From NCBI RefSeq assembly GCF_019104765.1, contig NZ_JAHRXJ010000011.1, positions 434,001 through 498,000 on the forward strand: DNA of 64,000 nucleotides, written 5' to 3'. Below, piece after piece: positions 1 to 64,000 of the stretch; the first letter of the stretch is position 1; each line of letters opens with the position of its first letter. The DNA is from Synechococcus sp. HK05. GTDB taxonomy: Bacteria; Cyanobacteriota; Cyanobacteriia; PCC-6307; Cyanobiaceae. A program made the translations under genes and the position numbers. The notes beneath the pieces were generated by a model. The model searched no databases, was not told the origin of the DNA, and saw only the letters and a list, made by a program, of their open reading frames with translations.

Positions 1-975
1 CTTCACCGAGCCGCCGGCGGCTACGGCGCCTGAAAACACCTTGAAGCCCATGTCGGCCACCAGGTCGCTCACGTTGGTGAGCTCCATGCCGTAGCGGGTG
101 TCGGGGCGATCGGTGCCGTAGCGCTCCATGGCGTCATGCCAGGTGAGGCGCGGGAAGGGGCGAGGCAGGTCCACCCCTTTCACCGTCTTCCAGATGGAGG
201 CGATCAGGGCTTCGTTGAGCTCCAGGATCTGCTCCTGATCCATGAAGCTCATCTCCATGTCCAGCTGGGTGAATTCCGGCTGGCGATCGGCGCGCAGGTC
301 TTCGTCGCGGAAGCAGCGGGCCACTTGGTAGTAGCGCTCGATGCCGCCCACCATCAGCAGCTGCTTGAACAGCTGGGGCGACTGGGGCAGGGCGAACCAT
401 TCACCGCCGCACACGCGCGACGGCACCAGGTAGTCGCGGGCGCCTTCGGGGGTGGAGCGGGTGAGCACCGGGGTTTCCACCTCGATGAAGCCCTGGTCTT
501 CGAGGAAACGGCGAGCCGCCTGAATCGTCTGAGCCCGCAGGCGCAGATTGCTGTTCATGCGCTCGCGGCGCAGATCGAGGTAGCGATGGCGCAGCCGCAG
601 CTCCTCGCGGGTGTTCTCCTCGTCGTGCACCGACACGGCAAAGGGCAGGTTGCCCTTCACGCTGTTGAGCACCGTGATGGCGCTGGCCAGCACTTCCACG
701 TGGCCGGTGGCCAGCTTTTCGTTGATGGCGTCGGCCGGGCGCTCACGCACCTTGCCCTCCACCTGGATCACCGTTTCGTTGCGCAGGTGTTCCGCCACGG
801 CGAACATCGCGGCGCCGTTGTCGGGGTCCACCGTGATCTGCACCGTGCCGCTGCGGTCGCGCAGGTCGATGAAGATCACCCCGCCGTGATCGCGGCTGCG
901 GTCCACCCAGCCGCACAGCTGCACGGCCTGGCCGGTGGCATCGGGGCGCAGGTCGCCGCATCCGTGGCTGCGCAT
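1..975 (-). CDS. aspS: aspartyl-tRNA synthetase, N-terminal part (cut by window edge)
   Basis: Charges tRNA-Asp with aspartate in the cytoplasm. The 325 codons present begin [20 protein letters not shown] and run through the N-terminal OB-fold ([20 protein letters not shown]) that binds the anticodon, then into the class II catalytic domain ([20 protein letters not shown] near the left edge). The reading frame stays open to base 1, so the C-terminal half, including motif 3, lies outside. The ATG at 975 has no clear Shine-Dalgarno sequence. gcvT follows upstream on the same strand. Confidence 0.93.
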
Positions 976-1036
976 GCTGAGGAGGGAAACGCAATCGGCG
1001 ATTGTCCCATTAGGGCGGCTGGCTGAGTGGTCGTCT

Positions 1037-2164
1037 TCAGCGCCGATAGAACGGTCGCTTCACCACTAGGGCAGGCTCGGCTTTGCCGCGAATCTCCACG
1101 GTCAGCGGGTTGCCCACGCGGGCGGCAGAGGCTGGCACCAGAGCCAGGGCAATGCCCGCCTCAAGGCTGGGAGACCAGCCACCGCTGGTGATAGTGCCGA
1201 TTGGGGCGCTCCCTGCTTCTGCCCCACTCGCCAGCACCGGATAGCCGTGGCGGGGGATGGCGCGGCCCTGCAGCTGTAGCCCCACCAGGCGGCGCTGCAC
1301 CCCGTCGCGCGTCTGCTGCTCCAACACCTCACGCCCCACGAAGGGTTTGGGCATCTCCAGGTGCACCAGCCAGCCCAGGCCCGCTTCCAGGGGTGAGGTG
1401 GAGGCATCCATATCGCTGCCATAGAGATGCATGGCAGCTTCCAGGCGCAGTGTGTCGCGGGCGCCAAGGCCGCAGGGCTGAATGCCCCGCTCCAGGCAAT
1501 GGCTCCAGAAGGTCAGCCCGGGCTCGCGCTCCAGCAGCAGCTCGAAGCCGTCTTCCCCGGTGTAGCCGGTGCGGGCCACGAAGGCTTCACCGATGCCGGG
1601 GAGGGTCAGCGGGCGATGGCCGAAGCGGGGCAGGCCCGCCAGGGAGCTACCGCTCATGGCCTCCAGTTGCCTGGCGGCTTCCGGCCCCTGGAGGGCCACG
1701 AGCACCCCATCCCCCTTGTGGTCGGCCACGCGGATTCCCGCGGGCTCCAGCTGGCTGCGGATCCAGGCGGTGTCGGCCGCGGCGCAGGCCGCGTTGATCA
1801 CCAGCAACAGGTCATGGGCCTGGGCAGCCTCATCCCAGCCACGGTCGTACACGATCAGGTCGTCGCGGATGCCGCCCTGCTCGTTCAGTAGCACCGTGTA
1901 GCAGGCCTCACCAGGGCCGATGCGGAACAGATCGGTGGGCACCAGGCCTTGCAGCACGTCTTTGGCGCCGGGGCCGCTGAGGCGCAGCACCCCCATGTGG
2001 GAGATGTCGAACAGACCGCAGTGTTCCCGCACAGCCTTGTGCTCCTGCAACAGGCCGGCGAATTGCACCGCCATCTCCCAGCCGGCGAAGGGCACCATCC
2101 GGCCGCCGGCGCTGCGGGCCGCTTCGAACAGGGGGGTGCGCCGCAGCGCTTCGGTGCCGCCCAT
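1037..2164 (-). CDS. gcvT: glycine cleavage system T protein (aminomethyltransferase)
   Basis: T protein of the glycine cleavage system: transfers the aminomethyl carbon from lipoylated H protein to tetrahydrofolate, releasing ammonia. It works with GcvH and GcvP, encoded 36 kb away in this window (37974-41304), and matters for photorespiratory glycine use in cyanobacteria. The 375-residue length is normal. The typical N-terminus ([20 protein letters not shown]) and folate-domain motif ([15 protein letters not shown]) are visible. It is transcribed away from the gene at 2297. Confidence 0.95.
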
Positions 2165-2296
2165 GGCGATCTGGCGTCGGTCTGGATCCTATGGAGGGTG
2201 CGGGATGTGCAGCCGGTCTTCAACAGTCCGAAGAGAACCCGGAGGTTGGCCCTCCGCACTGGCCATGGCGGGTTGGGCTGATTACGTTGAGCCCCC

Positions 2297-2545
2297 TTGC
2301 CGCCCTCCATGGGCAACCGCCCCTGCTGCCGCAGCTGCCGCCATTGCACCCAGCCCAGTGGTGTGGAGATGGGCTGGTGCCAACTGCGCAAGCTGCCGAT
2401 CCAGGGGGAGCTTGCGGCGGAGCTTTGGTGCCATCACTGGACGGCGCGCCCGCCGCGCTTGCCGGTGATGGGGGACACCCCGGCGGAGTTGTTGCCCCAT
2501 CCCGGTGAGCGCCAGCTGGCCCTCACCGATGTGCTCGAAACCTGA
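2297..2545 (+). CDS. small cysteine/tryptophan-rich hypothetical protein
   Basis: 82 residues with CxxCxxC near the N-terminus (residues 10-17), then CTQPSGVEMGWCQLRKLPI and a second Cys-His-His-Trp patch (ELWCHHWTARPPRLP). The spaced cysteines suggest a metal-binding or redox-sensitive small protein. I do not recognise a named family. The gene fills the gap between divergent gcvT and the cNMP-binding gene, and its composition matches the host. No function can be given. Confidence 0.55.
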   Translation: MPPSMGNRPCCRSCRHCTQPSGVEMGWCQLRKLPIQGELAAELWCHHWTARPPRLPVMGDTPAELLPHPGERQLALTDVLET

Positions 2546-2656
2546 AGAGAAGGCGAAGATTCGCGCCCGATCGGCCTCGAATGTGTTCCAGCACGCCATG
2601 CCGCCTGTTCGGCGGTGCCAAGCTGGTTTTCACACAGCTTCATGGAGACATCGTTG

Positions 2657-3052
2657 ATGGCTGTTGCCGCCGTTGCCAGTCCGCTCGAACTGATGGCCAC
2701 CCAGGTGGACAGTGAGACGGTGTCGTTCGCGACGGGCGCGGTGATCTTCAGCCGAGGCCAGGCGGCGGATGCCATCTATGCGGTGCGCCGCGGCATCGTG
2801 GAGGTGATCAACCCTCAGGGCGACAAGCTTTGCTACCGCCCCGGCGAGCTGTTCAGCTACGAAGACATCGTCTGGAACGAAGACGTGCGCCACAACGATG
2901 CGGTGGCCCGCACGCCTGTCGAGCTGGTGCGGCTGGATCGGTTGCGCTTCCTCAACCTGCTCCACAACCACCCCACGATGGCGATCCTGCTGATCGGTCA
3001 GCAGCATGAGCGCCTGCGGGAGCAGCGCTCCAGCGGCACCTGCGCTTACTGA
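2657..3052 (+). CDS. cyclic-nucleotide-binding-domain protein without HTH
   Basis: About 131 residues forming a single cNMP-binding beta-roll (FSRGQAADAIYAVRRGIVEV, then the phosphate-cassette-like YRPGELFSYEDIVWNEDVRH), with no DNA-binding helix-turn-helix after it. It could be a CRP-like sensor that has lost its output domain. Whether it binds cAMP or anything else is not visible. The start is ambiguous: in-frame ATGs lie at 2642 and 2657, and I prefer 2657 because GGAG lies 9 bases upstream. It converges on speB. Confidence 0.75.
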   Translation: MAVAAVASPLELMATQVDSETVSFATGAVIFSRGQAADAIYAVRRGIVEVINPQGDKLCYRPGELFSYEDIVWNEDVRHNDAVARTPVELVRLDRLRFLNLLHNHPTMAILLIGQQHERLREQRSSGTCAY

Positions 3053-3066
3053 GGCGCGATCGCAGC

Positions 3067-3927
3067 TCAGCGATCCAGCAGGAACAGCAGGCTGCGCACC
3101 ACTTTGGATGCGAGCACGCTGCTCACGCCAGTGGGATCCAGCATCGGCGCCAGTTCCACCACATCGGCCGCCACCAGGTTGTGGTGGCGCAGCTCATCCA
3201 CCAGGGCGGCGAAATCGCTCCAGAGGAAGCCGCCCGGTTCAGGGGTGCCGGTGCCGGCCATCACGGCGGGATCGAACCAGTCGAGATCCACGGTGAGATA
3301 AAGCGGCTTGCCGCGCAGGGGCTTGAGCGCTTCGGCCATGCGCTCGATCGCCACCAGCCGGCCCGTCTGGCGCAGTTCGGAGAACTCCTCGCGGGTGCCG
3401 CTGCGGATCGCGATCTGCAGCAGCTGTTGGCTGGGCAGCACCTCCAGGCAACGGCGCATGGCGCAGGCGTGGCTGTGGTGGGCGCCGAGCCATTCATGGC
3501 GCAGATCAGCGTGGGCATCGAGCTGCACCAGCACCAGCTCGGGGTGCTGCTCGGCCACGGCGGCCACGGCACCGGAGCTAATCGAATGCTCGCCTCCGAG
3601 CATCAGCGGCTTGAGCCCCAGGGCCAGCACGGTTTCGGTGGCTTGCTTCACCGCGGCCACCACCGGCTCCGGTGCGCCGAAGGGGATGTCCACGGCGCCG
3701 AGGTCGGCGATGGCCAGCTCTTCCAGGTCGCGATCGAGCTGGGGGCAGTAGCTCTCCAGGCCCGGACTCACCTCGCGGATCGCCGCTGGCCCGAAGCGGG
3801 TGCCGGGGCGGAAGGAGGTGGTGCCGTCGTAGGGCACGCCGAACAGGCCCACGCGGCAGCCGGCCGGATCGCGCCGGCTGCCCATGTAGATGGCGCCGTC
3901 GGTGTCGAAGCAGGAGAGATCGGGCAT
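3067..3927 (-). CDS. speB: agmatinase / arginase-family ureohydrolase
   Basis: Manganese ureohydrolase of the arginase fold, most likely hydrolysing agmatine to putrescine and urea. The metal ligands are visible in GGEHS (about residues 111-115), DAHADLR (about 137-143) and DLDWFDP. Length is 286 residues, normal for the family. It lies 12 bases downstream of speE on the same strand, so the two form a polyamine operon, with arginine decarboxylase at the right edge of the window. Close relatives include guanidinobutyrase and guanidine hydrolase, so the exact substrate is an inference from context. Confidence 0.85.
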   Translation of the reverse strand: MPDLSCFDTDGAIYMGSRRDPAGCRVGLFGVPYDGTTSFRPGTRFGPAAIREVSPGLESYCPQLDRDLEELAIADLGAVDIPFGAPEPVVAAVKQATETVLALGLKPLMLGGEHSISSGAVAAVAEQHPELVLVQLDAHADLRHEWLGAHHSHACAMRRCLEVLPSQQLLQIAIRSGTREEFSELRQTGRLVAIERMAEALKPLRGKPLYLTVDLDWFDPAVMAGTGTPEPGGFLWSDFAALVDELRHHNLVAADVVELAPMLDPTGVSSVLASKVVRSLLFLLDR

Positions 3928-3939
3928 CGCTTCAGCTTC

Positions 3940-4806
3940 TCAGCTCGCCAGGGCCCGCTCAATGGCGGCGGGGATGGCCTCGAAGGCGCCGCGCTGCCAG
4001 CGGGGGCTCCAGATCTCGCAGCCCTCGGCTACGGCCGCGGCGCGGGCCGGATCGGGCTCGAGGTAGCGGCGGCCGTCGGTGGCGGCGAAGGTCCAGCTCC
4101 ACCAGCCGCTGGGATACATCGGCACCCAGCCATACAGCGGATCGGCGTGGCCGAACACCTCGCGGATCACCTTCACGGTGTCGATGTGCACCTGACGGAA
4201 GGCCTCGGGCGATTCGCTCTGGGTGGCGAACACGCCGCCGGGCTTGAGGATGCGCCGGCACTGCTCAAAGAAGGCTCGGTTGAACAGGCCTTCGGCTGGG
4301 CCCGCCGGATCGGATCCATCCACGATCACCACGTCGTAGCTGGCATCGGCAGCGTTGGCCGCCCAGGCGATGCCATCCCCCACGGTGAGGTGGAAGCGGG
4401 GATCGCTCCAGCAGCCTCCGCCGATCGAGGGCAGGTGCTGCTGGCTCCACTCCACCACCAGGCCATCGATCTCCACCATGTCGAGGTGCTGCACACCGGC
4501 GTGGCGCAGGCACTCGCGGGCGGTGCCGCCATCGCCGCCGCCGATCACCAGCACCCGCTCGATGCTCGCGGCGCTGCAGAGCGCCGGGTGCACGATCGAT
4601 TCGTGGTAATGCCGCTCCTGGCGCTCGGCCGTCATCCAGCAGCCATCGAGCAGCAGGCCCTTGCCGTAGCGCTCACTTTCGATGATGGTGACCTTCTGGA
4701 ACGGGGATTGCTTCTCCGCGATCACCCGCCCGGCCAGGCCGTAGCGCACGCCGTCAAAGATCTCGTCCACCCAGCCGGGGGTGGGGGCGGTGCTGCTCTC
4801 GGCCAT
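3940..4806 (-). CDS. speE: spermidine synthase
   Basis: Aminopropyltransferase making spermidine from putrescine and decarboxylated SAM. Typical features: [20 protein letters not shown] at the N-terminus, the SAM-binding loop [18 protein letters not shown], and the catalytic region [20 protein letters not shown]. Length is 288 residues from the ATG at 4806. An upstream ATG at 4842 would add twelve unconserved residues. It is the first gene of the speE-speB operon. Confidence 0.92.
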
Positions 4807-4884
4807 GGCGTGGAGGATCGTTCCTCCACATTTGCGCATCATGGGTGGCCAATCCTTCTGTGCTGCCCGTGACAGGCTTCGGTG

Positions 4885-5334
4885 ATGGCGGGCGGCACTC
4901 CAGGCGATCTGCGGTTGAGTGAGCGCTGGGTGATTCCTGCGGCGGAGCTGCGCTGGCGCTTTTCCCGCTCCGGTGGGCCGGGTGGTCAGAACGTGAATAC
5001 CACCGATTCACGGGTGGAGTTGGTGTTCGACCTGGCGTCAACGCCGTCGCTGCCGCCGCACCTGCGGGCCAGGGCGTTGGGGCGCCTGGAGCAGCGGCTT
5101 GTGGAGGGTTGCGTGGTGATCGCTGCCAGTGAGCACCGCTCGCAATGGCAGAACCGCGTCGCGGCGCAACGGCGCTTGGTGGAGCTGTTGCAGGAAGCGA
5201 TCAAGCCACCACCACCCCCGCGGCGCCCCACGAAGCCCACGCGGGGCTCAGTGCAAAGGCGTTTGGCGGCGAAAAAGCAGCGCAGCGCGGTGAAGCAACA
5301 GCGGCAGGGCCGGCCTCAGCTTTCAGACGACTGA
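4885..5334 (+). CDS. arfB: peptidyl-tRNA hydrolase, ArfB/YaeJ-type ribosome rescue factor
   Basis: Release-factor-like domain with the catalytic GGQ loop ([20 protein letters not shown], about residues 29-48) but no codon-recognition domain, followed by a basic C-terminal tail (about residues 115-150). In this family the tail enters the mRNA channel of stalled ribosomes and the GGQ loop hydrolyses the peptidyl-tRNA. Length is 149 residues from the ATG at 4885. The stop overlaps the convergent mazG end by 19 bases. Confidence 0.85.
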
Positions 5335-6152
5335 GCGGCCCGGATCTCCGCCTTGGCCTGTTGCCAGAGCCCTTCCAGTTCACGGATGCTGCGGCCCTGG
5401 AGGTTGCCGCCGAGGGCAGCTTCCACGCGGGAGAAGCGATCGAGGAAGCGGCGGTTGGTGCCGGCCAGGCCGGCTTCGGGATCGATACCGCACCAGCGGG
5501 CCACATTCACCAAGGTGAACAGCACGTCGCCGAGTTCCTCCTGGGCGTGGGCCTTGTCGCCGCTGGCCACCGCTTCCTTGAGCTCATCGAGCTCCTCATG
5601 CACCTTCTCCCACACACCGGCCATGTCGTCCCATTCGAAGCCGGCCGCGGCGGCCTTTTTGGAGATGGTCATCGCGCCAGCGAGTGCGGGCTGGCCGCGC
5701 ACCTTGCCGGCGAGACGATCGCTGAGGGGGCTGGCTGAGGGCTGGCCTGCTGGATCCGCGGCTTTCTCCGCAGCCTTGATCGCCTCCCAGTTGGCCTTCA
5801 CGGCGGCGCTGTCTGCTGCTTCGGCGCCGGCAAATACATGGGGGTGGCGGCGCACCAGCTTCTCGCTGATGCCCGCGGCGATCTGTGCCAGATCGAAGCG
5901 TCCCTCCTCCTGGGCGATCTGGGCATGCAGCACCACCTGCAGCAGCAGGTCTCCCAGTTCTTCCTTGAGATGGGCGTCGTCGCCGTGGCGGATGGCATCG
6001 GCCACCTCATGGGCCTCTTCCAGCACGTAGGGCACCAGGGAGGCGTGGGTCTGCTCCAGATCCCAGGGACAGCCGCTTTCGGGATTGCGCAGCTGGGCCA
6101 CCACCGCGATCAGTTCGCTCACAGCTGCGGTGGGATCGGGCGTGGCGGCCAT
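5316..6152 (-). CDS. mazG: nucleoside triphosphate pyrophosphohydrolase MazG
   Basis: Hydrolyses (d)NTPs to monophosphate and pyrophosphate. Two MazG-type EEXXE helices are visible: LEEAHEVADAIRHGDDAHLKEELGDLLLQ in the first half and LDELKEAVASGDKAHAQEELGDVLF in the second. The first half carries the usual RNPESGCPWDLEQTH signature. Length is 278 residues from the ATG at 6152; the ATG at 6188 adds an unconserved leader. It lies just downstream of a methyltransferase on the same strand. Confidence 0.93.
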   Translation of the reverse strand: MAATPDPTAAVSELIAVVAQLRNPESGCPWDLEQTHASLVPYVLEEAHEVADAIRHGDDAHLKEELGDLLLQVVLHAQIAQEEGRFDLAQIAAGISEKLVRRHPHVFAGAEAADSAAVKANWEAIKAAEKAADPAGQPSASPLSDRLAGKVRGQPALAGAMTISKKAAAAGFEWDDMAGVWEKVHEELDELKEAVASGDKAHAQEELGDVLFTLVNVARWCGIDPEAGLAGTNRRFLDRFSRVEAALGGNLQGRSIRELEGLWQQAKAEIRAAQSSES

Positions 6153-6163
6153 GGGCGTGGCGT

Positions 6164-6874
6164 TCAGGCGGTGGCGCCACCCTCGCACTCCTGCGCTGCA
6201 CGCCGGCTCAGCCAGAGGCGTTGGAACAGGGCCTGCAGCAGCGGGATGGGCGCTTCCAAGCCGGCCTGGGTGAGCTCGCGCTGCAGGCGCTCTTCATCCA
6301 TCGAGAACACCTTGGTGTTGCGCGAGGCCATCACTGCTTCGATGGTGGCCGCATCCATCCCCAGTGCTTCAAAGCGGGCGCGGCCGATGGCCAGGCCCAG
6401 CTCAAATCCCGGTGGATTCGATTCGCTGTAGCTGCTCAGCAGCAGGCATCCGCCGGGTGCCAGGTGAGCTGCCATGCGCTGAAGCAGCTGCTCCTGCTCG
6501 GGTGGGGGCAGAACATGCAGCACGTTGTGGCTGATCACCACCTCGAAATCGCCTGCCCCGCCGGCCTGCAGGTGGTCGGGGCCCCACTCCGCCCGCGCTG
6601 TGGCTCCGATCTCGGCGATCAGTGCGTTGCAGAGCCCGCGCATCTGTTGGCTGGGTTCGATCAGCGTGAACCGGGCCTGGGGCATGGCCTGCAGTAGTGC
6701 AGGCAATTCCGTGCCGCTGCCGGCTCCCACCACCAGCACCCGGCGCGCCTGCGGCTCCAGCGCCGCCGCCGTGGCCGCCGCCAGCTCGAAGATCGCGTCG
6801 TAGGCGGGGATCAGCCGGCGGATGCGCGCGTTGTAGGTGCGGCCGTAGTCACCGTCGAAGTCGAGCAGGGCCAT
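6164..6874 (-). CDS. class I SAM-dependent methyltransferase
   Basis: Rossmann-fold methyltransferase of 236 residues. The SAM-binding motif I is VLVVGAGSGTELPALL (about residues 46-61), with an acidic motif II (FTLIEPSQQM) and motif IV-like VISHNVLHVLPPPE. The substrate is unknown. The reading frame is open further upstream to 7354, but homology-like sequence starts at MALLDFDGDYGRTYNARI (ATG at 6874). That start removes a long overlap with the neighbour at 6892. Confidence 0.8.
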   Translation of the reverse strand: MALLDFDGDYGRTYNARIRRLIPAYDAIFELAAATAAALEPQARRVLVVGAGSGTELPALLQAMPQARFTLIEPSQQMRGLCNALIAEIGATARAEWGPDHLQAGGAGDFEVVISHNVLHVLPPPEQEQLLQRMAAHLAPGGCLLLSSYSESNPPGFELGLAIGRARFEALGMDAATIEAVMASRNTKVFSMDEERLQRELTQAGLEAPIPLLQALFQRLWLSRRAAQECEGGATA

Positions 6875-6891
6875 GGGCTGCGGTGCGTGGC

Positions 6892-7416
6892 TCAGCGGAG
6901 TCTGCGGCGGCGACGCGGTTTGCGGCGTTGGCGGCGCAGCAGCTTCGGTAGACTCGGCATCGGATCGCCGTCCTGGAGCAGATGCAGCCAGGCGCTGGCC
7001 TCCACGCCAATCAGCACAGCCAGGCTCAACCCGCGCTGCTCCTGCCAGAGCAGCTGGAGGCCCTGCCCCAGCTCCAGCGGGCTCGGTGCACCCCAGGGCT
7101 GCAACAGCCAGCCCGCTAGGCCCACGAGCACCGCTAGATAAAGCAGCCGGCCTGCGCTCCCCAGAAACGGTGAATGCGAGAGCAGCGAGCGATGGCGCAG
7201 CAGCTGCCGGTAGGGCCACCAGAGCAGGCGCAGTGGTCCCCAGCGGCGGCTGGGATTGGAGCGGGTGTCGAGGTCGGGAGACAGCCACAGTCCTCCGATC
7301 AGAAAGGCAGTCCCGGCGGTTGCGATGCCTGCAAGCCCCAACCAGGGCCCCCACAGCAGCCCGAAGGGCAGGGCCAGGAGCCAGGTGGCGCGGTCGTGCT
7401 GCTGGCCGCTGGCCAT
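6892..7416 (-). CDS. DUF2227-like membrane protein, putative metal-binding
   Basis: 174 residues with hydrophobic segments at about residues 11-45 and 87-110 and a very basic C-terminus. The pattern IGGLWLSPDLDTRSNPSRRWGPLRLLWWPYRQLLRHRSLLSH resembles the DUF2227 family, whose conserved Asp and His residues were proposed to bind metal. Function is unknown. It lies 17 bases upstream of the methyltransferase on the same strand and starts close to tRNA-Val on the other strand. Confidence 0.7.
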   Translation of the reverse strand: MASGQQHDRATWLLALPFGLLWGPWLGLAGIATAGTAFLIGGLWLSPDLDTRSNPSRRWGPLRLLWWPYRQLLRHRSLLSHSPFLGSAGRLLYLAVLVGLAGWLLQPWGAPSPLELGQGLQLLWQEQRGLSLAVLIGVEASAWLHLLQDGDPMPSLPKLLRRQRRKPRRRRRLR

Positions 7417-7454
7417 GGCGAGTGGCTGCTGTTGCGATGCAGAATGCCTGAGCC

Positions 7455-7526
<72 letters not shown>

Positions 7527-7832
7527 TCAGGGAATCAGGCCGCTGAGGCGGGTGCGGAAGTCGCCCTTGGGCATGCCGCCTTTGAGTTCGCCGTGGATGG
7601 TGAACTCGCCTTCCGGATCGCTCACCACCAGATAGGTGGGCCAGCCCATGCCTTGCTTATCGGGGTATTGGGCCAACAGAACGCGGCGGTAGCGGCGATA
7701 GGCCTCGGTGTCCTGCAGCATCACGCTCACGAAGCTGCAACCCAGCTCTGTGCACACTGCGGCGTCGTAATGACTCATGCGGTGGCAGGTGCCGCAGTCT
7801 TCCGAGCTGAACTTGAGAACCGTGTAGCTCAT
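7527..7832 (-). CDS. thioredoxin-like protein
   Basis: 101 residues with a thioredoxin-fold N-terminus and redox motif CGTC (residues 13-16, in SSEDCGTCHRM), a WPTYLV cis-proline segment (about 65-70) and a C-terminal helix. It is probably a cytosolic disulfide reductase or a divergent thioredoxin. No signal peptide is present. It ends against the tRNA-Val 3' end with no spacer. Confidence 0.8.
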   Translation of the reverse strand: MSYTVLKFSSEDCGTCHRMSHYDAAVCTELGCSFVSVMLQDTEAYRRYRRVLLAQYPDKQGMGWPTYLVVSDPEGEFTIHGELKGGMPKGDFRTRLSGLIP

Positions 7833-7863
7833 GGCTTGGGCTTCACTGCCCGGAAGCTAGCGA

Positions 7864-8661
7864 TCAGGGTTGGATCTGGCTTCGCCGGTAGAGCCGTCGT
7901 TCACACAGCTCCAGCTGTTGGTATGCATCGAACACCAACTTGATTTGCTGGAAGGCATCGGCGCTGGTACGGCAGCCGATGTGCAGGCGGAAGGCTCCCT
8001 CGGGTAGCCATTCGGGCACCGAGCAGATCAAGCCATCCACGAAGGTGGCTGTGAGCGGGTGGATCGCGAACTGCTCCGCGCTGAAGGGTTCGCAGGGGGT
8101 GAGCTGCTCCTGGAGCAAGTGCTCCTGTTCGCCGGGCCAACCTTCCAGATCCCGCAGCAGTTCCTCGGGGGTCTGTTGCGGCCGCGTCGGATCTTGTTGC
8201 GTGGCATGGGCGCAACGAAAACCAACGGCTCCGATCGCATCGAGGCTCCAGCCACAGCGCTCAGCGTTGAGGTGCTGCCCCCAGAGCAGCACCAGCATCG
8301 AGCGGGCGCGGCCGGCAAAGAGGTTCACTTCATGGCCGAAGCGCTCGGCTGTGGGGTCGACGCAACGACTGGATTGCCCCCCGGCACCGCGGAACTGCCA
8401 GCAGTTGCCGCCGCTGTTGTACGCCGTGCGGCTCAAGGGCAAGCGGCGCCGTCCCTCCGGTGCAAACAGCAAGCCCCGGCCATCCCAGCTTCCGTGATCC
8501 GGATCGCTGAACTGGATGTCGTAGCAGGTGTCGTCGATCACGCGACTGGGGCTCCGCCAATCGAGTGCTCCGCTGCGGAGATACCAGTGGCTCCGACCCT
8601 GCCAGCGGCCCTCGAAGTTGCGGCGGTTCAGCTCCCATTGGCGTTGCTGCTGATCCAACAC
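7864..8661 (-). CDS. hypothetical cyanobacterial protein (DUF3598-like)
   Basis: 265 residues beginning LNRRNFEGRWQGRSHWYLR, followed by repeated beta-rich segments (DTCYDIQFSDPDHGSWDGRGLLF; CWQFRGAGG) and a second half with FVDGLICSVPEWLPEGAFRL. This layout recalls DUF3598 lipocalin-like proteins of cyanobacteria, but I am not certain of the family. There are no catalytic motifs, signal peptide or membrane segment. It is divergent from the epimerase at 8710. Confidence 0.6.
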   Translation of the reverse strand: MLDQQQRQWELNRRNFEGRWQGRSHWYLRSGALDWRSPSRVIDDTCYDIQFSDPDHGSWDGRGLLFAPEGRRRLPLSRTAYNSGGNCWQFRGAGGQSSRCVDPTAERFGHEVNLFAGRARSMLVLLWGQHLNAERCGWSLDAIGAVGFRCAHATQQDPTRPQQTPEELLRDLEGWPGEQEHLLQEQLTPCEPFSAEQFAIHPLTATFVDGLICSVPEWLPEGAFRLHIGCRTSADAFQQIKLVFDAYQQLELCERRLYRRSQIQP

Positions 8662-8709
8662 GAGCCCCCGAGGCTCTTCCTAGCCTCCATCCTCAGCGGG
8701 GTCTTGTCG

Positions 8710-9555
8710 ATGCGGGTCACCATCGTGGGCTGCGGCTATGTGGGTGAGGCCCTGGCGCGGCTCCTGGGTGCTCAAGCGCCGTGCCATCTCACCCTCACAA
8801 CAACGCGGGAGCAGCGCCGCGCGGCGCTCGAACCATTGGGTGATCGCGTGCTGGTACTCAAGGCCAGTGATGCTCCCGCCTTGAAGCAGGCCTTGGAGTC
8901 TGCGGATGCAGCCGTGTTTTGTATGGCGCCTGGGGGAGATCGCCAGGTGAATGCGGGCGTGTATGCCGCCACCTATCGCGACAGCATCACCACCTTGCTT
9001 GCGCTGTTGCCCGAACTTCCGCAGTTGCGGCAGATCATCTACACGAGCAGTTGTGGTGTGTATGGCGATGCGGCAGGGGGCTGGATGGATGAGTGCTCGC
9101 CCGTGCTGCCGCGTGATGCCCACGCTGCGGTGCTCGTGGAGAGCGAGCAGCTGTTGGTGCAGGCCCGCAGCGATCAACGGCGGGTGTGTGTGTTGCGCCT
9201 TGGCGCGATCTATGGCCCCGGCCGTGATCTAAACCGTCGTTTCCAGTCGCTGGCTGGCACCACCAGGCCCGGTGATGGCCAGACCCACAGCAATTGGATC
9301 CATCGCGACGATGTGGCCGGGGCCATGGCGGCCGCATTGGCTGGGGCCTGGGATGAGACGGTCAATGTGGTCGACGACCAGCCCTGGCGTGTGGCTGATC
9401 TGCTCGATCGGATTTGCACGGCCGCCGAGCTGCCACCGGTGCAGTGGAGTGGTGCCTCACCCGAGGTCAAGCCCATGGCGGATCGCCGGATCAGCAACCG
9501 CCGGCTACGCAGCTTGGGCTATGCGCTGTTGCACCCCACCCTCAGCGGGTTTTGA
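8710..9555 (+). CDS. NAD(P)-dependent sugar epimerase/dehydratase-like protein
   Basis: Extended short-chain dehydrogenase of 281 residues. The nucleotide-binding motif is at the extreme N-terminus (MRVTIVGCGYVGEALARLLG), which supports the ATG at 8710. The tract IIYTSSCGVYGD is typical of YeeZ/WcaG-like NAD epimerases, and VLRLGAIYGPGRD follows. The usual YxxxK catalytic pair is not obvious, so enzymatic activity is uncertain. The frame is open far upstream, but that region is antisense to the preceding gene. Confidence 0.8.
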   Translation: MRVTIVGCGYVGEALARLLGAQAPCHLTLTTTREQRRAALEPLGDRVLVLKASDAPALKQALESADAAVFCMAPGGDRQVNAGVYAATYRDSITTLLALLPELPQLRQIIYTSSCGVYGDAAGGWMDECSPVLPRDAHAAVLVESEQLLVQARSDQRRVCVLRLGAIYGPGRDLNRRFQSLAGTTRPGDGQTHSNWIHRDDVAGAMAAALAGAWDETVNVVDDQPWRVADLLDRICTAAELPPVQWSGASPEVKPMADRRISNRRLRSLGYALLHPTLSGF

Positions 9556-9570
9556 GCCTGCCTGGGCGGC

Positions 9571-11148
9571 TCATCGCTTCACCCGGCTCGCCAGGCCAAA
9601 CACCAAGGCCATCAGCAGATAGCCCAGGGCCCAGCTGCCGCCCACACCCCAGCCCAGTTGCAGCACCGTGTCTGAGCTGGTGAAACGCCAGGCGTGGATC
9701 ACCCCGAGCCAGGCGCATCCGGAAGCCACCGCCGCGCACAGGCTGGCGGCCAGGAAACGGCGCTCAATCACGTACACCACCATGCCCGCCAGCAGCATCG
9801 CGGTGATGATCTGGCCCTGCTCCAGGGCAAAGGCGCCGGCGGCCCACACATCGGCCTGTTGCAGCGGCTGGAGCAGGGCGGCGGAAAACGGCTGTGCGGT
9901 GCTGCCGGCACCCCCGGCCCGCAGGCCGGCTTTCAGCAGCATGGCGCCCCAGCCCGCCAGGCCCGGCAGCAATCCCAAGGCCACGGCTGGGGCATGGGCG
10001 CTGGGGGTGGCCTGAAAGGCCTGAGCGGCAATCACCAAGCCGATGTAAAGCACGATCGCCATGCCGGCTTCGATCGGCACCAGTTGAGCGATCAGCCCGA
10101 ACAAGCCAAGCAGGCAGGCGCCGCCCATCACCAGGCCGTTGAGCCACGAGTAGCCGATGCGGGCTCCCATCGCTTTCCAGGCGGGATGACCGATGTAGAG
10201 GGTGGTGGGAAAACAGCCGCCCAGGCCAGCCGCGGCGATGGTGCCCAGCCCATTGATCAGCAGCGAACTGCGCACCGGGTAGCGATCGCCAGCTGCTTCG
10301 GCGCTTTCGATGTTCTGCAGGGAGCCCAGCAGGTTGAACAGACCCATCGGCACGATCACCCCCAGCCACGGCAGCAGCTGACCGCGCGCTTCCCACAGCG
10401 CCGCCAGTTCCAGATGGGGCGGCCGCAGGCCCACTTGGCTCAACTGCTCTTGCCAGAGCCCGGGGTCGAGGCGGATCAGGCCCAGGCCCCAGGCCAGGGC
10501 CATGCCCACCAGTACGGCGAGCAGGCCGCCGGGAATCGGCAGGCGCAACTTGCCGTAGTAGGTGACCAGGATCATTGCCAGCACCGTGAGCCCCACCACG
10601 GGTTGGGCGTAGGTGCGCAGCAGGAAGCCCAGGGCGATGTAGCCCAGGGCAATGCCTGCCAGGGTGGAGAGCAGCGCCGCCCGAGGCAGCCAACGTCGCA
10701 GCAGCTCGGCACTGAAGGCGCCAGCCGCTTCGATCAGGCCCGATCCAAGGCAGGCCACCATGCCTGCCTGCCACGACAGGCGCACGGCGGCCTCGGGCGC
10801 CAGGCCGGCACTCAGGGCCCCCAGCTTCACCGGCAGCATCACCAGAAACACGTAGGCGAAGAGGCTCACCGTGTTGATGCCGTAGGGGAGTGCTGTGCGA
10901 TCGCTGCGCCCCTCCGCCTTCGCCAGCTGGTAGGCCTGCCAGGCGTACGCCAGGTTCCCCAGCAACAGGCTGATGCCCGTGGCGGGGAGGATCGTGCCCA
11001 GCAACAGCGCGCTGGGGTAGCCGAGAACGCCCCCGCACAGCCCCAGGATCAGCAGGATCTGGATCAGGTTGTCGAGCGCCAGGCCTAGAAAGCCGTCGAG
11101 ATCGCCGGCAACAAACCAGCGGGGGCCGGTGGCCAGATGAGTGGTCAT
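9571..11148 (-). CDS. NCS2-like permease (xanthine/uracil or related substrate)
   Basis: 525-residue inner-membrane protein with about 12-14 hydrophobic segments spread along its length. LPYGINTVSLFAYVFLVMLP and GGCFPTTLYIGHPAWKAMGA resemble the NCS2/AzgA-type purine permease fold. The substrate cannot be read from the sequence. The gene is followed by the epimerase on the opposite strand (15-base gap). A short unknown gene and an SDR gene lie upstream on the same strand. Confidence 0.75.
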   Translation of the reverse strand: MTTHLATGPRWFVAGDLDGFLGLALDNLIQILLILGLCGGVLGYPSALLLGTILPATGISLLLGNLAYAWQAYQLAKAEGRSDRTALPYGINTVSLFAYVFLVMLPVKLGALSAGLAPEAAVRLSWQAGMVACLGSGLIEAAGAFSAELLRRWLPRAALLSTLAGIALGYIALGFLLRTYAQPVVGLTVLAMILVTYYGKLRLPIPGGLLAVLVGMALAWGLGLIRLDPGLWQEQLSQVGLRPPHLELAALWEARGQLLPWLGVIVPMGLFNLLGSLQNIESAEAAGDRYPVRSSLLINGLGTIAAAGLGGCFPTTLYIGHPAWKAMGARIGYSWLNGLVMGGACLLGLFGLIAQLVPIEAGMAIVLYIGLVIAAQAFQATPSAHAPAVALGLLPGLAGWGAMLLKAGLRAGGAGSTAQPFSAALLQPLQQADVWAAGAFALEQGQIITAMLLAGMVVYVIERRFLAASLCAAVASGCAWLGVIHAWRFTSSDTVLQLGWGVGGSWALGYLLMALVFGLASRVKR

Positions 11149-11174
11149 TCCTCCACGATGGCCTTAGAGCTCCC

Positions 11175-11327
11175 TCAGCGCTGCAGCTGCCGCCAGGCCT
11201 CCTGCGGATCCACGCCGCGGCGGCAGAGGTTCACCCAGGGGCGCAGCGGGCCGAGCCAGTCTTTGGGGTCCGGGCGGCGTAGCAGTTCCAGCACCGAGGG
11301 CTGCGTTGGGCTCGGGGGGCGGAGCAT
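11175..11327 (-). CDS. 50-residue hypothetical protein
   Basis: Short ORF beginning [20 protein letters not shown] and ending in a Trp/Arg-rich stretch ([18 protein letters not shown]). It fills the gap between the permease and the SDR gene on the same strand and has host-like codon use. The composition looks protein-like (alternating acidic/basic helices, no low complexity), but no family is recognised. Treat it as a candidate small gene. Confidence 0.45.
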
Positions 11328-11374
11328 CGATCGCTGTTGCGCACTGCTCGGAGCATTCCCCGCGCTGCCGCGCC

Positions 11375-12274
11375 TCAGCCGCTGCAGAGCTCCTCGCTCA
11401 CGCTCCAGAGCCGTTGGCAGGCCGCGGCATCCAGCGCGGCCGGTGCAATCCGGCAGGCCTTGGGATAACCCTTGAAGTTGCCCAGGCCGCCGGGGCCATA
11501 GAAGCCACCGGGTTCGGCGGCAGCGGCCGTGGCGGCGAACAGTTGGGGCAAAGCACCCATGGCCGCGCTCTGGAACAGAGGGTCCATCAGGCGGTAGGCC
11601 AGCTCCTCCACCCGGGAGCCGCGGGCCGCCACGGAGGTGGGCTGCAGATTGGTGCGGGCCAGGCCGGGATGGGCCGCGATCGAGAGCACCTTCGCCCCCT
11701 GGGCATCCAGCCGGCGTTGCAGCTCGAGGGCCGTCATCACGTTGGCCAGCTTGCTCTGGGCGTAGGCGGCCCAGGCGTCGTAGCGCTGCTCGCCCTGCAG
11801 ATCATCAAAGGCGATGCGGCCGAAGTAGCTCGCCCCTGAGCTCACGTGCACCACGCGCGCTCCTGGGCGCAGCACGGGCAGGAGCTGTTGGGTGAGGGCG
11901 AAGTGCCCCAGGTGATTCACAGCGAACTGCAGCTCGAACCCCTGGGCGCTCAGCTGCCGGGGCGGGGCCATCACCCCGGCGTTGTTGATCAGCAGATCAA
12001 TGGCACCCCAGCGCTCGGCGACTGCGCCGGCGCCTTGGCGAACACTGGCGAGATCGGCCAGATCCAGCTCCAGAGGGATCAGCTCGGCTCCGCCATTGCC
12101 TGTCAGCTCCTGGCAGGCGGCCTCCGCTTTGGCCAGGCTGCGGCAGGCCAGCACCACGCGCGCTCCGCGTTGCGCCAGCGCCCTGGCTGTTTCCAGTCCC
12201 AGCCCGCTGTTGGCGCCTGTGATCAGGGCAGTGCGGCCGCTCTGATCGGGGATGTCGGCGCAGGTCCAGGGCAT
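11375..12274 (-). CDS. short-chain dehydrogenase/reductase
   Basis: Classical SDR of 299 residues: cofactor motif TGANSGLG (about residues 19-26), NNAG (about 95-98), catalytic Ser in [12 protein letters not shown] and YAQSK (Tyr/Lys). The spacing resembles retinol-dehydrogenase/protochlorophyllide-reductase-like SDRs that use NADPH. The substrate is unknown. The ATG at 12274 precedes [20 protein letters not shown]; a methyltransferase gene lies 12 bases upstream on the same strand. Confidence 0.87.
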
Positions 12275-12286
12275 GGCGGCGGAATG

Positions 12287-13105
12287 TCAGCCCGCCAATC
12301 GTGTCGCTCTCACCTCGAGCACTGTGGGGCCCACCCAGAAGCTGCCGGGGTCGGCGGCGGCTGCAGCGATCTCCGCCCGGGCCTCGGCGGCGTCGCCGCT
12401 GCTCCACAGCCCTAGCTCCTGTAGGCGCTCGCCGTACACCTGCACAAAGCGCTCCAGCCACTGGCCAGCCATCGAGCGGCTGTCGCCGGCCACGGGCAAG
12501 GGTTTCAGCGCGTCGATGCGCCAACCACGGGTCGCCAGCAGCGAGGGCAGGCGCCGGTTTGGATCGGGATCACCGCCGGCCTCGCGGAAACTGCGTTGGC
12601 AGGCCTGGCCGAAGCGGGCGATGGCGCGGCCTCCAGGGTGCAGTCCGAACGTGTCCCAGTGCACGTATTCATGCAGCACCAGCTGGCCGCCGAGGCGCAG
12701 GCTCTGCTCCAGCCCCGTGAGCAGGGGATCCAGATCGGGCAGGAACATCGCCAGCCAACGGCACCAAGCCAGATCGAAGCCTTCGCCTGGGTAGGGATTG
12801 CGCAGTACATCGTGCTGGCGCAGCTCAAGCCAGGGCAGCTGGGCGCTGTGGGCCATCGCTTGCCCTGCAGCCACGTAGGCCTCGCTGCGTTCCAGCCCCA
12901 ACACCCGGCCTGTGGGCCCCACGATTTGCGCCAAATCCATGGCTGCAAAACCTGGGCCAGCCCCCACATCCAGCACCCGCATTCCGGCGCTCAGCCCGGC
13001 CCGCTCCCAGGCACCCCGGGCGGCGGGCAACCAGAGCTCATGCTGGAACCGCAGGCGCTCCAGCTCCTCGGAGTGGGTACCGAGCACATAGCTGGAGTCG
13101 CCCAT
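12287..13105 (-). CDS. class I SAM-dependent methyltransferase
   Basis: 272 residues with SAM-binding motif I MRVLDVGAGPGFAAMDLAQI (about residues 42-61), an acidic loop (VLGLERSEAY) and FDLAWCRWLAMFLPD as motif IV. The C-terminal cap region is helical and alanine-rich. This general type includes UbiE/ArsM-like and small-molecule methyltransferases; the substrate is not predictable. It is part of a minus-strand run with the SDR and the acidic small protein at 13120. Confidence 0.82.
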   Translation of the reverse strand: MGDSSYVLGTHSEELERLRFQHELWLPAARGAWERAGLSAGMRVLDVGAGPGFAAMDLAQIVGPTGRVLGLERSEAYVAAGQAMAHSAQLPWLELRQHDVLRNPYPGEGFDLAWCRWLAMFLPDLDPLLTGLEQSLRLGGQLVLHEYVHWDTFGLHPGGRAIARFGQACQRSFREAGGDPDPNRRLPSLLATRGWRIDALKPLPVAGDSRSMAGQWLERFVQVYGERLQELGLWSSGDAAEARAEIAAAAADPGSFWVGPTVLEVRATRLAG

Positions 13106-13119
13106 CGTTGTGGTGGCGC

Positions 13120-13374
13120 TCAGTCTTCGGGGAACAGCAGAGCGGCCAGCTCATCGGCATCCACGTCGTAGACGCGGGCCAGGCTGGTTTCGATGGCAGC
13201 GGTCACCTCGCCGGGCAGGAAGCGCATCGCGTTGAGGGCATCCTCCGCGATTTCATCGGTGAGAAGCGCTTCACCACCGAGCTTCTCATCGTTGATCACG
13301 GCCATCACCCAGCTCTGATAGGCGTACACGAGATCGGAGAACTCCAGATCGGGATCGTTGAAGTCCAGGGCCAT
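13120..13374 (-). CDS. small acidic hypothetical protein
   Basis: 84 residues, strongly acidic, from MALDFNDPDLEFSDLVYAYQ to a DADELAALLFPED end. It is predicted helical, with no cysteine pair or membrane segment. An upstream extension to 13455 is open but lies across the start of the divergent gene at 13431. It looks like a conserved picocyanobacterial hypothetical protein; function unknown. Confidence 0.65.
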   Translation of the reverse strand: MALDFNDPDLEFSDLVYAYQSWVMAVINDEKLGGEALLTDEIAEDALNAMRFLPGEVTAAIETSLARVYDVDADELAALLFPED

Positions 13375-13430
13375 CGCAGAGGCGGGCGCAGCTGATTGCA
13401 GTCTGCCGGCCGGTGGGGAGGATGGGCTGC

Positions 13431-13892
13431 ATGACAACCGCATCCCCTGACCCATTGGCCCTGCAGGCCACCTTGGTGGACTTCGCCCTGGCGGAACTGG
13501 TGCGTCAGCACCGTGAGAGCTTCACGCCGCTGTGGAGCCCTGAGAGCTGGGCAAAGCTGCTGATCTGGCTGGCGCTCAACTGCGGCTGCAGTGGCGACGA
13601 GGCGGGCCTTAAAGCTTTTGCTGAGGCGATTGGACCCTTGCAGATGGGTCGCTTGCGGCGGGTGTTTTTTGAACGGGAGCTGGCGGATCTTGAGCTGCAG
13701 CTGATGGCCGATCCAGCGGAGCAGCAGGTGCTGGTGCTGCCCCAGGGGCCGGCGGAAGAGGTGCTGGAGCCGGAGCGAGTGGCGCGCGCCCTGGATTGCG
13801 TGAACCTGAGCCAGCGGCTGGTGATGGATCGCTCCCGCTGGCAGCGGCTCGATTCGGTGCTTGTGGTTCCCTGGGCCGCGCCTGAGGCGTGA
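13431..13892 (+). CDS. hypothetical protein
   Basis: 153 residues from MTTASPDPLALQATLVDFAL. The protein is helical and soluble, with a Trp-rich central part (PLWSPESWAKLLIWLALNCG) and an acidic C-terminus. No motif is recognised. The ATG at 13431 is preferred over 13413 because the latter adds only MGRMGC. The gene ends five bases before the outer-membrane protein gene on the same strand. Confidence 0.65.
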   Translation: MTTASPDPLALQATLVDFALAELVRQHRESFTPLWSPESWAKLLIWLALNCGCSGDEAGLKAFAEAIGPLQMGRLRRVFFERELADLELQLMADPAEQQVLVLPQGPAEEVLEPERVARALDCVNLSQRLVMDRSRWQRLDSVLVVPWAAPEA

Positions 13893-13896
13893 TCGA

Positions 13897-14694
13897 ATGA
13901 CGGCCGTGATGGCGGCTGCGATGACGACTCTGCGTTCCTGGCTGGTGGGATCCCTGGCGAGCTTGGTCGGGAGCTCCGCCGCGATACCCGCGCTGGCGGA
14001 GCCGTATTTGCGGCTGGGCGTGGGAGCTGATGGTTCAACCACCTCCACCTTCCGGGATCGCAACTGTCAGGCCACCAATCCACCGGCTTTGTTTGGCTGC
14101 GGTGCGGGGCGCAATGGGCAACCACTTCAGGCCACAGGAGCTTTTGGAACCGGTGCCGTGTTGGACGCCGGGCTTGGCTATCGCCTCAATACTTGGCTTC
14201 GGGCGGAGGCCTTGTTCAGCTATCGGCCGGCCTATGAATACCGAGGCCAGGCCAATTTCCTGCAGTCGGCCCCACCCCAGCCGGTGAGCGCCAACCTCAG
14301 CTCGGTGGCTGGCTTCGGCGTGGGCTACATCGACCTTCCTCGACTGCGTCGGGTGCAGCCCTACATCGGGGCTGGCGTGGGGGTGGCGCGCAACCGCATC
14401 AGTGCTGTGAGCTACAACTTCCCGGCCATCGCGCCCGATGCCTCCACCACGATTGCCGGTGGCACAACAACCGGCCTGGCCTGGTTGCTTACGGCCGGTG
14501 TGGCCATCCCTATCAACGAGCAGTTGAGTCTGGATTTGGCCTACCGCTACTCCGACCTGGGCCGCGTACAAACCGATTCAGGCAGCGCCTCAATCGCGCG
14601 GCCAACCGGTAACAGAACCCTCGAGATCGCCGGTACGCAAGCCGCCCTGCAGACGCACGGCGTCATGCTCAGCCTGCGCTATGCCTTCCGCTGA
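13897..14694 (+). CDS. outer-membrane beta-barrel protein (OmpA/Opa-like fold)
   Basis: About 265 residues. An N-terminal signal peptide (three nearby Met codons, hydrophobic core WLVGSLASLVGSSAAI) has a likely cleavage after PALA before EPYLRLGVGADG. The rest is alternating beta-strand sequence with glycine turns (GLGYRLNTWLRAEALFSYRP; PYIGAGVGVARNRI; LSLDLAYRYSDLG) and ends in LSLRYAFR, a terminal aromatic-Arg pair typical of barrels. Probably an 8-stranded surface protein. Its stop overlaps the next start (TGATG). Confidence 0.78.
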   Translation: MTAVMAAAMTTLRSWLVGSLASLVGSSAAIPALAEPYLRLGVGADGSTTSTFRDRNCQATNPPALFGCGAGRNGQPLQATGAFGTGAVLDAGLGYRLNTWLRAEALFSYRPAYEYRGQANFLQSAPPQPVSANLSSVAGFGVGYIDLPRLRRVQPYIGAGVGVARNRISAVSYNFPAIAPDASTTIAGGTTTGLAWLLTAGVAIPINEQLSLDLAYRYSDLGRVQTDSGSASIARPTGNRTLEIAGTQAALQTHGVMLSLRYAFR

Positions 14695-15320
14695 TGGAGC
14701 TGATCGCCCGCTATCGCAACGCCGGCTTTGAGGCGCTGGCCGATGGTGTGATGGCCTTCTTTGAACGCCGCGCCGATCTGCAGTGCCCCGGTGTGGCCTT
14801 CGGCCCCAATGGCGACGGGGAACCGGCCAAGGTGTCGACCGATATCAGCCTGGTGGCGCTCGATCGCTCTGATCCCGAAGCGTTTGCCCTGGCAGACGTG
14901 ATCCTGCGCGGCGTCACGGCGGGCCTGGAGCGCTACCTGCAGGAGCGGCCGCTGTTTCGCGAGTGCTGCCCGGCTCAGCAGTTGTTTGTGAATCCGATCT
15001 TCAACCTGCAGCGCTATGCCCCCGGTGAGGGCTTCAAGCGCTGGCACTGTGACTGGACCATCAGCGACGAAGCCACCGAGCCGGTGCACCGGGTGCTCGC
15101 CTGGATCCTCTATTGCAACTCCGTTGAAGAGGCGGGCACCGAGTTCCACTGGCAGCAGCACCACGAGGCGGCAGAGCGGGGCAAGCTCGTGATCTTTCCG
15201 GCCGGTCCATCCCATATCCACCGTGGCCGGGTGAACCACACCCACAGCAAAACCATCGCCACCGGTTGGATCAATGCCGGCAGCCGCGATGCCTACCTCA
15301 CGCGCCTGGCCCGCGGCTAG
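14694..15320 (+). CDS. 2OG-Fe(II) oxygenase-family protein
   Basis: 208 residues with a probable double-stranded beta-helix iron site: WHCDW gives the HxD pair (about residues 118-122), and a distal His with a 2-oxoglutarate-binding Arg is plausible in SHIHRGRVNHTHSKTIATGW (about 176-195). Similar proteins hydroxylate prolines or other residues; the substrate is unknown. It is translationally coupled to the barrel protein through TGATG. The end overlaps the convergent mscS-like gene by four bases. Confidence 0.8.
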   Translation: MELIARYRNAGFEALADGVMAFFERRADLQCPGVAFGPNGDGEPAKVSTDISLVALDRSDPEAFALADVILRGVTAGLERYLQERPLFRECCPAQQLFVNPIFNLQRYAPGEGFKRWHCDWTISDEATEPVHRVLAWILYCNSVEEAGTEFHWQQHHEAAERGKLVIFPAGPSHIHRGRVNHTHSKTIATGWINAGSRDAYLTRLARG

Positions 15321-16573
15321 CGGTGATAGGTGCTGGGTGTGTGCTGCTCCGGCGGCCACACCATCGGGTATTCCACTTGCTGGGGGAAGGGGATCTCGAT
15401 GTTGTTGGCCTTGAAGGCATGCCAGATCGCCTGGTTCACCTCACTGCAGATGCCGACGTTGTCCATCGGATTGGCGATCCAGAAGCGCAGGGCGTAGTTG
15501 ATCTCGTAGTCGCCATAGCTGAGCAGGAGCGCCTTGGGCGCTGGTTCGGGCAGCACCCGGGGCACCTGGCGCGCTGTGGCCTCCAGTAGGGCGATCACGT
15601 CGGTTGGATCGTGGTGATAGGCGGCGCCCACACTCACCTGGCTGCGGCGCATCCGATCGCTGGCGGTGTAGGTGGTGGCGGCCTCGGTGAAGAAGGTCTG
15701 GTTGGGGATCAGCAGCTCAGCGTTGTCGCGGTCGCGCCACAGCAGGGTGGCCCGCAGCCCCAGCTTGCGCACCTCGCAGGGATCGCCATCGAGCATCAGC
15801 ACTTCACCGGGGCGCACGGAGCCTTCAAACAGCAACCAGAGGCCGCTCACGAAATTGGAGAACACCTCCTTGATGCCGAAGCCCAGGCCAACCGACAAGC
15901 CACCGGCCACGGCGATCAATGCTGTGGTGTTGAGGCCCAGATGCACCCCCACGGCCACCAGGCCAAGGGCCACCACCGTGTAGCGCAGCATCAGCTCCAT
16001 CGCTTTGCGGCTGCCTTCGCTCATCCCCACCGCCCGCTGCACCAGCCAGGCCAGACCCGCCGCCGGAGGTCCGCAACCCACGAGCACCACGTACACGATC
16101 AACCCCGCCTGAAACAGTTTCCCGGCGCTGAGCGATACACCAAAGAGCGACCCCAGTGGAGCCACGGCCAGATCCCGCAGGCTGTCGACCTGGCTGATCA
16201 GCAGCAGCGTGGCCATCAGCAGATAGGCCGGCCGCAGCAGGCGCGATTCGAGCTGATGGAGACGTTCGGGGCGCAACCAGCGGCCGAGCAAGCGATGCAG
16301 CAGTGCGAGACCAAACCACCCCAGCCAGAGCAGGGCCAAGAGGCCCGCCAGGCCGTAGGGATGGTTGAGCTGACCCAGGAGTCCGCAGGTCAGTCCCAGA
16401 GCGATGAGGCCGAGGGGCGCGTAGGCCAGCGTGGGCCAGCGGCCGAGCCAGCGGCGGCGGCGTGCAACGCGGCAGAGGAGCATCAACCCCACGCTCACCA
16501 GCAGCTGCACCACCACCGCTGGCCGCTCCAGGTAGCCGAGCCACCCCAACACTTCCAGCAGCAGTTCTTTCAT
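15317..16573 (-). CDS. MscS-family mechanosensitive channel
   Basis: 418-residue membrane protein. Several N-terminal hydrophobic helices are followed by the pore-lining/beta domain signature (ALIAVAGGLSVGLGFGIKEV, NFVSGLWLLFEGSVRPGEVL, then CEVRKLGLRATLLWRDRDN and ELLIPNQTFF). MscS-type channels release solutes on hypo-osmotic stress. Its ATG overlaps the stop of the solute-binding lipoprotein gene (ATGA at 16570-16573), so the two are translationally coupled. Confidence 0.88.
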   Translation of the reverse strand: MKELLLEVLGWLGYLERPAVVVQLLVSVGLMLLCRVARRRRWLGRWPTLAYAPLGLIALGLTCGLLGQLNHPYGLAGLLALLWLGWFGLALLHRLLGRWLRPERLHQLESRLLRPAYLLMATLLLISQVDSLRDLAVAPLGSLFGVSLSAGKLFQAGLIVYVVLVGCGPPAAGLAWLVQRAVGMSEGSRKAMELMLRYTVVALGLVAVGVHLGLNTTALIAVAGGLSVGLGFGIKEVFSNFVSGLWLLFEGSVRPGEVLMLDGDPCEVRKLGLRATLLWRDRDNAELLIPNQTFFTEAATTYTASDRMRRSQVSVGAAYHHDPTDVIALLEATARQVPRVLPEPAPKALLLSYGDYEINYALRFWIANPMDNVGICSEVNQAIWHAFKANNIEIPFPQQVEYPMVWPPEQHTPSTYHR

Positions 16574-17862
16574 CGTGGCGGCGCAGGTGTCGACTGCAGC
16601 ACGTCGATCATCCGGTTGGTGGCTTCGCTGGGGGTGATTTCCCCGAAGACCAGCTGGGTGATCAGGTGCTCGTTGGTGTGGATGCGGGGGTCGTTGCTGT
16701 GCAACATCGCCACCATTTCATTGATCTGGCTGCCCTGCTGGCCGGCTTGAACCATGGCGGCCAGCACCGTGGAGCTGCTCGTGGGCACCTTCACGAATCG
16801 GTTGGCGGGGAGCACTGTTTGGGATCCCATCGAGAGCTCTCGTTGCACCAAAGGATTCACGGCGTATTTGCTGAAGGCCAGGGCTCGCTGGTGGCCCATC
16901 GCACTTGAGCTGGTGCCCAGCGCCAGCACCCGCAGCCGGTTCACGGGGCTGGCCTGGCCATAACGCCCATCCGGCAAGGCGCTCACCCCCAGGGCCTGCC
17001 CAAGGCGCCGTCGCAGTCGGGGGAGGCTTGTGCTTCGGCAGGGGATCCAGGCCACCCGGCCTGAAACGAATTCGGCCTCAATGGCTTGCTGCGTGCCATA
17101 GAAGGTGATGCCCTGCTGGTTGCTCGCGTTCTGCAGCCAGGCCAGCCAGCGCTGGATGTCGCTGCGATCCTGTGGGCTGATCGGTTGGCGTAATAGCGCT
17201 TTGTTGATGGCTGGAATCGCCCCCAGGCTGCCGGCGGTCCAGAACAGGTTGTACAGGTCAACCGAGAGCGCGCTCGGTTTGCCTTGGGCGCTGTTGGCCA
17301 ACAGCTCGTTCAGGGTGCTGGGGGCCTTCGGCAAAACCTTGCGGTTGAAGCAGGCCAGCTGGGCCTGCATCAACACCGGTAAACCCGCGAGTTGGCCGTT
17401 TGGGGCACGGAGCCGTTTCAGCTCTTCGGGGTTGAAGAGATTGAGTTGAGCGGCCGTCGCTGGGAAGGGCTTCACAAGGCTCTTGCGCATCAGGCGCAAA
17501 GCGGTGTCGCCATTCACAAACAGCAGATCCGGCCCAAGTCCGCTTTTGGAACGAACCCGAATGGTGGCCTCGATCCGATCTTCTGGATAAAGGCTGAACT
17601 GGAACTGGGTGTTGCGGTTGATCTGCCGAAAGCCCTTCTCCAGCAACCGCAACCGTCCGCTGTACTCCGCCAGCAGCTCCGCGTCGATCGTTTGGTCGCT
17701 GTTGGTGCCGCCGGCGAGGTACACCACAGCAGGGAGTCCACCTCCTGTGCAGCCGCTCAGGAGCAGGCTGCAGCTCAGGGCCAGGGTGCGAAGCCAGCCC
17801 CGGCTGGTAGTGGGAATGAATCGGGAGGGCAGCGCCATCGCTGTGCTCAGCGTGCCCATCAT
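16570..17862 (-). CDS. extracellular solute-binding lipoprotein (ABC sugar-binding type)
   Basis: About 430 residues. A signal peptide ends in the lipobox LLLSGC (Cys at about residue 38), so it is probably a membrane-anchored lipoprotein. The mature part has the family-1 solute-binding pattern (GLGPDLLFVNGDTALRLMRK; PFPATAAQLNLFNPEELKRL; LPVLMQAQLACFNRKVLP). No ABC permease or ATPase is adjacent; the coupled gene is an MscS-like channel. The ligand is unknown. The start could be the ATG at 17838. Confidence 0.78.
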   Translation of the reverse strand: MMGTLSTAMALPSRFIPTTSRGWLRTLALSCSLLLSGCTGGGLPAVVYLAGGTNSDQTIDAELLAEYSGRLRLLEKGFRQINRNTQFQFSLYPEDRIEATIRVRSKSGLGPDLLFVNGDTALRLMRKSLVKPFPATAAQLNLFNPEELKRLRAPNGQLAGLPVLMQAQLACFNRKVLPKAPSTLNELLANSAQGKPSALSVDLYNLFWTAGSLGAIPAINKALLRQPISPQDRSDIQRWLAWLQNASNQQGITFYGTQQAIEAEFVSGRVAWIPCRSTSLPRLRRRLGQALGVSALPDGRYGQASPVNRLRVLALGTSSSAMGHQRALAFSKYAVNPLVQRELSMGSQTVLPANRFVKVPTSSSTVLAAMVQAGQQGSQINEMVAMLHSNDPRIHTNEHLITQLVFGEITPSEATNRMIDVLQSTPAPPR

Positions 17863-17888
17863 CCCTGGCTTAGGGCCGTTTTGCGAGC

Positions 17889-20705
17889 ATGGCGCGATTG
17901 GCTGTTCCTGCGCCCGTGACCGACGCTTTGCCCAAGACCTACGACCCGGTGGGCACCGAAGCGCGCTGGCAGCAGGCCTGGGAAACCAGCGGCGCCTTCC
18001 ACCCCGATCCCAGTGCTCCCGGCGAGCCGTTTTCTGTGGTGATCCCGCCGCCGAATGTGACCGGCAGCCTGCACATGGGCCATGCCTTCAACACAGCCCT
18101 GATCGACACGATCGTGCGCTTCCAGCGCCTGCAGGGCAAGAACGTGTTGTGTCTGCCCGGCACCGACCACGCTTCGATCGCGGTGCAAACGATCCTCGAG
18201 AAGCAGCTCAAGGCTGAGGGCAAGCGCAAGGAGGATCTCGGCCGTGAGGCCTTTTTGGAGAAGGCCTGGGAGTGGAAGGCCCAGAGCGGCGGCACGATCG
18301 TGGGCCAGCTGCGCCGGCTTGGCTATTCGGTGGACTGGCAGCGCGAGCGCTTCACCCTCGATGCCGGCTGCAGCACGGCGGTGATTGAAGCGTTCAACCG
18401 CCTGCATGAGCAGGGGCTGATCTACCGGGGTGAATACCTGGTGAATTGGTGCCCCGCCTCGGGCTCGGCGGTGAGCGATCTGGAGGTGGAGATGAAGGAG
18501 GTGGATGGCCACCTCTGGCACTTCCGCTATCCGCTCACGGCTGGTGCGGCGGCCGATGGTCGCACCCACCTGGAGGTGGCCACCACACGCCCGGAAACGC
18601 TGCTGGGCGACACGGCCGTGGCGGTGAACCCCAAGGATCCGCGCTATGCCGATCTGGTGGGACAAACCCTCACCCTGCCGCTGGTGGGCCGCGAGATCCC
18701 GATCGTGGCCGACGACCACGTGGATGCGGAGTTCGGCACCGGCTGCGTGAAGGTGACCCCCGCCCACGACCCCAATGATTTCGCCATCGGCCAGCGCCAC
18801 AACCTGCCGCTGATCACGGTGATGGCGAAAGACGGCTCGATGAATGAAGCCGCCGGTCGCTTCCAGGGCCTGGATCGCTTCGAGGCGCGCAAGGCCGTGG
18901 TGGCCGCCATGGAGGAAGGCTGCTTCCTAGTGAAGGTGGAGGACTATCGCCACAGCGTGCCCTTCTCCGATCGCGGCAAAGTGCCGGTGGAGCCGCTGCT
19001 CTCCACCCAGTGGTTTGTGAAAACGGAACCCCTGGCTGCTCGTTGCCGCGAGGCCCTCGAGAACGCTGATCCCCGCTTCGTGCCGGAGCGCTGGAGCAAG
19101 GTGTATCGCGACTGGCTCACCGACATCCGCGACTGGTGCATCTCCCGCCAGCTCTGGTGGGGCCATCGCATCCCCGCCTGGTTTGTGGTGAGCGAAACCG
19201 GTGACGAGATCACCGACACCACTCCTTATGTGGTGGCCCGCGATGAAGCGGAAGCCCGCGCCAAGGCCGAAGCCCAGTTCGGTGGCGGCACCCACGCCCA
19301 TCCCCTGGTGCTCGAGCAAGATCCTGACGCCCTCGACACCTGGTTCTCCAGTGGCCTCTGGCCCTTCTCCACCCTGGGCTGGCCCGATGCGGATGCCGCC
19401 GATCTGGCCCGTTGGTATCCCACCAGCGTGCTGGTGACGGGCTTCGACATCATCTTTTTCTGGGTGGCCCGGATGACGATGATGGCCGGCGCCTTCACCG
19501 GCCAAATGCCCTTCCAGGACGTGTACATCCACGGCCTGGTGCGGGATGAAAACAACCGCAAGATGAGCAAATCGGCGGGCAATGGCATCGACCCGCTGCT
19601 GCTGATCGATCGCTACGGCGCCGATGCCCTGCGTTTCGCTCTGGTGCGTGAGGTGGCTGGTGCGGGTCAAGACATTCGCCTCGACTACGACCGCAAATCC
19701 GACACCTCCGCCACGGTGGAGGCCTCGCGCAACTTCGCCAACAAGCTCTGGAACGCCACCCGGTTCGCGCTGATGAACCTGGACGGCGAGACGCCCGCCT
19801 CGCTGGGTGACCCGGATCCCGCGGCGCTGCAGCTGGCGGATCGCTGGATCCTCTCGCGCCTGGCGCGGGTGAACCGCGAAACGGCCGAGCGCTACGGCAG
19901 CTACGGCCTGGGTGAAGCGTCCAAGGGTCTCTACGAGTTCGCCTGGAACGAGGTGTGCGACTGGTATGTGGAGCTGATCAAGCGGCGCCTGCAGGTGCCG
20001 GCTGAGCTGGAGGGGCCTGCCCTTGAGGTGGCGCTCGCCGATCAGCGCACCGCGCGGCAGGTGCTCGCCAAGGTGCTCAATGCCCTGCTCGTGATGCTTC
20101 ATCCGCTGATGCCGCACTTGAGCGAAGAGCTCTGGCATGGCCTCACCGGCGAGCCGGACACCACGTTCCTCGCCCTTCAGCCCTGGCCGGAGCTGGATGC
20201 TGCGGCTCTGGACGACAACCTGGAAGCCTCCTTTGCCGAGTTGATCGAGGCGATCCGCGTGGTGCGCAACCTGCGGGCGGTGGCCGGGCTCAAGCCGAGC
20301 CAGAGCGTGCCGGTGCGCTTTGTTTCGGGTCGCCCCGAGCTGGCAGCGGTGCTCACGGCTGCCACCGCTGACATCACCGCCCTCACCCGCGCCGAGCGGG
20401 TGGAGGTGTTGGATCCGGCCGCGGCGGACGCCAACCCCGCCACCAAGGCCCTGGCCGGTGTGAGCGGTGAGCTGCAGGTGGTGTTGCCGATCGAGGGCTT
20501 GGTGGATCTCGAGGCCTTGCGCGCCCGCCTCGAGAAAGACATCGCCAAGGCCGAGAAGGAGATCAAGGGCCTGGCCGGCCGTCTCGCCAATCCCAACTTC
20601 GCGGACAAAGCGCCGCCGGAGGTGGTGGCGGAGTGCAAAGCCAACCTGGCAGAAGCGGAAGCCCAGGCCGAGCTGGCCCGCAAGCGGCTCGCGGATCTAG
20701 GCTGA
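17889..20705 (+). CDS. valS: valyl-tRNA synthetase
   Basis: Class I synthetase, 938 residues. The HIGH-type motif is in [16 protein letters not shown] (about residues 53-68), the editing domain lies in the middle, and the KMSKS loop is [11 protein letters not shown] (about 555-565). A C-terminal coiled coil ([20 protein letters not shown] and onward) is typical of bacterial ValRS. It charges tRNA-Val, one of which is encoded at 7455. The frame is intact. Confidence 0.97.
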
Positions 20706-20722
20706 GCCGCTGCTTAGCCGGT

Positions 20723-22258
20723 TCAGTTGGGCGTGATCATCACCTTGAAGATCTCGCCCGAGGCCACGGTGTAGTTGGAGCTGCCGTAGGTGGTGAGGTC
20801 GTTGAAGTCGTTAGCCACCTGCGATTCGATGCCACCCACCACGTAGCCCACCAACACCGATTCGCCAGCCCTGGTGCGGCGCTGTAGGCGATCCAGATCC
20901 ACCACGCCGTCGGCGAGGTAGCGAACGCGCCGGTCCTGGCCCGGGGCCAGGGGGATGAAGGCGGAGGAGGCGCCATAGGTGAGGGGCTCTCCTGCGGCGT
21001 TCTCGAGGCTGGGGAAGCTGCCGGCCAGGGATTGCGTCCAGCTGTTGTCGGCGTTGCGTTTGATCGCAGCGATCTGGGAGGTGAACGGGTACGACGGCGC
21101 CAGATCGGGGTTGTTCTCCCGGTTCACGTAGTAGGGCTGGCCTTCGGGATCGAGCGTGATCGCGGAGATGCCACCGAAGATCAGGCTTGTTTGGCTGTCG
21201 TCGCCGCGGGAATACAGCCCCAGATTGGCGGCGGTGTATTGATTGATGCCTTGCCGGAAGGTGGCGGGATCATCGGCATTGGCCATGGTGGGTTGGCCGG
21301 TGAGTAGATCGATCTGCACCGGAACGGTCCACACGCCGGCGCCGCCATAGAACACGCCGCCAAGGGCTTCGCCATGGCGGCTCAGCTCGCCATCGGCTTG
21401 TTGCTTCAGCTGGTTCACGATGTTGAGATCCCGCCGCCGGTAGCGGGAGTCGTCCGGGCGGGACACACTGTTGAGCCGGTAGCTGAGTTTGCCCTGATTC
21501 GGCTTGTAGCGAATGTCGAAATTGCGGACCTGGGCGGTGTACAGCCCATTGCTGCCTGGGGTGTACCCGCCGGAGAAGTCCTGCCCGAAGATCAGCTGAG
21601 CCTGATTCTCGTTCTCGCCTTGCAGCATCTCGCCGCCGGTCACGGCGAAGAGGTGGGTGTTCTGCCCGTTCACCTGTAGCGCCTCGCCCGCCACTGAGAG
21701 AACGCTGTGTTTCGGTAGGCGCAGGGTTTGCTTCTTCGCCCAGGCGGCCAGATCATCCAGCTGAATGGCGGAGAGACGGTTGCGGGTGGAAAAGCTCTGG
21801 GTCGCCCCGTCGTACACGTAGCCGCCCACCCGGAACAGCACGTCCTCGCGTTGGAACTGCTGGGCGTTGGTGGTGGCCAGCGACAGCTGCTTGCCGGAGC
21901 CCAGGCCGGATTTCGCCAGCGGCCGCGACCAGCTGCGCTCCTTCACTGGGTCGTACACCCAGATGCGTTCGTTCTGATGGGAGGGCGGGAAGTTGGCCTT
22001 TCCGTCGGGCGTGAAGTTGTGCAGACCATTGGTGCGTCCGCCGATCAGTACCCATTCGCCGGAGCTGGTCTGGCCGGCACTGAACGACTGCAGGGTGGGA
22101 AAGCTGGCCTGACGCTGCTCCAGTTGTTTCAGCTCCACCGTCCACGGCTCGCTCCAGCTGCTCAGGGGGCTGGCGGTGGCGGTCTGATCCGCTCCCGTTG
22201 CACTTAGCGGCAGATCAGCGGTTTCGGCCATAGCTGAAACGCGGGCGTCTGTCTGCAT
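20723..22258 (-). CDS. hypothetical protein with kelch-like repeats
   Basis: About 511 residues from MQTDARVSAMAETADLPLSA. The body is beta-rich with repeats such as GEWVLIGGRTNGLHNF, ERIWVYDPVKERSWSRPL and VLFRVGGYVYDGATQSF, which suggests a kelch-like beta-propeller. No enzyme motif is seen. No clear signal peptide is present, although a longer frame is open to 22327. It converges on valS with a 17-base gap. Confidence 0.6.
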   Translation of the reverse strand: MQTDARVSAMAETADLPLSATGADQTATASPLSSWSEPWTVELKQLEQRQASFPTLQSFSAGQTSSGEWVLIGGRTNGLHNFTPDGKANFPPSHQNERIWVYDPVKERSWSRPLAKSGLGSGKQLSLATTNAQQFQREDVLFRVGGYVYDGATQSFSTRNRLSAIQLDDLAAWAKKQTLRLPKHSVLSVAGEALQVNGQNTHLFAVTGGEMLQGENENQAQLIFGQDFSGGYTPGSNGLYTAQVRNFDIRYKPNQGKLSYRLNSVSRPDDSRYRRRDLNIVNQLKQQADGELSRHGEALGGVFYGGAGVWTVPVQIDLLTGQPTMANADDPATFRQGINQYTAANLGLYSRGDDSQTSLIFGGISAITLDPEGQPYYVNRENNPDLAPSYPFTSQIAAIKRNADNSWTQSLAGSFPSLENAAGEPLTYGASSAFIPLAPGQDRRVRYLADGVVDLDRLQRRTRAGESVLVGYVVGGIESQVANDFNDLTTYGSSNYTVASGEIFKVMITPN

Positions 22259-22282
22259 GGTGGGCAGAGTTTTCGCTGTTGT

Positions 22283-22500
22283 CAGCGCCGGTGCCCAGCC
22301 GTCACAGCAGTGCGTTCTGGTGCACAACAGGCTCCAGTCGGGGGGCTGGTGTTGGTGTGTTGGCCTCGTCGCCGTGCTCCTCCGCTTCGCCGGCCTTCAC
22401 CTCCAGGGCCTGCTCGATCACCCGGTCGGTGAGGGGGCGAAGTAGCTCGTCAGAGTGTCCTGGAGTTCCAGGAATCCGGCCAGAGCGTGTTGTTCACAAA
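22283..22500 (-). pseudogene. possible frameshifted remnant in a 400-base gap
   Basis: Between 22258 and 22665 no intact gene is evident. On the minus strand one frame reads LAGFLELQDTLTSYFAP up to a C-homopolymer at about 22432-22437. The adjacent frame then continues LTDRVIEQALEVKAGEAEEH and ends at about 22307 in VVHQNALL. Adding one C would join them into one protein-like tract. It may be a decayed gene, a sequencing indel or chance. No family is recognised. Confidence 0.25.
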
Positions 22501-22664
22501 GCTGCTGCTGAGACTGGCCATCACCGTGGTGCGCCACCCGCTCTCCCTCGCTTTCGGGCTGTCCTGGGCGGTGGTCACCGTGCGCAGCGGCTTTCCCCGT
22601 TTGGCATCGCAGCGTGCGGGGTCGGAACGGCTGGCACGGTAGGAGCCTTGTTCGCCGGCACGCC

Positions 22665-23297
22665 ATGACCATCCAGGCAGATGCACTGGCCCAGGGCGTG
22701 TCCACGCTGCTGCCGGCGCTCCAGTCGCCGGCCGGCGCCATCGCCTTTGTTCCCCTCTATGCCCTCTGGGTGACGTTGCTGTTGCCGGGGGTGTGGGCCT
22801 CGATGCTGGCCGGTGCTCTCTATGGCACCTGGTGGGGCAGCCTGATCGTGTTCGTGGGGGCTTGCCTCGGTGCGGAAGCGGCGTTTCTGCTGGGGCGCAC
22901 CTGGCTGCGCGGCTGGGCCCAGAACCGTTTGGCGGCACTGCCCAAGCTGCAGGCGGTGGAGCGGGCCGTGAGCCGGGAGGGCCTGAAGCTGGTGTTGCTC
23001 ACCCGCCTCTCGCCGGCCCTTCCCTTCTCGCTGCTCAACCTGGCCTATGGCCTGAGCGAGGTGAGCCTGCGCGATTACACGATTGGCCTGATCGGCATCC
23101 TGCCGGGCACGATCCTGTTCTGCGGGCTGGGAGCGCTGGCCGGTGATGTGGCCCGCTTCGGGGAAGTGCTCAGCGGTGAGGCCGACCCGGCCACCTGGGC
23201 CCTGCGCATCATCGGGATCCTGGCCACGGTGGCGGTGGTGTGGCTGGTGGGCCGGGCGGCCCGCAAGGCGCTTCAGGAGGCAGAGCCGCCGGGCTGA
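22665..23297 (+). CDS. TVP38/TMEM64-family membrane protein
   Basis: 210-residue inner-membrane protein with about five hydrophobic helices (WVTLLLPGVWASMLAGALYG; WWGSLIVFVGACLGAEAAFL). The SNARE-associated/DedA-like core signature is present: GAEAAFLLGRTWLR and LLTRLSPALPFSLLNLAYG. Such proteins are linked to membrane lipid handling; a precise role is unknown. The ATG at 22665 fits the conserved region better than the open frame from 22614. Confidence 0.83.
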   Translation: MTIQADALAQGVSTLLPALQSPAGAIAFVPLYALWVTLLLPGVWASMLAGALYGTWWGSLIVFVGACLGAEAAFLLGRTWLRGWAQNRLAALPKLQAVERAVSREGLKLVLLTRLSPALPFSLLNLAYGLSEVSLRDYTIGLIGILPGTILFCGLGALAGDVARFGEVLSGEADPATWALRIIGILATVAVVWLVGRAARKALQEAEPPG

Positions 23298-23446
23298 TCC
23301 GGCAGTCGCCAGTCGCGCAGCGCGGCGATCAGCACGAACCAGCCCAGGCGCAGCCTGGCCGCCACACCGGGGCGGGCGGCCAGCTCGGCATATTTCGCCC
23401 GGCCGCATTCGGTTTTGATCCAGCGGTGGATGGCGGGTTGCTGCAT
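23273..23446 (-). CDS. 57-residue hypothetical protein
   Basis: Short ORF from MQQPAIHRWIKTECGRAKYA followed by a hydrophobic segment (LRLGWFVLIAALRDWRLP). It may be a small membrane-associated protein. It overlaps the end of the TVP38 gene by 25 bases in convergent orientation. Codon use is host-like and the sequence is not low-complexity, which favours a real gene, but no family is recognised. Confidence 0.45.
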   Translation of the reverse strand: MQQPAIHRWIKTECGRAKYAELAARPGVAARLRLGWFVLIAALRDWRLPDQPGGSAS

Positions 23447-23517
23447 GCCGACCAGGTTATGGATGGTGCGTTGGCGCTGCAGCGGCCAGGATGGTGGCAA
23501 CGCCGTTTGAGGCCGCG

Positions 23518-23811
23518 ATGAACAGGCATGGGTTGTTAGCCGGTGCTGTGGCCGGCTTCAGCGTGTTGGCAGCAGGCCCACTGCACGCCGCCGTGGTCTG
23601 CACCGGACCCGGCTATCCGCCCGGTTGCGTGGAGGTGGAGGCAGCTCCGGTGCGCGTCTACGCCCGTCCGGTGGCCACGCCTGGCGGCCCTGTGGTGAAT
23701 CCCAGCCCTGGTGTGGGCTACGGGGCGCCGGGTGCAGGAGTGCGGCCTGCGGCGGGTCCGGGTGTGGGACCGAATGCTGGCGGGCCCGTGAATCGACCGG
23801 GCTATCGCTGA
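23518..23811 (+). CDS. small secreted Gly/Pro-rich protein
   Basis: 97 residues with a clear signal peptide (MNRHGLLAGAVAGFSVLAAG, cleavage probably after LHA before AVVCTGPGYP). The mature part has two cysteines (CTGPGYPPGC) and then a Pro/Gly/Val-rich low-complexity tail (residues 45-97), consistent with a periplasmic or wall-associated protein. Function is unknown. It converges on ligA with a 17-base gap. Confidence 0.62.
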   Translation: MNRHGLLAGAVAGFSVLAAGPLHAAVVCTGPGYPPGCVEVEAAPVRVYARPVATPGGPVVNPSPGVGYGAPGAGVRPAAGPGVGPNAGGPVNRPGYR

Positions 23812-23828
23812 GACTGGGCTGGCTGGGT

Positions 23829-26337
<2,509 letters not shown>

Positions 26338-26457
26338 GGGCGCGCGGAGAGGAGTGGGGGTGATTCTGCAGGAGCAGCTTCACCCCGGCGCAGTGCGGGT
26401 TCCAGCACCGGGCCGGAGATCTCAGCCAAACTGCCCCCGTTGCAGTCAGCCCTGAGC

Positions 26458-27003
26458 GTGCCCCTCGTCCCGCTGCTGCCGCTGTTTCATCGCCTTAACC
26501 GCGAACACTTCAGCGGTGAGCTGGCTGATGCCGATGGACAGGCTCTGGTGGCTGTGCGCTGGAGTGATGGGCGGATGCGCCGCAGCGCTGGCCTCTACCG
26601 CTTTGGCCGCGACCGTCAGGGCCGCTCGATCAGCGAGATCGTGCTCTCGCGGCCGCTGCTGGAGCCCCTGCCCCAGGAGGCCACCCTCAGCACCCTCTGC
26701 CACGAAATGATCCACGCCTGGGTGCATCGGGTGGTGCAGGCCGATGAGGTGCATGGGCCCCACTTCCGGAGCCGGATGGCGGCGATCAATGCAGCCCAGC
26801 GGGCGTTTGAAGTGAGCGTGCGCCACCGCTTCCCTGTGCCCAGTGAACCGGCGCGCTGGATCGCCTCCTGCCCCAGCTGCGGTCTGGAATCCCCCTATCG
26901 CCGCCGCCGACCTGGAGTGGCCTGCCGCTTGTGTTGCGAGCGGCTCCACGGCGGCCGCTGGCATGCCAGCTGTCAGCTGGTGTTCACGCCGGCGGCCGCC
27001 TAG
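26458..27003 (+). CDS. SprT-like zinc metalloprotease-domain protein
   Basis: 181 residues. The catalytic zinc motif HEMIH (in STLCHEMIHAWVHRV, about residues 82-96) is the SprT HExxH, and a C-terminal zinc ribbon has CPSCG and CRLCCERLHG. SprT/Spartan relatives degrade DNA-protein crosslinks; the role of bacterial SprT-like proteins is less clear. I chose the GTG at 26458 (VPLVPLLPLFHRLNREHF); the frame is open far upstream across the antisense neighbour. Confidence 0.8.
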   Translation: MPLVPLLPLFHRLNREHFSGELADADGQALVAVRWSDGRMRRSAGLYRFGRDRQGRSISEIVLSRPLLEPLPQEATLSTLCHEMIHAWVHRVVQADEVHGPHFRSRMAAINAAQRAFEVSVRHRFPVPSEPARWIASCPSCGLESPYRRRRPGVACRLCCERLHGGRWHASCQLVFTPAAA

Positions 27004-27013
27004 GTTGCCGGCC

Positions 27014-27115
27014 ATGGGCACGGCGTTGTGGGCACTGCAATGGAGCGGGCTGACCATCGCCTTGGTGGGTCTGGCCCGGGAACGCTGGTTGCGGGCCAGA
27101 CGGTTGCAGCGCTGA
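27014..27115 (+). CDS. 33-residue putative membrane peptide
   Basis: Short ORF MGTALWALQWSGLTIALVGL followed by a basic end (ARERWLRARRLQR): one hydrophobic segment with positive residues after it, the layout of a single-pass small membrane protein. It lies in the 142-base gap between the SprT-like gene and the gene at 27146, all on the plus strand. It may be real or chance. Confidence 0.35.
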   Translation: MGTALWALQWSGLTIALVGLARERWLRARRLQR

Positions 27116-27145
27116 AGCTCTGCGCAGCGCATCTAGCCTGATCGG

Positions 27146-27661
27146 ATGGTGGATGCCTACGACAACTGGCGTGACGAACGCCCCGACGACCGCGGCGAGC
27201 GGCGTGGTCTGCGCCGTGGGGAGCCGCGCCTGGAGCAGCGCCTCGATCAGTGGGTGTCGGCCGGCCGGCAGTTGGTGGATGGGGTATCGGGGGCCCGTCC
27301 CGGCTCACGGCCAGGCGGCCGCGCCACTGGCCTGAAGCTCGATCACCTCGGCCGCTGGGTGGAAGACAAGCTCGATTGGCTCCTGGAAGACGAGGAGGGC
27401 TGGCGCGAATCCTGGGAGGGATCGGAGGCTTCGCCGCCAGCGAGGCGATCGCCACGGCGTGAACCTCTGCAGGCGATCTCGCGTCGCCGCCCTGCGCGCC
27501 AATCGGCTCCAGATGGCGATGCCTGGCCGGATGAGGAGAGCTTCAGCGTGAGCCGATGGCAACGCGGCAGCGCAGGTGCTGATGCTGCGGCGCCTGAGCC
27601 GCCCCCGCCGGTTCAGAGCGGACGCGCTGTGCCGCGCTCATCGCGTCGCCGCTTCGACTGA
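27146..27661 (+). CDS. charged hypothetical protein
   Basis: 171 residues, Arg/Asp/Glu-rich, beginning MVDAYDNWRDERPDDRGERR. A central amphipathic part (LKLDHLGRWVEDKLDWLLED) is followed by a disordered Pro/Arg-rich tail. No domain is recognised. The last 49 bases overlap the convergent gene at 27613. Confidence 0.6.
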   Translation: MVDAYDNWRDERPDDRGERRGLRRGEPRLEQRLDQWVSAGRQLVDGVSGARPGSRPGGRATGLKLDHLGRWVEDKLDWLLEDEEGWRESWEGSEASPPARRSPRREPLQAISRRRPARQSAPDGDAWPDEESFSVSRWQRGSAGADAAAPEPPPPVQSGRAVPRSSRRRFD

Positions 27662-28140
27662 CGGTTGTGGCGCGCTGTGCCGCGCTCGGCCACTTGAAAG
27701 CTGCAGCCGATCTGGCGGAGTTCAGCGTTCACCGGGTCGACGAGTTCGCCGGGGAGGTCTTCCGCCATCTGGGCCGCACTGGTGCTGATCGATGGAGACC
27801 CTTCCGTGAGGGCGCTGAGGAGCTGGGCCCACTGCTGCACCAGGGTGGTGCGCTGGATCGGTTCGAGGCCGGCCCGTTGAAACACAGCCTGGCAATGGCT
27901 GCGATGCCACTGGGTGGGGCCATGGGCATGGGGCTGATGGCCCCGGATCGCGCAACCACTGCGCAGGGCATGGCGGCTGGGCTGTCCGCTGGCATCGCGC
28001 AGGCCGGCCTCGCTGAGCAGACGGCCGCAGTGCACAGCGGAGATTCCATAAATGCGCCCCAGGTCGGTGAGGGAGAGCCACTCGGGTTCGGCTGTGGCCG
28101 CTGGAGGCGGCGCTTGGCCGCCGCGGAGGAGATGAAGCAT
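27613..28140 (-). CDS. hypothetical protein with helix-turn-helix-like N-terminus
   Basis: 175 residues. Residues about 21-48 (WLSLTDLGRIYGISAVHCGR) read as a helix-turn-helix that could bind DNA. The middle has HxH/Cys residues (CAIRGHQPHAHGPTQWH) and a helical C-terminal part. It could be a phage-antirepressor-like or regulatory protein; no family is assigned. The last codons overlap the convergent gene, so the true stop is as read. A 93-base AT-richer leader lies upstream. Confidence 0.55.
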   Translation of the reverse strand: MLHLLRGGQAPPPAATAEPEWLSLTDLGRIYGISAVHCGRLLSEAGLRDASGQPSRHALRSGCAIRGHQPHAHGPTQWHRSHCQAVFQRAGLEPIQRTTLVQQWAQLLSALTEGSPSISTSAAQMAEDLPGELVDPVNAELRQIGCSFQVAERGTARHNRQSKRRRDERGTARPL

Positions 28141-28236
28141 TGGCCCTTGGAGAGTGCATTCATGCTGGCCTCAGCACATGCCCCTGCAAGGTGTCAAGCT
28201 TGTTCTGTAGCTACTCGTAGCGTTTGTATGAAAACG

Positions 28237-28818
28237 TTATGAAGCTGTGTGTTGGGCGGGCCCCAGCCAGCGCTCCAATGCCGGTGAGAACACCTCGCGG
28301 ATCACGGTGAGTTCACGGCCGCCGCGGAAAAACCGGTAGTGGCGGCTCCAGTAGGGGCCCGGATGACCGAATCCCTCCTCCAATCGAGGGGCCGCCACCA
28401 AGGCGAGGCCATCCACTTCGCGGTACAGCTCGGCGCGTTTGGCGGTGAGGCTGCGCCAGATCGGCTGGTTGCGTTCCTGCAGGTGCCGTTCGGCTTCGCT
28501 TTGGTTCCACCAGCTCTCTGCCCAGGCCAGGGTCTGGCTGCCGCAGCGCAGCCACACCTGGCGGCGCAGCAAGGGTTGATCCAGCTCGGCTACTTCAGTT
28601 GGCGCCTCCTGCGGCTGGCCGTTGTCGGCTTCCATGGCGATTACCTCCACGTCCACGGCAATGCCCGTGAGCGATTGCAGATGGCGGGTGGGGCTGCCAT
28701 CGCCCAGGAGCAGGAGGCGCCAGGGGCCGCTGAGCTCGCCGCCGAGCCCGGCTGCTACGGCCTCCGGGGCTGCCTGCCAAAGCGGCAGGGGGGAGGGCCA
28801 GAGCTCAGTGGGGGGCAT
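28237..28818 (-). CDS. chorismate lyase-like protein
   Basis: 193 residues with the chorismate lyase/DUF98 pattern: LLLGDGSPTRHLQSLTG near the N-terminus, RRQVWLRCGSQTLAWAESWW in the middle, and a C-terminal FRGGRELTVIREVFSPAL. In cyanobacteria this enzyme removes pyruvate from chorismate to give 4-hydroxybenzoate for plastoquinone synthesis. It is cytosolic, with no partner gene adjacent. Confidence 0.75.
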   Translation of the reverse strand: MPPTELWPSPLPLWQAAPEAVAAGLGGELSGPWRLLLLGDGSPTRHLQSLTGIAVDVEVIAMEADNGQPQEAPTEVAELDQPLLRRQVWLRCGSQTLAWAESWWNQSEAERHLQERNQPIWRSLTAKRAELYREVDGLALVAAPRLEEGFGHPGPYWSRHYRFFRGGRELTVIREVFSPALERWLGPAQHTAS

Positions 28819-28847
28819 CGGCGCAGCGCTGAGGGCCGGTAGGCCCC

Positions 28848-29708
28848 CTAGAAACCACTGCTGATGCTGACGCGGCGAGAGGCTCCACCGCGTTCGATCA
28901 CGGCGCTGTCGCCGCTGGTGGACACCAGCTTCCAGCCGCTGCTGCCGATCATTTCGCCCACCAGCGCATTGGTGGAACTGCCGCCCAGCTGGAAGATGGC
29001 GGAGCCTGGTTTGCCCGGAATCTGCACCACGCCCAGCAGTTCGGGTGTTCCCGAGCCAGCGCTTGCTGTTGAAGGTGCGCTGGCGCTGGCTGGAGGTGCT
29101 GGTGCCTGGAGGGTGCCGTTGAGGGGCACCTGGAGTGGTGGGGCGCCAGCCGGAGCGCTGCTCTCCAGTTGTGCGAGCTCTTCGATCCAGGGCTCGCTGG
29201 GTGGCGGGGGCGGCAGGGCATCGCTACTAGGACCAGGTGCTGCGGCCTCGGTGGCCGCCGGCGCGTTCTCGAGGCTTCGGATCCCTTCCAACAGGCGCAG
29301 GTTGCGTTCTTGGCGTAGGTCGTTGCGGGCTTCGCTCCAGCCATGCCAAAGGCCCAGGCCCCCTAGAAGGCCGAGGCCCGCCAAGGTGGTGGCTGCTAAC
29401 TGCCAGGCCTGAGGTCGGCGCCATGGCCAGCGCCAGCGCGTCTCGCGCACCTCCACCTCAATCGGTTCTGGATCGGGTGGTGGCGTTGGTTGGCGGCTGG
29501 TTGGTATGGGCGCGTGGTGGAGCTGAGCCGGGTTCGGGCGGCCGGCGTTCTCGAACACCCGATCCATCACCTGCTCCGCCTTGAGCTCCCAATAGGCCCG
29601 TGAGGTGCTGGTGGGACGGGACGCGCTCAAGGCCTTCGATGAAATCTGTACGGCCTGTACGGAATCGCCGTGCCAGGGCGGGGTGGCGCGCCTGGTGTTG
29701 AGCCGCAC
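28848..29708 (-). CDS. membrane-anchored proline-rich protein (possible PilP/GspC-like)
   Basis: 286 residues: a soluble N-terminal part with AYWELKAEQVMDRVFENAGR, a basic patch and one hydrophobic segment at about residues 104-122 (LAATTLAGLGLLGGLGLW). A long Pro/Ala/Ser-rich linker leads to a C-terminal beta domain (ELLGVVQIPGKPGSAIFQLG; VGEMIGSSGWKLV) like the HR/PilP domains of pilus or type II secretion proteins. The GTG at 29708 sits directly after the mnmG stop. Confidence 0.55.
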   Translation of the reverse strand: MRLNTRRATPPWHGDSVQAVQISSKALSASRPTSTSRAYWELKAEQVMDRVFENAGRPNPAQLHHAPIPTSRQPTPPPDPEPIEVEVRETRWRWPWRRPQAWQLAATTLAGLGLLGGLGLWHGWSEARNDLRQERNLRLLEGIRSLENAPAATEAAAPGPSSDALPPPPPSEPWIEELAQLESSAPAGAPPLQVPLNGTLQAPAPPASASAPSTASAGSGTPELLGVVQIPGKPGSAIFQLGGSSTNALVGEMIGSSGWKLVSTSGDSAVIERGGASRRVSISSGF

Positions 29709-29709
29709 C

Positions 29710-31641
29710 TTATCGATCCTGAGCGCTGTTGACGAGCTTCTGGCGCCGCCCCTCCAGTTCCAGCCAGAGCATCAGTGCGGTGACATCCGCGGGGCTCACC
29801 CCTGGCACCCGCGAGGCTTGCCCGAGATTCATGGGCTGCACGGCCGCCAGCTTCTCGCGGGCTTCGCGCGACAGGGTGCCAATGGAGGCGTAGTCGATGC
29901 CCGCGGGAATGGCTTTGTGCTCCTGCTTTTTCACCTGATCGATCTGCTGTTGCTGGCGGGCCAGGTAGCCGCTGTATTTGATGTCGATCTCGGCGCCCTC
30001 GCGCACGTCGAGGGGCAGGTCGGCATCGGCCAGGCCATGGCGCACCAGATCGGCGCTGTGGAAGCCAGGACGGCGCAGCAGGTCGGCCAGGGTGATCGAG
30101 CCCTTGATCGCGGCTCCGGTTTGCGCCACCACGGCTTCGGCGGCTGGATCGCTCACCTTGAGGCGCACAGTGTTGAGCCGTTGCTGTTCAGCTGCGATCG
30201 CCTCCTGCTTGCGGGTGTAGATCTCCCAGCGCCGATCGTCGATCAGGCCGAGCTCGCGGCCCAGGGGCGTAAGGCGCCGATCGGCGTTGTCGCCCCGCAG
30301 CACCAGGCGGTATTCGCTGCGGCTGGTGAGCACCCGGTAGGGCTCGCGCAGGTCCTTGGTGATCAGATCGTCGATCATCGTGCCGATGTAGCTGCCTTCC
30401 CGCGGGAAGTGCACCGGCTCCTGGTGGCGCAGCTGGCGCACAGCGTTGAGGCCCGCCACCAGACCCTGGGCGGCGGCCTCCTCATAGCCGGTGGTGCCGT
30501 TGAGCTGGCCCGCGGAATAGACCCCCTGCACCCGCTTGGTTTCCAGCGATGGCTTGAGTTGGGTGGCGGGCAGGTAGTCGTAGTCCACCGCATAGGCGGG
30601 CCGCAGCATCACGCACTGCTCCAGGCCAGGCAGGGTGCGCAGCAGCTCCAGTTGCAGCCGCTCGGGCAGGCCGGTGGAGAAGCCCTGCACGTAGATCTCC
30701 GGCGTGTCGCGCCCTTCCGGTTCCAGGAAGATCTGGTGGCTGTCTTTATCGGCGAAGCGCACAATCTTGTCTTCGATCGAGGGGCAATAGCGAGGCCCCT
30801 TGCTGTCGATGAAGCCGCCGTAGATCGGCGTGAGGTGGAGGTTGTCGCGGATCAGCTGATGCGTCGCCGCCGTGGTGCGGGTGATGTGGCAGCTCATCGG
30901 CTCACCGCTCACCCAGCTGGCCGGATCAAAGGAGAAGTAGCGCCCGTGGGCGTCGCTGGGCTGCTCCTCCAGTTGATCGAGGGCGATGCTGCGCCGGTCC
31001 ACCCGTGCCGGGGTGCCCGTTTTGAGGCGGCCCATCTGGAAGCCCAGGGCCTCCAGCGCTTCGGTGAGGCCTTCGGCGGCTTGCTCTCCGGCGCGGCCGG
31101 CACTCATCGATTGGTTGCCCACCCAGATCTGGCCGCCCAGAAAGGTGCCGGCGGTGAGGATTACGGCGCCGGCGCTGTAGGTGCTGCCGAAGTAGGTGCG
31201 CACCCCGGCGATGCGGGCGTCCTCGCCGGGTGTGCCTTCCACCTCCAGGCCCGTCACCATCGCCTCGCGCAGCGCCAGGTTGGGGGTGTGCTGCAACAGC
31301 TGCAGCATCTGGCGGGCGTATTGGCGCTTGTCGGTTTGGGCGCGCAGGGCCCACACGGCCGGGCCGCGGCTGGCATTGAGGATGCGCTTCTGCAGGGCGG
31401 TGGCATCGGCCAGGCGGCCGATCACGCCACCGAGGGCGTCCACCTCATGCACCAGCTGGCTCTTGGCCGGACCACCCACCGCCGGGTTGCAGGGCTGCCA
31501 GGCGATGCGATCGAGGTTGAGTGAAAAGAGAGCGGTGGAGCAGCCCAGCCGCGCCGCCGTGACTGCCGCCTCGCAGCCTGCATGGCCGCCCCCCACGACG
31601 ATCACGTCGAAGTGTTCAGTGGGCGTACTGCTGAAGGCCAT
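29710..31641 (-). CDS. mnmG: tRNA uridine 5-carboxymethylaminomethyl modification enzyme MnmG (GidA)
   Basis: FAD-dependent enzyme that with MnmE modifies U34 of tRNAs. 643 residues. The FAD-binding motif [19 protein letters not shown] is at residues about 16-34. MnmG signatures [21 protein letters not shown] and [17 protein letters not shown] are present, and the helical MnmE-binding C-terminus ends with [12 protein letters not shown]. Length and frame are normal. dnaB lies nine bases upstream on the same strand. Confidence 0.95.
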
Positions 31642-31650
31642 CGGCTGACG

Positions 31651-33069
31651 CTAGGGCGCGGCCAGGTTGCGGAAGCGGGTGAACTGCGGCTCAAACAGCA
31701 GCTTCACCGTGCCCACCGGGCCGTTGCGGTGCTTGGTCACGATGATTTCGGTGATGCCGCGATCGGGCGTATCGGGGTTGTAGTACTCGTCGCGGTAGAT
31801 CATCAGCACCAGGTCGGCGTCCTGCTCGATTGAGCCCGATTCCCGCAGGTCCGAGAGCATCGGGCGTTTGTTGGTGCGGGCCTCCACGCCCCGGCTGAGC
31901 TGGGAAAGGGCGATCACCGGCACGTTCAGTTCGCGGGCCATCTGTTTGAGGCCCCGGGTGATGCGGGAGAGCTCCTGCACGCGGTTGTCGGAGCCGCCGC
32001 CTTCCATCAGCTGCAGGTAGTCGATCACCACCAAGCCGAGCTCCTTGCCGGATTCGGCCATCAGCCGCCGGCAGAGCGAGCGCATCTCGAGCACGCCGGC
32101 GTTGGGTTTGTCGTCGATATAAATCGGCATCTGGCCGAGGGTGCTGATGCCCTGGCCCAGCAGCGGCCACTCCTCTGGCTGCAGCCGGCCGGTGCGCAGG
32201 CGGCCGCTTTCGATGCCCACCTCCATCGCCAGCAGGCGGTAGGTGAGCTGCTCCTTGCTCATCTCGAGCGAAAACACGCACACCGGCAGGTTGTGCAGCT
32301 GGGCCACGTTCTTGGCCAGGTTGAGCGTGATCGCGGTTTTGCCCATGGCGGGGCGGCCGGCAATGATGATCAGGTCGCTGCGCTGCAGCCCCTGGGTCAT
32401 CGCATCCAGGTCGTAGAAGTTCACCGGGATGCCAGCCACCGCCGTGCCCAACGAGCGGCTTTCGATCTCGTTGAAGGTGGCGGTGAGGATCTCGGCCGTG
32501 GGGGTGAGGCCGACGCTCGGTTTCTCCTGGCTGATGGCGAAGATCTTCTGCTCCGCTTCATCGAGCACCTGCTCCATCGGCTTGCTCTGATCGAAGCCGA
32601 GCTGGATCACCTCGTTGCCGGAGCGGATCAGCTGGCGGCGCAGAAACTTGTCCATCACCAGGCGCGCCACCTGGTCGATCGAGGCGGTGGAGAGGGTGCG
32701 CTCCACCAGCTCCACCAGCCGGCCGCTGCCACCCACCTTCTCCAGGGCGCCGGTGTCCGCCAGCCAGGCGGTCATCGCGGTGAGGTCGGTGGGTTTGCCC
32801 TGGCCGTGCAGCATCAGAGCGGTGCGGTAGATCTCGCGGTGGGCCGTGAGATAGAAGGCCTCCGGCTGCAGCACATCGGCCACGCGGCCGATCGCGTCCG
32901 GGTCGAGCAGGATGCCGCCCAGCACGGCCTCCTCGGCTTCGAGGTTCTGCGGTGGCACGCCATCCGGCATGGCCTCGAAGTTGGCTTCGTCGCGGGGGCG
33001 GCCGCGGGAGCCTGGCCGGCGGCCCTGACCCTCTTCGGGATCGAGGTTGCTGAGGGGAACGCTCACCAT
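31651..33069 (-). CDS. dnaB: replicative DNA helicase DnaB
   Basis: Hexameric fork helicase, 472 residues. The N-terminal DnaG-interacting domain (PPQNLEAEEAVLGGILLDPD) is followed by a RecA-like motor with Walker A AGRPAMGKTAITLNLAKNV (about residues 238-256) and Walker B VVIDYLQLM. The motor domain has no intein insertion, although cyanobacterial dnaB genes often carry one. The start MVSVPLSNLDPEEG is at 33069. It is separated from rplI by a terminator. Confidence 0.95.
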   Translation of the reverse strand: MVSVPLSNLDPEEGQGRRPGSRGRPRDEANFEAMPDGVPPQNLEAEEAVLGGILLDPDAIGRVADVLQPEAFYLTAHREIYRTALMLHGQGKPTDLTAMTAWLADTGALEKVGGSGRLVELVERTLSTASIDQVARLVMDKFLRRQLIRSGNEVIQLGFDQSKPMEQVLDEAEQKIFAISQEKPSVGLTPTAEILTATFNEIESRSLGTAVAGIPVNFYDLDAMTQGLQRSDLIIIAGRPAMGKTAITLNLAKNVAQLHNLPVCVFSLEMSKEQLTYRLLAMEVGIESGRLRTGRLQPEEWPLLGQGISTLGQMPIYIDDKPNAGVLEMRSLCRRLMAESGKELGLVVIDYLQLMEGGGSDNRVQELSRITRGLKQMARELNVPVIALSQLSRGVEARTNKRPMLSDLRESGSIEQDADLVLMIYRDEYYNPDTPDRGITEIIVTKHRNGPVGTVKLLFEPQFTRFRNLAAP

Positions 33070-33103
33070 GGCCGGGGTGCCGCCGAAGAGGGGTGGTAGG
33101 GAA

Positions 33104-33137
33104 CAAAAAACCGCCAGACCCTGCAGGGCCTGACGGC
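33104..33137 (-). terminator. rho-independent terminator after rplI
   Basis: On the minus strand an 11-bp stem (GCCGTCAGGCCC and GGGTCTGGCGG arms around TGCA) is followed directly by a run of six T. It lies downstream of rplI and upstream of dnaB, so it should end the rplI transcript. Confidence 0.85.
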
Positions 33138-33213
33138 AAAGGGGATCACCATTGTCTCGCCACGGTTGCGTGCGGCAACCCGTGGATGGCGGTCGATGCG
33201 GAGATCGCCTGGA

Positions 33214-33672
33214 TCAGTGGCTCACCACTTCCAGGTTGATTTCTGCGGTCACTTCGCTGTGGAGCTTCACCTGCACCTTGTAGGCGCCGGTGCGGTGGAT
33301 TTCGGGAACGATGATGTCGCGGCGATCCACTTCCTTCTTGGTGGCGGCTTCGATGGCCTCGGCCACATCGCCGTTGGTCACGGTGCCGAACAGCACGTCA
33401 TCGCCGCCGGTCTGCTTCTTCACGGTGAAGCGGCCGATGGTGTCGAGGGCGGTGCGGAAGGCCACGGCCTCAGCCTTGAGGGCGGCTTGACGCTCGGCTT
33501 CCTTGGCGCGGCGGTGCTCCACCTGGCGCATCACGGCGGGGGTGACGGGCACAGCCTTGCCCTGGGGCAGCAGGAAGTTGCGGGCGTAGCCGGGAGCCAC
33601 CTCCACCAGATCGCCGTCCTTACCCAGGCTGAGGACGTCCTCGCTGAGGACCACAGAAACGCGCTTGGCCAT
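33214..33672 (-). CDS. rplI: 50S ribosomal protein bL9
   Basis: 152 residues with the bL9 N-terminal signature ([34 protein letters not shown]), a long central helix ([20 protein letters not shown]) and the C-terminal rRNA-binding domain. It binds 23S rRNA near the L1 stalk. The intact frame and normal length leave no doubt. Confidence 0.96.
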
Positions 33673-33715
33673 GGGATCTACGTACTAACGATCAACGGAT
33701 GGGCGATTGATGAGC

Positions 33716-34645
33716 CTACGCCACGGGTGCCTGAGCACCTTGTGTGAGCGGCGCCGGCAGCCGCACCTGGCTGGCCAGGCCGAGGCGCTGCATGGCGCGG
33801 ATGTGCAGCCAGGTGAGGTCGGGCTCGCGGCGGCCCCAGCCGTGGCGGGCGGAGTGGGGGTAGGCGTGGTGGGTGTTGTGCCAGCCCTCGCCGAAGGTCA
33901 CGGCGGCCACCCAGGGGTTGTTACGGGAGCCGTCGCCGCTGTCGTGGAGCACGTAGCCCCAGCGGTGGGTGGCGGAGTTCACCAGCCAGGTGGCGTGATA
34001 CACGAGCACCAGGCGCAGGGGGATGCCCCAGAGCACGAGGGCCCAGCCGCCGGCGCCGGTGATGGTGCCGAGCCAGAAGAGCAGGCCGGCCAGGGGCAGT
34101 TGCAGGAGCAGGAAGTTGGTGTTCAGCCAGCGGTAGTAGGGATCGGCGGCCAGATCGCCCGTGAGGCGCGGAATCGCTCCCTTGGCCGGGATGGGACGGA
34201 ACATCCAGCCCATGTGGCTCCACCAGAAGCCGCGGTGGCTGTTGTGGTGATCCGGTTCCGTATCAGAAAACTTATGGTGGTGGCGATGCAGGCCCACCCA
34301 GTCGATCGGGCCGTGTTGGCAGCTGAGGGCGCCGCAGGTGGCGAAGAAGCGCTCCAGCCAGCGGGGCACCCGGAAAGCGCGGTGGCTGAGCAGCCGGTGG
34401 TAGCCGATGGTCACGCCCAGGCAGGCGGTGACCCAATACAGAACCGCCAGGGTGCCGATGGCGGTGAGGCTCCAGAACTGGGGGAGCAGTGCCACCAGGG
34501 CGAGCACATGGAGGGCGCCCATGAACAGGATCACGACCCAGTCACGCCCCTGGGGGTCGCTATTGAGCGAGGGGATCGCGTGCTGCGCGCCGCGCGGCCG
34601 GTGCAGGTGCCGCACGCTTCCGAGGCTGGTGATGGTGGCCGTCAC
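33716..34645 (-). CDS. desC: acyl-lipid delta-9 fatty acid desaturase
   Basis: Membrane di-iron desaturase of 309 residues that introduces the first double bond into acyl chains of membrane lipids. The three histidine boxes are HRLLSH, HRHHH (WVGLHRHHHKFSD) and HNTHH (FGEGWHNTHHAYP), with hydrophobic helices between them. The start is a GTG at 34645 supported by GGAGGG a few bases upstream. It is divergent from an XRE-like regulator across a 51-base gap holding palindromes. A second desaturase lies at 35467. Confidence 0.9.
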   Translation of the reverse strand: MTATITSLGSVRHLHRPRGAQHAIPSLNSDPQGRDWVVILFMGALHVLALVALLPQFWSLTAIGTLAVLYWVTACLGVTIGYHRLLSHRAFRVPRWLERFFATCGALSCQHGPIDWVGLHRHHHKFSDTEPDHHNSHRGFWWSHMGWMFRPIPAKGAIPRLTGDLAADPYYRWLNTNFLLLQLPLAGLLFWLGTITGAGGWALVLWGIPLRLVLVYHATWLVNSATHRWGYVLHDSGDGSRNNPWVAAVTFGEGWHNTHHAYPHSARHGWGRREPDLTWLHIRAMQRLGLASQVRLPAPLTQGAQAPVA

Positions 34646-34662
34646 GGGCCCTCCGTGTGTTT

Positions 34663-34708
34663 CCGATAAAATGGTAGCACTACGGATCCGTATCAAGTGG
34701 ATTATCGG
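34663..34708. promoter_or_regulatory. palindromic operator candidate between desC and the regulator
   Basis: The 51-base divergent gap contains a perfect 12-bp palindrome TACGGATCCGTA (34681-34692). It is flanked by an inverted repeat CCGATAA (34663-34669) / TTATCGG (34702-34708) that reaches into the start of the regulator gene. The position suggests binding by the adjacent regulator to control itself and desC. This is inference from symmetry and location. Confidence 0.5.
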
Positions 34709-35479
34709 AGTGAACTCGAAGCGGGTCGCGATGCGTTCGGGCATCTGATCAAGGTGTGGCACGAGCGCAATGGTTGGAGTCAGCGGGTGTTGCCGGCCCT
34801 GGCGGAGCGTCTGGAGCTGGGCCGCGTGCACAACTCCCAGCTCTCCAACCTGCGCAACCGCAAGCTCGCTTCGCCGGGTCCGGAGTTGTTCGTGGCGCTG
34901 GGGCGGATCAATCAGCTGCTGGCGCATCAGGCCGGTGCCTCGGGTCTGGCCGCCCCGCTGGCCGAGCAGTTGGCGGATCAGCCGGAGCTGCTCAGTGCGC
35001 TTGAGGCCTCAGCCCTGCCGCTGCTGGCCAACGATGGCGCGGCCCTGGGCCCAGCCCAGCTGTTCGAGATCTTCGTGGGGCTCAGAGCCTTGCCGGCCGG
35101 CTTCGATCTGCGGATCCAGGCGGCAGAAGCCGCGGGCCTGAGCGCTGCCCTGGCGGAGCTGTTCACGGCCGGGCGCCCCTGGCGGCTCTGCCGTGAGCCC
35201 GTGCTGGCGGCTTACCCGGTGGAGAAGCGGCAGCGGCGTGAGCGTTTTGCGGAGGTGATGGCCGGCCAGCGCGACTTCAGCGCCGAGGAACTGGATGCGG
35301 AGCTGAATGATTTGCGCCTCACCCTGGCGGCGCTGGGGGCTACCCAGGAGGAGGAGCTCAGCGCCGATCAGTTTCTGGAGCTCTTGCGCCAAAAAGCCCG
35401 GCTGCTGGTGCAACCGGGCTCAGAGAATGGGGAGGCTGATCTGGCGGAAGCGATCCGCCGGCAGCTTCAAGCGGGATAG
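34697..35479 (+). CDS. XRE-like helix-turn-helix regulator, picocyanobacterial type
   Basis: 260 residues. The N-terminal part HLIKVWHERNGWSQRVLPAL...RVHNSQLSNLRNRKLASPG (about residues 16-60) reads as a helix-turn-helix of the XRE general type, and the rest is helical with acidic segments. The start is the GTG at 34697. It lies between two desaturase genes and is divergent from the first, so control of membrane desaturation is plausible but unproved. Its end overlaps the second desaturase by 13 bases. Confidence 0.65.
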   Translation: MDYRSELEAGRDAFGHLIKVWHERNGWSQRVLPALAERLELGRVHNSQLSNLRNRKLASPGPELFVALGRINQLLAHQAGASGLAAPLAEQLADQPELLSALEASALPLLANDGAALGPAQLFEIFVGLRALPAGFDLRIQAAEAAGLSAALAELFTAGRPWRLCREPVLAAYPVEKRQRRERFAEVMAGQRDFSAEELDAELNDLRLTLAALGATQEEELSADQFLELLRQKARLLVQPGSENGEADLAEAIRRQLQAG

Positions 35480-36432
35480 CGCGCCTCGCGGATGCGCTTG
35501 GCCCAGCCCAGGGCGCGCAGCAGCTTGATGTGCTGCCAGGTGATGTCGAACTCAAACCAGCGCAGGCCATGGCGGGCGCTGGAGGGGTGGGCGTGGTGGT
35601 TGTTGTGCCAGCCCTCGCCGAAGCTCAGGATCGCCACCCACCAGCAGTTGCGCGAGAGATCGGGGCAGTCGAAGTTGCGGTAGCCGAAGGCGTGGGTGGC
35701 GGAGTTCACCAGCCAGGTCACGTGATACACGAGCACCAGCCGCAGGGGGATGGCCCAGAGCACCAGGCCGAGTCCACCGCCATGCACCTGTGCGGCATTG
35801 CCATACCAGTAGAGGGCCGCGCCCAGGGGGATCTGCAGCAGCAGGAACCAGCGATCGAGCCAGCGGTAGAAGGGGTCCTGGAGCATGTCGCCGGTGAAGC
35901 GATGCAGCTCCTTGATGGCCGGGATGTCGTGCAGCATCCAGTCGCTGTGGGCCCACCACAGGCCGCGGGCGGCGTCGTGGTGGTCGTTGGGCTGGTCGGA
36001 GAATTTGTGGTGGTGGCGGTGCAGGCCCACCCACTCGATCGGGCCGCTCTGGCAGGCCAGGGTGCCCATCAGCACCAGCACCCGCTCCACCCACTTCGGA
36101 GCCACAAAGCTGCGGTGGGCCACCAAGCGGTGCAGGCCGAGGGTCACCCCCAGCACCGTGGTCCAGTACAGAACCGCCAGCACCGCAACGCCTTGCCAGC
36201 TCCAGTACTGGGGCAGAAGGGCAAACACGGCGCCCACGTGGATCGCCAACATGAAGCCGGTGGTGCCCAGCTTGTATTTCCTCTGGCTGCGAGGCAGCGG
36301 TGCGCGGGGCACCACCAAGGCGGCCCGCATGCGTGCTTCCTGGGCTTCGCTGTAGCTGCCTGAACCACCCTCCAGCTCAACGCTGACGCGCTGGTTGCGT
36401 GCCGCGGAGGCGGCATCTTGGGCAAGTACCAA
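35467..36432 (-). CDS. desC: acyl-lipid delta-9 fatty acid desaturase (second copy)
   Basis: 321 residues, paralogue of the gene at 33716, with histidine boxes HRLVAH, HRHHH (WVGLHRHHHKFSD) and HNNHH (FGEGWHNNHHAHP). It has a longer N-terminus (about 35 residues before the first helix). Two desC-type genes with different specificity or temperature response are common in marine and freshwater picocyanobacteria. A perfect hairpin lies in its leader at 36474-36490. Confidence 0.9.
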   Translation of the reverse strand: MVLAQDAASAARNQRVSVELEGGSGSYSEAQEARMRAALVVPRAPLPRSQRKYKLGTTGFMLAIHVGAVFALLPQYWSWQGVAVLAVLYWTTVLGVTLGLHRLVAHRSFVAPKWVERVLVLMGTLACQSGPIEWVGLHRHHHKFSDQPNDHHDAARGLWWAHSDWMLHDIPAIKELHRFTGDMLQDPFYRWLDRWFLLLQIPLGAALYWYGNAAQVHGGGLGLVLWAIPLRLVLVYHVTWLVNSATHAFGYRNFDCPDLSRNCWWVAILSFGEGWHNNHHAHPSSARHGLRWFEFDITWQHIKLLRALGWAKRIREARYPA

Positions 36433-36473
36433 AGTGAACTCCTAGAGGATGCGCAGGCTCTGGTTCGCTGGTT

Positions 36474-36490
36474 GGGTCCCGTTGGGACCC
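36474..36490. promoter_or_regulatory. hairpin in the desaturase leader
   Basis: Perfect 7-bp inverted repeat GGGTCCC-GTT-GGGACCC, 42 bases upstream of the second desaturase start and without a T run. It could be an RNA structure in the 5' leader or a protein site. Further upstream, ATCCG (36547-36551) and CGGAT (36564-36568) form another dyad resembling half-sites of the operator at 34681. Confidence 0.4.
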
Positions 36491-36616
36491 ACGCACCACT
36501 GGCCTGGGGTGGCTGGTCGCAGCAGGGCGCTGTAACCAACACACCAATCCGAAAAAATCTAGACGGATGATCGACCGGCACGCGGCCTGCAGCATGGGGT
36601 TGCGTTGTTGTTTGGC

Positions 36617-37888
36617 ATGAGCGCACCCCATCAGGCCTGGGTGGCCGATCAGCTGGCCGCTGCCCTGGAGCGCACGGCGCCGTTGGCCCAGCGGCGCCGC
36701 GCCGGCGTGAAGCCGCGGTTGGAACGGGTGCTGGGGGCGTTCCGCGCTGAGCGCCTCGGGGTGCACCACTTCGCCTCGGTGAGCGGCTACGGCCATGGCG
36801 ATCTGGGCCGGGAGGTGCTCGATCGTGTGTTTGCACGGGTGCTGCAGGCCGAGGCGGCTGCGGTGCGGCTGCAGTTTGTGAGCGGCACCCATGCCATTGC
36901 AGCGGCTCTGTATGGCGTGCTGCGCCCTGGCGATCGCTTGCTGGCGCTCACGGGTCGCCCTTACGACACCCTCGAGGAGGTGATCGGCATCCGCGGCGAG
37001 GGCCAGGGATCGCTGGCCGAATTCGGCATCGCCTACGACGAGCTCGACCTGCTGCCAGACGGCACGGTGAACGAAGCCGGCATCGCCGAGGCGCTGGCGC
37101 CGCCCACCCGCATGGTGCTGATCCAGCGCAGCTGTGGCTACAGCTGGCGGCCTTCACTCACGGTGGAGCAGATCGGCCGGCTGGTGGAGCAGGTGAAAGC
37201 GATCCAGCCCGGCTGCCTGGTGTTTGTCGACAACTGCTACGGCGAGCTGGTGGAGCTGCTGGAGCCCACGGCCGTGGGTGCGGATCTGATGGCGGGCTCC
37301 TTGATCAAAAACCTGGGCGGCACGATCGCTCCCACCGGGGGCTATGTGGCCGGCCGGGCGGAGCTGGTGGAGCAGGCCTGCTGCCGGCTCACGGCACCGG
37401 GCATCGGCAGTGAGGGCGGTACGGGCTTTGATCTGCACCGATTGCTGTTCCAGGGCTTGTTCCTCGCGCCGCAGATGGTCACGGAAGCCCTGCTCTGCGC
37501 CGAGCTCACCGCCGCCGTGTTTGAAGGGTTGGGCTATGCCGTGAAACCGCTGGTGGGTGGGGTGCGCAGCGATGTGATTCAGGCGGTACGTTTCGGTTCA
37601 CCGGAGCCGCTCAAGGCGGTGTGCCGGGCGTTCCAGGGCTGTTCACCGGTGGGCAGCTACCTCGATCCCGTGCCCGCGCCGATGCCCGGCTACGCCAGCG
37701 AACTGGTGATGGCCGGCGGCACTTTCATCGACGGCAGCACCAGTGAGTTCTCCGCCGACGGCCCCCTGCGCGAGCCCTACGTGCTCTATGCCCAGGGCGG
37801 CACCACCGCTGCCCACGCTGAGCTGGCCCTGGAGCGGGCCTTGCTGGCGCTGGCGGAAGGCGGTTGGTGTGGGCCGGCGGCAGGCTGA
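36617..37888 (+). CDS. PLP-dependent methionine gamma-lyase-family protein (aluminum-resistance type)
   Basis: 423 residues of the COG4100 family of fold-type-I PLP enzymes. Visible parts are FVSGTHAIAAALYGVLRPGD (cofactor phosphate region), QRSCGYSWRPSL, and FVDNCYGELVE followed by GSLIKNLGGTIAPTGGYVAG, where the Lys is the likely Schiff-base residue (about 235-240). Some members are annotated as aluminum-resistance proteins; the physiological substrate is unclear. The ATG at 36617 is preferred to the 36605 start. gcvH follows 85 bases downstream. Confidence 0.82.
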   Translation: MSAPHQAWVADQLAAALERTAPLAQRRRAGVKPRLERVLGAFRAERLGVHHFASVSGYGHGDLGREVLDRVFARVLQAEAAAVRLQFVSGTHAIAAALYGVLRPGDRLLALTGRPYDTLEEVIGIRGEGQGSLAEFGIAYDELDLLPDGTVNEAGIAEALAPPTRMVLIQRSCGYSWRPSLTVEQIGRLVEQVKAIQPGCLVFVDNCYGELVELLEPTAVGADLMAGSLIKNLGGTIAPTGGYVAGRAELVEQACCRLTAPGIGSEGGTGFDLHRLLFQGLFLAPQMVTEALLCAELTAAVFEGLGYAVKPLVGGVRSDVIQAVRFGSPEPLKAVCRAFQGCSPVGSYLDPVPAPMPGYASELVMAGGTFIDGSTSEFSADGPLREPYVLYAQGGTTAAHAELALERALLALAEGGWCGPAAG

Positions 37889-37973
37889 GTCAGGCCCGAT
37901 GCAGTGACACGTCGTAGCCCCGCGCCGCTGATTTCCGACAGACTGCAGCGCAGCAACCGCCCAGGCGGCACCC

Positions 37974-38363
37974 ATGGCTTTCAGTACCCCCGACGACTGC
38001 CGTTACGCCGACAGCCATGAATTCGTCCGCGCGGAGGGGGAGCTGGCCCGCATCGGTGTCAGCGCCTTTGCCGTGGATCAGCTGGGCGACATCGTGTTTG
38101 TGGAGCTGCCCAAGGTGGGCGCCAGCCTCAGCCAGGGCAGCAGCTTCGGCACCGTGGAATCAGTCAAGGCCGTGGAGGAGTTGTTGGCGCCCATCAGCGG
38201 CGTGATTGAGGCGCGCAACGAAGCGGTCTTGGCTAGCCCCGAAGAGCTGCAGAACGACCCCTATGGCGAGGGTTGGCTGCTGTTAGTGCGCCCCAGTGAG
38301 CCCGCACAGATCGATGCGCTGATGGATGCCGCCACCTACAGCGCCAAGGTGGATGGACACTGA
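37974..38363 (+). CDS. gcvH: glycine cleavage system H protein
   Basis: 129 residues. Lipoyl carrier that shuttles the aminomethyl group between P, T and L proteins. The lipoyl-accepting lysine is K65 in [16 protein letters not shown]-terminal [20 protein letters not shown] is typical. It overlaps the gcvP start by 11 bases, so translation of the two is coupled. Confidence 0.95.
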
Positions 38364-41304
38364 GTTCGTTGCCCGCCACATCGGCCCTACGGTGGCCGAG
38401 CAGGCGCAGATGCTTGCTCAGCTGGGGCTCAGCTCGCTGGAAGGCTTGATCGATGAGGTGGTGCCGCCGGCCATCCGGCTCGATGCCGCCGCCGCTGCGG
38501 AGGGCCTGCCGCTCGGTTGCAGCGAGGCCGAGGCCCTGGAGGAACTGCAGCAAATTGCGGCGGCGAATCAGGTGCGCCGCAGCTTGATCGGCCTGGGCTA
38601 TCACGATTGCGTCACGCCGGCGCTGCTGCAGCGCCACGTGTTTGAAAACCCGGCCTGGTACACGGCCTACACCCCCTATCAGGCTGAAATCAGCCAGGGG
38701 CGACTCGAGGCACTGCTCAACTTTCAGACCCTGATCAGTGAGCTCACGGGTTTGCCGATTGCCAATGCCTCGCTCCTGGATGAGGCCACCGCCGCTGCCG
38801 AGGCGATGAGCCTCAGCTTTGGCGTGTGTCGCGAGGCCAGTGCCCAGCGCTTTTTGGTGGATGCCCAAGTGCTTCCGCAAACCTGGGCGGTGCTGCAGAC
38901 CCGCGCCGAGCCCCTCGGCATTGAGCTGGTGTCGGTGGAGCCTGCAGCCTTGCTGGAGGCTGCCGAAGGCGGAGCCGAGCCGTTTGCGGGCGCTTTTGGC
39001 TTGCTGCTGCAGTTGCCCGGCGCCGGCGGTGGGCTTACCAACCCTGCGGAGCTGATCGTGGCGGCCAGGGCGGCGGGTTTGATCGTGACGGCTGCTGTGG
39101 ACCCCCTGGCGCAGGTGCTCTTGGCCCCGGTGGGGGAGCTGGGGGCGGAGATCGCCATCGGCAACAGCCAGCGCTTCGGGATCCCCCTCGGGTTCGGCGG
39201 GCCCCATGCGGCCTTTTTTGCCACCACCACCACCCATCAGCGCCGCATCCCCGGCCGGCTGGTGGGCCAATCCCTCGATGCAGAAGGCCGGCCCGCCCTG
39301 CGCCTGGCCCTGCAAACCCGCGAGCAGCACATCCGCCGCGACAAGGCCACCAGCAACATCTGCACGGCCCAGGTGCTCCTGGCTGTGATGGCCGGGTTCT
39401 ATGCCGTGCATCACGGCCCGGAGGGCCTGGCGGCGATCGCCCGGCGGGTGTTGCTGCTGCGCGAGCTGTTGCGGCGCGCCCTGGCTGGCTGCGGGCTGGT
39501 CGCTGAACCCGGCTGTGGGTTCGACACCTTGCGGCTGCAGTCGCCTCAGGCTCCGGCTTTGTTGGCGGCGGCGGAATCGGCGGGGTTCAATCTGCGGCCG
39601 GAGGCTGGTGGTCTGGCGATCACCCTGGATGAACGCAGCAGCGTGGCCGAACTCCAGCGCTTGCTGGAGGCCCTGGCTTCCGCGGCTGGTGCCCCTCAGC
39701 CCTGCGCCGCCACCCTTTGGCGGGCGTTGCAGCAGGAGCTGCGTGACGCCCACTGCAGCGAGGCCCCCGAGCGCTTGCTTTGGGGCGATGTGGTGCCCTG
39801 TCGCCATCGGCCCTGGCTGCAGCAGCCCGTGTTCCAGCGCTACCGCAGCGAAACCGAACTGCTGCGCTACATCCAGCGTCTAGCGGCCCGCGACTTTTCG
39901 CTGGTGCACGGGATGATCCCGCTGGGCAGCTGCACGATGAAGCTGAATGCGGCGGCCGAGCTGCAGCCGGTGAGCTGGCCGGCTTTCGCTGGGTTGCATC
40001 CATTTGCTCCGGCGGACCAGAGCGCCGGCTATCGCCGGCTGGTGGCCGACCTGGAGCAATGGCTGGCGGCGATCACCGGCTTTGCCGGTGTGTCGCTGCA
40101 GCCCAACGCCGGTTCCCAGGGGGAGTACGCCGGCTTGTTGGTGATCCGCGCCTGGCAGCGCAGCCGCGGGCAGCAGCAGCGCACGGTGTGCCTGATCCCC
40201 ACCAGCGCCCATGGCACCAACCCCGCCAGCGCGGTGATGGCGGGGTTGCAGGTGGTTCCCGTGGCCTGCGATGAGCAGGGCAATATCGATCGCGCCGACC
40301 TGCAGGCCAAGGCCGAGCAGCACAGCGATCGCCTGGCCGCCCTGATGGTCACCTATCCCTCCACCCATGGGGTGTTTGAGCAGGGGATTCAAGAGATCTG
40401 CGCGCTCATTCACGACCACGGCGGCCAGGTGTACCTGGATGGCGCCAATCTCAACGCCCAGGTGGGCCTGGCCAAACCGGGGCTCTATGGCGCCGATGTG
40501 TGCCACCTCAACCTGCATAAAACCTTCTGCATCCCCCACGGCGGCGGTGGCCCCGGCGTGGGTCCGATTGCGGTGGCGGAGCATCTCCTGCCGTTCCTGC
40601 CGGGCCATCCCCTTGCGGAGCGTTGCGGCGGTGCGCAGGCGATCGGGCCGGTGAGCGCCGCCCCCTGGGGCAGCGCCAGCATCCTGCCGATCAGCTGGAT
40701 GTACATCCGGATGATGGGTGGCGCCGGCCTACGCCAGGCCTCGGCGGTGGCCCTGCTGGCCGCCAATTGGCTGGCCGAGCAATTGGAGCCCCATTTCCCG
40801 GTGCTCTATCGCGGTGCGGGTGGCCGCGTGGCCCATGAGTGCATCCTCGATCTGCGGCCCCTTAAACGCAGCGCTGGCCTAGAGGTCGACGACCTGGCCA
40901 AGCGGCTGATGGATTACGGCTTCCACGCGCCCACCGTGAGTTGGCCGGTGGCGGGCACGGTGATGGTGGAGCCCACGGAAAGTGAAGGATTGGCGGAGCT
41001 GGAGCGCTTCTGCCAGGCCATGGCCGCCATCCGCGCTGAGGCCGCGGCGATCGAGGCGGGCCAGAACGATCCGCTGGATAATCCGCTCAAGCGGGCCCCC
41101 CACACCCTGCTGGCCGTGATGGCCGAGCAGTGGGATCGTCCTTACAGCCGCGCCCAGGCGGGCTATCCAGCCGGCGAGGAGCAGTTGGCCAGCAAGCTCT
41201 GGCCGGCGGTGGCGCGGATTGATAACGCGTATGGCGACCGCCATCTGGTGTGCACGTGTCCTTCGGTGGAGGAGTTGGCGACGCCAACCCTCAGCGGCAC
41301 TTGA
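38353..41304 (+). CDS. gcvP: glycine dehydrogenase (decarboxylating), P protein
   Basis: PLP enzyme that decarboxylates glycine and loads the residue onto GcvH. About 983 residues from [20 protein letters not shown], the usual fused alpha-beta form. The PLP lysine is in [19 protein letters not shown] (about residues 718-736). The start at 38353 is preferred because the conserved N-terminus begins there. The frame is intact. A hairpin follows the stop at 41305. Confidence 0.96.
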
Positions 41305-41337
41305 TTCCGGCGGGTTTGCGTTTAGATTTCGCCGGAA
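41305..41337 (+). terminator. terminator-like hairpin after gcvP
   Basis: Perfect 8-bp inverted repeat TTCCGGCG ... CGCCGGAA around a 17-base loop, starting just after the gcvP stop. It is followed by CGAAAAA rather than a T run, so it is a weaker candidate for an intrinsic terminator or a 3'-end stabilising stem. Confidence 0.45.
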
Positions 41338-41445
41338 CGAAAAATGCGGAATTTCTTTTCGCAGTCACCCTTGCTTTTCCAGCAGGATCTGCTGCAACTG
41401 CAGGGATCACTGCGGATCGGGTGACACCGGTATCTGGGAGGAACG

Positions 41446-41676
41446 ATGAACACGGATGATCAGGGAACCACGGGGATCAAGGGGCACGCCGATTTGTTGC
41501 TGCCCGCCGTTGTGAGCGGAGAAACCCTGCGCGTGGAAGGCACCAACGTGGTGCGCGTTCCCTTTGGTGTGCGTCGTCCTCGCCGCAGCCGCCCGGCTCG
41601 CCCCGAGCGTTGGGCCACCGTGGTGCTGCCGTTTGTGGCGGGTGGCAACACCCCGCCACCGCCTCAGGCCGCCTGA
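41446..41676 (+). CDS. 76-residue hypothetical protein
   Basis: MNTDDQGTTGIKGHADLLLP, then a basic Arg/Pro-rich centre (GVRRPRRSRPARPERW) and a short hydrophobic end (ATVVLPFVAGG). The ATG at 41446 has GAGGA upstream (GGGAGGAACG), a good ribosome site. No family is recognised. It overlaps the convergent gene at 41664 by 13 bases. Confidence 0.6.
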   Translation: MNTDDQGTTGIKGHADLLLPAVVSGETLRVEGTNVVRVPFGVRRPRRSRPARPERWATVVLPFVAGGNTPPPPQAA

Positions 41677-41867
41677 TTCAGGCGCCAGTCGATCAAGGCC
41701 TTCACGTCATCCACGGAGCTGGCGGGCGTACGAAACGGCAGCAGGCTCATCGGGCTGCGTTCCGGCCGCACCAGCCAGGTGAGGTCGTTCTGGGGAATCA
41801 ACACAAAACCGCGGTATCGCACCACCCAGCGCTGGCGAGCGGGGTTGGGTTCGAGGGCCGCCTGCAT
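41664..41867 (-). CDS. 67-residue hypothetical protein
   Basis: Small soluble protein from MQAALEPNPARQRWVVRYRG, with QNDLTWLVRPERSPMSLLPF and a C-terminal helix (SVDDVKALIDWRL). The Trp/Arg pattern and host-like codon use suggest a conserved picocyanobacterial hypothetical gene. Function unknown. Confidence 0.62.
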   Translation of the reverse strand: MQAALEPNPARQRWVVRYRGFVLIPQNDLTWLVRPERSPMSLLPFRTPASSVDDVKALIDWRLNQAA

Positions 41868-41879
41868 CGATCTAACCAA

Positions 41880-42101
41880 CTGACCCCATCATTTGAGCCG
41901 GTCTGATAGCGGTTGCCGAGGAGTTCGGTTTTTCTTCAGGCTGTGATGAACAGGTCTTACAGCCTCAAAAAATGAGGCCTCAGGAGGCTTGCTGCCACTG
42001 GGATTTGCCGAATTCTCGCTTTGGGTTAAGAGACGGCTGGGCTGTGGTGTTGGCTACAGCCCAGGAGCCTCATTCGTGCTGAGAGAGTGAGTGCTGCGGT
42101 C
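41880..42101. other. intergenic region with two hairpins downstream of flv1
   Basis: No ORF is supported here. Two perfect inverted repeats are visible. GCCTCA/TGAGGC (41962-41978) surrounds an A-rich loop. CTGGGCTGT/ACAGCCCAG (42037-42064) lies 38 bases after the flv1 stop and is a candidate terminator for flv1, though it lacks a T run. Confidence 0.5.
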
Positions 42102-43916
42102 TCAGTAATTGGCGCCGCTGCGCCGCTGGTGCACGGCGGTGGTGGCGGCGGCATCGAGCACGGCACCGGCCTGCACCTGGGCGTAGAGCAACCAGTGGTC
42201 GCCGCACTCCATCCGTTGCTGCACCGTGCACTCCAGCCAGGCCAGCGCCTCCGGCAACACCGGCAGGCCGCCGGGGCTGTGCTCCAGCTCAAGCCCTGCA
42301 AAACGATCCGCTCCTGGAGCGAAGGGTTGAAGGAACTGCTTCATGGGTCCGGTTTCACGGCCTGAGGCCAGCACGTTGAGTGCGAAGGCATCGCCCACGT
42401 GCAGGAGTGCTTCTACGGCTCGATCCTTGGCCACAGCCACGGTGAGGCCCGGGGGGGTGAAGCTGGCCTGGCTCACCCAGCTCGCCACCATGGCGCCGCT
42501 GAGCTGGCTGTCGCCACTGCCCTTCACTGTGGTGAGCACGCACAGCGAGCCCACCACGCGGCCCAGGGCGAGGACGGCCGGATTGCTGCGGCTTTCGCTG
42601 AGGCCGCCGCCACTGGCGCGGCGCTGGGCCTTGCGTTGCTCGCTCTGCAACTGGCGCCCCAGGCCCGTGCCTGTTTCCTCAATGGTTTTGAGGGTGGCCG
42701 CATCGGGGCTGAACTTCACCTTGATCGGCTCGAAGGCGAAGCGGAAGCCGCCATCGCGCAGCTTGCTCTCCAATAGATCGAGGGCTTCGCCGCTCCAGCC
42801 GAAGCTGCCGAATACACCCACTGGCTTTGCCCGATCGCCTTCCGCCAGCAGGGTGCCCAGGGCCGACACGATCGGCGTGGGGGCATGGCCCCCCAGCGTG
42901 GGTGAGCCGATCAGCACGGCATCACAGCTGCGGATCGCCTCCAGCAGTTTTTCGGCTGGCGTGAATTCGCAGTTGATGCTCTCCACCCGCACGCCGGTGC
43001 GTGCCACCCCCTGGGCCAGGCCATCGGCGATGGCGGCTGTGTTGCCGTAAGCGCTGGCGTAAAGCAAAGCCACGGAGAGCTTGGCGCGTTCCTGGGTTTC
43101 GCCCCAGCGCCGGTAATCCACCAGCAGGCTGCGCCAGCTCTCGGCGATGGCGGGGCCGTGTCCAGGCGCGATGGTGCGGATCGGCAGTTCGTCGACGCGA
43201 TCGAGCACCGTTTCCACCTGCCGCACCATCGGTGCCATCAGGCAGTCGTAGAAGTAGCGGCGGTCTTCCTCGGTGCTGCTGCGGTTGGCTTCTGCCCAGG
43301 CTTCGCTGCAGAGGTGAGCAGCAAAGAACTTGCCGCTCATCAGCAGGCCGCTGTTCTCCTCAAAGGCCATCAAGCCACCTGGCCAGCGGGGTGTGGGCGT
43401 GGGCAGCAGCTCGATGCAGCGGCCGTCGCCGCGCTCCAGCCGCAGCTCGCCGCGCACCACCTGGAGTGGTGGCAGGGGCGGCAGCGCTTCCGCTTCCGCA
43501 GCCGGCTCTGCGCCGGGGGCGGCGGGCTTGCGTTGCTCCCACAGTTCGCGCAGCAGCTTGGCGCCAGGGTTGGAGCTGATCAGTTCCAGCAACGGCCAGC
43601 GCTGCGCGAGCTTGCGCAGAAGTTTGACCCGGTTGGGGTTGGTGTGGCCCACCACCACCTGCAGCCGGGCATCGGTGGCCACTAGCTCGGCCAGGGCTTC
43701 GAGATAGGGCTCGGCGAAGGAGGCGCCCGGCGGATGCACCAGCAGTGCCGCATCGTCGCCATCCGGCAGAAATAGGAAGCTGTTGGCTGTGGTGCCGCGC
43801 TCGAGGCCGTACTCCACTTCGAAGCGCAGGCGCGTTGGGCTGAGGCCCCGCAGGCACACCAAACCCGGCTCAAGCGGTAGCTGAATCACCGACCGTTCAG
43901 CGCCCTTCGCAGCCAT
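42102..43916 (-). CDS. flv1: flavodiiron protein, Flv1-type (non-canonical metal ligands)
   Basis: About 604 residues: beta-lactamase-like domain, flavodoxin domain (SVALLYASAYGNTAAIADGL) and C-terminal flavin-reductase domain (LCVLTTVKGSGDSQLSGAMV). Cyanobacterial Flv1/Flv3 reduce O2 to water on the acceptor side of photosystem I. The metal-ligand motif reads HTNPNR instead of HxExDH, as in Flv1-type members, so it probably works as a heteromer with Flv3. The ATG at 43916 is preferred; 43940 is an alternative. The Flv3 partner is 5.4 kb away, separated by a mobile element. Confidence 0.88.
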   Translation of the reverse strand: MAAKGAERSVIQLPLEPGLVCLRGLSPTRLRFEVEYGLERGTTANSFLFLPDGDDAALLVHPPGASFAEPYLEALAELVATDARLQVVVGHTNPNRVKLLRKLAQRWPLLELISSNPGAKLLRELWEQRKPAAPGAEPAAEAEALPPLPPLQVVRGELRLERGDGRCIELLPTPTPRWPGGLMAFEENSGLLMSGKFFAAHLCSEAWAEANRSSTEEDRRYFYDCLMAPMVRQVETVLDRVDELPIRTIAPGHGPAIAESWRSLLVDYRRWGETQERAKLSVALLYASAYGNTAAIADGLAQGVARTGVRVESINCEFTPAEKLLEAIRSCDAVLIGSPTLGGHAPTPIVSALGTLLAEGDRAKPVGVFGSFGWSGEALDLLESKLRDGGFRFAFEPIKVKFSPDAATLKTIEETGTGLGRQLQSEQRKAQRRASGGGLSESRSNPAVLALGRVVGSLCVLTTVKGSGDSQLSGAMVASWVSQASFTPPGLTVAVAKDRAVEALLHVGDAFALNVLASGRETGPMKQFLQPFAPGADRFAGLELEHSPGGLPVLPEALAWLECTVQQRMECGDHWLLYAQVQAGAVLDAAATTAVHQRRSGANY

Positions 43917-44009
43917 GGGGTTTCCCTTTGCTAAGGCCAACTTTAGGAAGCGCCTTGCGACGTTTTGGAGAGCTCATTAGTTTTGAGAGGTTAGTGACAC
44001 TGTTAACAA

Positions 44010-44507
44010 ATGATTCAGTCCGGCCCGGAGGCTTATGGCTTCGATATTTCGAGTGTCGATCGATTGGATTGGCATGTGCGAGCTGGCTATTCCCCCATGG
44101 CAGTGGCTGCGTCGATAGGGGATGCGTCTGTTGATGTTCGAGGCGCGGCCGATTTCCTGAAGGGAAAGTGGGTTGGCAAGGGGTCTGGATACCGAAGCGA
44201 AGGTTATAAATTGAATGGTGATTACAAATTTGTGATCACTAAAGTCCGCGGCTTTTCTGCTAAGGCTACGAAGCAGTATCGAGATGTTGATTCCGGTGCA
44301 TGGAGCGATCCCGAGCGGGCTTATTTCACCTTGTCGCCCCAGGGTGAGTCGGGCGCGTGGCAGCTCTACGGAGCTGAAGGTGATGGCCTCTATTTGGGGA
44401 CTGTCGCGCCTGGTGGCGACATGATTCTGAATTATCTCGAGGCTGGATCAGGTGTCGATGATGCAGCGCTGCGAATCGCCCTGAAGAAGCGAGGCCAGCG
44501 CGGCTAA
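44010..44507 (+). CDS. hypothetical protein next to the element
   Basis: 165 residues from the ATG at 44010, or about 136 from an internal Met (MAVAASIGDASVDVRGAADF). The middle is beta-rich (GYKLNGDYKFVITKVRGFSA; YLGTVAPGGDMILNYLEAGS). Its composition is lower in G+C than the core genes but it has many GpC and alanine codons, so it is not part of the GpC-free element that begins 23 bases after its stop. Divergent from flv1. No family is recognised. Confidence 0.5.
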   Translation: MIQSGPEAYGFDISSVDRLDWHVRAGYSPMAVAASIGDASVDVRGAADFLKGKWVGKGSGYRSEGYKLNGDYKFVITKVRGFSAKATKQYRDVDSGAWSDPERAYFTLSPQGESGAWQLYGAEGDGLYLGTVAPGGDMILNYLEAGSGVDDAALRIALKKRGQRG

Positions 44508-44529
44508 GCCGCCTTCAAGTTTCGAGCTC

Positions 44530-44549
44530 AGTAGTGGTTCCCCACTTTG
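44530..44549. repeat. left attachment-site repeat
   Basis: 20-bp direct repeat agtagtggttccccactttg, identical to 49305-49324. It contains a short dyad AGTGG-TTCC-CCACT, the layout of a tyrosine-recombinase core site. The flanking bases differ from the right copy on both sides (C/A here, T/C there), so the repeat is exactly 20 bp. Confidence 0.85.
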
Positions 44550-44831
44550 ACGACCACTCCCTGAGAACCCTTGTGGGAGAATGGGTTTGGAGGGGTCGTC
44601 TTGGTCATCAGATGACTTTCAATCCGTTTTCAACTTGTCTCCTGACTTCCTGAGGGGGTCCAGGGACCAGTTGGTGTGACCCCATTTTCCCAGTTCTTGG
44701 GGACACCTGACTGGTCCGAAGGGTTCTCTTCACGACCTTGAGGGTCCTGGACCACCTGGGGATTTTTTTTGAGGAAAGGGGTCCCGACATCACTCACTCG
44801 TTTTGTCACCTCTGGAGGTCACTGGGACCCA
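44550..44831. other. left-end region with a long hairpin; weak ORF
   Basis: An imperfect stem of about 19-20 bp pairs 44664-44683 (GGACCAGT...GACCCC) with 44699-44717 (GGGGACAC...CTGGTCC) around a 15-base loop. The hairpin could be a single-strand origin, a structured RNA or a transfer signal. A weak ORF of 61 residues (44608-44793, minus, basic, MSGPLSSKKIPRWSRTLKVV) spans it. I doubt it is a gene. The region is GpC-free like the rest. Confidence 0.5.
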
Positions 44832-44993
44832 TCAGTTTTTAGTTGGGGGTGTGGTCTGTCCAAGAAGACCTCTCCAGGTCTCAGGACTGACTTCTTTGAT
44901 GGTGTTCCTTAGGAGTCCGAAACAGAGGTAGAAGATGTCCAGAGGGTCTTCCAGGGTTTTGAACACTGGGTTGTGTCGGTGGGATGGTTTCAC
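44832..44993 (-). CDS. possible 53-residue element protein
   Basis: A GTG-started frame, VKPSHRHNPVFKTLEDPLDI then a hydrophobic helix-like stretch (FYLCFGLLRNTIKEVSPETW) and a stop at 44832. It begins within the repeat motif that follows the gene at 45007. No alanine. No strong ribosome site is seen. A second in-frame GTG at 44966 would give 44 residues. It looks protein-like but remains uncertain. Confidence 0.3.
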   Translation of the reverse strand: MKPSHRHNPVFKTLEDPLDIFYLCFGLLRNTIKEVSPETWRGLLGQTTPPTKN

Positions 44994-44998
44994 GGATG
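44978..44998. repeat. 21-bp motif downstream of the first exported ORF
   Basis: ggtgggatggtttcacggat followed by g; 19 of 21 bases match 45407-45427. Both copies lie within ten bases of the stop of an exported-protein gene on the minus strand. They do not form a hairpin. They may mark duplicated cassette ends or a protein or RNA signal. Confidence 0.55.
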
Positions 44999-45006
44999 GT
45001 TTTAGT

Positions 45007-45324
45007 TTAAAAACTTCTAGGACAAATTTCTAACGATGTCTTAAAGACTAAATCAGTGAGTTTCATTGACACATCTCTGTCGTACTTTTTCATTAGGGTG
45101 TTCATTATCCATATTCGTTCTTCGTTGTCAATCTTGTTGATTGACCTTGGGTACATACCTCCAGACTTAGACGTCTCACATAACTCTTTTGACATATCCG
45201 AAACAAGTTCCATTATGGTTTCACTTGTCACCTCTACCTGTGAATCGGAATGAACGACGGAACTCATAGAAAACACCGAGAGTAAGACAAAAGAATATAG
45301 AACTTGTTTCAAGGTTGACACCAC
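45007..45324 (-). CDS. small exported protein of the element
   Basis: 105 residues. The N-terminus is a signal peptide (MVSTLKQVLYSFVLLSVFSM, hydrophobic core then SSVVHSDSQ) that contains no alanine, so the usual AxA cleavage site is replaced, perhaps by VHS. The mature part is about 75 residues, acidic and helical (SETIMELVSDMSKELCETSK), with two or three cysteines. Function is unknown. A 21-bp motif follows the stop (44978-44998) and recurs after the gene at 45435. Confidence 0.6.
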   Translation of the reverse strand: MVSTLKQVLYSFVLLSVFSMSSVVHSDSQVEVTSETIMELVSDMSKELCETSKSGGMYPRSINKIDNEERIWIMNTLMKKYDRDVSMKLTDLVFKTSLEICPRSF

Positions 45325-45406
45325 TTGACACTAATACAAGTATAGATGGGTCAAGTCCTTAGAGAGTACTTCGGGTTACAGAGGGGAATCTGAAACTGGA
45401 TTGGTT

Positions 45407-45427
45407 GGTGGGATGGTCTTACGGATG
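45407..45427. repeat. 21-bp motif downstream of the second exported ORF
   Basis: Second copy of the motif at 44978-44998 (differences at positions 12 and 14), located seven bases beyond the stop of the gene at 45435 on the minus strand. Confidence 0.55.
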
Positions 45428-45434
45428 ACTATGA

Positions 45435-45869
45435 CTAACTTCTGTATGGATACAAAGTCCAGTCTAACCACTTTTGATTGTCACAGAGGACCTTGTAGAT
45501 GAGTCTCCCTTTCTCCTCTTGAATGGAACTTGAACAAACCCTTTCTGGTTCTCCTTTGGTTCTGTATTCGTAGTTCCTGTTTATGTATCCCACCATTGTG
45601 ATGTGTTTGTGGTCTGGGATACAATCGGTGTTAAAGAATACCCAGAATACTTTGTTGTCACGAACAAAGAAAAAACCACTTTTTGATTGAATATCTGGTT
45701 TATTAGTTCTGTAAGAGAACCAGTGGGAGTAACGGGTTCTATCGGTCCGTGGGTCGTTCCAGGGGACCTCTAGGTCCTCTCTGACGGGTGGAGAGGACCT
45801 AAAGGAGGTCTCGGGGGTCAAGAACCCAACCAGACCCAGAAGAAGGACGACAGACCACCTCATCTCCAC
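45435..45869 (-). CDS. exported or membrane-anchored element protein
   Basis: 144 residues. A hydrophobic N-terminal segment (MEMRWSVVLLLGLVGFLTPE) is followed by an aromatic- and Arg-rich body (SHWFSYRTNKPDIQSKSGFF; VFWVFFNTDCIPDHKHITMV) with three cysteines. There is no alanine, so the signal peptide lacks AxA. It looks like a small periplasmic or surface protein. The start is a GTG at 45869; an ATG at 45863 is possible. No family is recognised. Confidence 0.58.
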   Translation of the reverse strand: MEMRWSVVLLLGLVGFLTPETSFRSSPPVREDLEVPWNDPRTDRTRYSHWFSYRTNKPDIQSKSGFFFVRDNKVFWVFFNTDCIPDHKHITMVGYINRNYEYRTKGEPERVCSSSIQEEKGRLIYKVLCDNQKWLDWTLYPYRS

Positions 45870-45967
45870 ATAGTAAAAGGACCTGTTCTGAAGGGAACGA
45901 ACAGGTCCTGGTTAAGGTCTGGAGACTTCACATCCCCTCAGTTTATCTAGGTCTTGTTTCACACCAG

Positions 45968-46129
45968 TCAGGAGAGACCTTTCCAGTGGTCGTCCGAGTT
46001 GAGGAGTTTGTCAATCTTCTGTTCTCTTTTTCTTTTTCTATATGACTTGACCATTCGGTCAATAAGGTCTTCTCTAGTCTTAGGATACTGAGTTCCATTA
46101 ACTTTAGTCTTTTTAGAATTTTTATCCAT
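45968..46129 (-). CDS. 53-residue basic element protein
   Basis: MDKNSKKTKVNGTQYPKTRE, then helix-like DLIDRMVKSYRKRKREQKID and a short acidic end. The strong positive charge suggests nucleic-acid binding, perhaps an excisionase-like directionality factor, but the fold is not recognised. A different frame (45943-46155, 70 residues) overlaps it. I favour this one because its sequence looks more like a folded protein and AAGAAGAA precedes the ATG. Confidence 0.45.
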   Translation of the reverse strand: MDKNSKKTKVNGTQYPKTREDLIDRMVKSYRKRKREQKIDKLLNSDDHWKGLS

Positions 46130-46164
46130 TGTTCTTCTTTCTTCTGGAGGGACATTGTTGTTAT

Positions 46165-46455
46165 TCAGACCCTCATCAGTCGTTGGACCACCCAGGGGGA
46201 AATCTCTTCTAGTTCATCTGGTGGGACACCTTCAACTGGATTTGAGATTTGAGGAATGAGTTTCTGGGTCCAAGGGTTGAGTTGAAGTCTTATTGACCGA
46301 TATTTCTTGGGGTCATCAGGACATAGTGAGTAATACATCTTCCCGACTTCCATTGAGTTCCTACTGGTTTTCTGGGGTTCATCCTGTTCCTGTGTCTTCA
46401 GACCAAGTTTCCTTTTTAAGGTTTCTTCTCTGAACTGATGGAATGTCTTTTTCAT
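46165..46455 (-). CDS. 96-residue element protein
   Basis: MKKTFHQFREETLKRKLGLK, then a charged N-terminal half and a C-terminal half with several prolines and tryptophans (LQLNPWTQKLIPQISNPVEG; EISPWVVQRLMRV). No alanine, no membrane segment, no recognised domain. Its ATG overlaps the stop of the upstream gene (ATGA at 46452-46455), so it belongs to the coupled rep cluster. Confidence 0.6.
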   Translation of the reverse strand: MKKTFHQFREETLKRKLGLKTQEQDEPQKTSRNSMEVGKMYYSLCPDDPKKYRSIRLQLNPWTQKLIPQISNPVEGVPPDELEEISPWVVQRLMRV

Positions 46456-46589
46456 TTTGATTTTACCGATTTCTCGTATTGGTTTTTGATGGTCTCTTCA
46501 ATCCATTGTTCTGGTTTCTTTCTTGTCTTATTGGACAACTCAAGAACCATCTGATAGGTGACAGAAGAGAGGGAAATTGTCTTCCTCAT
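46452..46589 (-). CDS. 45-residue ribbon-helix-helix-like protein
   Basis: MRKTISLSSVTYQMVLELSN, then KTRKKPEQWIEETIKNQYEK: a short beta strand (TISL) followed by two helices, the layout of CopG/Arc-type ribbon-helix-helix DNA-binding proteins. Such proteins often repress plasmid rep genes. ATGA overlaps couple it to both neighbours (46586-46589 and 46452-46455). The fold call is by pattern only. Confidence 0.6.
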   Translation of the reverse strand: MRKTISLSSVTYQMVLELSNKTRKKPEQWIEETIKNQYEKSVKSK

Positions 46590-46747
46590 TTCACCATATC
46601 CTTTACTCTACAAGAGTTGTAGTCCTTTAGTATCTTGAAGATTGTCTGGGTCTTGTTGAGATTAAACTCCATTGAGTAATTCTCTAGTAGTTCAAGGTAT
46701 TTGTTGTTTCTTCTGGATACACTTAGACAAATCTGGTTTTTCTTCAT
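46586..46747 (-). CDS. 53-residue ribbon-helix-helix-like protein
   Basis: MKKNQICLSVSRRNNKYLEL, then LENYSMEFNLNKTQTIFKIL: strand (QICLSVS) and two helices as in ribbon-helix-helix proteins, distinct in sequence from its downstream neighbour. An AAGGAG ribosome site (46753-46758) overlaps the stop of the Rep-like gene, nine bases separate the genes, and ATGA couples it to the next. The pair may form two regulators or an antitoxin-like set. Confidence 0.58.
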   Translation of the reverse strand: MKKNQICLSVSRRNNKYLELLENYSMEFNLNKTQTIFKILKDYNSCRVKDMVK

Positions 46748-46756
46748 TGGTTCTCC

Positions 46757-47467
46757 TTAGTGTTCTATATCTGAGTTTTCTCGGTCCAGGACATCCATAA
46801 AGTCAAGACCTTTTCTGGTGATGTCTTTCAGGGAGTAATGACCTACATTCCAAAGGTCTTCTGGTGTCTTGAGGACTTGAGTTTTTACTGATGGTCTGAA
46901 CTTATTTACATCTGGATGTAGTCTTAGACAAGAGTTGATGAGGTCTATCTTTAGGTTTGTAAGGTCATCATAATGATGGTTGATAATTGGGACACCCATT
47001 CCTCCAGGTGTGTCCCATAGTTTCCTGAGTTTGGATTTCGGTTCTTCTATTTGATGGTCTGTGATGGGTCCTATCAGGAGGTTTGTGTGGTATTTCCCTT
47101 TCTTCTCGTCTCCATATTGAAGATTTTTCCCAACCTCTATTCTCTCTGACTTACTTTTGTGTCTTTCCATTGTGAAGACGAGACAGATGTTCCTACCGAA
47201 GTGTTCCCTGAGGATGTTCCTGTGTCTTCTGTGGACCCCTTTCATATAGTGTTCGTGGTAAAGACCCTTTCTGTAATCCCAATCCCTGATGTATCCATTA
47301 TCGTCCCTGTCACCATAGTGAATGACTGAGTAAAACCACTCTCCCTCACTGAGGTTTTCCACCTTCTCCAGTATCAGGTGTTTCACCAGTTCTCCTTCTG
47401 TTCTTTTATCTAAGGTTCTCATTTGGATACACCCGTAGGATACTAAGGACACTTCAGGTCCAGACAT
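46757..47467 (-). CDS. putative replication initiator (Rep-like)
   Basis: 236 residues. KYHTNLLIGPITD (H127, about residues 126-137) resembles the core strand of HUH-type or plasmid Rep proteins, and VGHYSLKDITRKG (Y211, K214) resembles the Tyr-x-x-Lys nicking helix that follows it. The match is weak and the full HxH is not present, so this is a hypothesis; a relaxase-like or other DNA-processing protein is possible. No alanine. A 12-bp palindrome overlaps its start codon, and two RHH-like genes follow, as in small plasmid replicons. Confidence 0.5.
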   Translation of the reverse strand: MSGPEVSLVSYGCIQMRTLDKRTEGELVKHLILEKVENLSEGEWFYSVIHYGDRDDNGYIRDWDYRKGLYHEHYMKGVHRRHRNILREHFGRNICLVFTMERHKSKSERIEVGKNLQYGDEKKGKYHTNLLIGPITDHQIEEPKSKLRKLWDTPGGMGVPIINHHYDDLTNLKIDLINSCLRLHPDVNKFRPSVKTQVLKTPEDLWNVGHYSLKDITRKGLDFMDVLDRENSDIEH

Positions 47468-47648
47468 TGAATATTCAATATACCCAGAGACTGACTGATA
47501 TTTCCACTCAGATAAGTATGTGATATAAGGTTGATATACCTTATATAGTATATTCCATATTTACACATCAGTCAATAGAACACCGTCTAAGAAGTCAATA
47601 AAGATGTATGTTTATTTGGGGTTTCTTTTGTTGGAATAACGGATATAC
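47467..47648. promoter_or_regulatory. AT-rich region with concentric dyads; rep operator/origin candidate
   Basis: This 180-base gap holds a perfect palindrome TTGAATATTCAA (47467-47478) at the rep start. It also holds an 8-bp inverted repeat ATATAAGG/CCTTATAT (47523-47530, 47539-47546) nested inside GACTGAT/ATCAGTC (47493-47499, 47567-47573) with nearly the same centre. Such symmetry between integrase and rep suggests a regulatory hub or replication origin. Confidence 0.55.
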
Positions 47649-49151
47649 CTATTCCTCTTCAAGTGTTCTGATGAGTGACATTCCCTTTGTTATTCTTTCG
47701 GTATTGGTCTCAACTTGAATGTGGGAGTAAGTCTGGTCTATGTAAGTCGTTGATGTTCCAAGTTGTTTTGAGAGTAGGTGGATGTCTAGTCCGTTTTGAA
47801 GACGAAGTGTTGTGTAGAAGTGTCTTGATGAATAAAGTGTTATTCTTCTGTTGGTCTTGTCCAGTTCATCCTGAAGACCAGTCTCATTTAGAACCTTCTC
47901 CAGTCTGTCAGTGAAGACCTTCTGATGGTATGGAATGTTTTTGTCTTGTCTTTTCCAGGTTGGGTTTCTGAAGATATATTTGTCCGGACTACACCCCATT
48001 CCAACCTTTTCGTAGGTTTCCCGAAGTCTTTCCAGACGACGTCCAACGGGACCATTCACACTTCTCATTTTTCCTGTCTTTGAGTTTTCAGACCTTACCT
48101 TGAGAAGACGAAATATTTTCTGGTTCTCTTTGGTGTCAGACACATTGATGGAGACATCTCCCCAGGTCAGTCCTAGGATCTCCTTGGGTCTCATACCAGT
48201 GTTATAGGATATACCGATAAACTCTCTGAAGATGGACCTTTTGGTTTGTTCCAGGGTTGAGGACCCCTCGGGTCTTAGGTATTCGTTGGTTCTGAGATAT
48301 TTCACTAATCTCTCGTATTCTTCAACTCTGAGGATGTCCCGTTTAACCTGAGTTGAAGGTGGTTTCTTCATCAAGTCTATTTGGGGGACAAGAGAGGATG
48401 AGATAAACTTGTCTCTTACACCAACCTGTCTGTACATTCTATTGACTTCTGAAACGATTGAGTTGATGTAATCTGGTGAGTATCTGGTTCCCTTGTAGTA
48501 AGACTTTTCTTGTCGTTGAACCCAATATTGGAAATCTCTTGTGAGATCTGGTGGGATGTTCTCAATCTTGGTGTCTCCCATTTTGAGTTCTTCTTGAATG
48601 TATTTTTTCCAGACTGACAAGTATCCTTTTTTGGTCTTCCAGGTTTCCAGGGTTATTCCAGTCTTGGGGAGAGGACTTATCCTCCGTTCCTCCCGTTCTA
48701 GATAAATCCTAATAAGGTCTTTTGTCGTCAGTGACTTGGTTTTCTCTCCTCTTATTAGTTTTCCGTAAGTTTCGGAATACATTTGTCTTCCGAGGACAAT
48801 ACCCTCTTCTCGTGAGTTTGTTCTTAAACTCTTGGAGAATACCTTCTTAGTCTCTCTACAATAAATCCTCAGGTAATAGTTCCCGTTCTTGGTTCTCCCA
48901 TCTCGGTAGATGAAACTATCTTTCGTGTTTTCCCATAGGTAAACCTTGTCCTGGAAAATCTTGTTTCCTTTTTCGGTCTCCTCTTCTTTCTTCTTCTGTT
49001 TCAGGGACACCACAGAGGAGAGGACCATTAGAAGGTCCTCTGGGGTGAGGTCCAGGTTCCCTACGACCTGTCTCAGGGTCTCTAGGGACTGTTCCTGGTT
49101 CTGGGGTCTTGGTTCGTCTTCCTGTGGGTCCTGAGGGGTGATGGGGGTCAT
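47649..49151 (-). CDS. tyrosine recombinase / integrase
   Basis: 500 residues: a charged N-terminal region, a core-binding-like domain (about 140-260) and a catalytic domain (about 270-490). Catalytic residues: R321 (NTGMRPKEILGLTWGD), Lys at about 358-361 (SENSKTGKMRS), R443 in LYSSRHFYTT (HxxR box with Tyr replacing the first His), Thr at the usual His/Trp position (LGTSTT), and nucleophile Y475 (DQTYSHI). It probably integrates the element at the 20-bp repeat in flv3. It has no alanine: positions usually Ala in this family, such as RHTFAT, read RHFYTT. Confidence 0.85.
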   Translation of the reverse strand: MTPITPQDPQEDEPRPQNQEQSLETLRQVVGNLDLTPEDLLMVLSSVVSLKQKKKEEETEKGNKIFQDKVYLWENTKDSFIYRDGRTKNGNYYLRIYCRETKKVFSKSLRTNSREEGIVLGRQMYSETYGKLIRGEKTKSLTTKDLIRIYLEREERRISPLPKTGITLETWKTKKGYLSVWKKYIQEELKMGDTKIENIPPDLTRDFQYWVQRQEKSYYKGTRYSPDYINSIVSEVNRMYRQVGVRDKFISSSLVPQIDLMKKPPSTQVKRDILRVEEYERLVKYLRTNEYLRPEGSSTLEQTKRSIFREFIGISYNTGMRPKEILGLTWGDVSINVSDTKENQKIFRLLKVRSENSKTGKMRSVNGPVGRRLERLRETYEKVGMGCSPDKYIFRNPTWKRQDKNIPYHQKVFTDRLEKVLNETGLQDELDKTNRRITLYSSRHFYTTLRLQNGLDIHLLSKQLGTSTTYIDQTYSHIQVETNTERITKGMSLIRTLEEE

Positions 49152-49304
49152 CTCTTCAACAAACCTTCAACTCGGTGGAAGGTGGGGTTTCAGTCCCCAT
49201 CGGGGACTTTCAACTCTCTTCAACTCGTTTTAAGGTTCGTCTGTCCTCCAAGAAACCTAATAATACCAAGGGTTCTTGGAGGGTGTCAATCCGAAGTGGA
49301 ACCT
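49152..49304. promoter_or_regulatory. right-end region with short repeats and hairpin (arm-site/promoter candidate)
   Basis: TTCAACTC occurs at 49166-49173, 49209-49216 and 49219-49226, with TTCAAC at 49155-49160. A perfect AGTCCCC-ATC-GGGGACT hairpin lies at 49192-49208. Directly repeated short boxes beside the core repeat and upstream of the integrase resemble recombinase arm sites or an integrase operator. Confidence 0.5.
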
Positions 49305-51045
49305 AGTAGTGGTTCCCCACTTTGCGGTGATGCACGGCGGTGGCGGCTTCGGTGTCGGCCACGTTGCCCTGCTCCACTTCGGCGTAGATCACCCAGTGGT
49401 CGGGTCCTTCCATGCGTTGCTGCACACGGCAGCCCAGGAAGGCCAGCGCATCACCGAGCACGGGGCCGCCTGCTGCCACGCCCTCGAGGGTGGCCACGCC
49501 AGCGAAGCGATCGGCGCCGGGTGGGAAGCGCTTGAGGAAATGGCGCAGCAGAGGCTGGTGGTTGTCGTCCCGCAGGATGTTGAGCACGAAGCGATCGCCC
49601 ACCTGCATCAGCGCTTCGATGGCACGGTCCTTGGCCACGGCCACCGTGATGCCGGGCGGCTCGAAGCTGGCCTGGCTCACCCAGCTGGCCACCATCGCGG
49701 AGGCGCGCTCCTCCTGCCGGGCGGTCACCACATACAGGCCGCCGGAGAGCCGTCCCAGCGCTTTGTCGAGGTCGCCATCGAGTGCCTTCATCGCGGCGAT
49801 CGTCTTGGCGCGCGTGAGCAGTTGGCCCAGGTCGGTGCCGGCCTCTTCGCAGCGCTGGTAATCATTCCCATCGGGCACCTGGCGGATGCGCAGCGGTTCA
49901 AAGGCCTCCTTCTGGCCCAGGCCGCGTAGCTGCGAGGCCACGGTGTCGATCGGCTCGTCGTTGCCGCCGTAGGCGTCGTAGGTGGCGACCCACTGCTTGG
50001 GCTGCAGGGCGGCTAGCAGGGTGCCGATGGAAGCCTGAAGGTCGGCATCGGGATTGGCGGGCCAGGTGGGCACCACCACAGCGCTGGCTTCACCGATCAG
50101 GGCGCTCAGTTCCTGGGCATCGGTGGCGCGCAGATCCACCAGCTGCACCTGGGCTTCCGCTTTGCCGATGCCGCGGGCGATCGCCTGGCTGAGCCGATCG
50201 CAGAAGCCGTACTGGCTTACGTAGCAAACGGCCGCGTAGGCCTCGCCTTTGCTGCGTCCTTCGCTCCACTCGCGGTAGTCGGAGAGCCAGAGGCTGAGGT
50301 GCTCGCGTAGTAGGGGGCCATGGCCCACGGCCACGGTGTTGATCGCCGGTAGCGCGTCTATGCGCTTCATCGCCTGCAGCACGCTGCGGGCGTTGGGACC
50401 CATCAGGCAGTCGTAATAGAAGCGGAAGTCCGGTGCGATGGCGCCGGGATCTACGTCGAATACGTCATCGGAGCAGTAGTGCAGGCCGAAGGCGTCGCAG
50501 GTGTAGAGGATGCCGGTGCCGTGGTCGAACGAGAAGATCGTGTCTGGCCAGTGCAGGTTGGGGGCGCTGAGGAACTCGAAGCGGTGGTGAATGCCGCTCT
50601 CTGGGTTGGTGCCCAGATCCAGCTCTTCGCCACTCTTCACGGCCCGGCTCTTGAAGGGGCGGTGCACCTGGTTTTCCAGGAACTGGATCGCCACCTTGGA
50701 GGCCACGATCTCGATCTCGGGATTCAGATCGATCAGGTGCCCGATCAGGCCGGAGTGATCGGGTTCGGTGTGGCTCACGATCAGGTGGTCGATCGCCTTG
50801 GGATCGATCTGCTCCTGCAGCAGCGGCAGCCAGGTGCTCTCGAACTTGAGATGGCTGGTGTCGATCAGGGCGGTGCGCTCACCCCGCACCAGAAAGCTGT
50901 TGTAGGTGGTGCCGTTGCGCAGGCCGAACTCGATATCGAAACGGCTGCGGTCCCAGTCGAGCGAGCGGATCGTGGTGGTGTCGGCGGCGATCGCCTCGCA
51001 CTGCAGGCTCAGGCGCGGTGTACTGGCAACGGCTGCCTCAGCCAT
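49303..51045 (-). CDS. flv3: flavodiiron protein, Flv3-type (canonical metal ligands)
   Basis: 580 residues: beta-lactamase-like di-iron domain with canonical HTEPDHSG (about residues 91-98), flavodoxin domain (AAVCYVSQYGFCDRLSQAIA) and C-terminal flavin-reductase domain (LYVVTARQEERASAMVASWV). With Flv1 it reduces O2 to water using electrons from photosystem I and protects against fluctuating light. The 3' end is the attachment site of the GpC-free element, which restores the reading frame and stop. Confidence 0.92.
   Translation of the reverse strand: MAEAAVASTPRLSLQCEAIAADTTTIRSLDWDRSRFDIEFGLRNGTTYNSFLVRGERTALIDTSHLKFESTWLPLLQEQIDPKAIDHLIVSHTEPDHSGLIGHLIDLNPEIEIVASKVAIQFLENQVHRPFKSRAVKSGEELDLGTNPESGIHHRFEFLSAPNLHWPDTIFSFDHGTGILYTCDAFGLHYCSDDVFDVDPGAIAPDFRFYYDCLMGPNARSVLQAMKRIDALPAINTVAVGHGPLLREHLSLWLSDYREWSEGRSKGEAYAAVCYVSQYGFCDRLSQAIARGIGKAEAQVQLVDLRATDAQELSALIGEASAVVVPTWPANPDADLQASIGTLLAALQPKQWVATYDAYGGNDEPIDTVASQLRGLGQKEAFEPLRIRQVPDGNDYQRCEEAGTDLGQLLTRAKTIAAMKALDGDLDKALGRLSGGLYVVTARQEERASAMVASWVSQASFEPPGITVAVAKDRAIEALMQVGDRFVLNILRDDNHQPLLRHFLKRFPPGADRFAGVATLEGVAAGGPVLGDALAFLGCRVQQRMEGPDHWVIYAEVEQGNVADTEAATAVHHRKVGNHY
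49305..49324. repeat. right attachment-site repeat (end of flv3)
   Basis: Identical to 44530-44549. On the minus strand it encodes the last residues of Flv3 (KVGNHY) and the first two bases of its TAG stop. Integration therefore leaves flv3 intact. The last base, G49324, forms the first GpC with host C49325. Confidence 0.85.
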
Positions 51046-51116
51046 GGGATCCGCTCGCGGTTGGGGTGAACTGTAGGTAAGGCGGCAGGAGGAAGGGTCA
51101 GGATTGCCTGCAACGA

Positions 51117-51142
51117 CAAAGCCCCGGCCCTGAGGCCGGGGC
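51117..51142 (-). terminator. intrinsic terminator after hsp20
   Basis: Perfect 9-bp G+C-rich stem GCCCCGGCC/GGCCGGGGC with a four-base loop (51121-51142), followed on the minus strand by TTTG. It lies between the hsp20 stop and the flv3 start. Confidence 0.7.
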
Positions 51143-51192
51143 GGATCCCGTCTCGTTTGGTGTGACTCGATCGCGGCGCCTGGCCGCCGGCA

Positions 51193-51639
51193 TCAGCCCT
51201 CCACCTTCACGCTCACGCTGGTGAGGGTCTGGGCCTTGGGCACCTCCACCGTGAGCAGTCCGTCGCGATACACGGCCTGCACCGCTTCACGGTCGATGCC
51301 GGAGGGGAAGCGGAAGCTGCGGCTCCAGGTGCCGTAGCGGATTTCGCTCAGCAAGGTGGCAGCGCCAGTGGGTTGGGGGTCGCCGTCGGTGCTTTCGGCT
51401 TGCGGGGCGCGGCGTTCAGCGCTGATCACCAGGTTGCGGTCGGTGGCTTTCACGTCGATCGAGTCGCGCTCGACGCCGGGCAGCTCCAGGCAGATGCTGT
51501 AGCCGGCTTCGGTTTCGCGCACTTCGGCGGCGGGAACGCGCTCGGCGGTGTGCAGCTGTTGCTCGAGTCGCTTGAACAGGTCGGACTCGAGGCGATCAAA
51601 AGCGGTGCGATCGAAAGCGGATTGGCGCAGAGTCAGCAT
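51193..51639 (-). CDS. small heat-shock protein (Hsp20/alpha-crystallin)
   Basis: 148 residues with an alpha-crystallin domain (SICLELPGVERDSIDVKATD; LVISAERR) and the end motif DGLLTVEVPKAQ. ATP-independent chaperone that binds unfolding proteins and associates with membranes under heat or light stress. The ATG at 51639 has GGAG upstream; the longer frame to 51750 is unlikely. The 160-base upstream gap should hold its promoter. Confidence 0.92.
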   Translation of the reverse strand: MLTLRQSAFDRTAFDRLESDLFKRLEQQLHTAERVPAAEVRETEAGYSICLELPGVERDSIDVKATDRNLVISAERRAPQAESTDGDPQPTGAATLLSEIRYGTWSRSFRFPSGIDREAVQAVYRDGLLTVEVPKAQTLTSVSVKVEG

Positions 51640-51801
51640 GGCTGTGTCTCCTGAATGTGCGGGTGCGGGGTGTTCACCCGCAACGCCAATGTGCTCGGCT
51701 TGTTTGATCGCCAGTAGTGCAAGAACCGACCCTTTTGGTGCGGTGCTCACACCCCTGGTTCGGCTGCAACACCAGTGTTTTCCGGAGAACCGAACGTTGA
51801 G

Positions 51802-52323
51802 CTAGAGCCACCACCAACTGCTGAACGCAGCCGCCTGGCCGCAGGGTTGATCGCCGGGGCCCCAGAGGGTCCAGAGGCGGGCGTTGTGGATCTGGAAGCG
51901 GCGGCCGCTCTGGCTGATGCGCACGCCGCTGTAACCCTCGCTGGCGTGTTGTTGCAGGGCGTTGGCGAGCATCTGAGCGCGGCTGTCGCGCTCCTGGGGT
52001 TCCGCAGTGAGCCGCGAGGGCATGCCGATCATTTCGGCCCAGCTGCGCTCCCACAGCTGCAGAGCGGCGGCGTTGGCGTAGATCAGGGCGGGATCGGAGC
52101 CGCCGTCATGGGCGAGCACCACGGTGTCAGCGCGGAACAGCAGCTGAGCAGCTTGGAGGCCATCGTGCGTTGCGGTGCCAGCCAGCAGCGGCCGGCCGAA
52201 CGCGCGCTCGAACGAGCGCAGGATGCTGCAGGCAAGGTGTTGCTTGCCAGGTGTGAGCCAGGGGGCCGCGGCTTGGGCCACGGCCAGGCGCCGCAGGCGT
52301 CGGCGGCGGGGCGAGCTGATCAC
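51802..52323 (-). CDS. MEKHLA (PAS-like) domain protein
   Basis: About 173 residues. PWLTPGKQHLACSILRSFER, then DPALIYANAAALQLWERSWA, MPSRLTAEPQERDSRAQMLA and GYSGVRISQSGRRFQIHNAR follow the MEKHLA-domain pattern, a PAS-like fold of unknown ligand. The GTG at 52323 lies two bases after the stop of the SWIM gene upstream, so it is the third gene of the SNF2-SWIM-MEKHLA operon. Confidence 0.75.
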   Translation of the reverse strand: MISSPRRRRLRRLAVAQAAAPWLTPGKQHLACSILRSFERAFGRPLLAGTATHDGLQAAQLLFRADTVVLAHDGGSDPALIYANAAALQLWERSWAEMIGMPSRLTAEPQERDSRAQMLANALQQHASEGYSGVRISQSGRRFQIHNARLWTLWGPGDQPCGQAAAFSSWWWL

Positions 52324-52324
52324 C

Positions 52325-53266
52325 TCAGGCTTGGGCGCTGCTGCTTGCGTCGCCCTCGCCGTTGTTGCTGCCGGCCGCCATCGCGGTGGCCATCGCCGCG
52401 GTGCCGCATGCGGCACCGTGGGCTTTGAGCTGCTCCACAAACAGCTTCCCGGCCTCGGGGAAGCGGCCGTCTTCCGCCAACGGCAACGGGCCGGCTTCAT
52501 CCAGGCCCGTATCGCCCTCCATGGCTGGGGTGATCACCACGAGCCCCGGATCGAGGGCAGCGCCGTAGTTCCACCAGCGGTTGGGATCGCGGATGGCTGC
52601 GGGGGCGGGATTGAGGGAGCCTTCGGCGGCTGGCTGTGGGGGCGCATCGGCTGGAGCCGCCTCTTTCGCTTCTTTGGCTTTCTTTGCCAGCAGCGCCCGC
52701 CGCTGCACCGCTAGATCGCTGAGCAGCTGGGCGCGGGTGCGGCCCCGCAGCTGGAAGAGCACGAAGGGGTCTTCGCTGAAGCGCTCGCCCATCAGGTAGT
52801 AGACGGCGCTCACGTGTTTACAGGGGTTGATCTTGTCGGGGCAGGTGCATTCGCTGCGCACCTCCTGCAACTTGAACGGAAACAGGCGCCGGCCGCTGGC
52901 GGCGAAAGCGCGCTCGATGTCCTGCGGCATCACGCCCGCCAGGAGCTGAGCCGACCAACGGGCCTTCTGACCAAGGGCCTCGAGCACGTAGCCCCAGTCG
53001 TCGTCGCTGAGCACATCCAGCCAGAGCTTCACCTTGTAGGGGTCTTCGCCGCTGCCCTGCACGCGGGCGTGCACGCGGCGCCCCTCGAAGCGAATCGAGA
53101 GCACGTTGCCGCTGCGGGCGTACTCCCAGGCGCGCTCCAGCCGTTTCTTGAAGCGGTAGCCGTTGATCAGCTCCATCCACTGCTCCACCCACCAGGGCTG
53201 CTGGCCCAAGCCCTGATCGCCCAGCTGGGTGGTGATGCCGTTGGGGGTTCCGGGGGTGATGGTCAT
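52325..53266 (-). CDS. SWIM zinc-finger protein
   Basis: 313 residues. The SWIM motif CxCx(n)CxH is visible in CTCPDKINPCKHVSAVYYLM (about residues 139-158). The N-terminal part is WWVEQWMELINGYRFKKRLE, and the C-terminal part is a low-complexity Ala/Pro-rich tail. SWIM proteins are commonly encoded beside SNF2 helicases, as here (four-base gap to the helicase), and probably bind DNA or the helicase. Confidence 0.85.
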   Translation of the reverse strand: MTITPGTPNGITTQLGDQGLGQQPWWVEQWMELINGYRFKKRLERAWEYARSGNVLSIRFEGRRVHARVQGSGEDPYKVKLWLDVLSDDDWGYVLEALGQKARWSAQLLAGVMPQDIERAFAASGRRLFPFKLQEVRSECTCPDKINPCKHVSAVYYLMGERFSEDPFVLFQLRGRTRAQLLSDLAVQRRALLAKKAKEAKEAAPADAPPQPAAEGSLNPAPAAIRDPNRWWNYGAALDPGLVVITPAMEGDTGLDEAGPLPLAEDGRFPEAGKLFVEQLKAHGAACGTAAMATAMAAGSNNGEGDASSSAQA

Positions 53267-53270
53267 CGCG

Positions 53271-56200
53271 TCAGTCCTCGCTGAGGGTCACCAGGTCTTT
53301 GAGCTGGCTCACGTCCATGCCGCCGAGCCAGTCTTCGCCGGAGCCCACGATGTCTTCGGCGAGTTTCGACTTCTCCTTGATCATCCGGTCGATGCGCTCC
53401 TCCACGGAGCCGCTGGTGATGAATTTGTGCACCAGTACGCGGTTCTGCTGGCCGATCCGGTAGGCGCGGTCGGTGGCCTGGTTTTCCACGGCGGGGTTCC
53501 ACCAGCGATCGATATGGAACACGTGGCTGGCGCGGGTGAGGTTGAGGCCCACGCCGCCAGCCTTGAGCGAGAGCAGGAACAGCTGCGGACCGCGCGGGTC
53601 GTCCTGGAAGCGATCCACCATCGCCTGGCGTTCGGCCTTGCTGGTGTTGCCGTAGAGGAACGGCACCGGTTGTTTCCACTTCTGCTCCAGGTGCGCCTTG
53701 AGCAGGTGGCCCCATTCGGCGAACTGGGTGAACAGCAGGGCGCGATCGCCCGCTTCGATCACCTCTTCGAGGATCTCTTCGAGCCGCTGCACCTTGGCGC
53801 TGCGGGCGGCGAACTCCTTGAAGAAGGCCGCATCGCTGGGGTCGGGGTCCTGCTTGAGGGCCAGGGCCGGGTGGTTGCAGATCTGCTTGAGCTTCGTGAG
53901 CAGCGCCAGAACCTGGCCATGCTTCTGCCCCAGCGGCGCCCGCGCGATCGCATCGAGGCTGTCCTCCACGGTTTGGTTGTAGAGCTTCTTCTGCTCGGGA
54001 GCGAGCCCCACCCATTCGCTCAGTTCCACCTTCTCCGGCAGATCGGAAATGATCGATTTGTCGGTTTTCAAGCGCCGCAGGATGAAGGGGCTCACCCGGC
54101 TCTTGAGGTCCCGTAGCGACGACATATCGCCGTAGCGCTCGATTGGCAGCCGGTAGCGCTGGCGGAAGAAGGGTTCATCGCCGAGCACCTTGGGGTTGAG
54201 GAAATCCATCAGCGCCCACAGTTCGCTGACGCGGTTTTCCACCGGTGTGCCCGTGAGGGCGATGCGGAAGCGGGGGCCGCATTTGCTGCCTCGGCCGGGG
54301 CGGCCCAGATCCCGCGCTGCCATCGATTGCTTGGCGTTGTGGTTCTTAATCGCCTGCGCTTCATCGATCACCACGCCCTGCCAGTCGATCGCCTCCAGCA
54401 GTTCGCTGTCGCGTTGGAGCAGGCCGTAGGTGGTGAGCACCAGATCCACGCCCTTGAGGGCTTTCTTGATCGCCTCGGGGCTGTTGGGGCGGCGCGGACC
54501 GTAGTGCTCGTTCACCACCAGATCGGGGGTGAAGGCTGCCGCCTCCCGCTTCCAGTTGGTGAGCACCGAGGTGGGGGCCACCAGCAACACCGGGCGCTTC
54601 AGCTCCTCTTCGGCCTTGAGGTGCTGGATGAAGGCCAGCAGCTGAATGGTTTTGCCCAGGCCCATGTCGTCGGCCAGGCAGGCGCCCTGATCAAAGCGAT
54701 GCAGGAAGGCGAGCCAGCCCAGGCCTCGCTCCTGATACGGCCGCAGCTGGCCGGCGAATCCGGGTGGGGCAGGCAGGGGATCGGGGGCCTTCTGCTGGTG
54801 GTATTGCTCCAGCACCGCTTGCAGGCGCGGGCCCGCGGTGAAGGCATGCACCGGCAGGCGCTGCAAGGTTTCGCCTTCGTTGCCGGTGATACGCAGGGCG
54901 TCATCGAGGCTGAAGGGGGGCTCGGCGGCGCAGAACTTCTCGGCGTTCTTGAGATCGAGGGGCCGCAGTTCGATCCAGGCGCCCTTGTGCTGCACCAGCG
55001 GGCTGCGCTTGGCCGCCAGCTTCTCGAGATCCTTGAGGTTGAGGGTGACGCCGCCGATCATGAATTCCCAGCGCCACTCCAGCGTTTCGCCGAGGGTGAA
55101 GCCGCGCGACTTCTCCGGGAGCTCGGCGGTGATGGCCAGGCCTAGGCGTGAAGCCAGGCCGCCCGAGAGGCTGGCGGGCAGCACCACGCCCACGCCCACA
55201 TCCCGCAGGCGGCTCGCGGCGGTGCGCACCAGCACGAAGGCTTCGGCCGGGGTGAGCTGCATCGCTTCCGGGGTGGCGGCATCGAGGCCCCGTTCGATCG
55301 GCTCAAAGGCCAGCAACGCCCGGCCCAGGCCCTCCAGCAGCAGCGCGCCGGGCTGCTCCAGCTGGATCTCGCCGAGGGCCAGGCTGCCGTCGCCGGCGCC
55401 CCACACGATCCCGGCGGGCACCCGCAGGGTGGGGTCGGCTTCCGCTTGCAGCCCAAAGCGCAGCTCCCACAGCTCGTCGCCTTCCGGCGGGGTGAACAGC
55501 TCAAGGCAGGCACGCGCGGGTTCCACCTTGCCGGCCACGGTTTCGCGCCAGTGGTGGCTGGCGATGGCCAGGCGTTCCTGGTCTTCCTCGTCGATCTGGA
55601 TGCGGCCATCGTGGCTGGCGAGGCCCTCTTCCCAGGCCGCCAGCAGGGGATCGAGCCCCTCGCCGCCGGGGGCAAAGGCGTGGCGCAGCTGGCCATCCAC
55701 CAGCTTTTCCACAATGCTGGCCACCAACAGGCGGTTGGAGCGGGGCCTGCCGCAGGCCAGATGCGGTTCGGCGCTGGAGGCGGCCACCACCTGGGGCATG
55801 CGGATGGCCAGGTCTTCGAGGCGGCGGCGGTCGTCTTCGCGGTTGAGCAGGGGCAGCCAGCTGGCTTTGCCCTCGGCGGCATCGGGCAGCCAACGGCCGC
55901 GGGCAATCAGGCTGAGGCACCAGCGCTGCAGATGGCACCACCAGAGCAGGTCGTCGCCCAGCCCCGCGGCGGCGGTGCCGGAGAGGGGCAACTGGTTGAG
56001 CCATTCGGCGGCGGGGCCGGGCTTGAGGAACCAGCCCTCCAGCTGCCAGGGCCACCAGGTGAGGTCTTTGGGGAGTGGTTCGCCGGCCTGAAGGGGCAGG
56101 CCGCTCCAGGAGCCGGCGCTGTCGCTTTTCTGGCCGCGGCTGAGCTGCTGGCGGCTGGGCAGGGTGAGGGTGACGGTGGCCTGGCGCAGGTCTTCCGACC

Positions 56201-56402
56201 AAAACTGGTTGTCGTCGAGCCAGGTGGCCAGGTCGTCGAGATCGAGGCTGAGGGGGTGGAGCGGCGCTTCGCTGCTCGGGCTCACCGGCTCGGCCACACG
56301 CCAGGTGTCCGCCCAGATGAACAGGCCCGCACTGGGGGCCTTGCCCTTGGCGAAGCTGCCCCGCGGAACGACGGGCAGCCAGGTGGCATGCAGCAGGCTC
56401 AT
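53271..56402 (-). CDS. SNF2-family DEAD/H-box helicase
   Basis: About 1043 residues. A long N-terminal region precedes the SNF2 motor: Walker A DDMGLGKTIQLLAFIQH (about residue 582 onward), DEAQAIKNH (motif II), then helicase-C motifs (LLFTQFAEWG; LLSLKAGGVGLNLTRASHVF; RAYRIGQ). It is a HepA/RapA-like ATPase that may remodel nucleoprotein or RNA polymerase complexes. The start MSLLHATWLPVVPRGSFAKG at 56402 is preferred over the longer frame. It heads an operon with SWIM and MEKHLA genes. Confidence 0.9.
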   Translation of the reverse strand: MSLLHATWLPVVPRGSFAKGKAPSAGLFIWADTWRVAEPVSPSSEAPLHPLSLDLDDLATWLDDNQFWSEDLRQATVTLTLPSRQQLSRGQKSDSAGSWSGLPLQAGEPLPKDLTWWPWQLEGWFLKPGPAAEWLNQLPLSGTAAAGLGDDLLWWCHLQRWCLSLIARGRWLPDAAEGKASWLPLLNREDDRRRLEDLAIRMPQVVAASSAEPHLACGRPRSNRLLVASIVEKLVDGQLRHAFAPGGEGLDPLLAAWEEGLASHDGRIQIDEEDQERLAIASHHWRETVAGKVEPARACLELFTPPEGDELWELRFGLQAEADPTLRVPAGIVWGAGDGSLALGEIQLEQPGALLLEGLGRALLAFEPIERGLDAATPEAMQLTPAEAFVLVRTAASRLRDVGVGVVLPASLSGGLASRLGLAITAELPEKSRGFTLGETLEWRWEFMIGGVTLNLKDLEKLAAKRSPLVQHKGAWIELRPLDLKNAEKFCAAEPPFSLDDALRITGNEGETLQRLPVHAFTAGPRLQAVLEQYHQQKAPDPLPAPPGFAGQLRPYQERGLGWLAFLHRFDQGACLADDMGLGKTIQLLAFIQHLKAEEELKRPVLLVAPTSVLTNWKREAAAFTPDLVVNEHYGPRRPNSPEAIKKALKGVDLVLTTYGLLQRDSELLEAIDWQGVVIDEAQAIKNHNAKQSMAARDLGRPGRGSKCGPRFRIALTGTPVENRVSELWALMDFLNPKVLGDEPFFRQRYRLPIERYGDMSSLRDLKSRVSPFILRRLKTDKSIISDLPEKVELSEWVGLAPEQKKLYNQTVEDSLDAIARAPLGQKHGQVLALLTKLKQICNHPALALKQDPDPSDAAFFKEFAARSAKVQRLEEILEEVIEAGDRALLFTQFAEWGHLLKAHLEQKWKQPVPFLYGNTSKAERQAMVDRFQDDPRGPQLFLLSLKAGGVGLNLTRASHVFHIDRWWNPAVENQATDRAYRIGQQNRVLVHKFITSGSVEERIDRMIKEKSKLAEDIVGSGEDWLGGMDVSQLKDLVTLSED

Positions 56403-56421
56403 GGAGGCGGGGCCTGGGGAG

Positions 56422-56853
56422 TCAGGGTTGCCGGATCGTGGTGGTCCGCGCCGCGACGAGTCGTGGCAGAACCTGCGATCCGTGCAGCACAAGTGCGGCG
56501 CCGATCAGCGGCAGCCAGGCACGAACGAGCTCCATCATCACAGTTGGCGCCACCAACGCCAAGTTCTGCATCCAGGGAGAGGGCAAGGGCCAGGGGCTAA
56601 GGGGCGGTAGCGCCAGGCTGTGGATGCCGCACACAGCCCCCACCAGGCCCGCCTGCAGGTGGCTGTCATCGGGGTCGACCCGCTGCAGGTGGAAGGCCAG
56701 CAGGCCATAGAAGAAGCCGCAGCCGCCGGCCCGCAGCGCCGCCTCCACCCCAAAGGGCAGCCCGAGCACCAGGGCACTCAGCCCAGCCCCTAGGGCCCAG
56801 GCGATCGAGCGCAGGCGCAGCTGCGCGCGGGAAGAGTCGGTGGGGGCGCTCAT
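56422..56853 (-). CDS. hypothetical membrane protein
   Basis: 143 residues with about four hydrophobic segments ([66 protein letters not shown]). No domain is recognised. It is 19 bases upstream of the SNF2 gene on the same strand and divergent from alaS. Confidence 0.65.
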
Positions 56854-56894
56854 GCTGCGCGATCATGCCCGGTTCAGGCTTTTCTTGCTTCGCC

Positions 56895-59549
56895 ATGGCT
56901 GCCGCCGCCCCTCGCACTGGTGCTGAGATCCGCGCAGCCTTCCTCGATTTTTACGAGCAGCGCGGCCACAAGCCGATGGCCAGCGCCTCGCTGGTGCCGG
57001 AAGACCCCACGGTGCTGCTCACCATCGCGGGCATGCTCCCGTTTAAGCCGGTGTTTCTGGGGCAGCAGCAACGGCCGGCCCCTCGGGCCACCAGCTCCCA
57101 GAAGTGCATTCGCACCAACGACATCGAAAACGTGGGCCGTACGGCGCGGCATCACACGTTCTTCGAGATGCTCGGCAACTTCTCCTTCGGCGACTACTTC
57201 AAGGAGCAGGCGATTCAGTGGGCCTGGGAGCTGAGCACCAGTGTGTTCGGCCTCAGCCCGAAGAACCTCGTGGTGAGCGTGTTCCGTGAGGACGACGAAG
57301 CCGAGGTGATCTGGCGTGATGTGGTGGGGGTGAACCCCAAGCGCATCATCCGCATGGATGAGGCCGACAACTTCTGGGCGTCCGGCCCCACTGGCCCCTG
57401 CGGCCCCTGCTCGGAGATCTATTACGACTTCAAGCCCGAACTCGGCGACGACGGCATCGACCTCGAAGACGACTCGCGTTTCATCGAGTTCTACAACCTG
57501 GTGTTCATGCAGTACAACCGCGACGCGGAGGGCACCCTCACGCCGCTGGCCAACCGCAACATCGACACCGGCATGGGCCTTGAGCGCATGGCTCAGATCC
57601 TGCAGGCAGTACCCAACAACTACGAAACCGACCTGATCTATCCGCTGATTGAAACAGCGGCGGGACTGGCGGGCGTGGACTATCGCGCCCTCGATGAGAA
57701 GGGCAAAACCAGCCTCAAGGTGATCGGCGATCACTCCCGCGCCATCACCCAGCTGATCTGCGATGGCGTGACCGCCAGCAATCTCGGCCGTGGCTACATC
57801 CTGCGCCGCCTGCTGCGCCGTGTGGTGCGCCACGGACGGCTCCTCGGCATCGACAAGCCGTTCCTGACGGCGATGGGAGAGGCGTCTATCACGCTGATGC
57901 GGGCCGCCTACCCGCAGCTGCTGGAGCGCCGTGAAGTGATCCTGGCGGAGCTGGCCCGCGAGGAGGCCCGCTTCCTGGAAACCCTGGAGCGGGGCGAGAA
58001 GCTGCTGGCCGATGTGCTGGCGGCCAAGCCGAAGAAGATCTCAGGCGAGCAGGCCTTTGAGCTTTACGACACCTACGGCTTCCCTCTGGAGCTCACCGAA
58101 GAGATCGCTGAGGAGCACGGCCTCACGGTGGATCTCGAAGGCTTTGAAGCGGCGATGGAGGCTCAACGCCAGCGCGCTAAGGCGGCGGCGGTGAGCATCG
58201 ATCTCACCCTGCAGGAAGCCATCGATCAGGTGGCGGGCGATCTGGAGGCCACCGCCTTCCGCGGTTATGAGCTGCTCGAGCACAGCAGTTCCGTGCAGGC
58301 GCTGGTGGTGAACGGCGAACCGGCCGAGTGCGCCGTGGCTGGCGACAACGTGCAGGTGGTGCTTGACACCACGCCCTTCTATGGCGAGGGCGGCGGCCAG
58401 GTGGGGGATCGCGGCGTGCTCAGCGGCGACGGTCCCGATGGCAACGGCCTGATCGTCGCGATCGATGCCGTGAGCCGCAACCGCAGCGTGTTCGTGCACA
58501 GCGGCCGGATTGAGCGCGGCAGCCTGAGCGTTGGCGATGTGGTGCACGGCCAGGTGGACCGCGCTTGCCGCCGCCGCGCCCAGGCCAATCACACGGCTAC
58601 GCACCTGCTGCAGGCGGCGCTGAAGCAGGTGGTGGATCCGGGCATCGGCCAGGCCGGCTCCCTGGTGGATTTCGATCGCCTCCGCTTCGACTTCCACTGC
58701 CCCCGCGCCGTGAGTGCCGCGGAGCTCGAGCAAATCGAGAGCCTGATCAACGGCTGGATCAGCGAGGCCCACAGCCTCGAGGTGCAGGAGATGGCGATCG
58801 AGAAGGCCAAGGCCGCCGGCGCGGTGGCGATGTTCGGCGAGAAGTACGCCGATGTGGTGCGCGTTGTGGATGTCCCCGGCGTGTCGATGGAGCTCTGCGG
58901 CGGCACCCACGTGGCCAACACTGCTGAGATCGGCCTGTTCAAGATCGTGAGCGAGAGCGGCGTGGCCGCCGGAATCCGCCGCATCGAGGCCGTGGCTGGC
59001 CCTGCGGTGCTCGCTTATCTCAACGAGCGCGATGGGGTGGTGAAGCAGCTGGGTGAGCGCTTCAAGGCCCAGCCCGCTGAGATCGTGGAGCGGGTGGGGC
59101 AGCTGGCTGATGAGCTCAAGGCCAGCCAGAAGGCCTTGGCCGCGGCACGCGAGGAGCTGGCCCTGGCGAAATCAGCGGCACTGATGGCGCAGGCCGTGGC
59201 CCTTGGCGAGCACCAACTGCTAGTGGCCCGCCTCGATGGTGTGGAGGGTGGCGGCCTGCAGAGCGCGGCGCAGGGGCTGGTGGATCAGCTGGGTGATGCC
59301 GCCGCCGTGGTGCTCGGCGGCCTGCCCGATCCCGCGGACCTGGGCAAGGTGATCCTGGTGGCCGCCTTCGGGAAGGCCGTGATCGCCAAGGGCCAGCAGG
59401 CCGGCAAGTTCATCGGTGGGATTGCCAAGGCCTGCGGCGGTGGCGGCGGCGGCCGGCCCAACCTGGCTCAAGCGGGTGGGCGCGATGGGGCCGCGCTGGA
59501 TGGAGCGCTGGAGCAGGCCCGCACGGAGCTCACGGCGGCGCTGGGCTAA
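56895..59549 (+). CDS. alaS: alanyl-tRNA synthetase
   Basis: 884 residues. The N-terminal class II catalytic core ([40 protein letters not shown]) is followed by an editing domain with [11 protein letters not shown] and CGGTHVANT zinc/editing motifs and the C-terminal DHHA1 domain ([13 protein letters not shown]). It charges tRNA-Ala. Frame and length are normal. The start at 56895 matches the conserved N-terminus. Confidence 0.97.
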
Positions 59550-59652
59550 TCCCTGCGGCGCCTGCAGCCGGATCAGGAACCGTTCCTGCCGGCTGGCGCC
59601 CTGAACCAGCGGGGGAATCCTGTTGGTATCGAACGCCGAGGAGCTGCACGCC

Positions 59653-59856
59653 ATGGCCAGCAGCTTTGAAATCCACGCCCGTCAGCATTGGAGCTTCCAG
59701 CTGGTGCTGCTGGGGAGCCGTCTGCGCTTGGAGGGCTGCCGCGATGCGGAGCTCCCGGGCGATGAGCCCTTGCACTGCTCCACCTGGCTTCAGCCCCAGG
59801 ATGCGCCCTACGACGTGGCCCATGAGCTGATGGCCCACCCCAGCTGCTGCGTTTAG
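59653..59856 (+). CDS. 67-residue hypothetical protein, paralogue of 62092-62283
   Basis: MASSFEIHARQHWSFQLVLL, ending DVAHELMAHPSCCV. It shares the pattern WSFQ-V-LGS-L-LE, then S-T, then AHEL-(x)n-P-CC with the small protein encoded at 62092-62283, so the two are paralogues. GAGGAG lies nine bases before the ATG. The C-terminal Cys-Cys is a notable conserved end. Function unknown. Confidence 0.65.
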   Translation: MASSFEIHARQHWSFQLVLLGSRLRLEGCRDAELPGDEPLHCSTWLQPQDAPYDVAHELMAHPSCCV

Positions 59857-60787
59857 CCGAGTTCCACCCGGTTGCGACCGCTGCCTTTGGCGCGGTAGAG
59901 GGCAGCATCGGCACGCTCCAGCTGATCGCCCCAGGCTTCATCCGGGGTCCGCAGCGCCACGCCGATCGAGATCGTCACGGGCGGCAATGCTTCGCTGCGG
60001 AGTTTCTCCACCGTTTGGCGGTGCCGCTCCCCCAGCCCGTGCGCGGCCTCGGGCTCTGTGTCGTGCTGGCAGATCACCAGGAATTCCTCGCCCCCCAACC
60101 GCACCAAGGCATCGCTGGGCCGAATCCCATGGCGCAATGCTTTGGCCACGGCCTGCAGTACGGCATCGCCGCAGCTGTGGCCATGGGTGTCGTTGATGGC
60201 CTTGAAGTGGTCGATATCCACCAACAGCAACGCCAGCTGCGGGCATTGCTCTAGGGCGCTGCGCTGTTGCTCGAGCCAGTGGCGATTCAGGGCGCCGGTG
60301 AGGGCATCGCTGAGGGCACGGGTTTGCAGCTGTTGATTGAGCGCCTGCGCGCCTCGGGCATGCAGGTTGGAGTGGCGCAGTCGCTCGCCGAGGAGCTGCA
60401 GCAAATTGAGCGCAAGTTGGTGAGATTGCTGCGACCAGGTCAGGAGCTCTTGGCGTTCCATCACCCAGAGTTCGCTCGGCTGCTCGCAGCGCACCCAAGC
60501 GGTGGTGTCGCCCTGGGTGAGCGTTGACCTTCGCCCACGCAGTCGCCGGGGCCAATGCGCGCCAAGGCCGCCGTGCCTCCCTGCTGCAGGCTCACGACCA
60601 ACTCGCCAGACAGCACCAGGAAGGTTTGGCTGTTCAATTGATCGGCCCTCAGCACCGTGGTGCCGCGGGCGTGGCAGCGCAGCTCCGCCGCCGCCAGCCA
60701 TGCCTGCAGCAGTGTGGGGTCGATGCCGGCGAAGAGCGGTGCCTGCAGCTGCAGAAGCTGATCCAGGAGCGGCGGGCCGGTTTTCAT
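59853..60787 (-). pseudogene. cNMP-binding + GGDEF diguanylate cyclase, split by a frameshift
   Basis: Two frames join into one protein. From ATG 60787 a cNMP-binding domain runs through FLVLSGELVVSLQQGGTAAL to GPGDCVGE. The adjacent frame then continues STLTQGDTTAWVRCEQPSEL and VMERQELL (end of the cNMP domain), a linker helix, and a GGDEF domain (LLVDIDHFKAINDTHGHSCG; active site GGEEF) to 59853. One missing base near 60527-60532 breaks the frame. It could be a true mutation or a sequencing error. The ATG overlaps the upstream gene's stop (ATGA). Confidence 0.75.
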
Positions 60788-61365
60788 TGCAGCAGGGCTT
60801 CCAATTGATCGGCCGCGGCGGCGATCGAGTGGCGGCGATGCCGCAGTGCGGCGCAGGTCTGGCCTAACAGCGCGCGATCGCCGTTGTGGGCGGCCTTGAT
60901 GCCATCGAGCAGTAGCCCCACCAGCTCATTGCCCTGCAGGCAGCGTTGGCTGATCAGGTTGAGCAGTTCGATCGAGAGGTCGGCATCAAACAACATGGCC
61001 TTGAGCAGCTGGTTGCTATCCACAGCGATCAACTGAGCGGGCGCCTCGAGCACCTGCACATCGGCGGAATGCACGCCGTTGCCGAACAGCCCCATTTCGC
61101 CCAGCAACTCCTCAGCCTCCACGATCGCGAGGGTGTGCGGTGCCCCATCGCTCTGGCGCACCTGGATCGCCACGGTGCCTTCGGTGAGCAGGAGCACCCG
61201 TTCGGCTGGGGCGCCCTGGCGCAGCAACAGCTCGCCAGGCTCTGCGCGGATCTCTACGGGCACGATCTCGCTGTCGTGGGCGGCGAGCAGGAGCTTCATC
61301 CGTTCGCGCACGATGCTGCGTTGCGATTCGATCCCGAACATCGGCGCTCTGCGGCGTGTGCTCAT
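60784..61365 (-). CDS. cyclic-nucleotide-binding-domain protein
   Basis: About 193 residues. A cNMP-binding beta-roll (ELLLRQGAPAERVLLLTEGT; EELLGEMGLFGNGVHSADVQ) is followed by a helical C-terminal part without a recognisable HTH. Divergent from the CRP-like gene at 61428 and coupled by ATGA to the cNMP-GGDEF gene downstream. Probably a signalling partner of that gene. The start could also be the ATG at 61341. Confidence 0.75.
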   Translation of the reverse strand: MSTRRRAPMFGIESQRSIVRERMKLLLAAHDSEIVPVEIRAEPGELLLRQGAPAERVLLLTEGTVAIQVRQSDGAPHTLAIVEAEELLGEMGLFGNGVHSADVQVLEAPAQLIAVDSNQLLKAMLFDADLSIELLNLISQRCLQGNELVGLLLDGIKAAHNGDRALLGQTCAALRHRRHSIAAAADQLEALLQ

Positions 61366-61427
61366 CCTGGTGGGGTTGCTCCAGACTGGCCACTGCAACT
61401 GCGGTGGTGTCGCTCTCCTGCGTGGTC

Positions 61428-62132
61428 ATGGCCGATTTCACCCTTGAGCAGCTGCAGGCCTGGCCGCTGTTTGCTTCCCTCAGCGCCGAGCAGTGCGCCC
61501 AACTGCTCGATCGCCATTTGCAGAGCAGCCATGGCTCCGAGCAGGTGTTCGTGATGGAGCAGGACTGGGGTGAATCCTTGTTCCTGCTCCGCAGCGGTAT
61601 GGCCAAGGTGCGCAGCTACACCGCCGATGGCGATGAGGTGGTGATGTCGGTGTTGGGGGAGGGCGATGTGTTCGGGGAGATGGCGGCCCTCGATGGTTCC
61701 GCTCGCTCCGCTGATGTGGTGGCACTCACCCCCGTGACCTTGGTGAAGCTGCGGGCGGCTCCCTTTGCGGCGTTGCTGCAGCAGGACGCTGGCTTTGCCT
61801 TGGCTCTGGCGCGGCTGGAGGCCTCGCGCCTGCGGGATCTCAACCAGCGTTTCGCCATTCAAAGCAGCGATGCCACCACCCGGCTGCTCGATGCCCTGGC
61901 CTACTTGGCCAGGCGCAGCAGTGCAGCCAATGATCCCCAGGCTCTGATTCCGGCCCTGGCGCAGCGGGAGCTGGGCTTGCTGGCTGGTCTGGCGCGGGAA
62001 ACGGCGTCGCGCACCCTGAGCAAACTGCGCAGCCGCGGCACGGTGGAGGAGCTGGATGGTGCGCTGCGGATCACGGATCTCCAGCCCCTGATCAAGCGTG
62101 GGCTGCTGCCAGCGCACAGCAAGGGCGGTTGA
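61428..62132 (+). CDS. CRP/FNR-family transcriptional regulator
   Basis: 234 residues. N-terminal cNMP-binding domain (QDWGESLFLLRSGMAKVRSY; EGDVFGEMAALDGSARSADV), dimerisation helix, and C-terminal winged helix (LAQRELGLLAGLARETASRT as the recognition HTH). No Cys cluster is present, so it is not FNR-like. The effector is unknown. The ATG at 61428 is favoured over the 61356 frame. It overlaps the convergent small gene at 62092 by 41 bases. Confidence 0.88.
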   Translation: MADFTLEQLQAWPLFASLSAEQCAQLLDRHLQSSHGSEQVFVMEQDWGESLFLLRSGMAKVRSYTADGDEVVMSVLGEGDVFGEMAALDGSARSADVVALTPVTLVKLRAAPFAALLQQDAGFALALARLEASRLRDLNQRFAIQSSDATTRLLDALAYLARRSSAANDPQALIPALAQRELGLLAGLARETASRTLSKLRSRGTVEELDGALRITDLQPLIKRGLLPAHSKGG

Positions 62133-62283
62133 TCAGCTCATGGGCGCGGGCCCGCGTGGAATCCATCGGTTCCAGCACGGTGCTCAGCTTCTGATCGGCG
62201 CTCAGGGCTTCCAGCACCAGCAAACTGCCTAACATCACGGCCTGGAAGCTCCACTGATCGAAGCCGGGGAGGGAGAAGGTCAT
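62092..62283 (-). CDS. 63-residue hypothetical protein, paralogue of 59653-59856
   Basis: MTFSLPGFDQWSFQAVMLGS, ending RARAHELINRPCCALAAAHA. It shares the WSFQ-LGS-LE and AHEL-PCC pattern with the small protein at 59653. The end overlaps the CRP-like gene on the other strand. The pair flanks the cNMP/GGDEF cluster on both sides. Function unknown. Confidence 0.62.
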   Translation of the reverse strand: MTFSLPGFDQWSFQAVMLGSLLVLEALSADQKLSTVLEPMDSTRARAHELINRPCCALAAAHA

Positions 62284-62383
62284 GGCGGTTGTGGGGTGAT
62301 CTGGTGTCACCCTCTCCGCTTTGGCCGGGTGTTGCGGTGACCCACGGCGATGGCCGCTGTGATTCAGCTCACACCCCCGGCCG

Positions 62384-64000
62384 CTACTCCTGCAAATACG
62401 TGGTCTGGCGCAGGCTGGTTTCCAGGTGATCCATCAGGCGGCGCGCTTCGCTGATCTTCAGCTGGCCCCGTTGGATCGCTGCCTCGCTGGCCACCCGCAG
62501 CCGCTCCAGCAGCAGTTCGGGGTCGTGTTCCATCGCCTCGAGCACCTCGGCGTTGGTGTTGCCGCGCACCACATGATCCAGTTGGTAGCCGCCGCCGGGG
62601 GCCAGGCGGATGTGCACGGCATTGGTGCTGCCGAACAGGTTGTGCAGGTTGCCCATCACTTCCTGGTAAGCACCACCGAGGAACATCCCGATCAGATAGG
62701 GCTCGCCGGGGTGCAGGGCATGCAGCTCCAGCAGCGGTTTGGCTTGGCCGTCGCCGATGAAGCGGGCGAGCTTGCCGTCGGAGTCGCAGGTGAGGTCGGC
62801 GAAATGTCCTAGTTGAGTGGGTTCCTCATCCAGCCGGTGGATCGGCATCAGCGGGAACAGCTGCTCGATCGCCCAGGTGTCTGGGGCTGAACGGAACACT
62901 GAGAGGTTGGCGTAGTAGGTGCCGGCCATGGCAGCCCGCAGCTGGCGCAGGTCGTCGGGGATGGTGCCGCCGCGGGGCAGGCGGGCCACGATCGCTTCGG
63001 CGCAGGCCCAGGTGAGCTGTTCGGCCATCGCCCGCTGTGGCAGCGAGATGTAGCCCAGGCGGAAGGCCGCCAGTGCATCCTCCTTGAACTTTATCGCGTC
63101 GTTCCAGGCTTCCTGCAGCCGCGAGAGCACGCCCTCATCGCTCGCGGCTGTTGCTGTGATGCCGCTTAACGTCTCCCGCAGGTTGCGCACCGTGAGTGGT
63201 TCGTTCTCCTGCTTGGCCGGCACGGCGCCGGGCATGGCGGCGCTGCCCAGCACGTTGAACACCAGCACCGAGAAGTGGCTGGCGATGGCGCGGCCGCTCT
63301 CGCTCACCAGTGTGGGCACGCTCACCCCATGGGGCTCGCAGCACTCGCGCACCGTGGCCACCACATCGTTGGCGTAGTTCTGCAGTGAGTAGTTGGTGGA
63401 GGCGGCGGTGGCGGTGCGGCTGCCGTCGTAGTCGATGCCCAAGCCGCCGCCCACATCCAGGAAGCCCATCGGGGCTCCCTGTTTGGTGAGCTCCACGTAG
63501 ATCTGCCCGGCTTCCTGCAGGGCGTCTTTGAGCACGGCGATGTCGTTGATCTGACTGCCCACGTGGAAGTGGAGCAGGCGCAGATCCCCCAGTAGATCGG
63601 CGGCCCGCAGGGCCTCCACAGTGGCGAGCAGATCGGGGATCGACAGGCCGAACTTGGCCTTGTCGCCCACTGAGCTTCCCCAGCGGCCGGTGCTGCGGCT
63701 GGAGAGTTTGGCGCGTACACCAATAAACGGAGCCGCACCCAGGGCTTTGCTGGCGCTGATGATCCGCTCCACCTCATCGGCCTGCTCGATCACCACCACC
63801 GGCTGGCGGCCGAGGCGGCGGGCCAGGATCGCGGTTTCGATGTAGCGCTGGTCTTTGTAGCCGTTGCAGATCAACAGCGCTTCCGGGTCGTCGATCAGCG
63901 AGAGGGCAATCAGCAGCTCCGCTTTGCTGCCGGCCTCCAGGCCGAAGTGCCAACGCTTGCCGCAGGCCACCAGCTCCTCCACCACGTGGCGCTGCTGGTT
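62384..64000 (-). CDS. speA: biosynthetic arginine decarboxylase, C-terminal part (cut by window edge)
   Basis: PLP enzyme converting arginine to agmatine, the first step of the polyamine route completed by SpeB and SpeE at 3067-4806. Visible: LEAGSKAELLIALSLIDDPE, ICNGYKDQRYIETAILARRL, the HVGSQI barrel motif, and LDVGGGLGIDYDGS. The C-terminal half has LSGITATAASDEGVLSRLQE and ENEPLTVRNLRETLS. The frame is open through base 64000, so the N-terminus with the PLP lysine lies outside. About 539 codons are present. Confidence 0.93.
   Translation of the reverse strand, partial: NQQRHVVEELVACGKRWHFGLEAGSKAELLIALSLIDDPEALLICNGYKDQRYIETAILARRLGRQPVVVIEQADEVERIISASKALGAAPFIGVRAKLSSRSTGRWGSSVGDKAKFGLSIPDLLATVEALRAADLLGDLRLLHFHVGSQINDIAVLKDALQEAGQIYVELTKQGAPMGFLDVGGGLGIDYDGSRTATAASTNYSLQNYANDVVATVRECCEPHGVSVPTLVSESGRAIASHFSVLVFNVLGSAAMPGAVPAKQENEPLTVRNLRETLSGITATAASDEGVLSRLQEAWNDAIKFKEDALAAFRLGYISLPQRAMAEQLTWACAEAIVARLPRGGTIPDDLRQLRAAMAGTYYANLSVFRSAPDTWAIEQLFPLMPIHRLDEEPTQLGHFADLTCDSDGKLARFIGDGQAKPLLELHALHPGEPYLIGMFLGGAYQEVMGNLHNLFGSTNAVHIRLAPGGGYQLDHVVRGNTNAEVLEAMEHDPELLLERLRVASEAAIQRGQLKISEARRLMDHLETSLRQTTYLQE

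What the first reader, a model, noticed from the sequence alone, without database searches (positions are those of the whole stretch)
44527..49324. A 4.8-kb integrative element with no GpC dinucleotide at all
Reading every line and line junction, I find no GC dinucleotide between C44527 and G49324. GpC is its own reverse complement, so this holds for both strands. With G and C each near 0.21, chance would give about 200 (rough estimate). The host just outside has eight in 60 bases. CpG, with the same composition, is frequent inside, so this is not low G+C. Coding, non-coding, codon-internal (no AGC, GGC, TGC, CGC) and codon-junction positions all comply, so the constraint acts on DNA. The tract ends at the attachment repeats. 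Hypotheses: escape from a nuclease or defence that reads GpC or GC-centred words (GC-type specificities exist, e.g. M.CviPI methylates GpC and CviJI cuts RGCY), or a GpC-directed deaminase or mutator acting on the element.
Basis: seen in the sequence. Interest (0 to 1): 0.98.

Follow-up and report, generated by a model that had tools for sequence, protein, structure and literature searches.

The report
Mobile element lacking every GC dinucleotide
A small mobile DNA element in a picocyanobacterium contains not one G-followed-by-C step in 4.8 kb, so its proteins have no alanine, and most of its compared relatives lack some other short word, as if each lineage had erased the target of a DNA-cutting enzyme.

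Summary
Window 44527-49323 holds no GpC (about 220 expected; minimum 183 in 2000 shuffles), in coding and non-coding DNA, and the tract ends at 20-bp attachment repeats. The element sits at the 3' end of a flavodiiron-type gene and encodes a tyrosine integrase, a probable HUH Rep and small proteins. Eight ORFs (1249 residues) lack alanine. CpG is also depleted (0.39), contrary to the finding.

It is not an isolated oddity. The words differ: GC (window), CG (two elements of separate clades), RGCY, TTAA, TGCA. The ends of a decayed relative nearly lack both GC and CG.

Best explanation: selection on the mobile form to erase the target of a Type II-like double-strand endonuclease. Six of eight forbidden 4-mers are palindromes, fates of lost GpC speak against a deaminase, and 9 of 17 phages examined, all large and marine, also avoid RGCY. 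The enzyme was not found; host restriction versus phage nuclease is unresolved. Recognition-site avoidance is known; loss of a whole dinucleotide was not reported in what my searches listed.

The parts
44530..49304 (.). Integrative element with zero GpC (attachment repeat to attachment repeat)
44530..44549 (.). Left 20-bp attachment repeat AGTAGTGGTTCCCCACTTTG
   Evidence: direct repeat 4775 bp apart
49305..49324 (.). Right attachment repeat; overlaps the 3' end of the flavodiiron-type gene (..KVGNHY stop)
47649..49151 (-). Tyrosine recombinase (integrase), 500 aa, no alanine
   Evidence: Pfam PF00589 E 9.2e-12; PHROG integrase E 1.5e-28; relatives L032 and L033 have 33 and 30 Ala
46757..47467 (-). 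Probable HUH-type replication initiator, 236 aa (YHTNLLIG ... HYSLK)
   Evidence: 26-28% identity to a protein next to the integrase in G379, which has HSHLYL; motif names recalled; AlphaFold model of low confidence, Foldseek matches not significant
46586..46747 (-). Small basic protein, 53 aa; CopG-like by eye only
   Evidence: ORF; no Pfam match
46452..46589 (-). Small basic protein, 45 aa; CopG-like by eye only
   Evidence: ORF; no Pfam match
46165..46455 (-). Protein of unknown function, 96 aa
   Evidence: ORF; no Pfam, PHROG or PADLOC match
45943..46155 (-). Protein of unknown function, 70 aa
   Evidence: ORF; no match
45435..45869 (-). Protein of unknown function, 144 aa, hydrophobic N-terminus (signal-peptide-like by eye)
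   Evidence: ORF; no match
45007..45324 (-). Protein of unknown function, 105 aa, signal-peptide-like N-terminus by eye
   Evidence: ORF; no Pfam match over its cut-off; none in PHROGs or PADLOC
44550..45006 (.). Non-coding left end of the element, also GpC-free
   Evidence: similar short stretches in the far end of the L031 element
49168..49226 (.). Three CAACTC motifs at the integrase end, possible integrase arm-type sites (inference; the motif also occurs twice elsewhere in the element)
   Evidence: AGTTGAAAATGAGTTGAAA-like repeats at two places in the L035 and L036 elements
49303..51045 (-). Host diflavin flavodiiron-type protein (called flv3 here); its 3' end is the integration site
   Evidence: Pfam ODP, Flavin_Reduct; 12 of the elements lie between this gene and the next
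42102..43940 (-). Host diflavin flavodiiron-type protein (called flv1 here), other boundary of the hot spot

Best explanation
This is a small integrative element (tyrosine integrase, probable rolling-circle Rep) that has purged the dinucleotide GC from its DNA under selection by a double-strand endonuclease that reads GC, met during the element's excised or transferred phase. Shown: the zero count, its limits at the attachment repeats, its presence in non-coding DNA, the loss of all alanine, relatives that lack other mostly palindromic words, and a few GpC or CpG in two copies with a broken integrase. Inferred: that a nuclease is the agent, that selection acts on the mobile form, and that an older avoidance of RGCY was widened to all GC in the clade of the window element and L031.
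For: (1) 0 GpC of about 220, exact to the attachment repeats, also 0 of 53 in non-coding DNA. (3) 6 of 8 forbidden 4-mers in that test are palindromes (16 of 136 classes are; P 6e-5; rough, since AGCC, GCCA and AGCT overlap RGCY and are not independent), as for dimeric Type II enzymes. (4) Fates of lost GpC are spread over transitions and transversions. (5) CG-poor elements lie in separate integrase clades. (6) Window and L090, with unbroken integrase frames, have zero of their word; L031 and L040, with broken ones, have a few (L031: 5 GpC and 3 CpG in 1.6 kb; L040: 4 CpG). (7) 9 of 17 phage records examined, whole or in part, all large marine phages, avoid RGCY at o/e 0.12-0.30. (8) Cyanobiaceae carry Type II enzymes next to C5 methylases, e.g. 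HaeII-, TdeIII-, SinI-like. (9) Site avoidance is an established anti-restriction strategy (PMC6286503, abstract) and stronger in small, broad-host-range plasmids (PMC10359461, abstract).
Against: No GC-reading nuclease was identified. The host G000 has no PF00145 C5 methylase and only 59 of 400 family genomes have one. A 2-bp target is shorter than that of any restriction enzyme I can name apart from relaxed CviJI (recalled). L033 and L035, in the same site, have no word that passes the test (though their integrase genes are poor in RGCY, 2/19.5 and 1/10.1). L032 has a broken integrase frame yet no RGCY, so a broken integrase does not always come with returned words. RGCY avoidance is not general: L040 50/79, L090 7/39, L008, L012 and L013 none. 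L032, L036 and L089 carry a methylase and still avoid words. No phyletic pattern pointed to a phage nuclease.
Confidence: 0.73

Rival explanations
1. The agent is a phage-borne nuclease: large marine cyanophages degrade host DNA with a short-word endonuclease, and the element, as satellite or bystander in infected cells, survives by lacking the word. This is a version of the best explanation that names the agent.
For: RGCY is avoided by the 8 marine T4-like phages examined (type partly recalled), including HTVC008M whose recorded host is Pelagibacter, and by S-SKS1, but not by P-SSP7, Syn5 and P60, podoviruses of Prochlorococcus and Synechococcus. P-SSM2 (252 kb) has 0 CCGG of 116, 0 GCGC of 72 and 0 CGCG of 35 expected. 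Methylases with GC, CG and GCY specificity are described (PMC9636781, passages).
Against: No nuclease gene was found that is shared by the four avoiding phages and absent from two non-avoiding ones (BLASTP from two of the genomes, ORFs of 60 aa or more). No relative of the integrase or Rep was found in IMG/VR viral contigs in four scans, which use short peptide patterns and can miss relatives. S-SKS1 is not T4-like (recalled) and freshwater S-CRM01 does not avoid, so avoidance does not follow one phage lineage. P-SSP7 avoids GGCC alone (6 of 65).
Confidence: 0.3
2. The agent is a host-community restriction-modification barrier: some recipient strains carry GC- or CG-reading restriction systems and the element moves widely enough to need to pass them.
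For: C5 methylases in 59 of 400 Cyanobiaceae genomes (52 of 251 good ones), with Type II enzymes beside several. G285, host of the CpG-poor element L040, has a C5 methylase beside a weak BsaWI-like match. Most forbidden 4-mers are palindromic. Broad-host-range plasmids avoid more strongly (PMC10359461, abstract).
Against: The window's host has no C5 methylase. The restriction families seen have longer targets than GC or CG (targets recalled). The BsaWI-like match is below its Pfam cut-off. N4-cytosine methylases were not surveyed.
Confidence: 0.4
3. A mutational process (GpC-directed deaminase or mutator) removed GpC.
Against: Only 22 of 59 sites became AC or GT; alanines became Ser, Gly, Val, Thr and others, many by transversion. 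Relatives lack unrelated words such as TTAA and CG. GT (1.09) and AC (1.12) exceed expectation less than GA, GG, TC and CC (1.29-1.42) do.
Confidence: 0.03
4. The element makes its own GC-cutting nuclease and lacks the target to protect itself.
For: Several proteins are of unknown function.
Against: No nuclease or defence match in Pfam, PHROGs or PADLOC. The host DNA is full of GpC (8127 in the window), so such a nuclease would kill the host unless silent. Among the 17 loci compared, no gene besides the integrase is common to the word-avoiding ones at BLASTP E 1e-3.
Confidence: 0.07
5. The constraint acts on protein or RNA (for example alanine scarcity or an RNA-cutting enzyme).
For: All eight ORFs lack alanine.
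Against: GpC is also absent from non-coding DNA (0 of 53) and codon junctions; complementary non-palindromic words AGCC and GGCT, counted together, are both absent in relatives such as L032 and L036.
Confidence: 0.02

Closest known systems
Recognition-site avoidance by phages (Rusinov et al. 2018, PMC6286503; abstract, section list and one passage seen)
   Same: Loss of short words at the DNA level; complete or almost complete elimination is reported for about a tenth of viral genomes
   Different: The avoiding unit here is an integrated element, the word is a whole dinucleotide, and no cognate enzyme is known; [quoted passage not shown]
Target avoidance in small broad-host-range plasmids (Shaw et al. 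2023, PMC10359461; abstract and section list seen)
   Same: A small mobile element tunes its composition; some relatives of the window element carry methylases
   Different: There the abstract describes avoidance of 6-bp targets as a statistical tendency; here it is an exact zero at 2 bp, so a whole amino acid is lost
Short-word methylases and nucleases of algal viruses (M.CviPI, GC, in PMC9636781 passages; CviJI, RGCY, recalled and named in the finding)
   Same: Shows that methylases reading GC, CG and GCY exist
   Different: No homologue was sought here, and I know of no such nuclease in cyanobacteria
Tycheposons of Prochlorococcus (seen only as described in PMC10872708 passages)
   Same: Tyrosine-recombinase cargo elements of picocyanobacteria
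   Different: Those have a tRNA gene at the border; this element lies at a flavodiiron-type gene with no tRNA nearby

Membership tests
Integrative element with tyrosine recombinase | Tyrosine recombinase gene | tested here: met
   PF00589 E 9.2e-12; PHROG integrase
Integrative element with tyrosine recombinase | Direct attachment repeats flanking the element | tested here: met
   20-bp repeat at 44530 and 49305
Integrative element with tyrosine recombinase | Demonstrated excision or transfer | not testable with these tools
   Sequence only
Type II recognition-site avoidance | Word depleted far below expectation, in coding and non-coding DNA | tested here: met
Type II recognition-site avoidance | Forbidden words palindromic | tested here: met
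   6 of 8 four-letter words, P 6e-5 with words not fully independent; GC, CG and RGCY are self-complementary too
Type II recognition-site avoidance | Cognate restriction enzyme or methylase in host or relatives | tested here: inconclusive
   No C5 methylase in G000; C5 methylases in 59 of 400 genomes with Type II enzymes beside some, none of known GC specificity; other methylase types not surveyed in hosts
Phage satellite | Packaging, capsid-remodelling or other phage-directed genes | tested here: not met
   Only the integrase matched Pfam or PHROGs with confidence
Phage satellite | Presence in virus-fraction DNA | tested here: inconclusive
   No viral contig found with the window integrase, Rep, A1 or A2; the pattern search reaches close relatives best
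Tycheposon | tRNA gene at the border | tested here: not met
   0 tRNA genes in window 41000-52000
HUH rolling-circle Rep | HUH motif and Y..K motif | tested here: inconclusive
   Homologue has HSH and HYGLK; the window protein has HTN and HYSLK; no significant fold match

The most novel reading that the evidence does not exclude
Picocyanobacterial communities contain DNA-cutting systems that read single dinucleotides (GC, CG). A family of small integrative elements survives by erasing the whole dinucleotide, alanine codons included, and successive lineages at one chromosomal site record a changing set of enemies: RGCY, then all GC, then GC plus CG, and CG independently at least twice more.
Probability: 0.5. 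Interest if true: 0.92.

Novelty: new variant of a known kind. Interest (0 to 1): 0.84.

Why it matters
Site avoidance is usually described as a deficit at longer words. Here an entire dinucleotide and an entire amino acid have been lost by a mobile element, which implies very strong, persistent selection by an unknown enzyme. Because relatives at the same site lack different words, the elements may act as records of which DNA-cutting specificities circulate, and they name words (GC, CG, RGCY) for which enzymes can be sought.

Tried and rejected
Deaminase or mutator: disfavoured by the spread of fates. Protein- or RNA-level constraint: rejected because non-coding DNA complies. Contamination or synthetic DNA: the element lies inside a 628-kb contig between host genes, and another genome, Prochlorococcus sp. 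AG-412-I05 (a single-cell genome, recalled from the name), has a decayed relative at the same site. Element-borne nuclease: no candidate. Shared phage nuclease by phyletic pattern, four avoiding versus two non-avoiding phages: what appeared were oxygenase-like and halogenase-like proteins and proteins without a clear nuclease look, labels partly by eye; GIY-YIG: no match over the cut-off in 10 phage records, one weak match in S-PM2. Searches of viral contigs with the window integrase, Rep, A1 and A2: no relatives. Phage records: five distant integrase matches, none over 80% of the query; none for Rep. Fold search with the Rep model: mean pLDDT 55.8, best match E 0.12. PDB sequence search with A3: none. 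My idea that avoidance follows the T4-like phage lineage was weakened when S-SKS1 also avoided RGCY and freshwater S-CRM01 did not. A clean split between methylase carriers and word avoiders did not hold: L032, L036 and L089 have both, and L033 and L035 are poor in RGCY in their integrase genes. Confidence in the best explanation was lowered by 0.01 on re-checking, because L032 has a broken integrase and still no RGCY.
Full report
OBSERVATION. A recount gives GpC at 44526 and next at 49324 and none between, against 221 expected; the next-longest GpC-free run in the window is 72 bp. In the element between the attachment repeats (44530-49304) the count is 0 of 219.6 expected, and the lowest value in 2000 shuffles is 183. 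Five non-coding segments comply (0 of 53 expected), and the eight ORFs that I take as genes contain 0 alanine in 1249 residues. One correction: CpG is depleted too, 87 of 220 expected.

ANATOMY. The element is bounded by a 20-bp repeat that coincides with the end of a diflavin flavodiiron-type gene. It encodes a 500-aa tyrosine integrase (PF00589) and a 236-aa protein whose homologue beside the integrase of G379 has an HSH motif and HY..K, as in HUH Rep proteins (motif knowledge recalled). The window protein has HTN in place of HSH. The model was poor (mean pLDDT 55.8) and fold matches were not significant, so Rep is a motif-based inference. The other small proteins have no match over a curated cut-off.

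RELATIVES. A search of 400 family genomes with the integrase found matches in 96 at E up to 1e-3, most of them distant. I compared 17 loci in detail, chosen from the better matches; all fall in one integrase cluster, and 12 of them lie between the same two host genes. The nearest, in Prochlorococcus sp. AG-412-I05 (L031, 71% identity over the integrase), has an integrase split into three ORFs. Its two ends nearly lack GpC and CpG: 5 and 3 in the 1.6-kb integrase end, about 70 each expected, and few in the far end. Its middle is normal.

FORBIDDEN WORDS. I tested 179 word classes (all 2-4-mers with complements, plus RGCY) in the 12 elements and in 14 host control segments beside them. Limits were set by hand from the host genes, for the window from the attachment repeats. 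Nine elements and no control had a word below a tenth of expectation at corrected P < 1e-3: window GC 0/219.6 (also CATG 0/14, TCGA 0/13); L090 CG 0/133; L040 CG 4/255; L089 RGCY 0/45; L039 TTAA 0/34 and RGCY 0/33; L088 RGCY 0/26; L041 RGCY 2/34; L034 TGCA 0/22; L036 AGCC and GCCA 0/19-20 and GTAC 1/18. L031 taken whole, L033 and L035 had none; L033 carries a transposase-like ORF that dilutes it (by eye), and AGCC is absent from 4.1 kb of it. Outside this set, other integrase-bearing loci have RGCY-free tracts of up to 10.4 kb with 90 expected (L095); those tracts were delimited by the word itself and so are weaker evidence. Independent of boundaries, 18 of 33 integrase coding stretches with at least 4 expected RGCY have none (35 examined; L001, the window, and L002 fell under 4); the pooled count without those two is 102 of 386 expected. 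Not all avoid it: L008, L012 and L013 do not, and the CpG-poor elements L040 (50 of 79) and L090 (7 of 39) do so weakly or partly.

TREE. On the integrase tree the window element and L031 form a supported pair next to L032 (RGCY-free, GpC normal), while CG-poor elements L031, L040 and L090 fall in separate places. The simplest history is widening from RGCY to all GC in the window-L031 clade and repeated origin of CG avoidance. This is inference from 17 sequences, several broken, and the window row was flagged for unusual composition.

MECHANISM. Fates of 59 GpC sites of L032 aligned with the window integrase are AC 16, GG 8, TC 8, GT 6, CC 5, GA 5 and 11 others; alanines (33 in the two L032 ORFs, 30 in L033) became Ser, Gly, Val, Thr and others. 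That fits selection against the word better than a directed mutator. Six of eight forbidden 4-mers in the test are palindromes against 16 of 136 classes (P 6e-5); the words overlap, so the P is rough. Window and L090, with unbroken integrase frames, have zero of their word; L031 and L040, with broken ones, have a few, as expected if selection stops when mobility is lost. L041 (broken, 2 RGCY) fits, L032 (broken, 0 RGCY) does not. I therefore favour escape from a Type II-like double-strand endonuclease during the mobile phase.

WHO CUTS. Nine of 17 phage records examined avoid RGCY at o/e 0.12-0.30: P-SSM2, Syn9, S-PM2, HTVC008M, P-SSM4, S-SM2, P-HM1, S-RSM4 and S-SKS1. Eight do not (0.72-1.26): P-SSP7, Syn5, P60, PSS2, S-TIM5, S-CRM01, Ma-LMM01 and KVP40 (stretches of 12-50 kb). 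In whole genomes P-SSM2 also has 0 of 116 CCGG and S-PM2 0 of 153. So an RGCY-reading agent seems to be met by large marine phages and by these elements, but not by the three podoviruses, though P-SSP7 is poor in GGCC (6 of 65). A conserved phage nuclease was not found. C5 methylases occur in 59 of 400 family genomes, not in G000. From 31 methylase loci I picked by eye 20 neighbouring ORFs: 8 hit a restriction or ICEA family, 6 of them over the Pfam cut-off (HaeII, TdeIII, SinI, EcoO109I, BglI, ICEA), and the BsaWI-like match in G285 was under it. Host restriction and phage nuclease both remain open.

METHYLASES. Five of the 17 loci carry a methylase: ParB-N6/N4 type in L033, L035, L036 and L089 (some matches at or under the Pfam cut-off), methylase-Mrr type in L032. 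L033 and L035 show no word that passes the test, which fits a choice between modifying and erasing sites, but L032, L036 and L089 do both, so this is not a rule.

LITERATURE. Those for GpC with cyanophage (0 papers), RGCY with cyanophage, CviJI with avoidance (20 of 73 listed, unrelated), T4-like cyanophage with restriction sites and avoid, GpC with absence, dinucleotide, restriction and phage satellite (8 of 610 listed), restriction avoidance with dinucleotide, mobile elements and cyanobacteria (20 of 89 listed) and Prochlorococcus with integrative elements showed no report of a dinucleotide-free element among the listed titles. Site avoidance in phages (PMC6286503, abstract and one passage) and plasmids (PMC10359461, abstract) is established; methylases with GC, CG and GCY specificity are described (PMC9636781, passages). 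The library is open-access only.

VERDICT.

Noticed in passing
L090:6400-12360 (G596): Element of a g17 genome at the same flv site with no CpG at all (0 of 133 expected) over 6 kb, integrase frame unbroken.
   Followed up: partly
L095, L096, L097, L098, L102, L103: Other integrase-bearing regions with RGCY-free tracts of 5.7-10.4 kb (expected 58-90), probably wider than this integrase family.
   Followed up: partly
Phage records AY939844, AJ630128, DQ149023 (L118-L130, L147-L156, L138-L146): CCGG is absent or nearly so in whole T4-like cyanophage genomes: 0 of 116, 0 of 153 and 1 of 165 expected; P-SSM2 also lacks GCGC and CGCG.
   Followed up: partly
L101:4394-10737 and phage Syn9: GAAC/GTTC is missing from a 6.3-kb tract (49 expected) and is also low in phage Syn9 (258 of 1346), a shared non-palindromic word.
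   Followed up: no
window 46757-47467: The Rep-like protein has HTN where its homologue has HSH, so the second histidine of the motif may be lost.
   Followed up: no
window 44010-44507: A 165-aa ORF with GpC present lies between the element and the flv1-type gene; origin unknown, no PADLOC match.
   Followed up: no
L041:10390-11844 (G399): Element carries a long MORN-repeat-like protein (by eye) beside a broken integrase.
   Followed up: no
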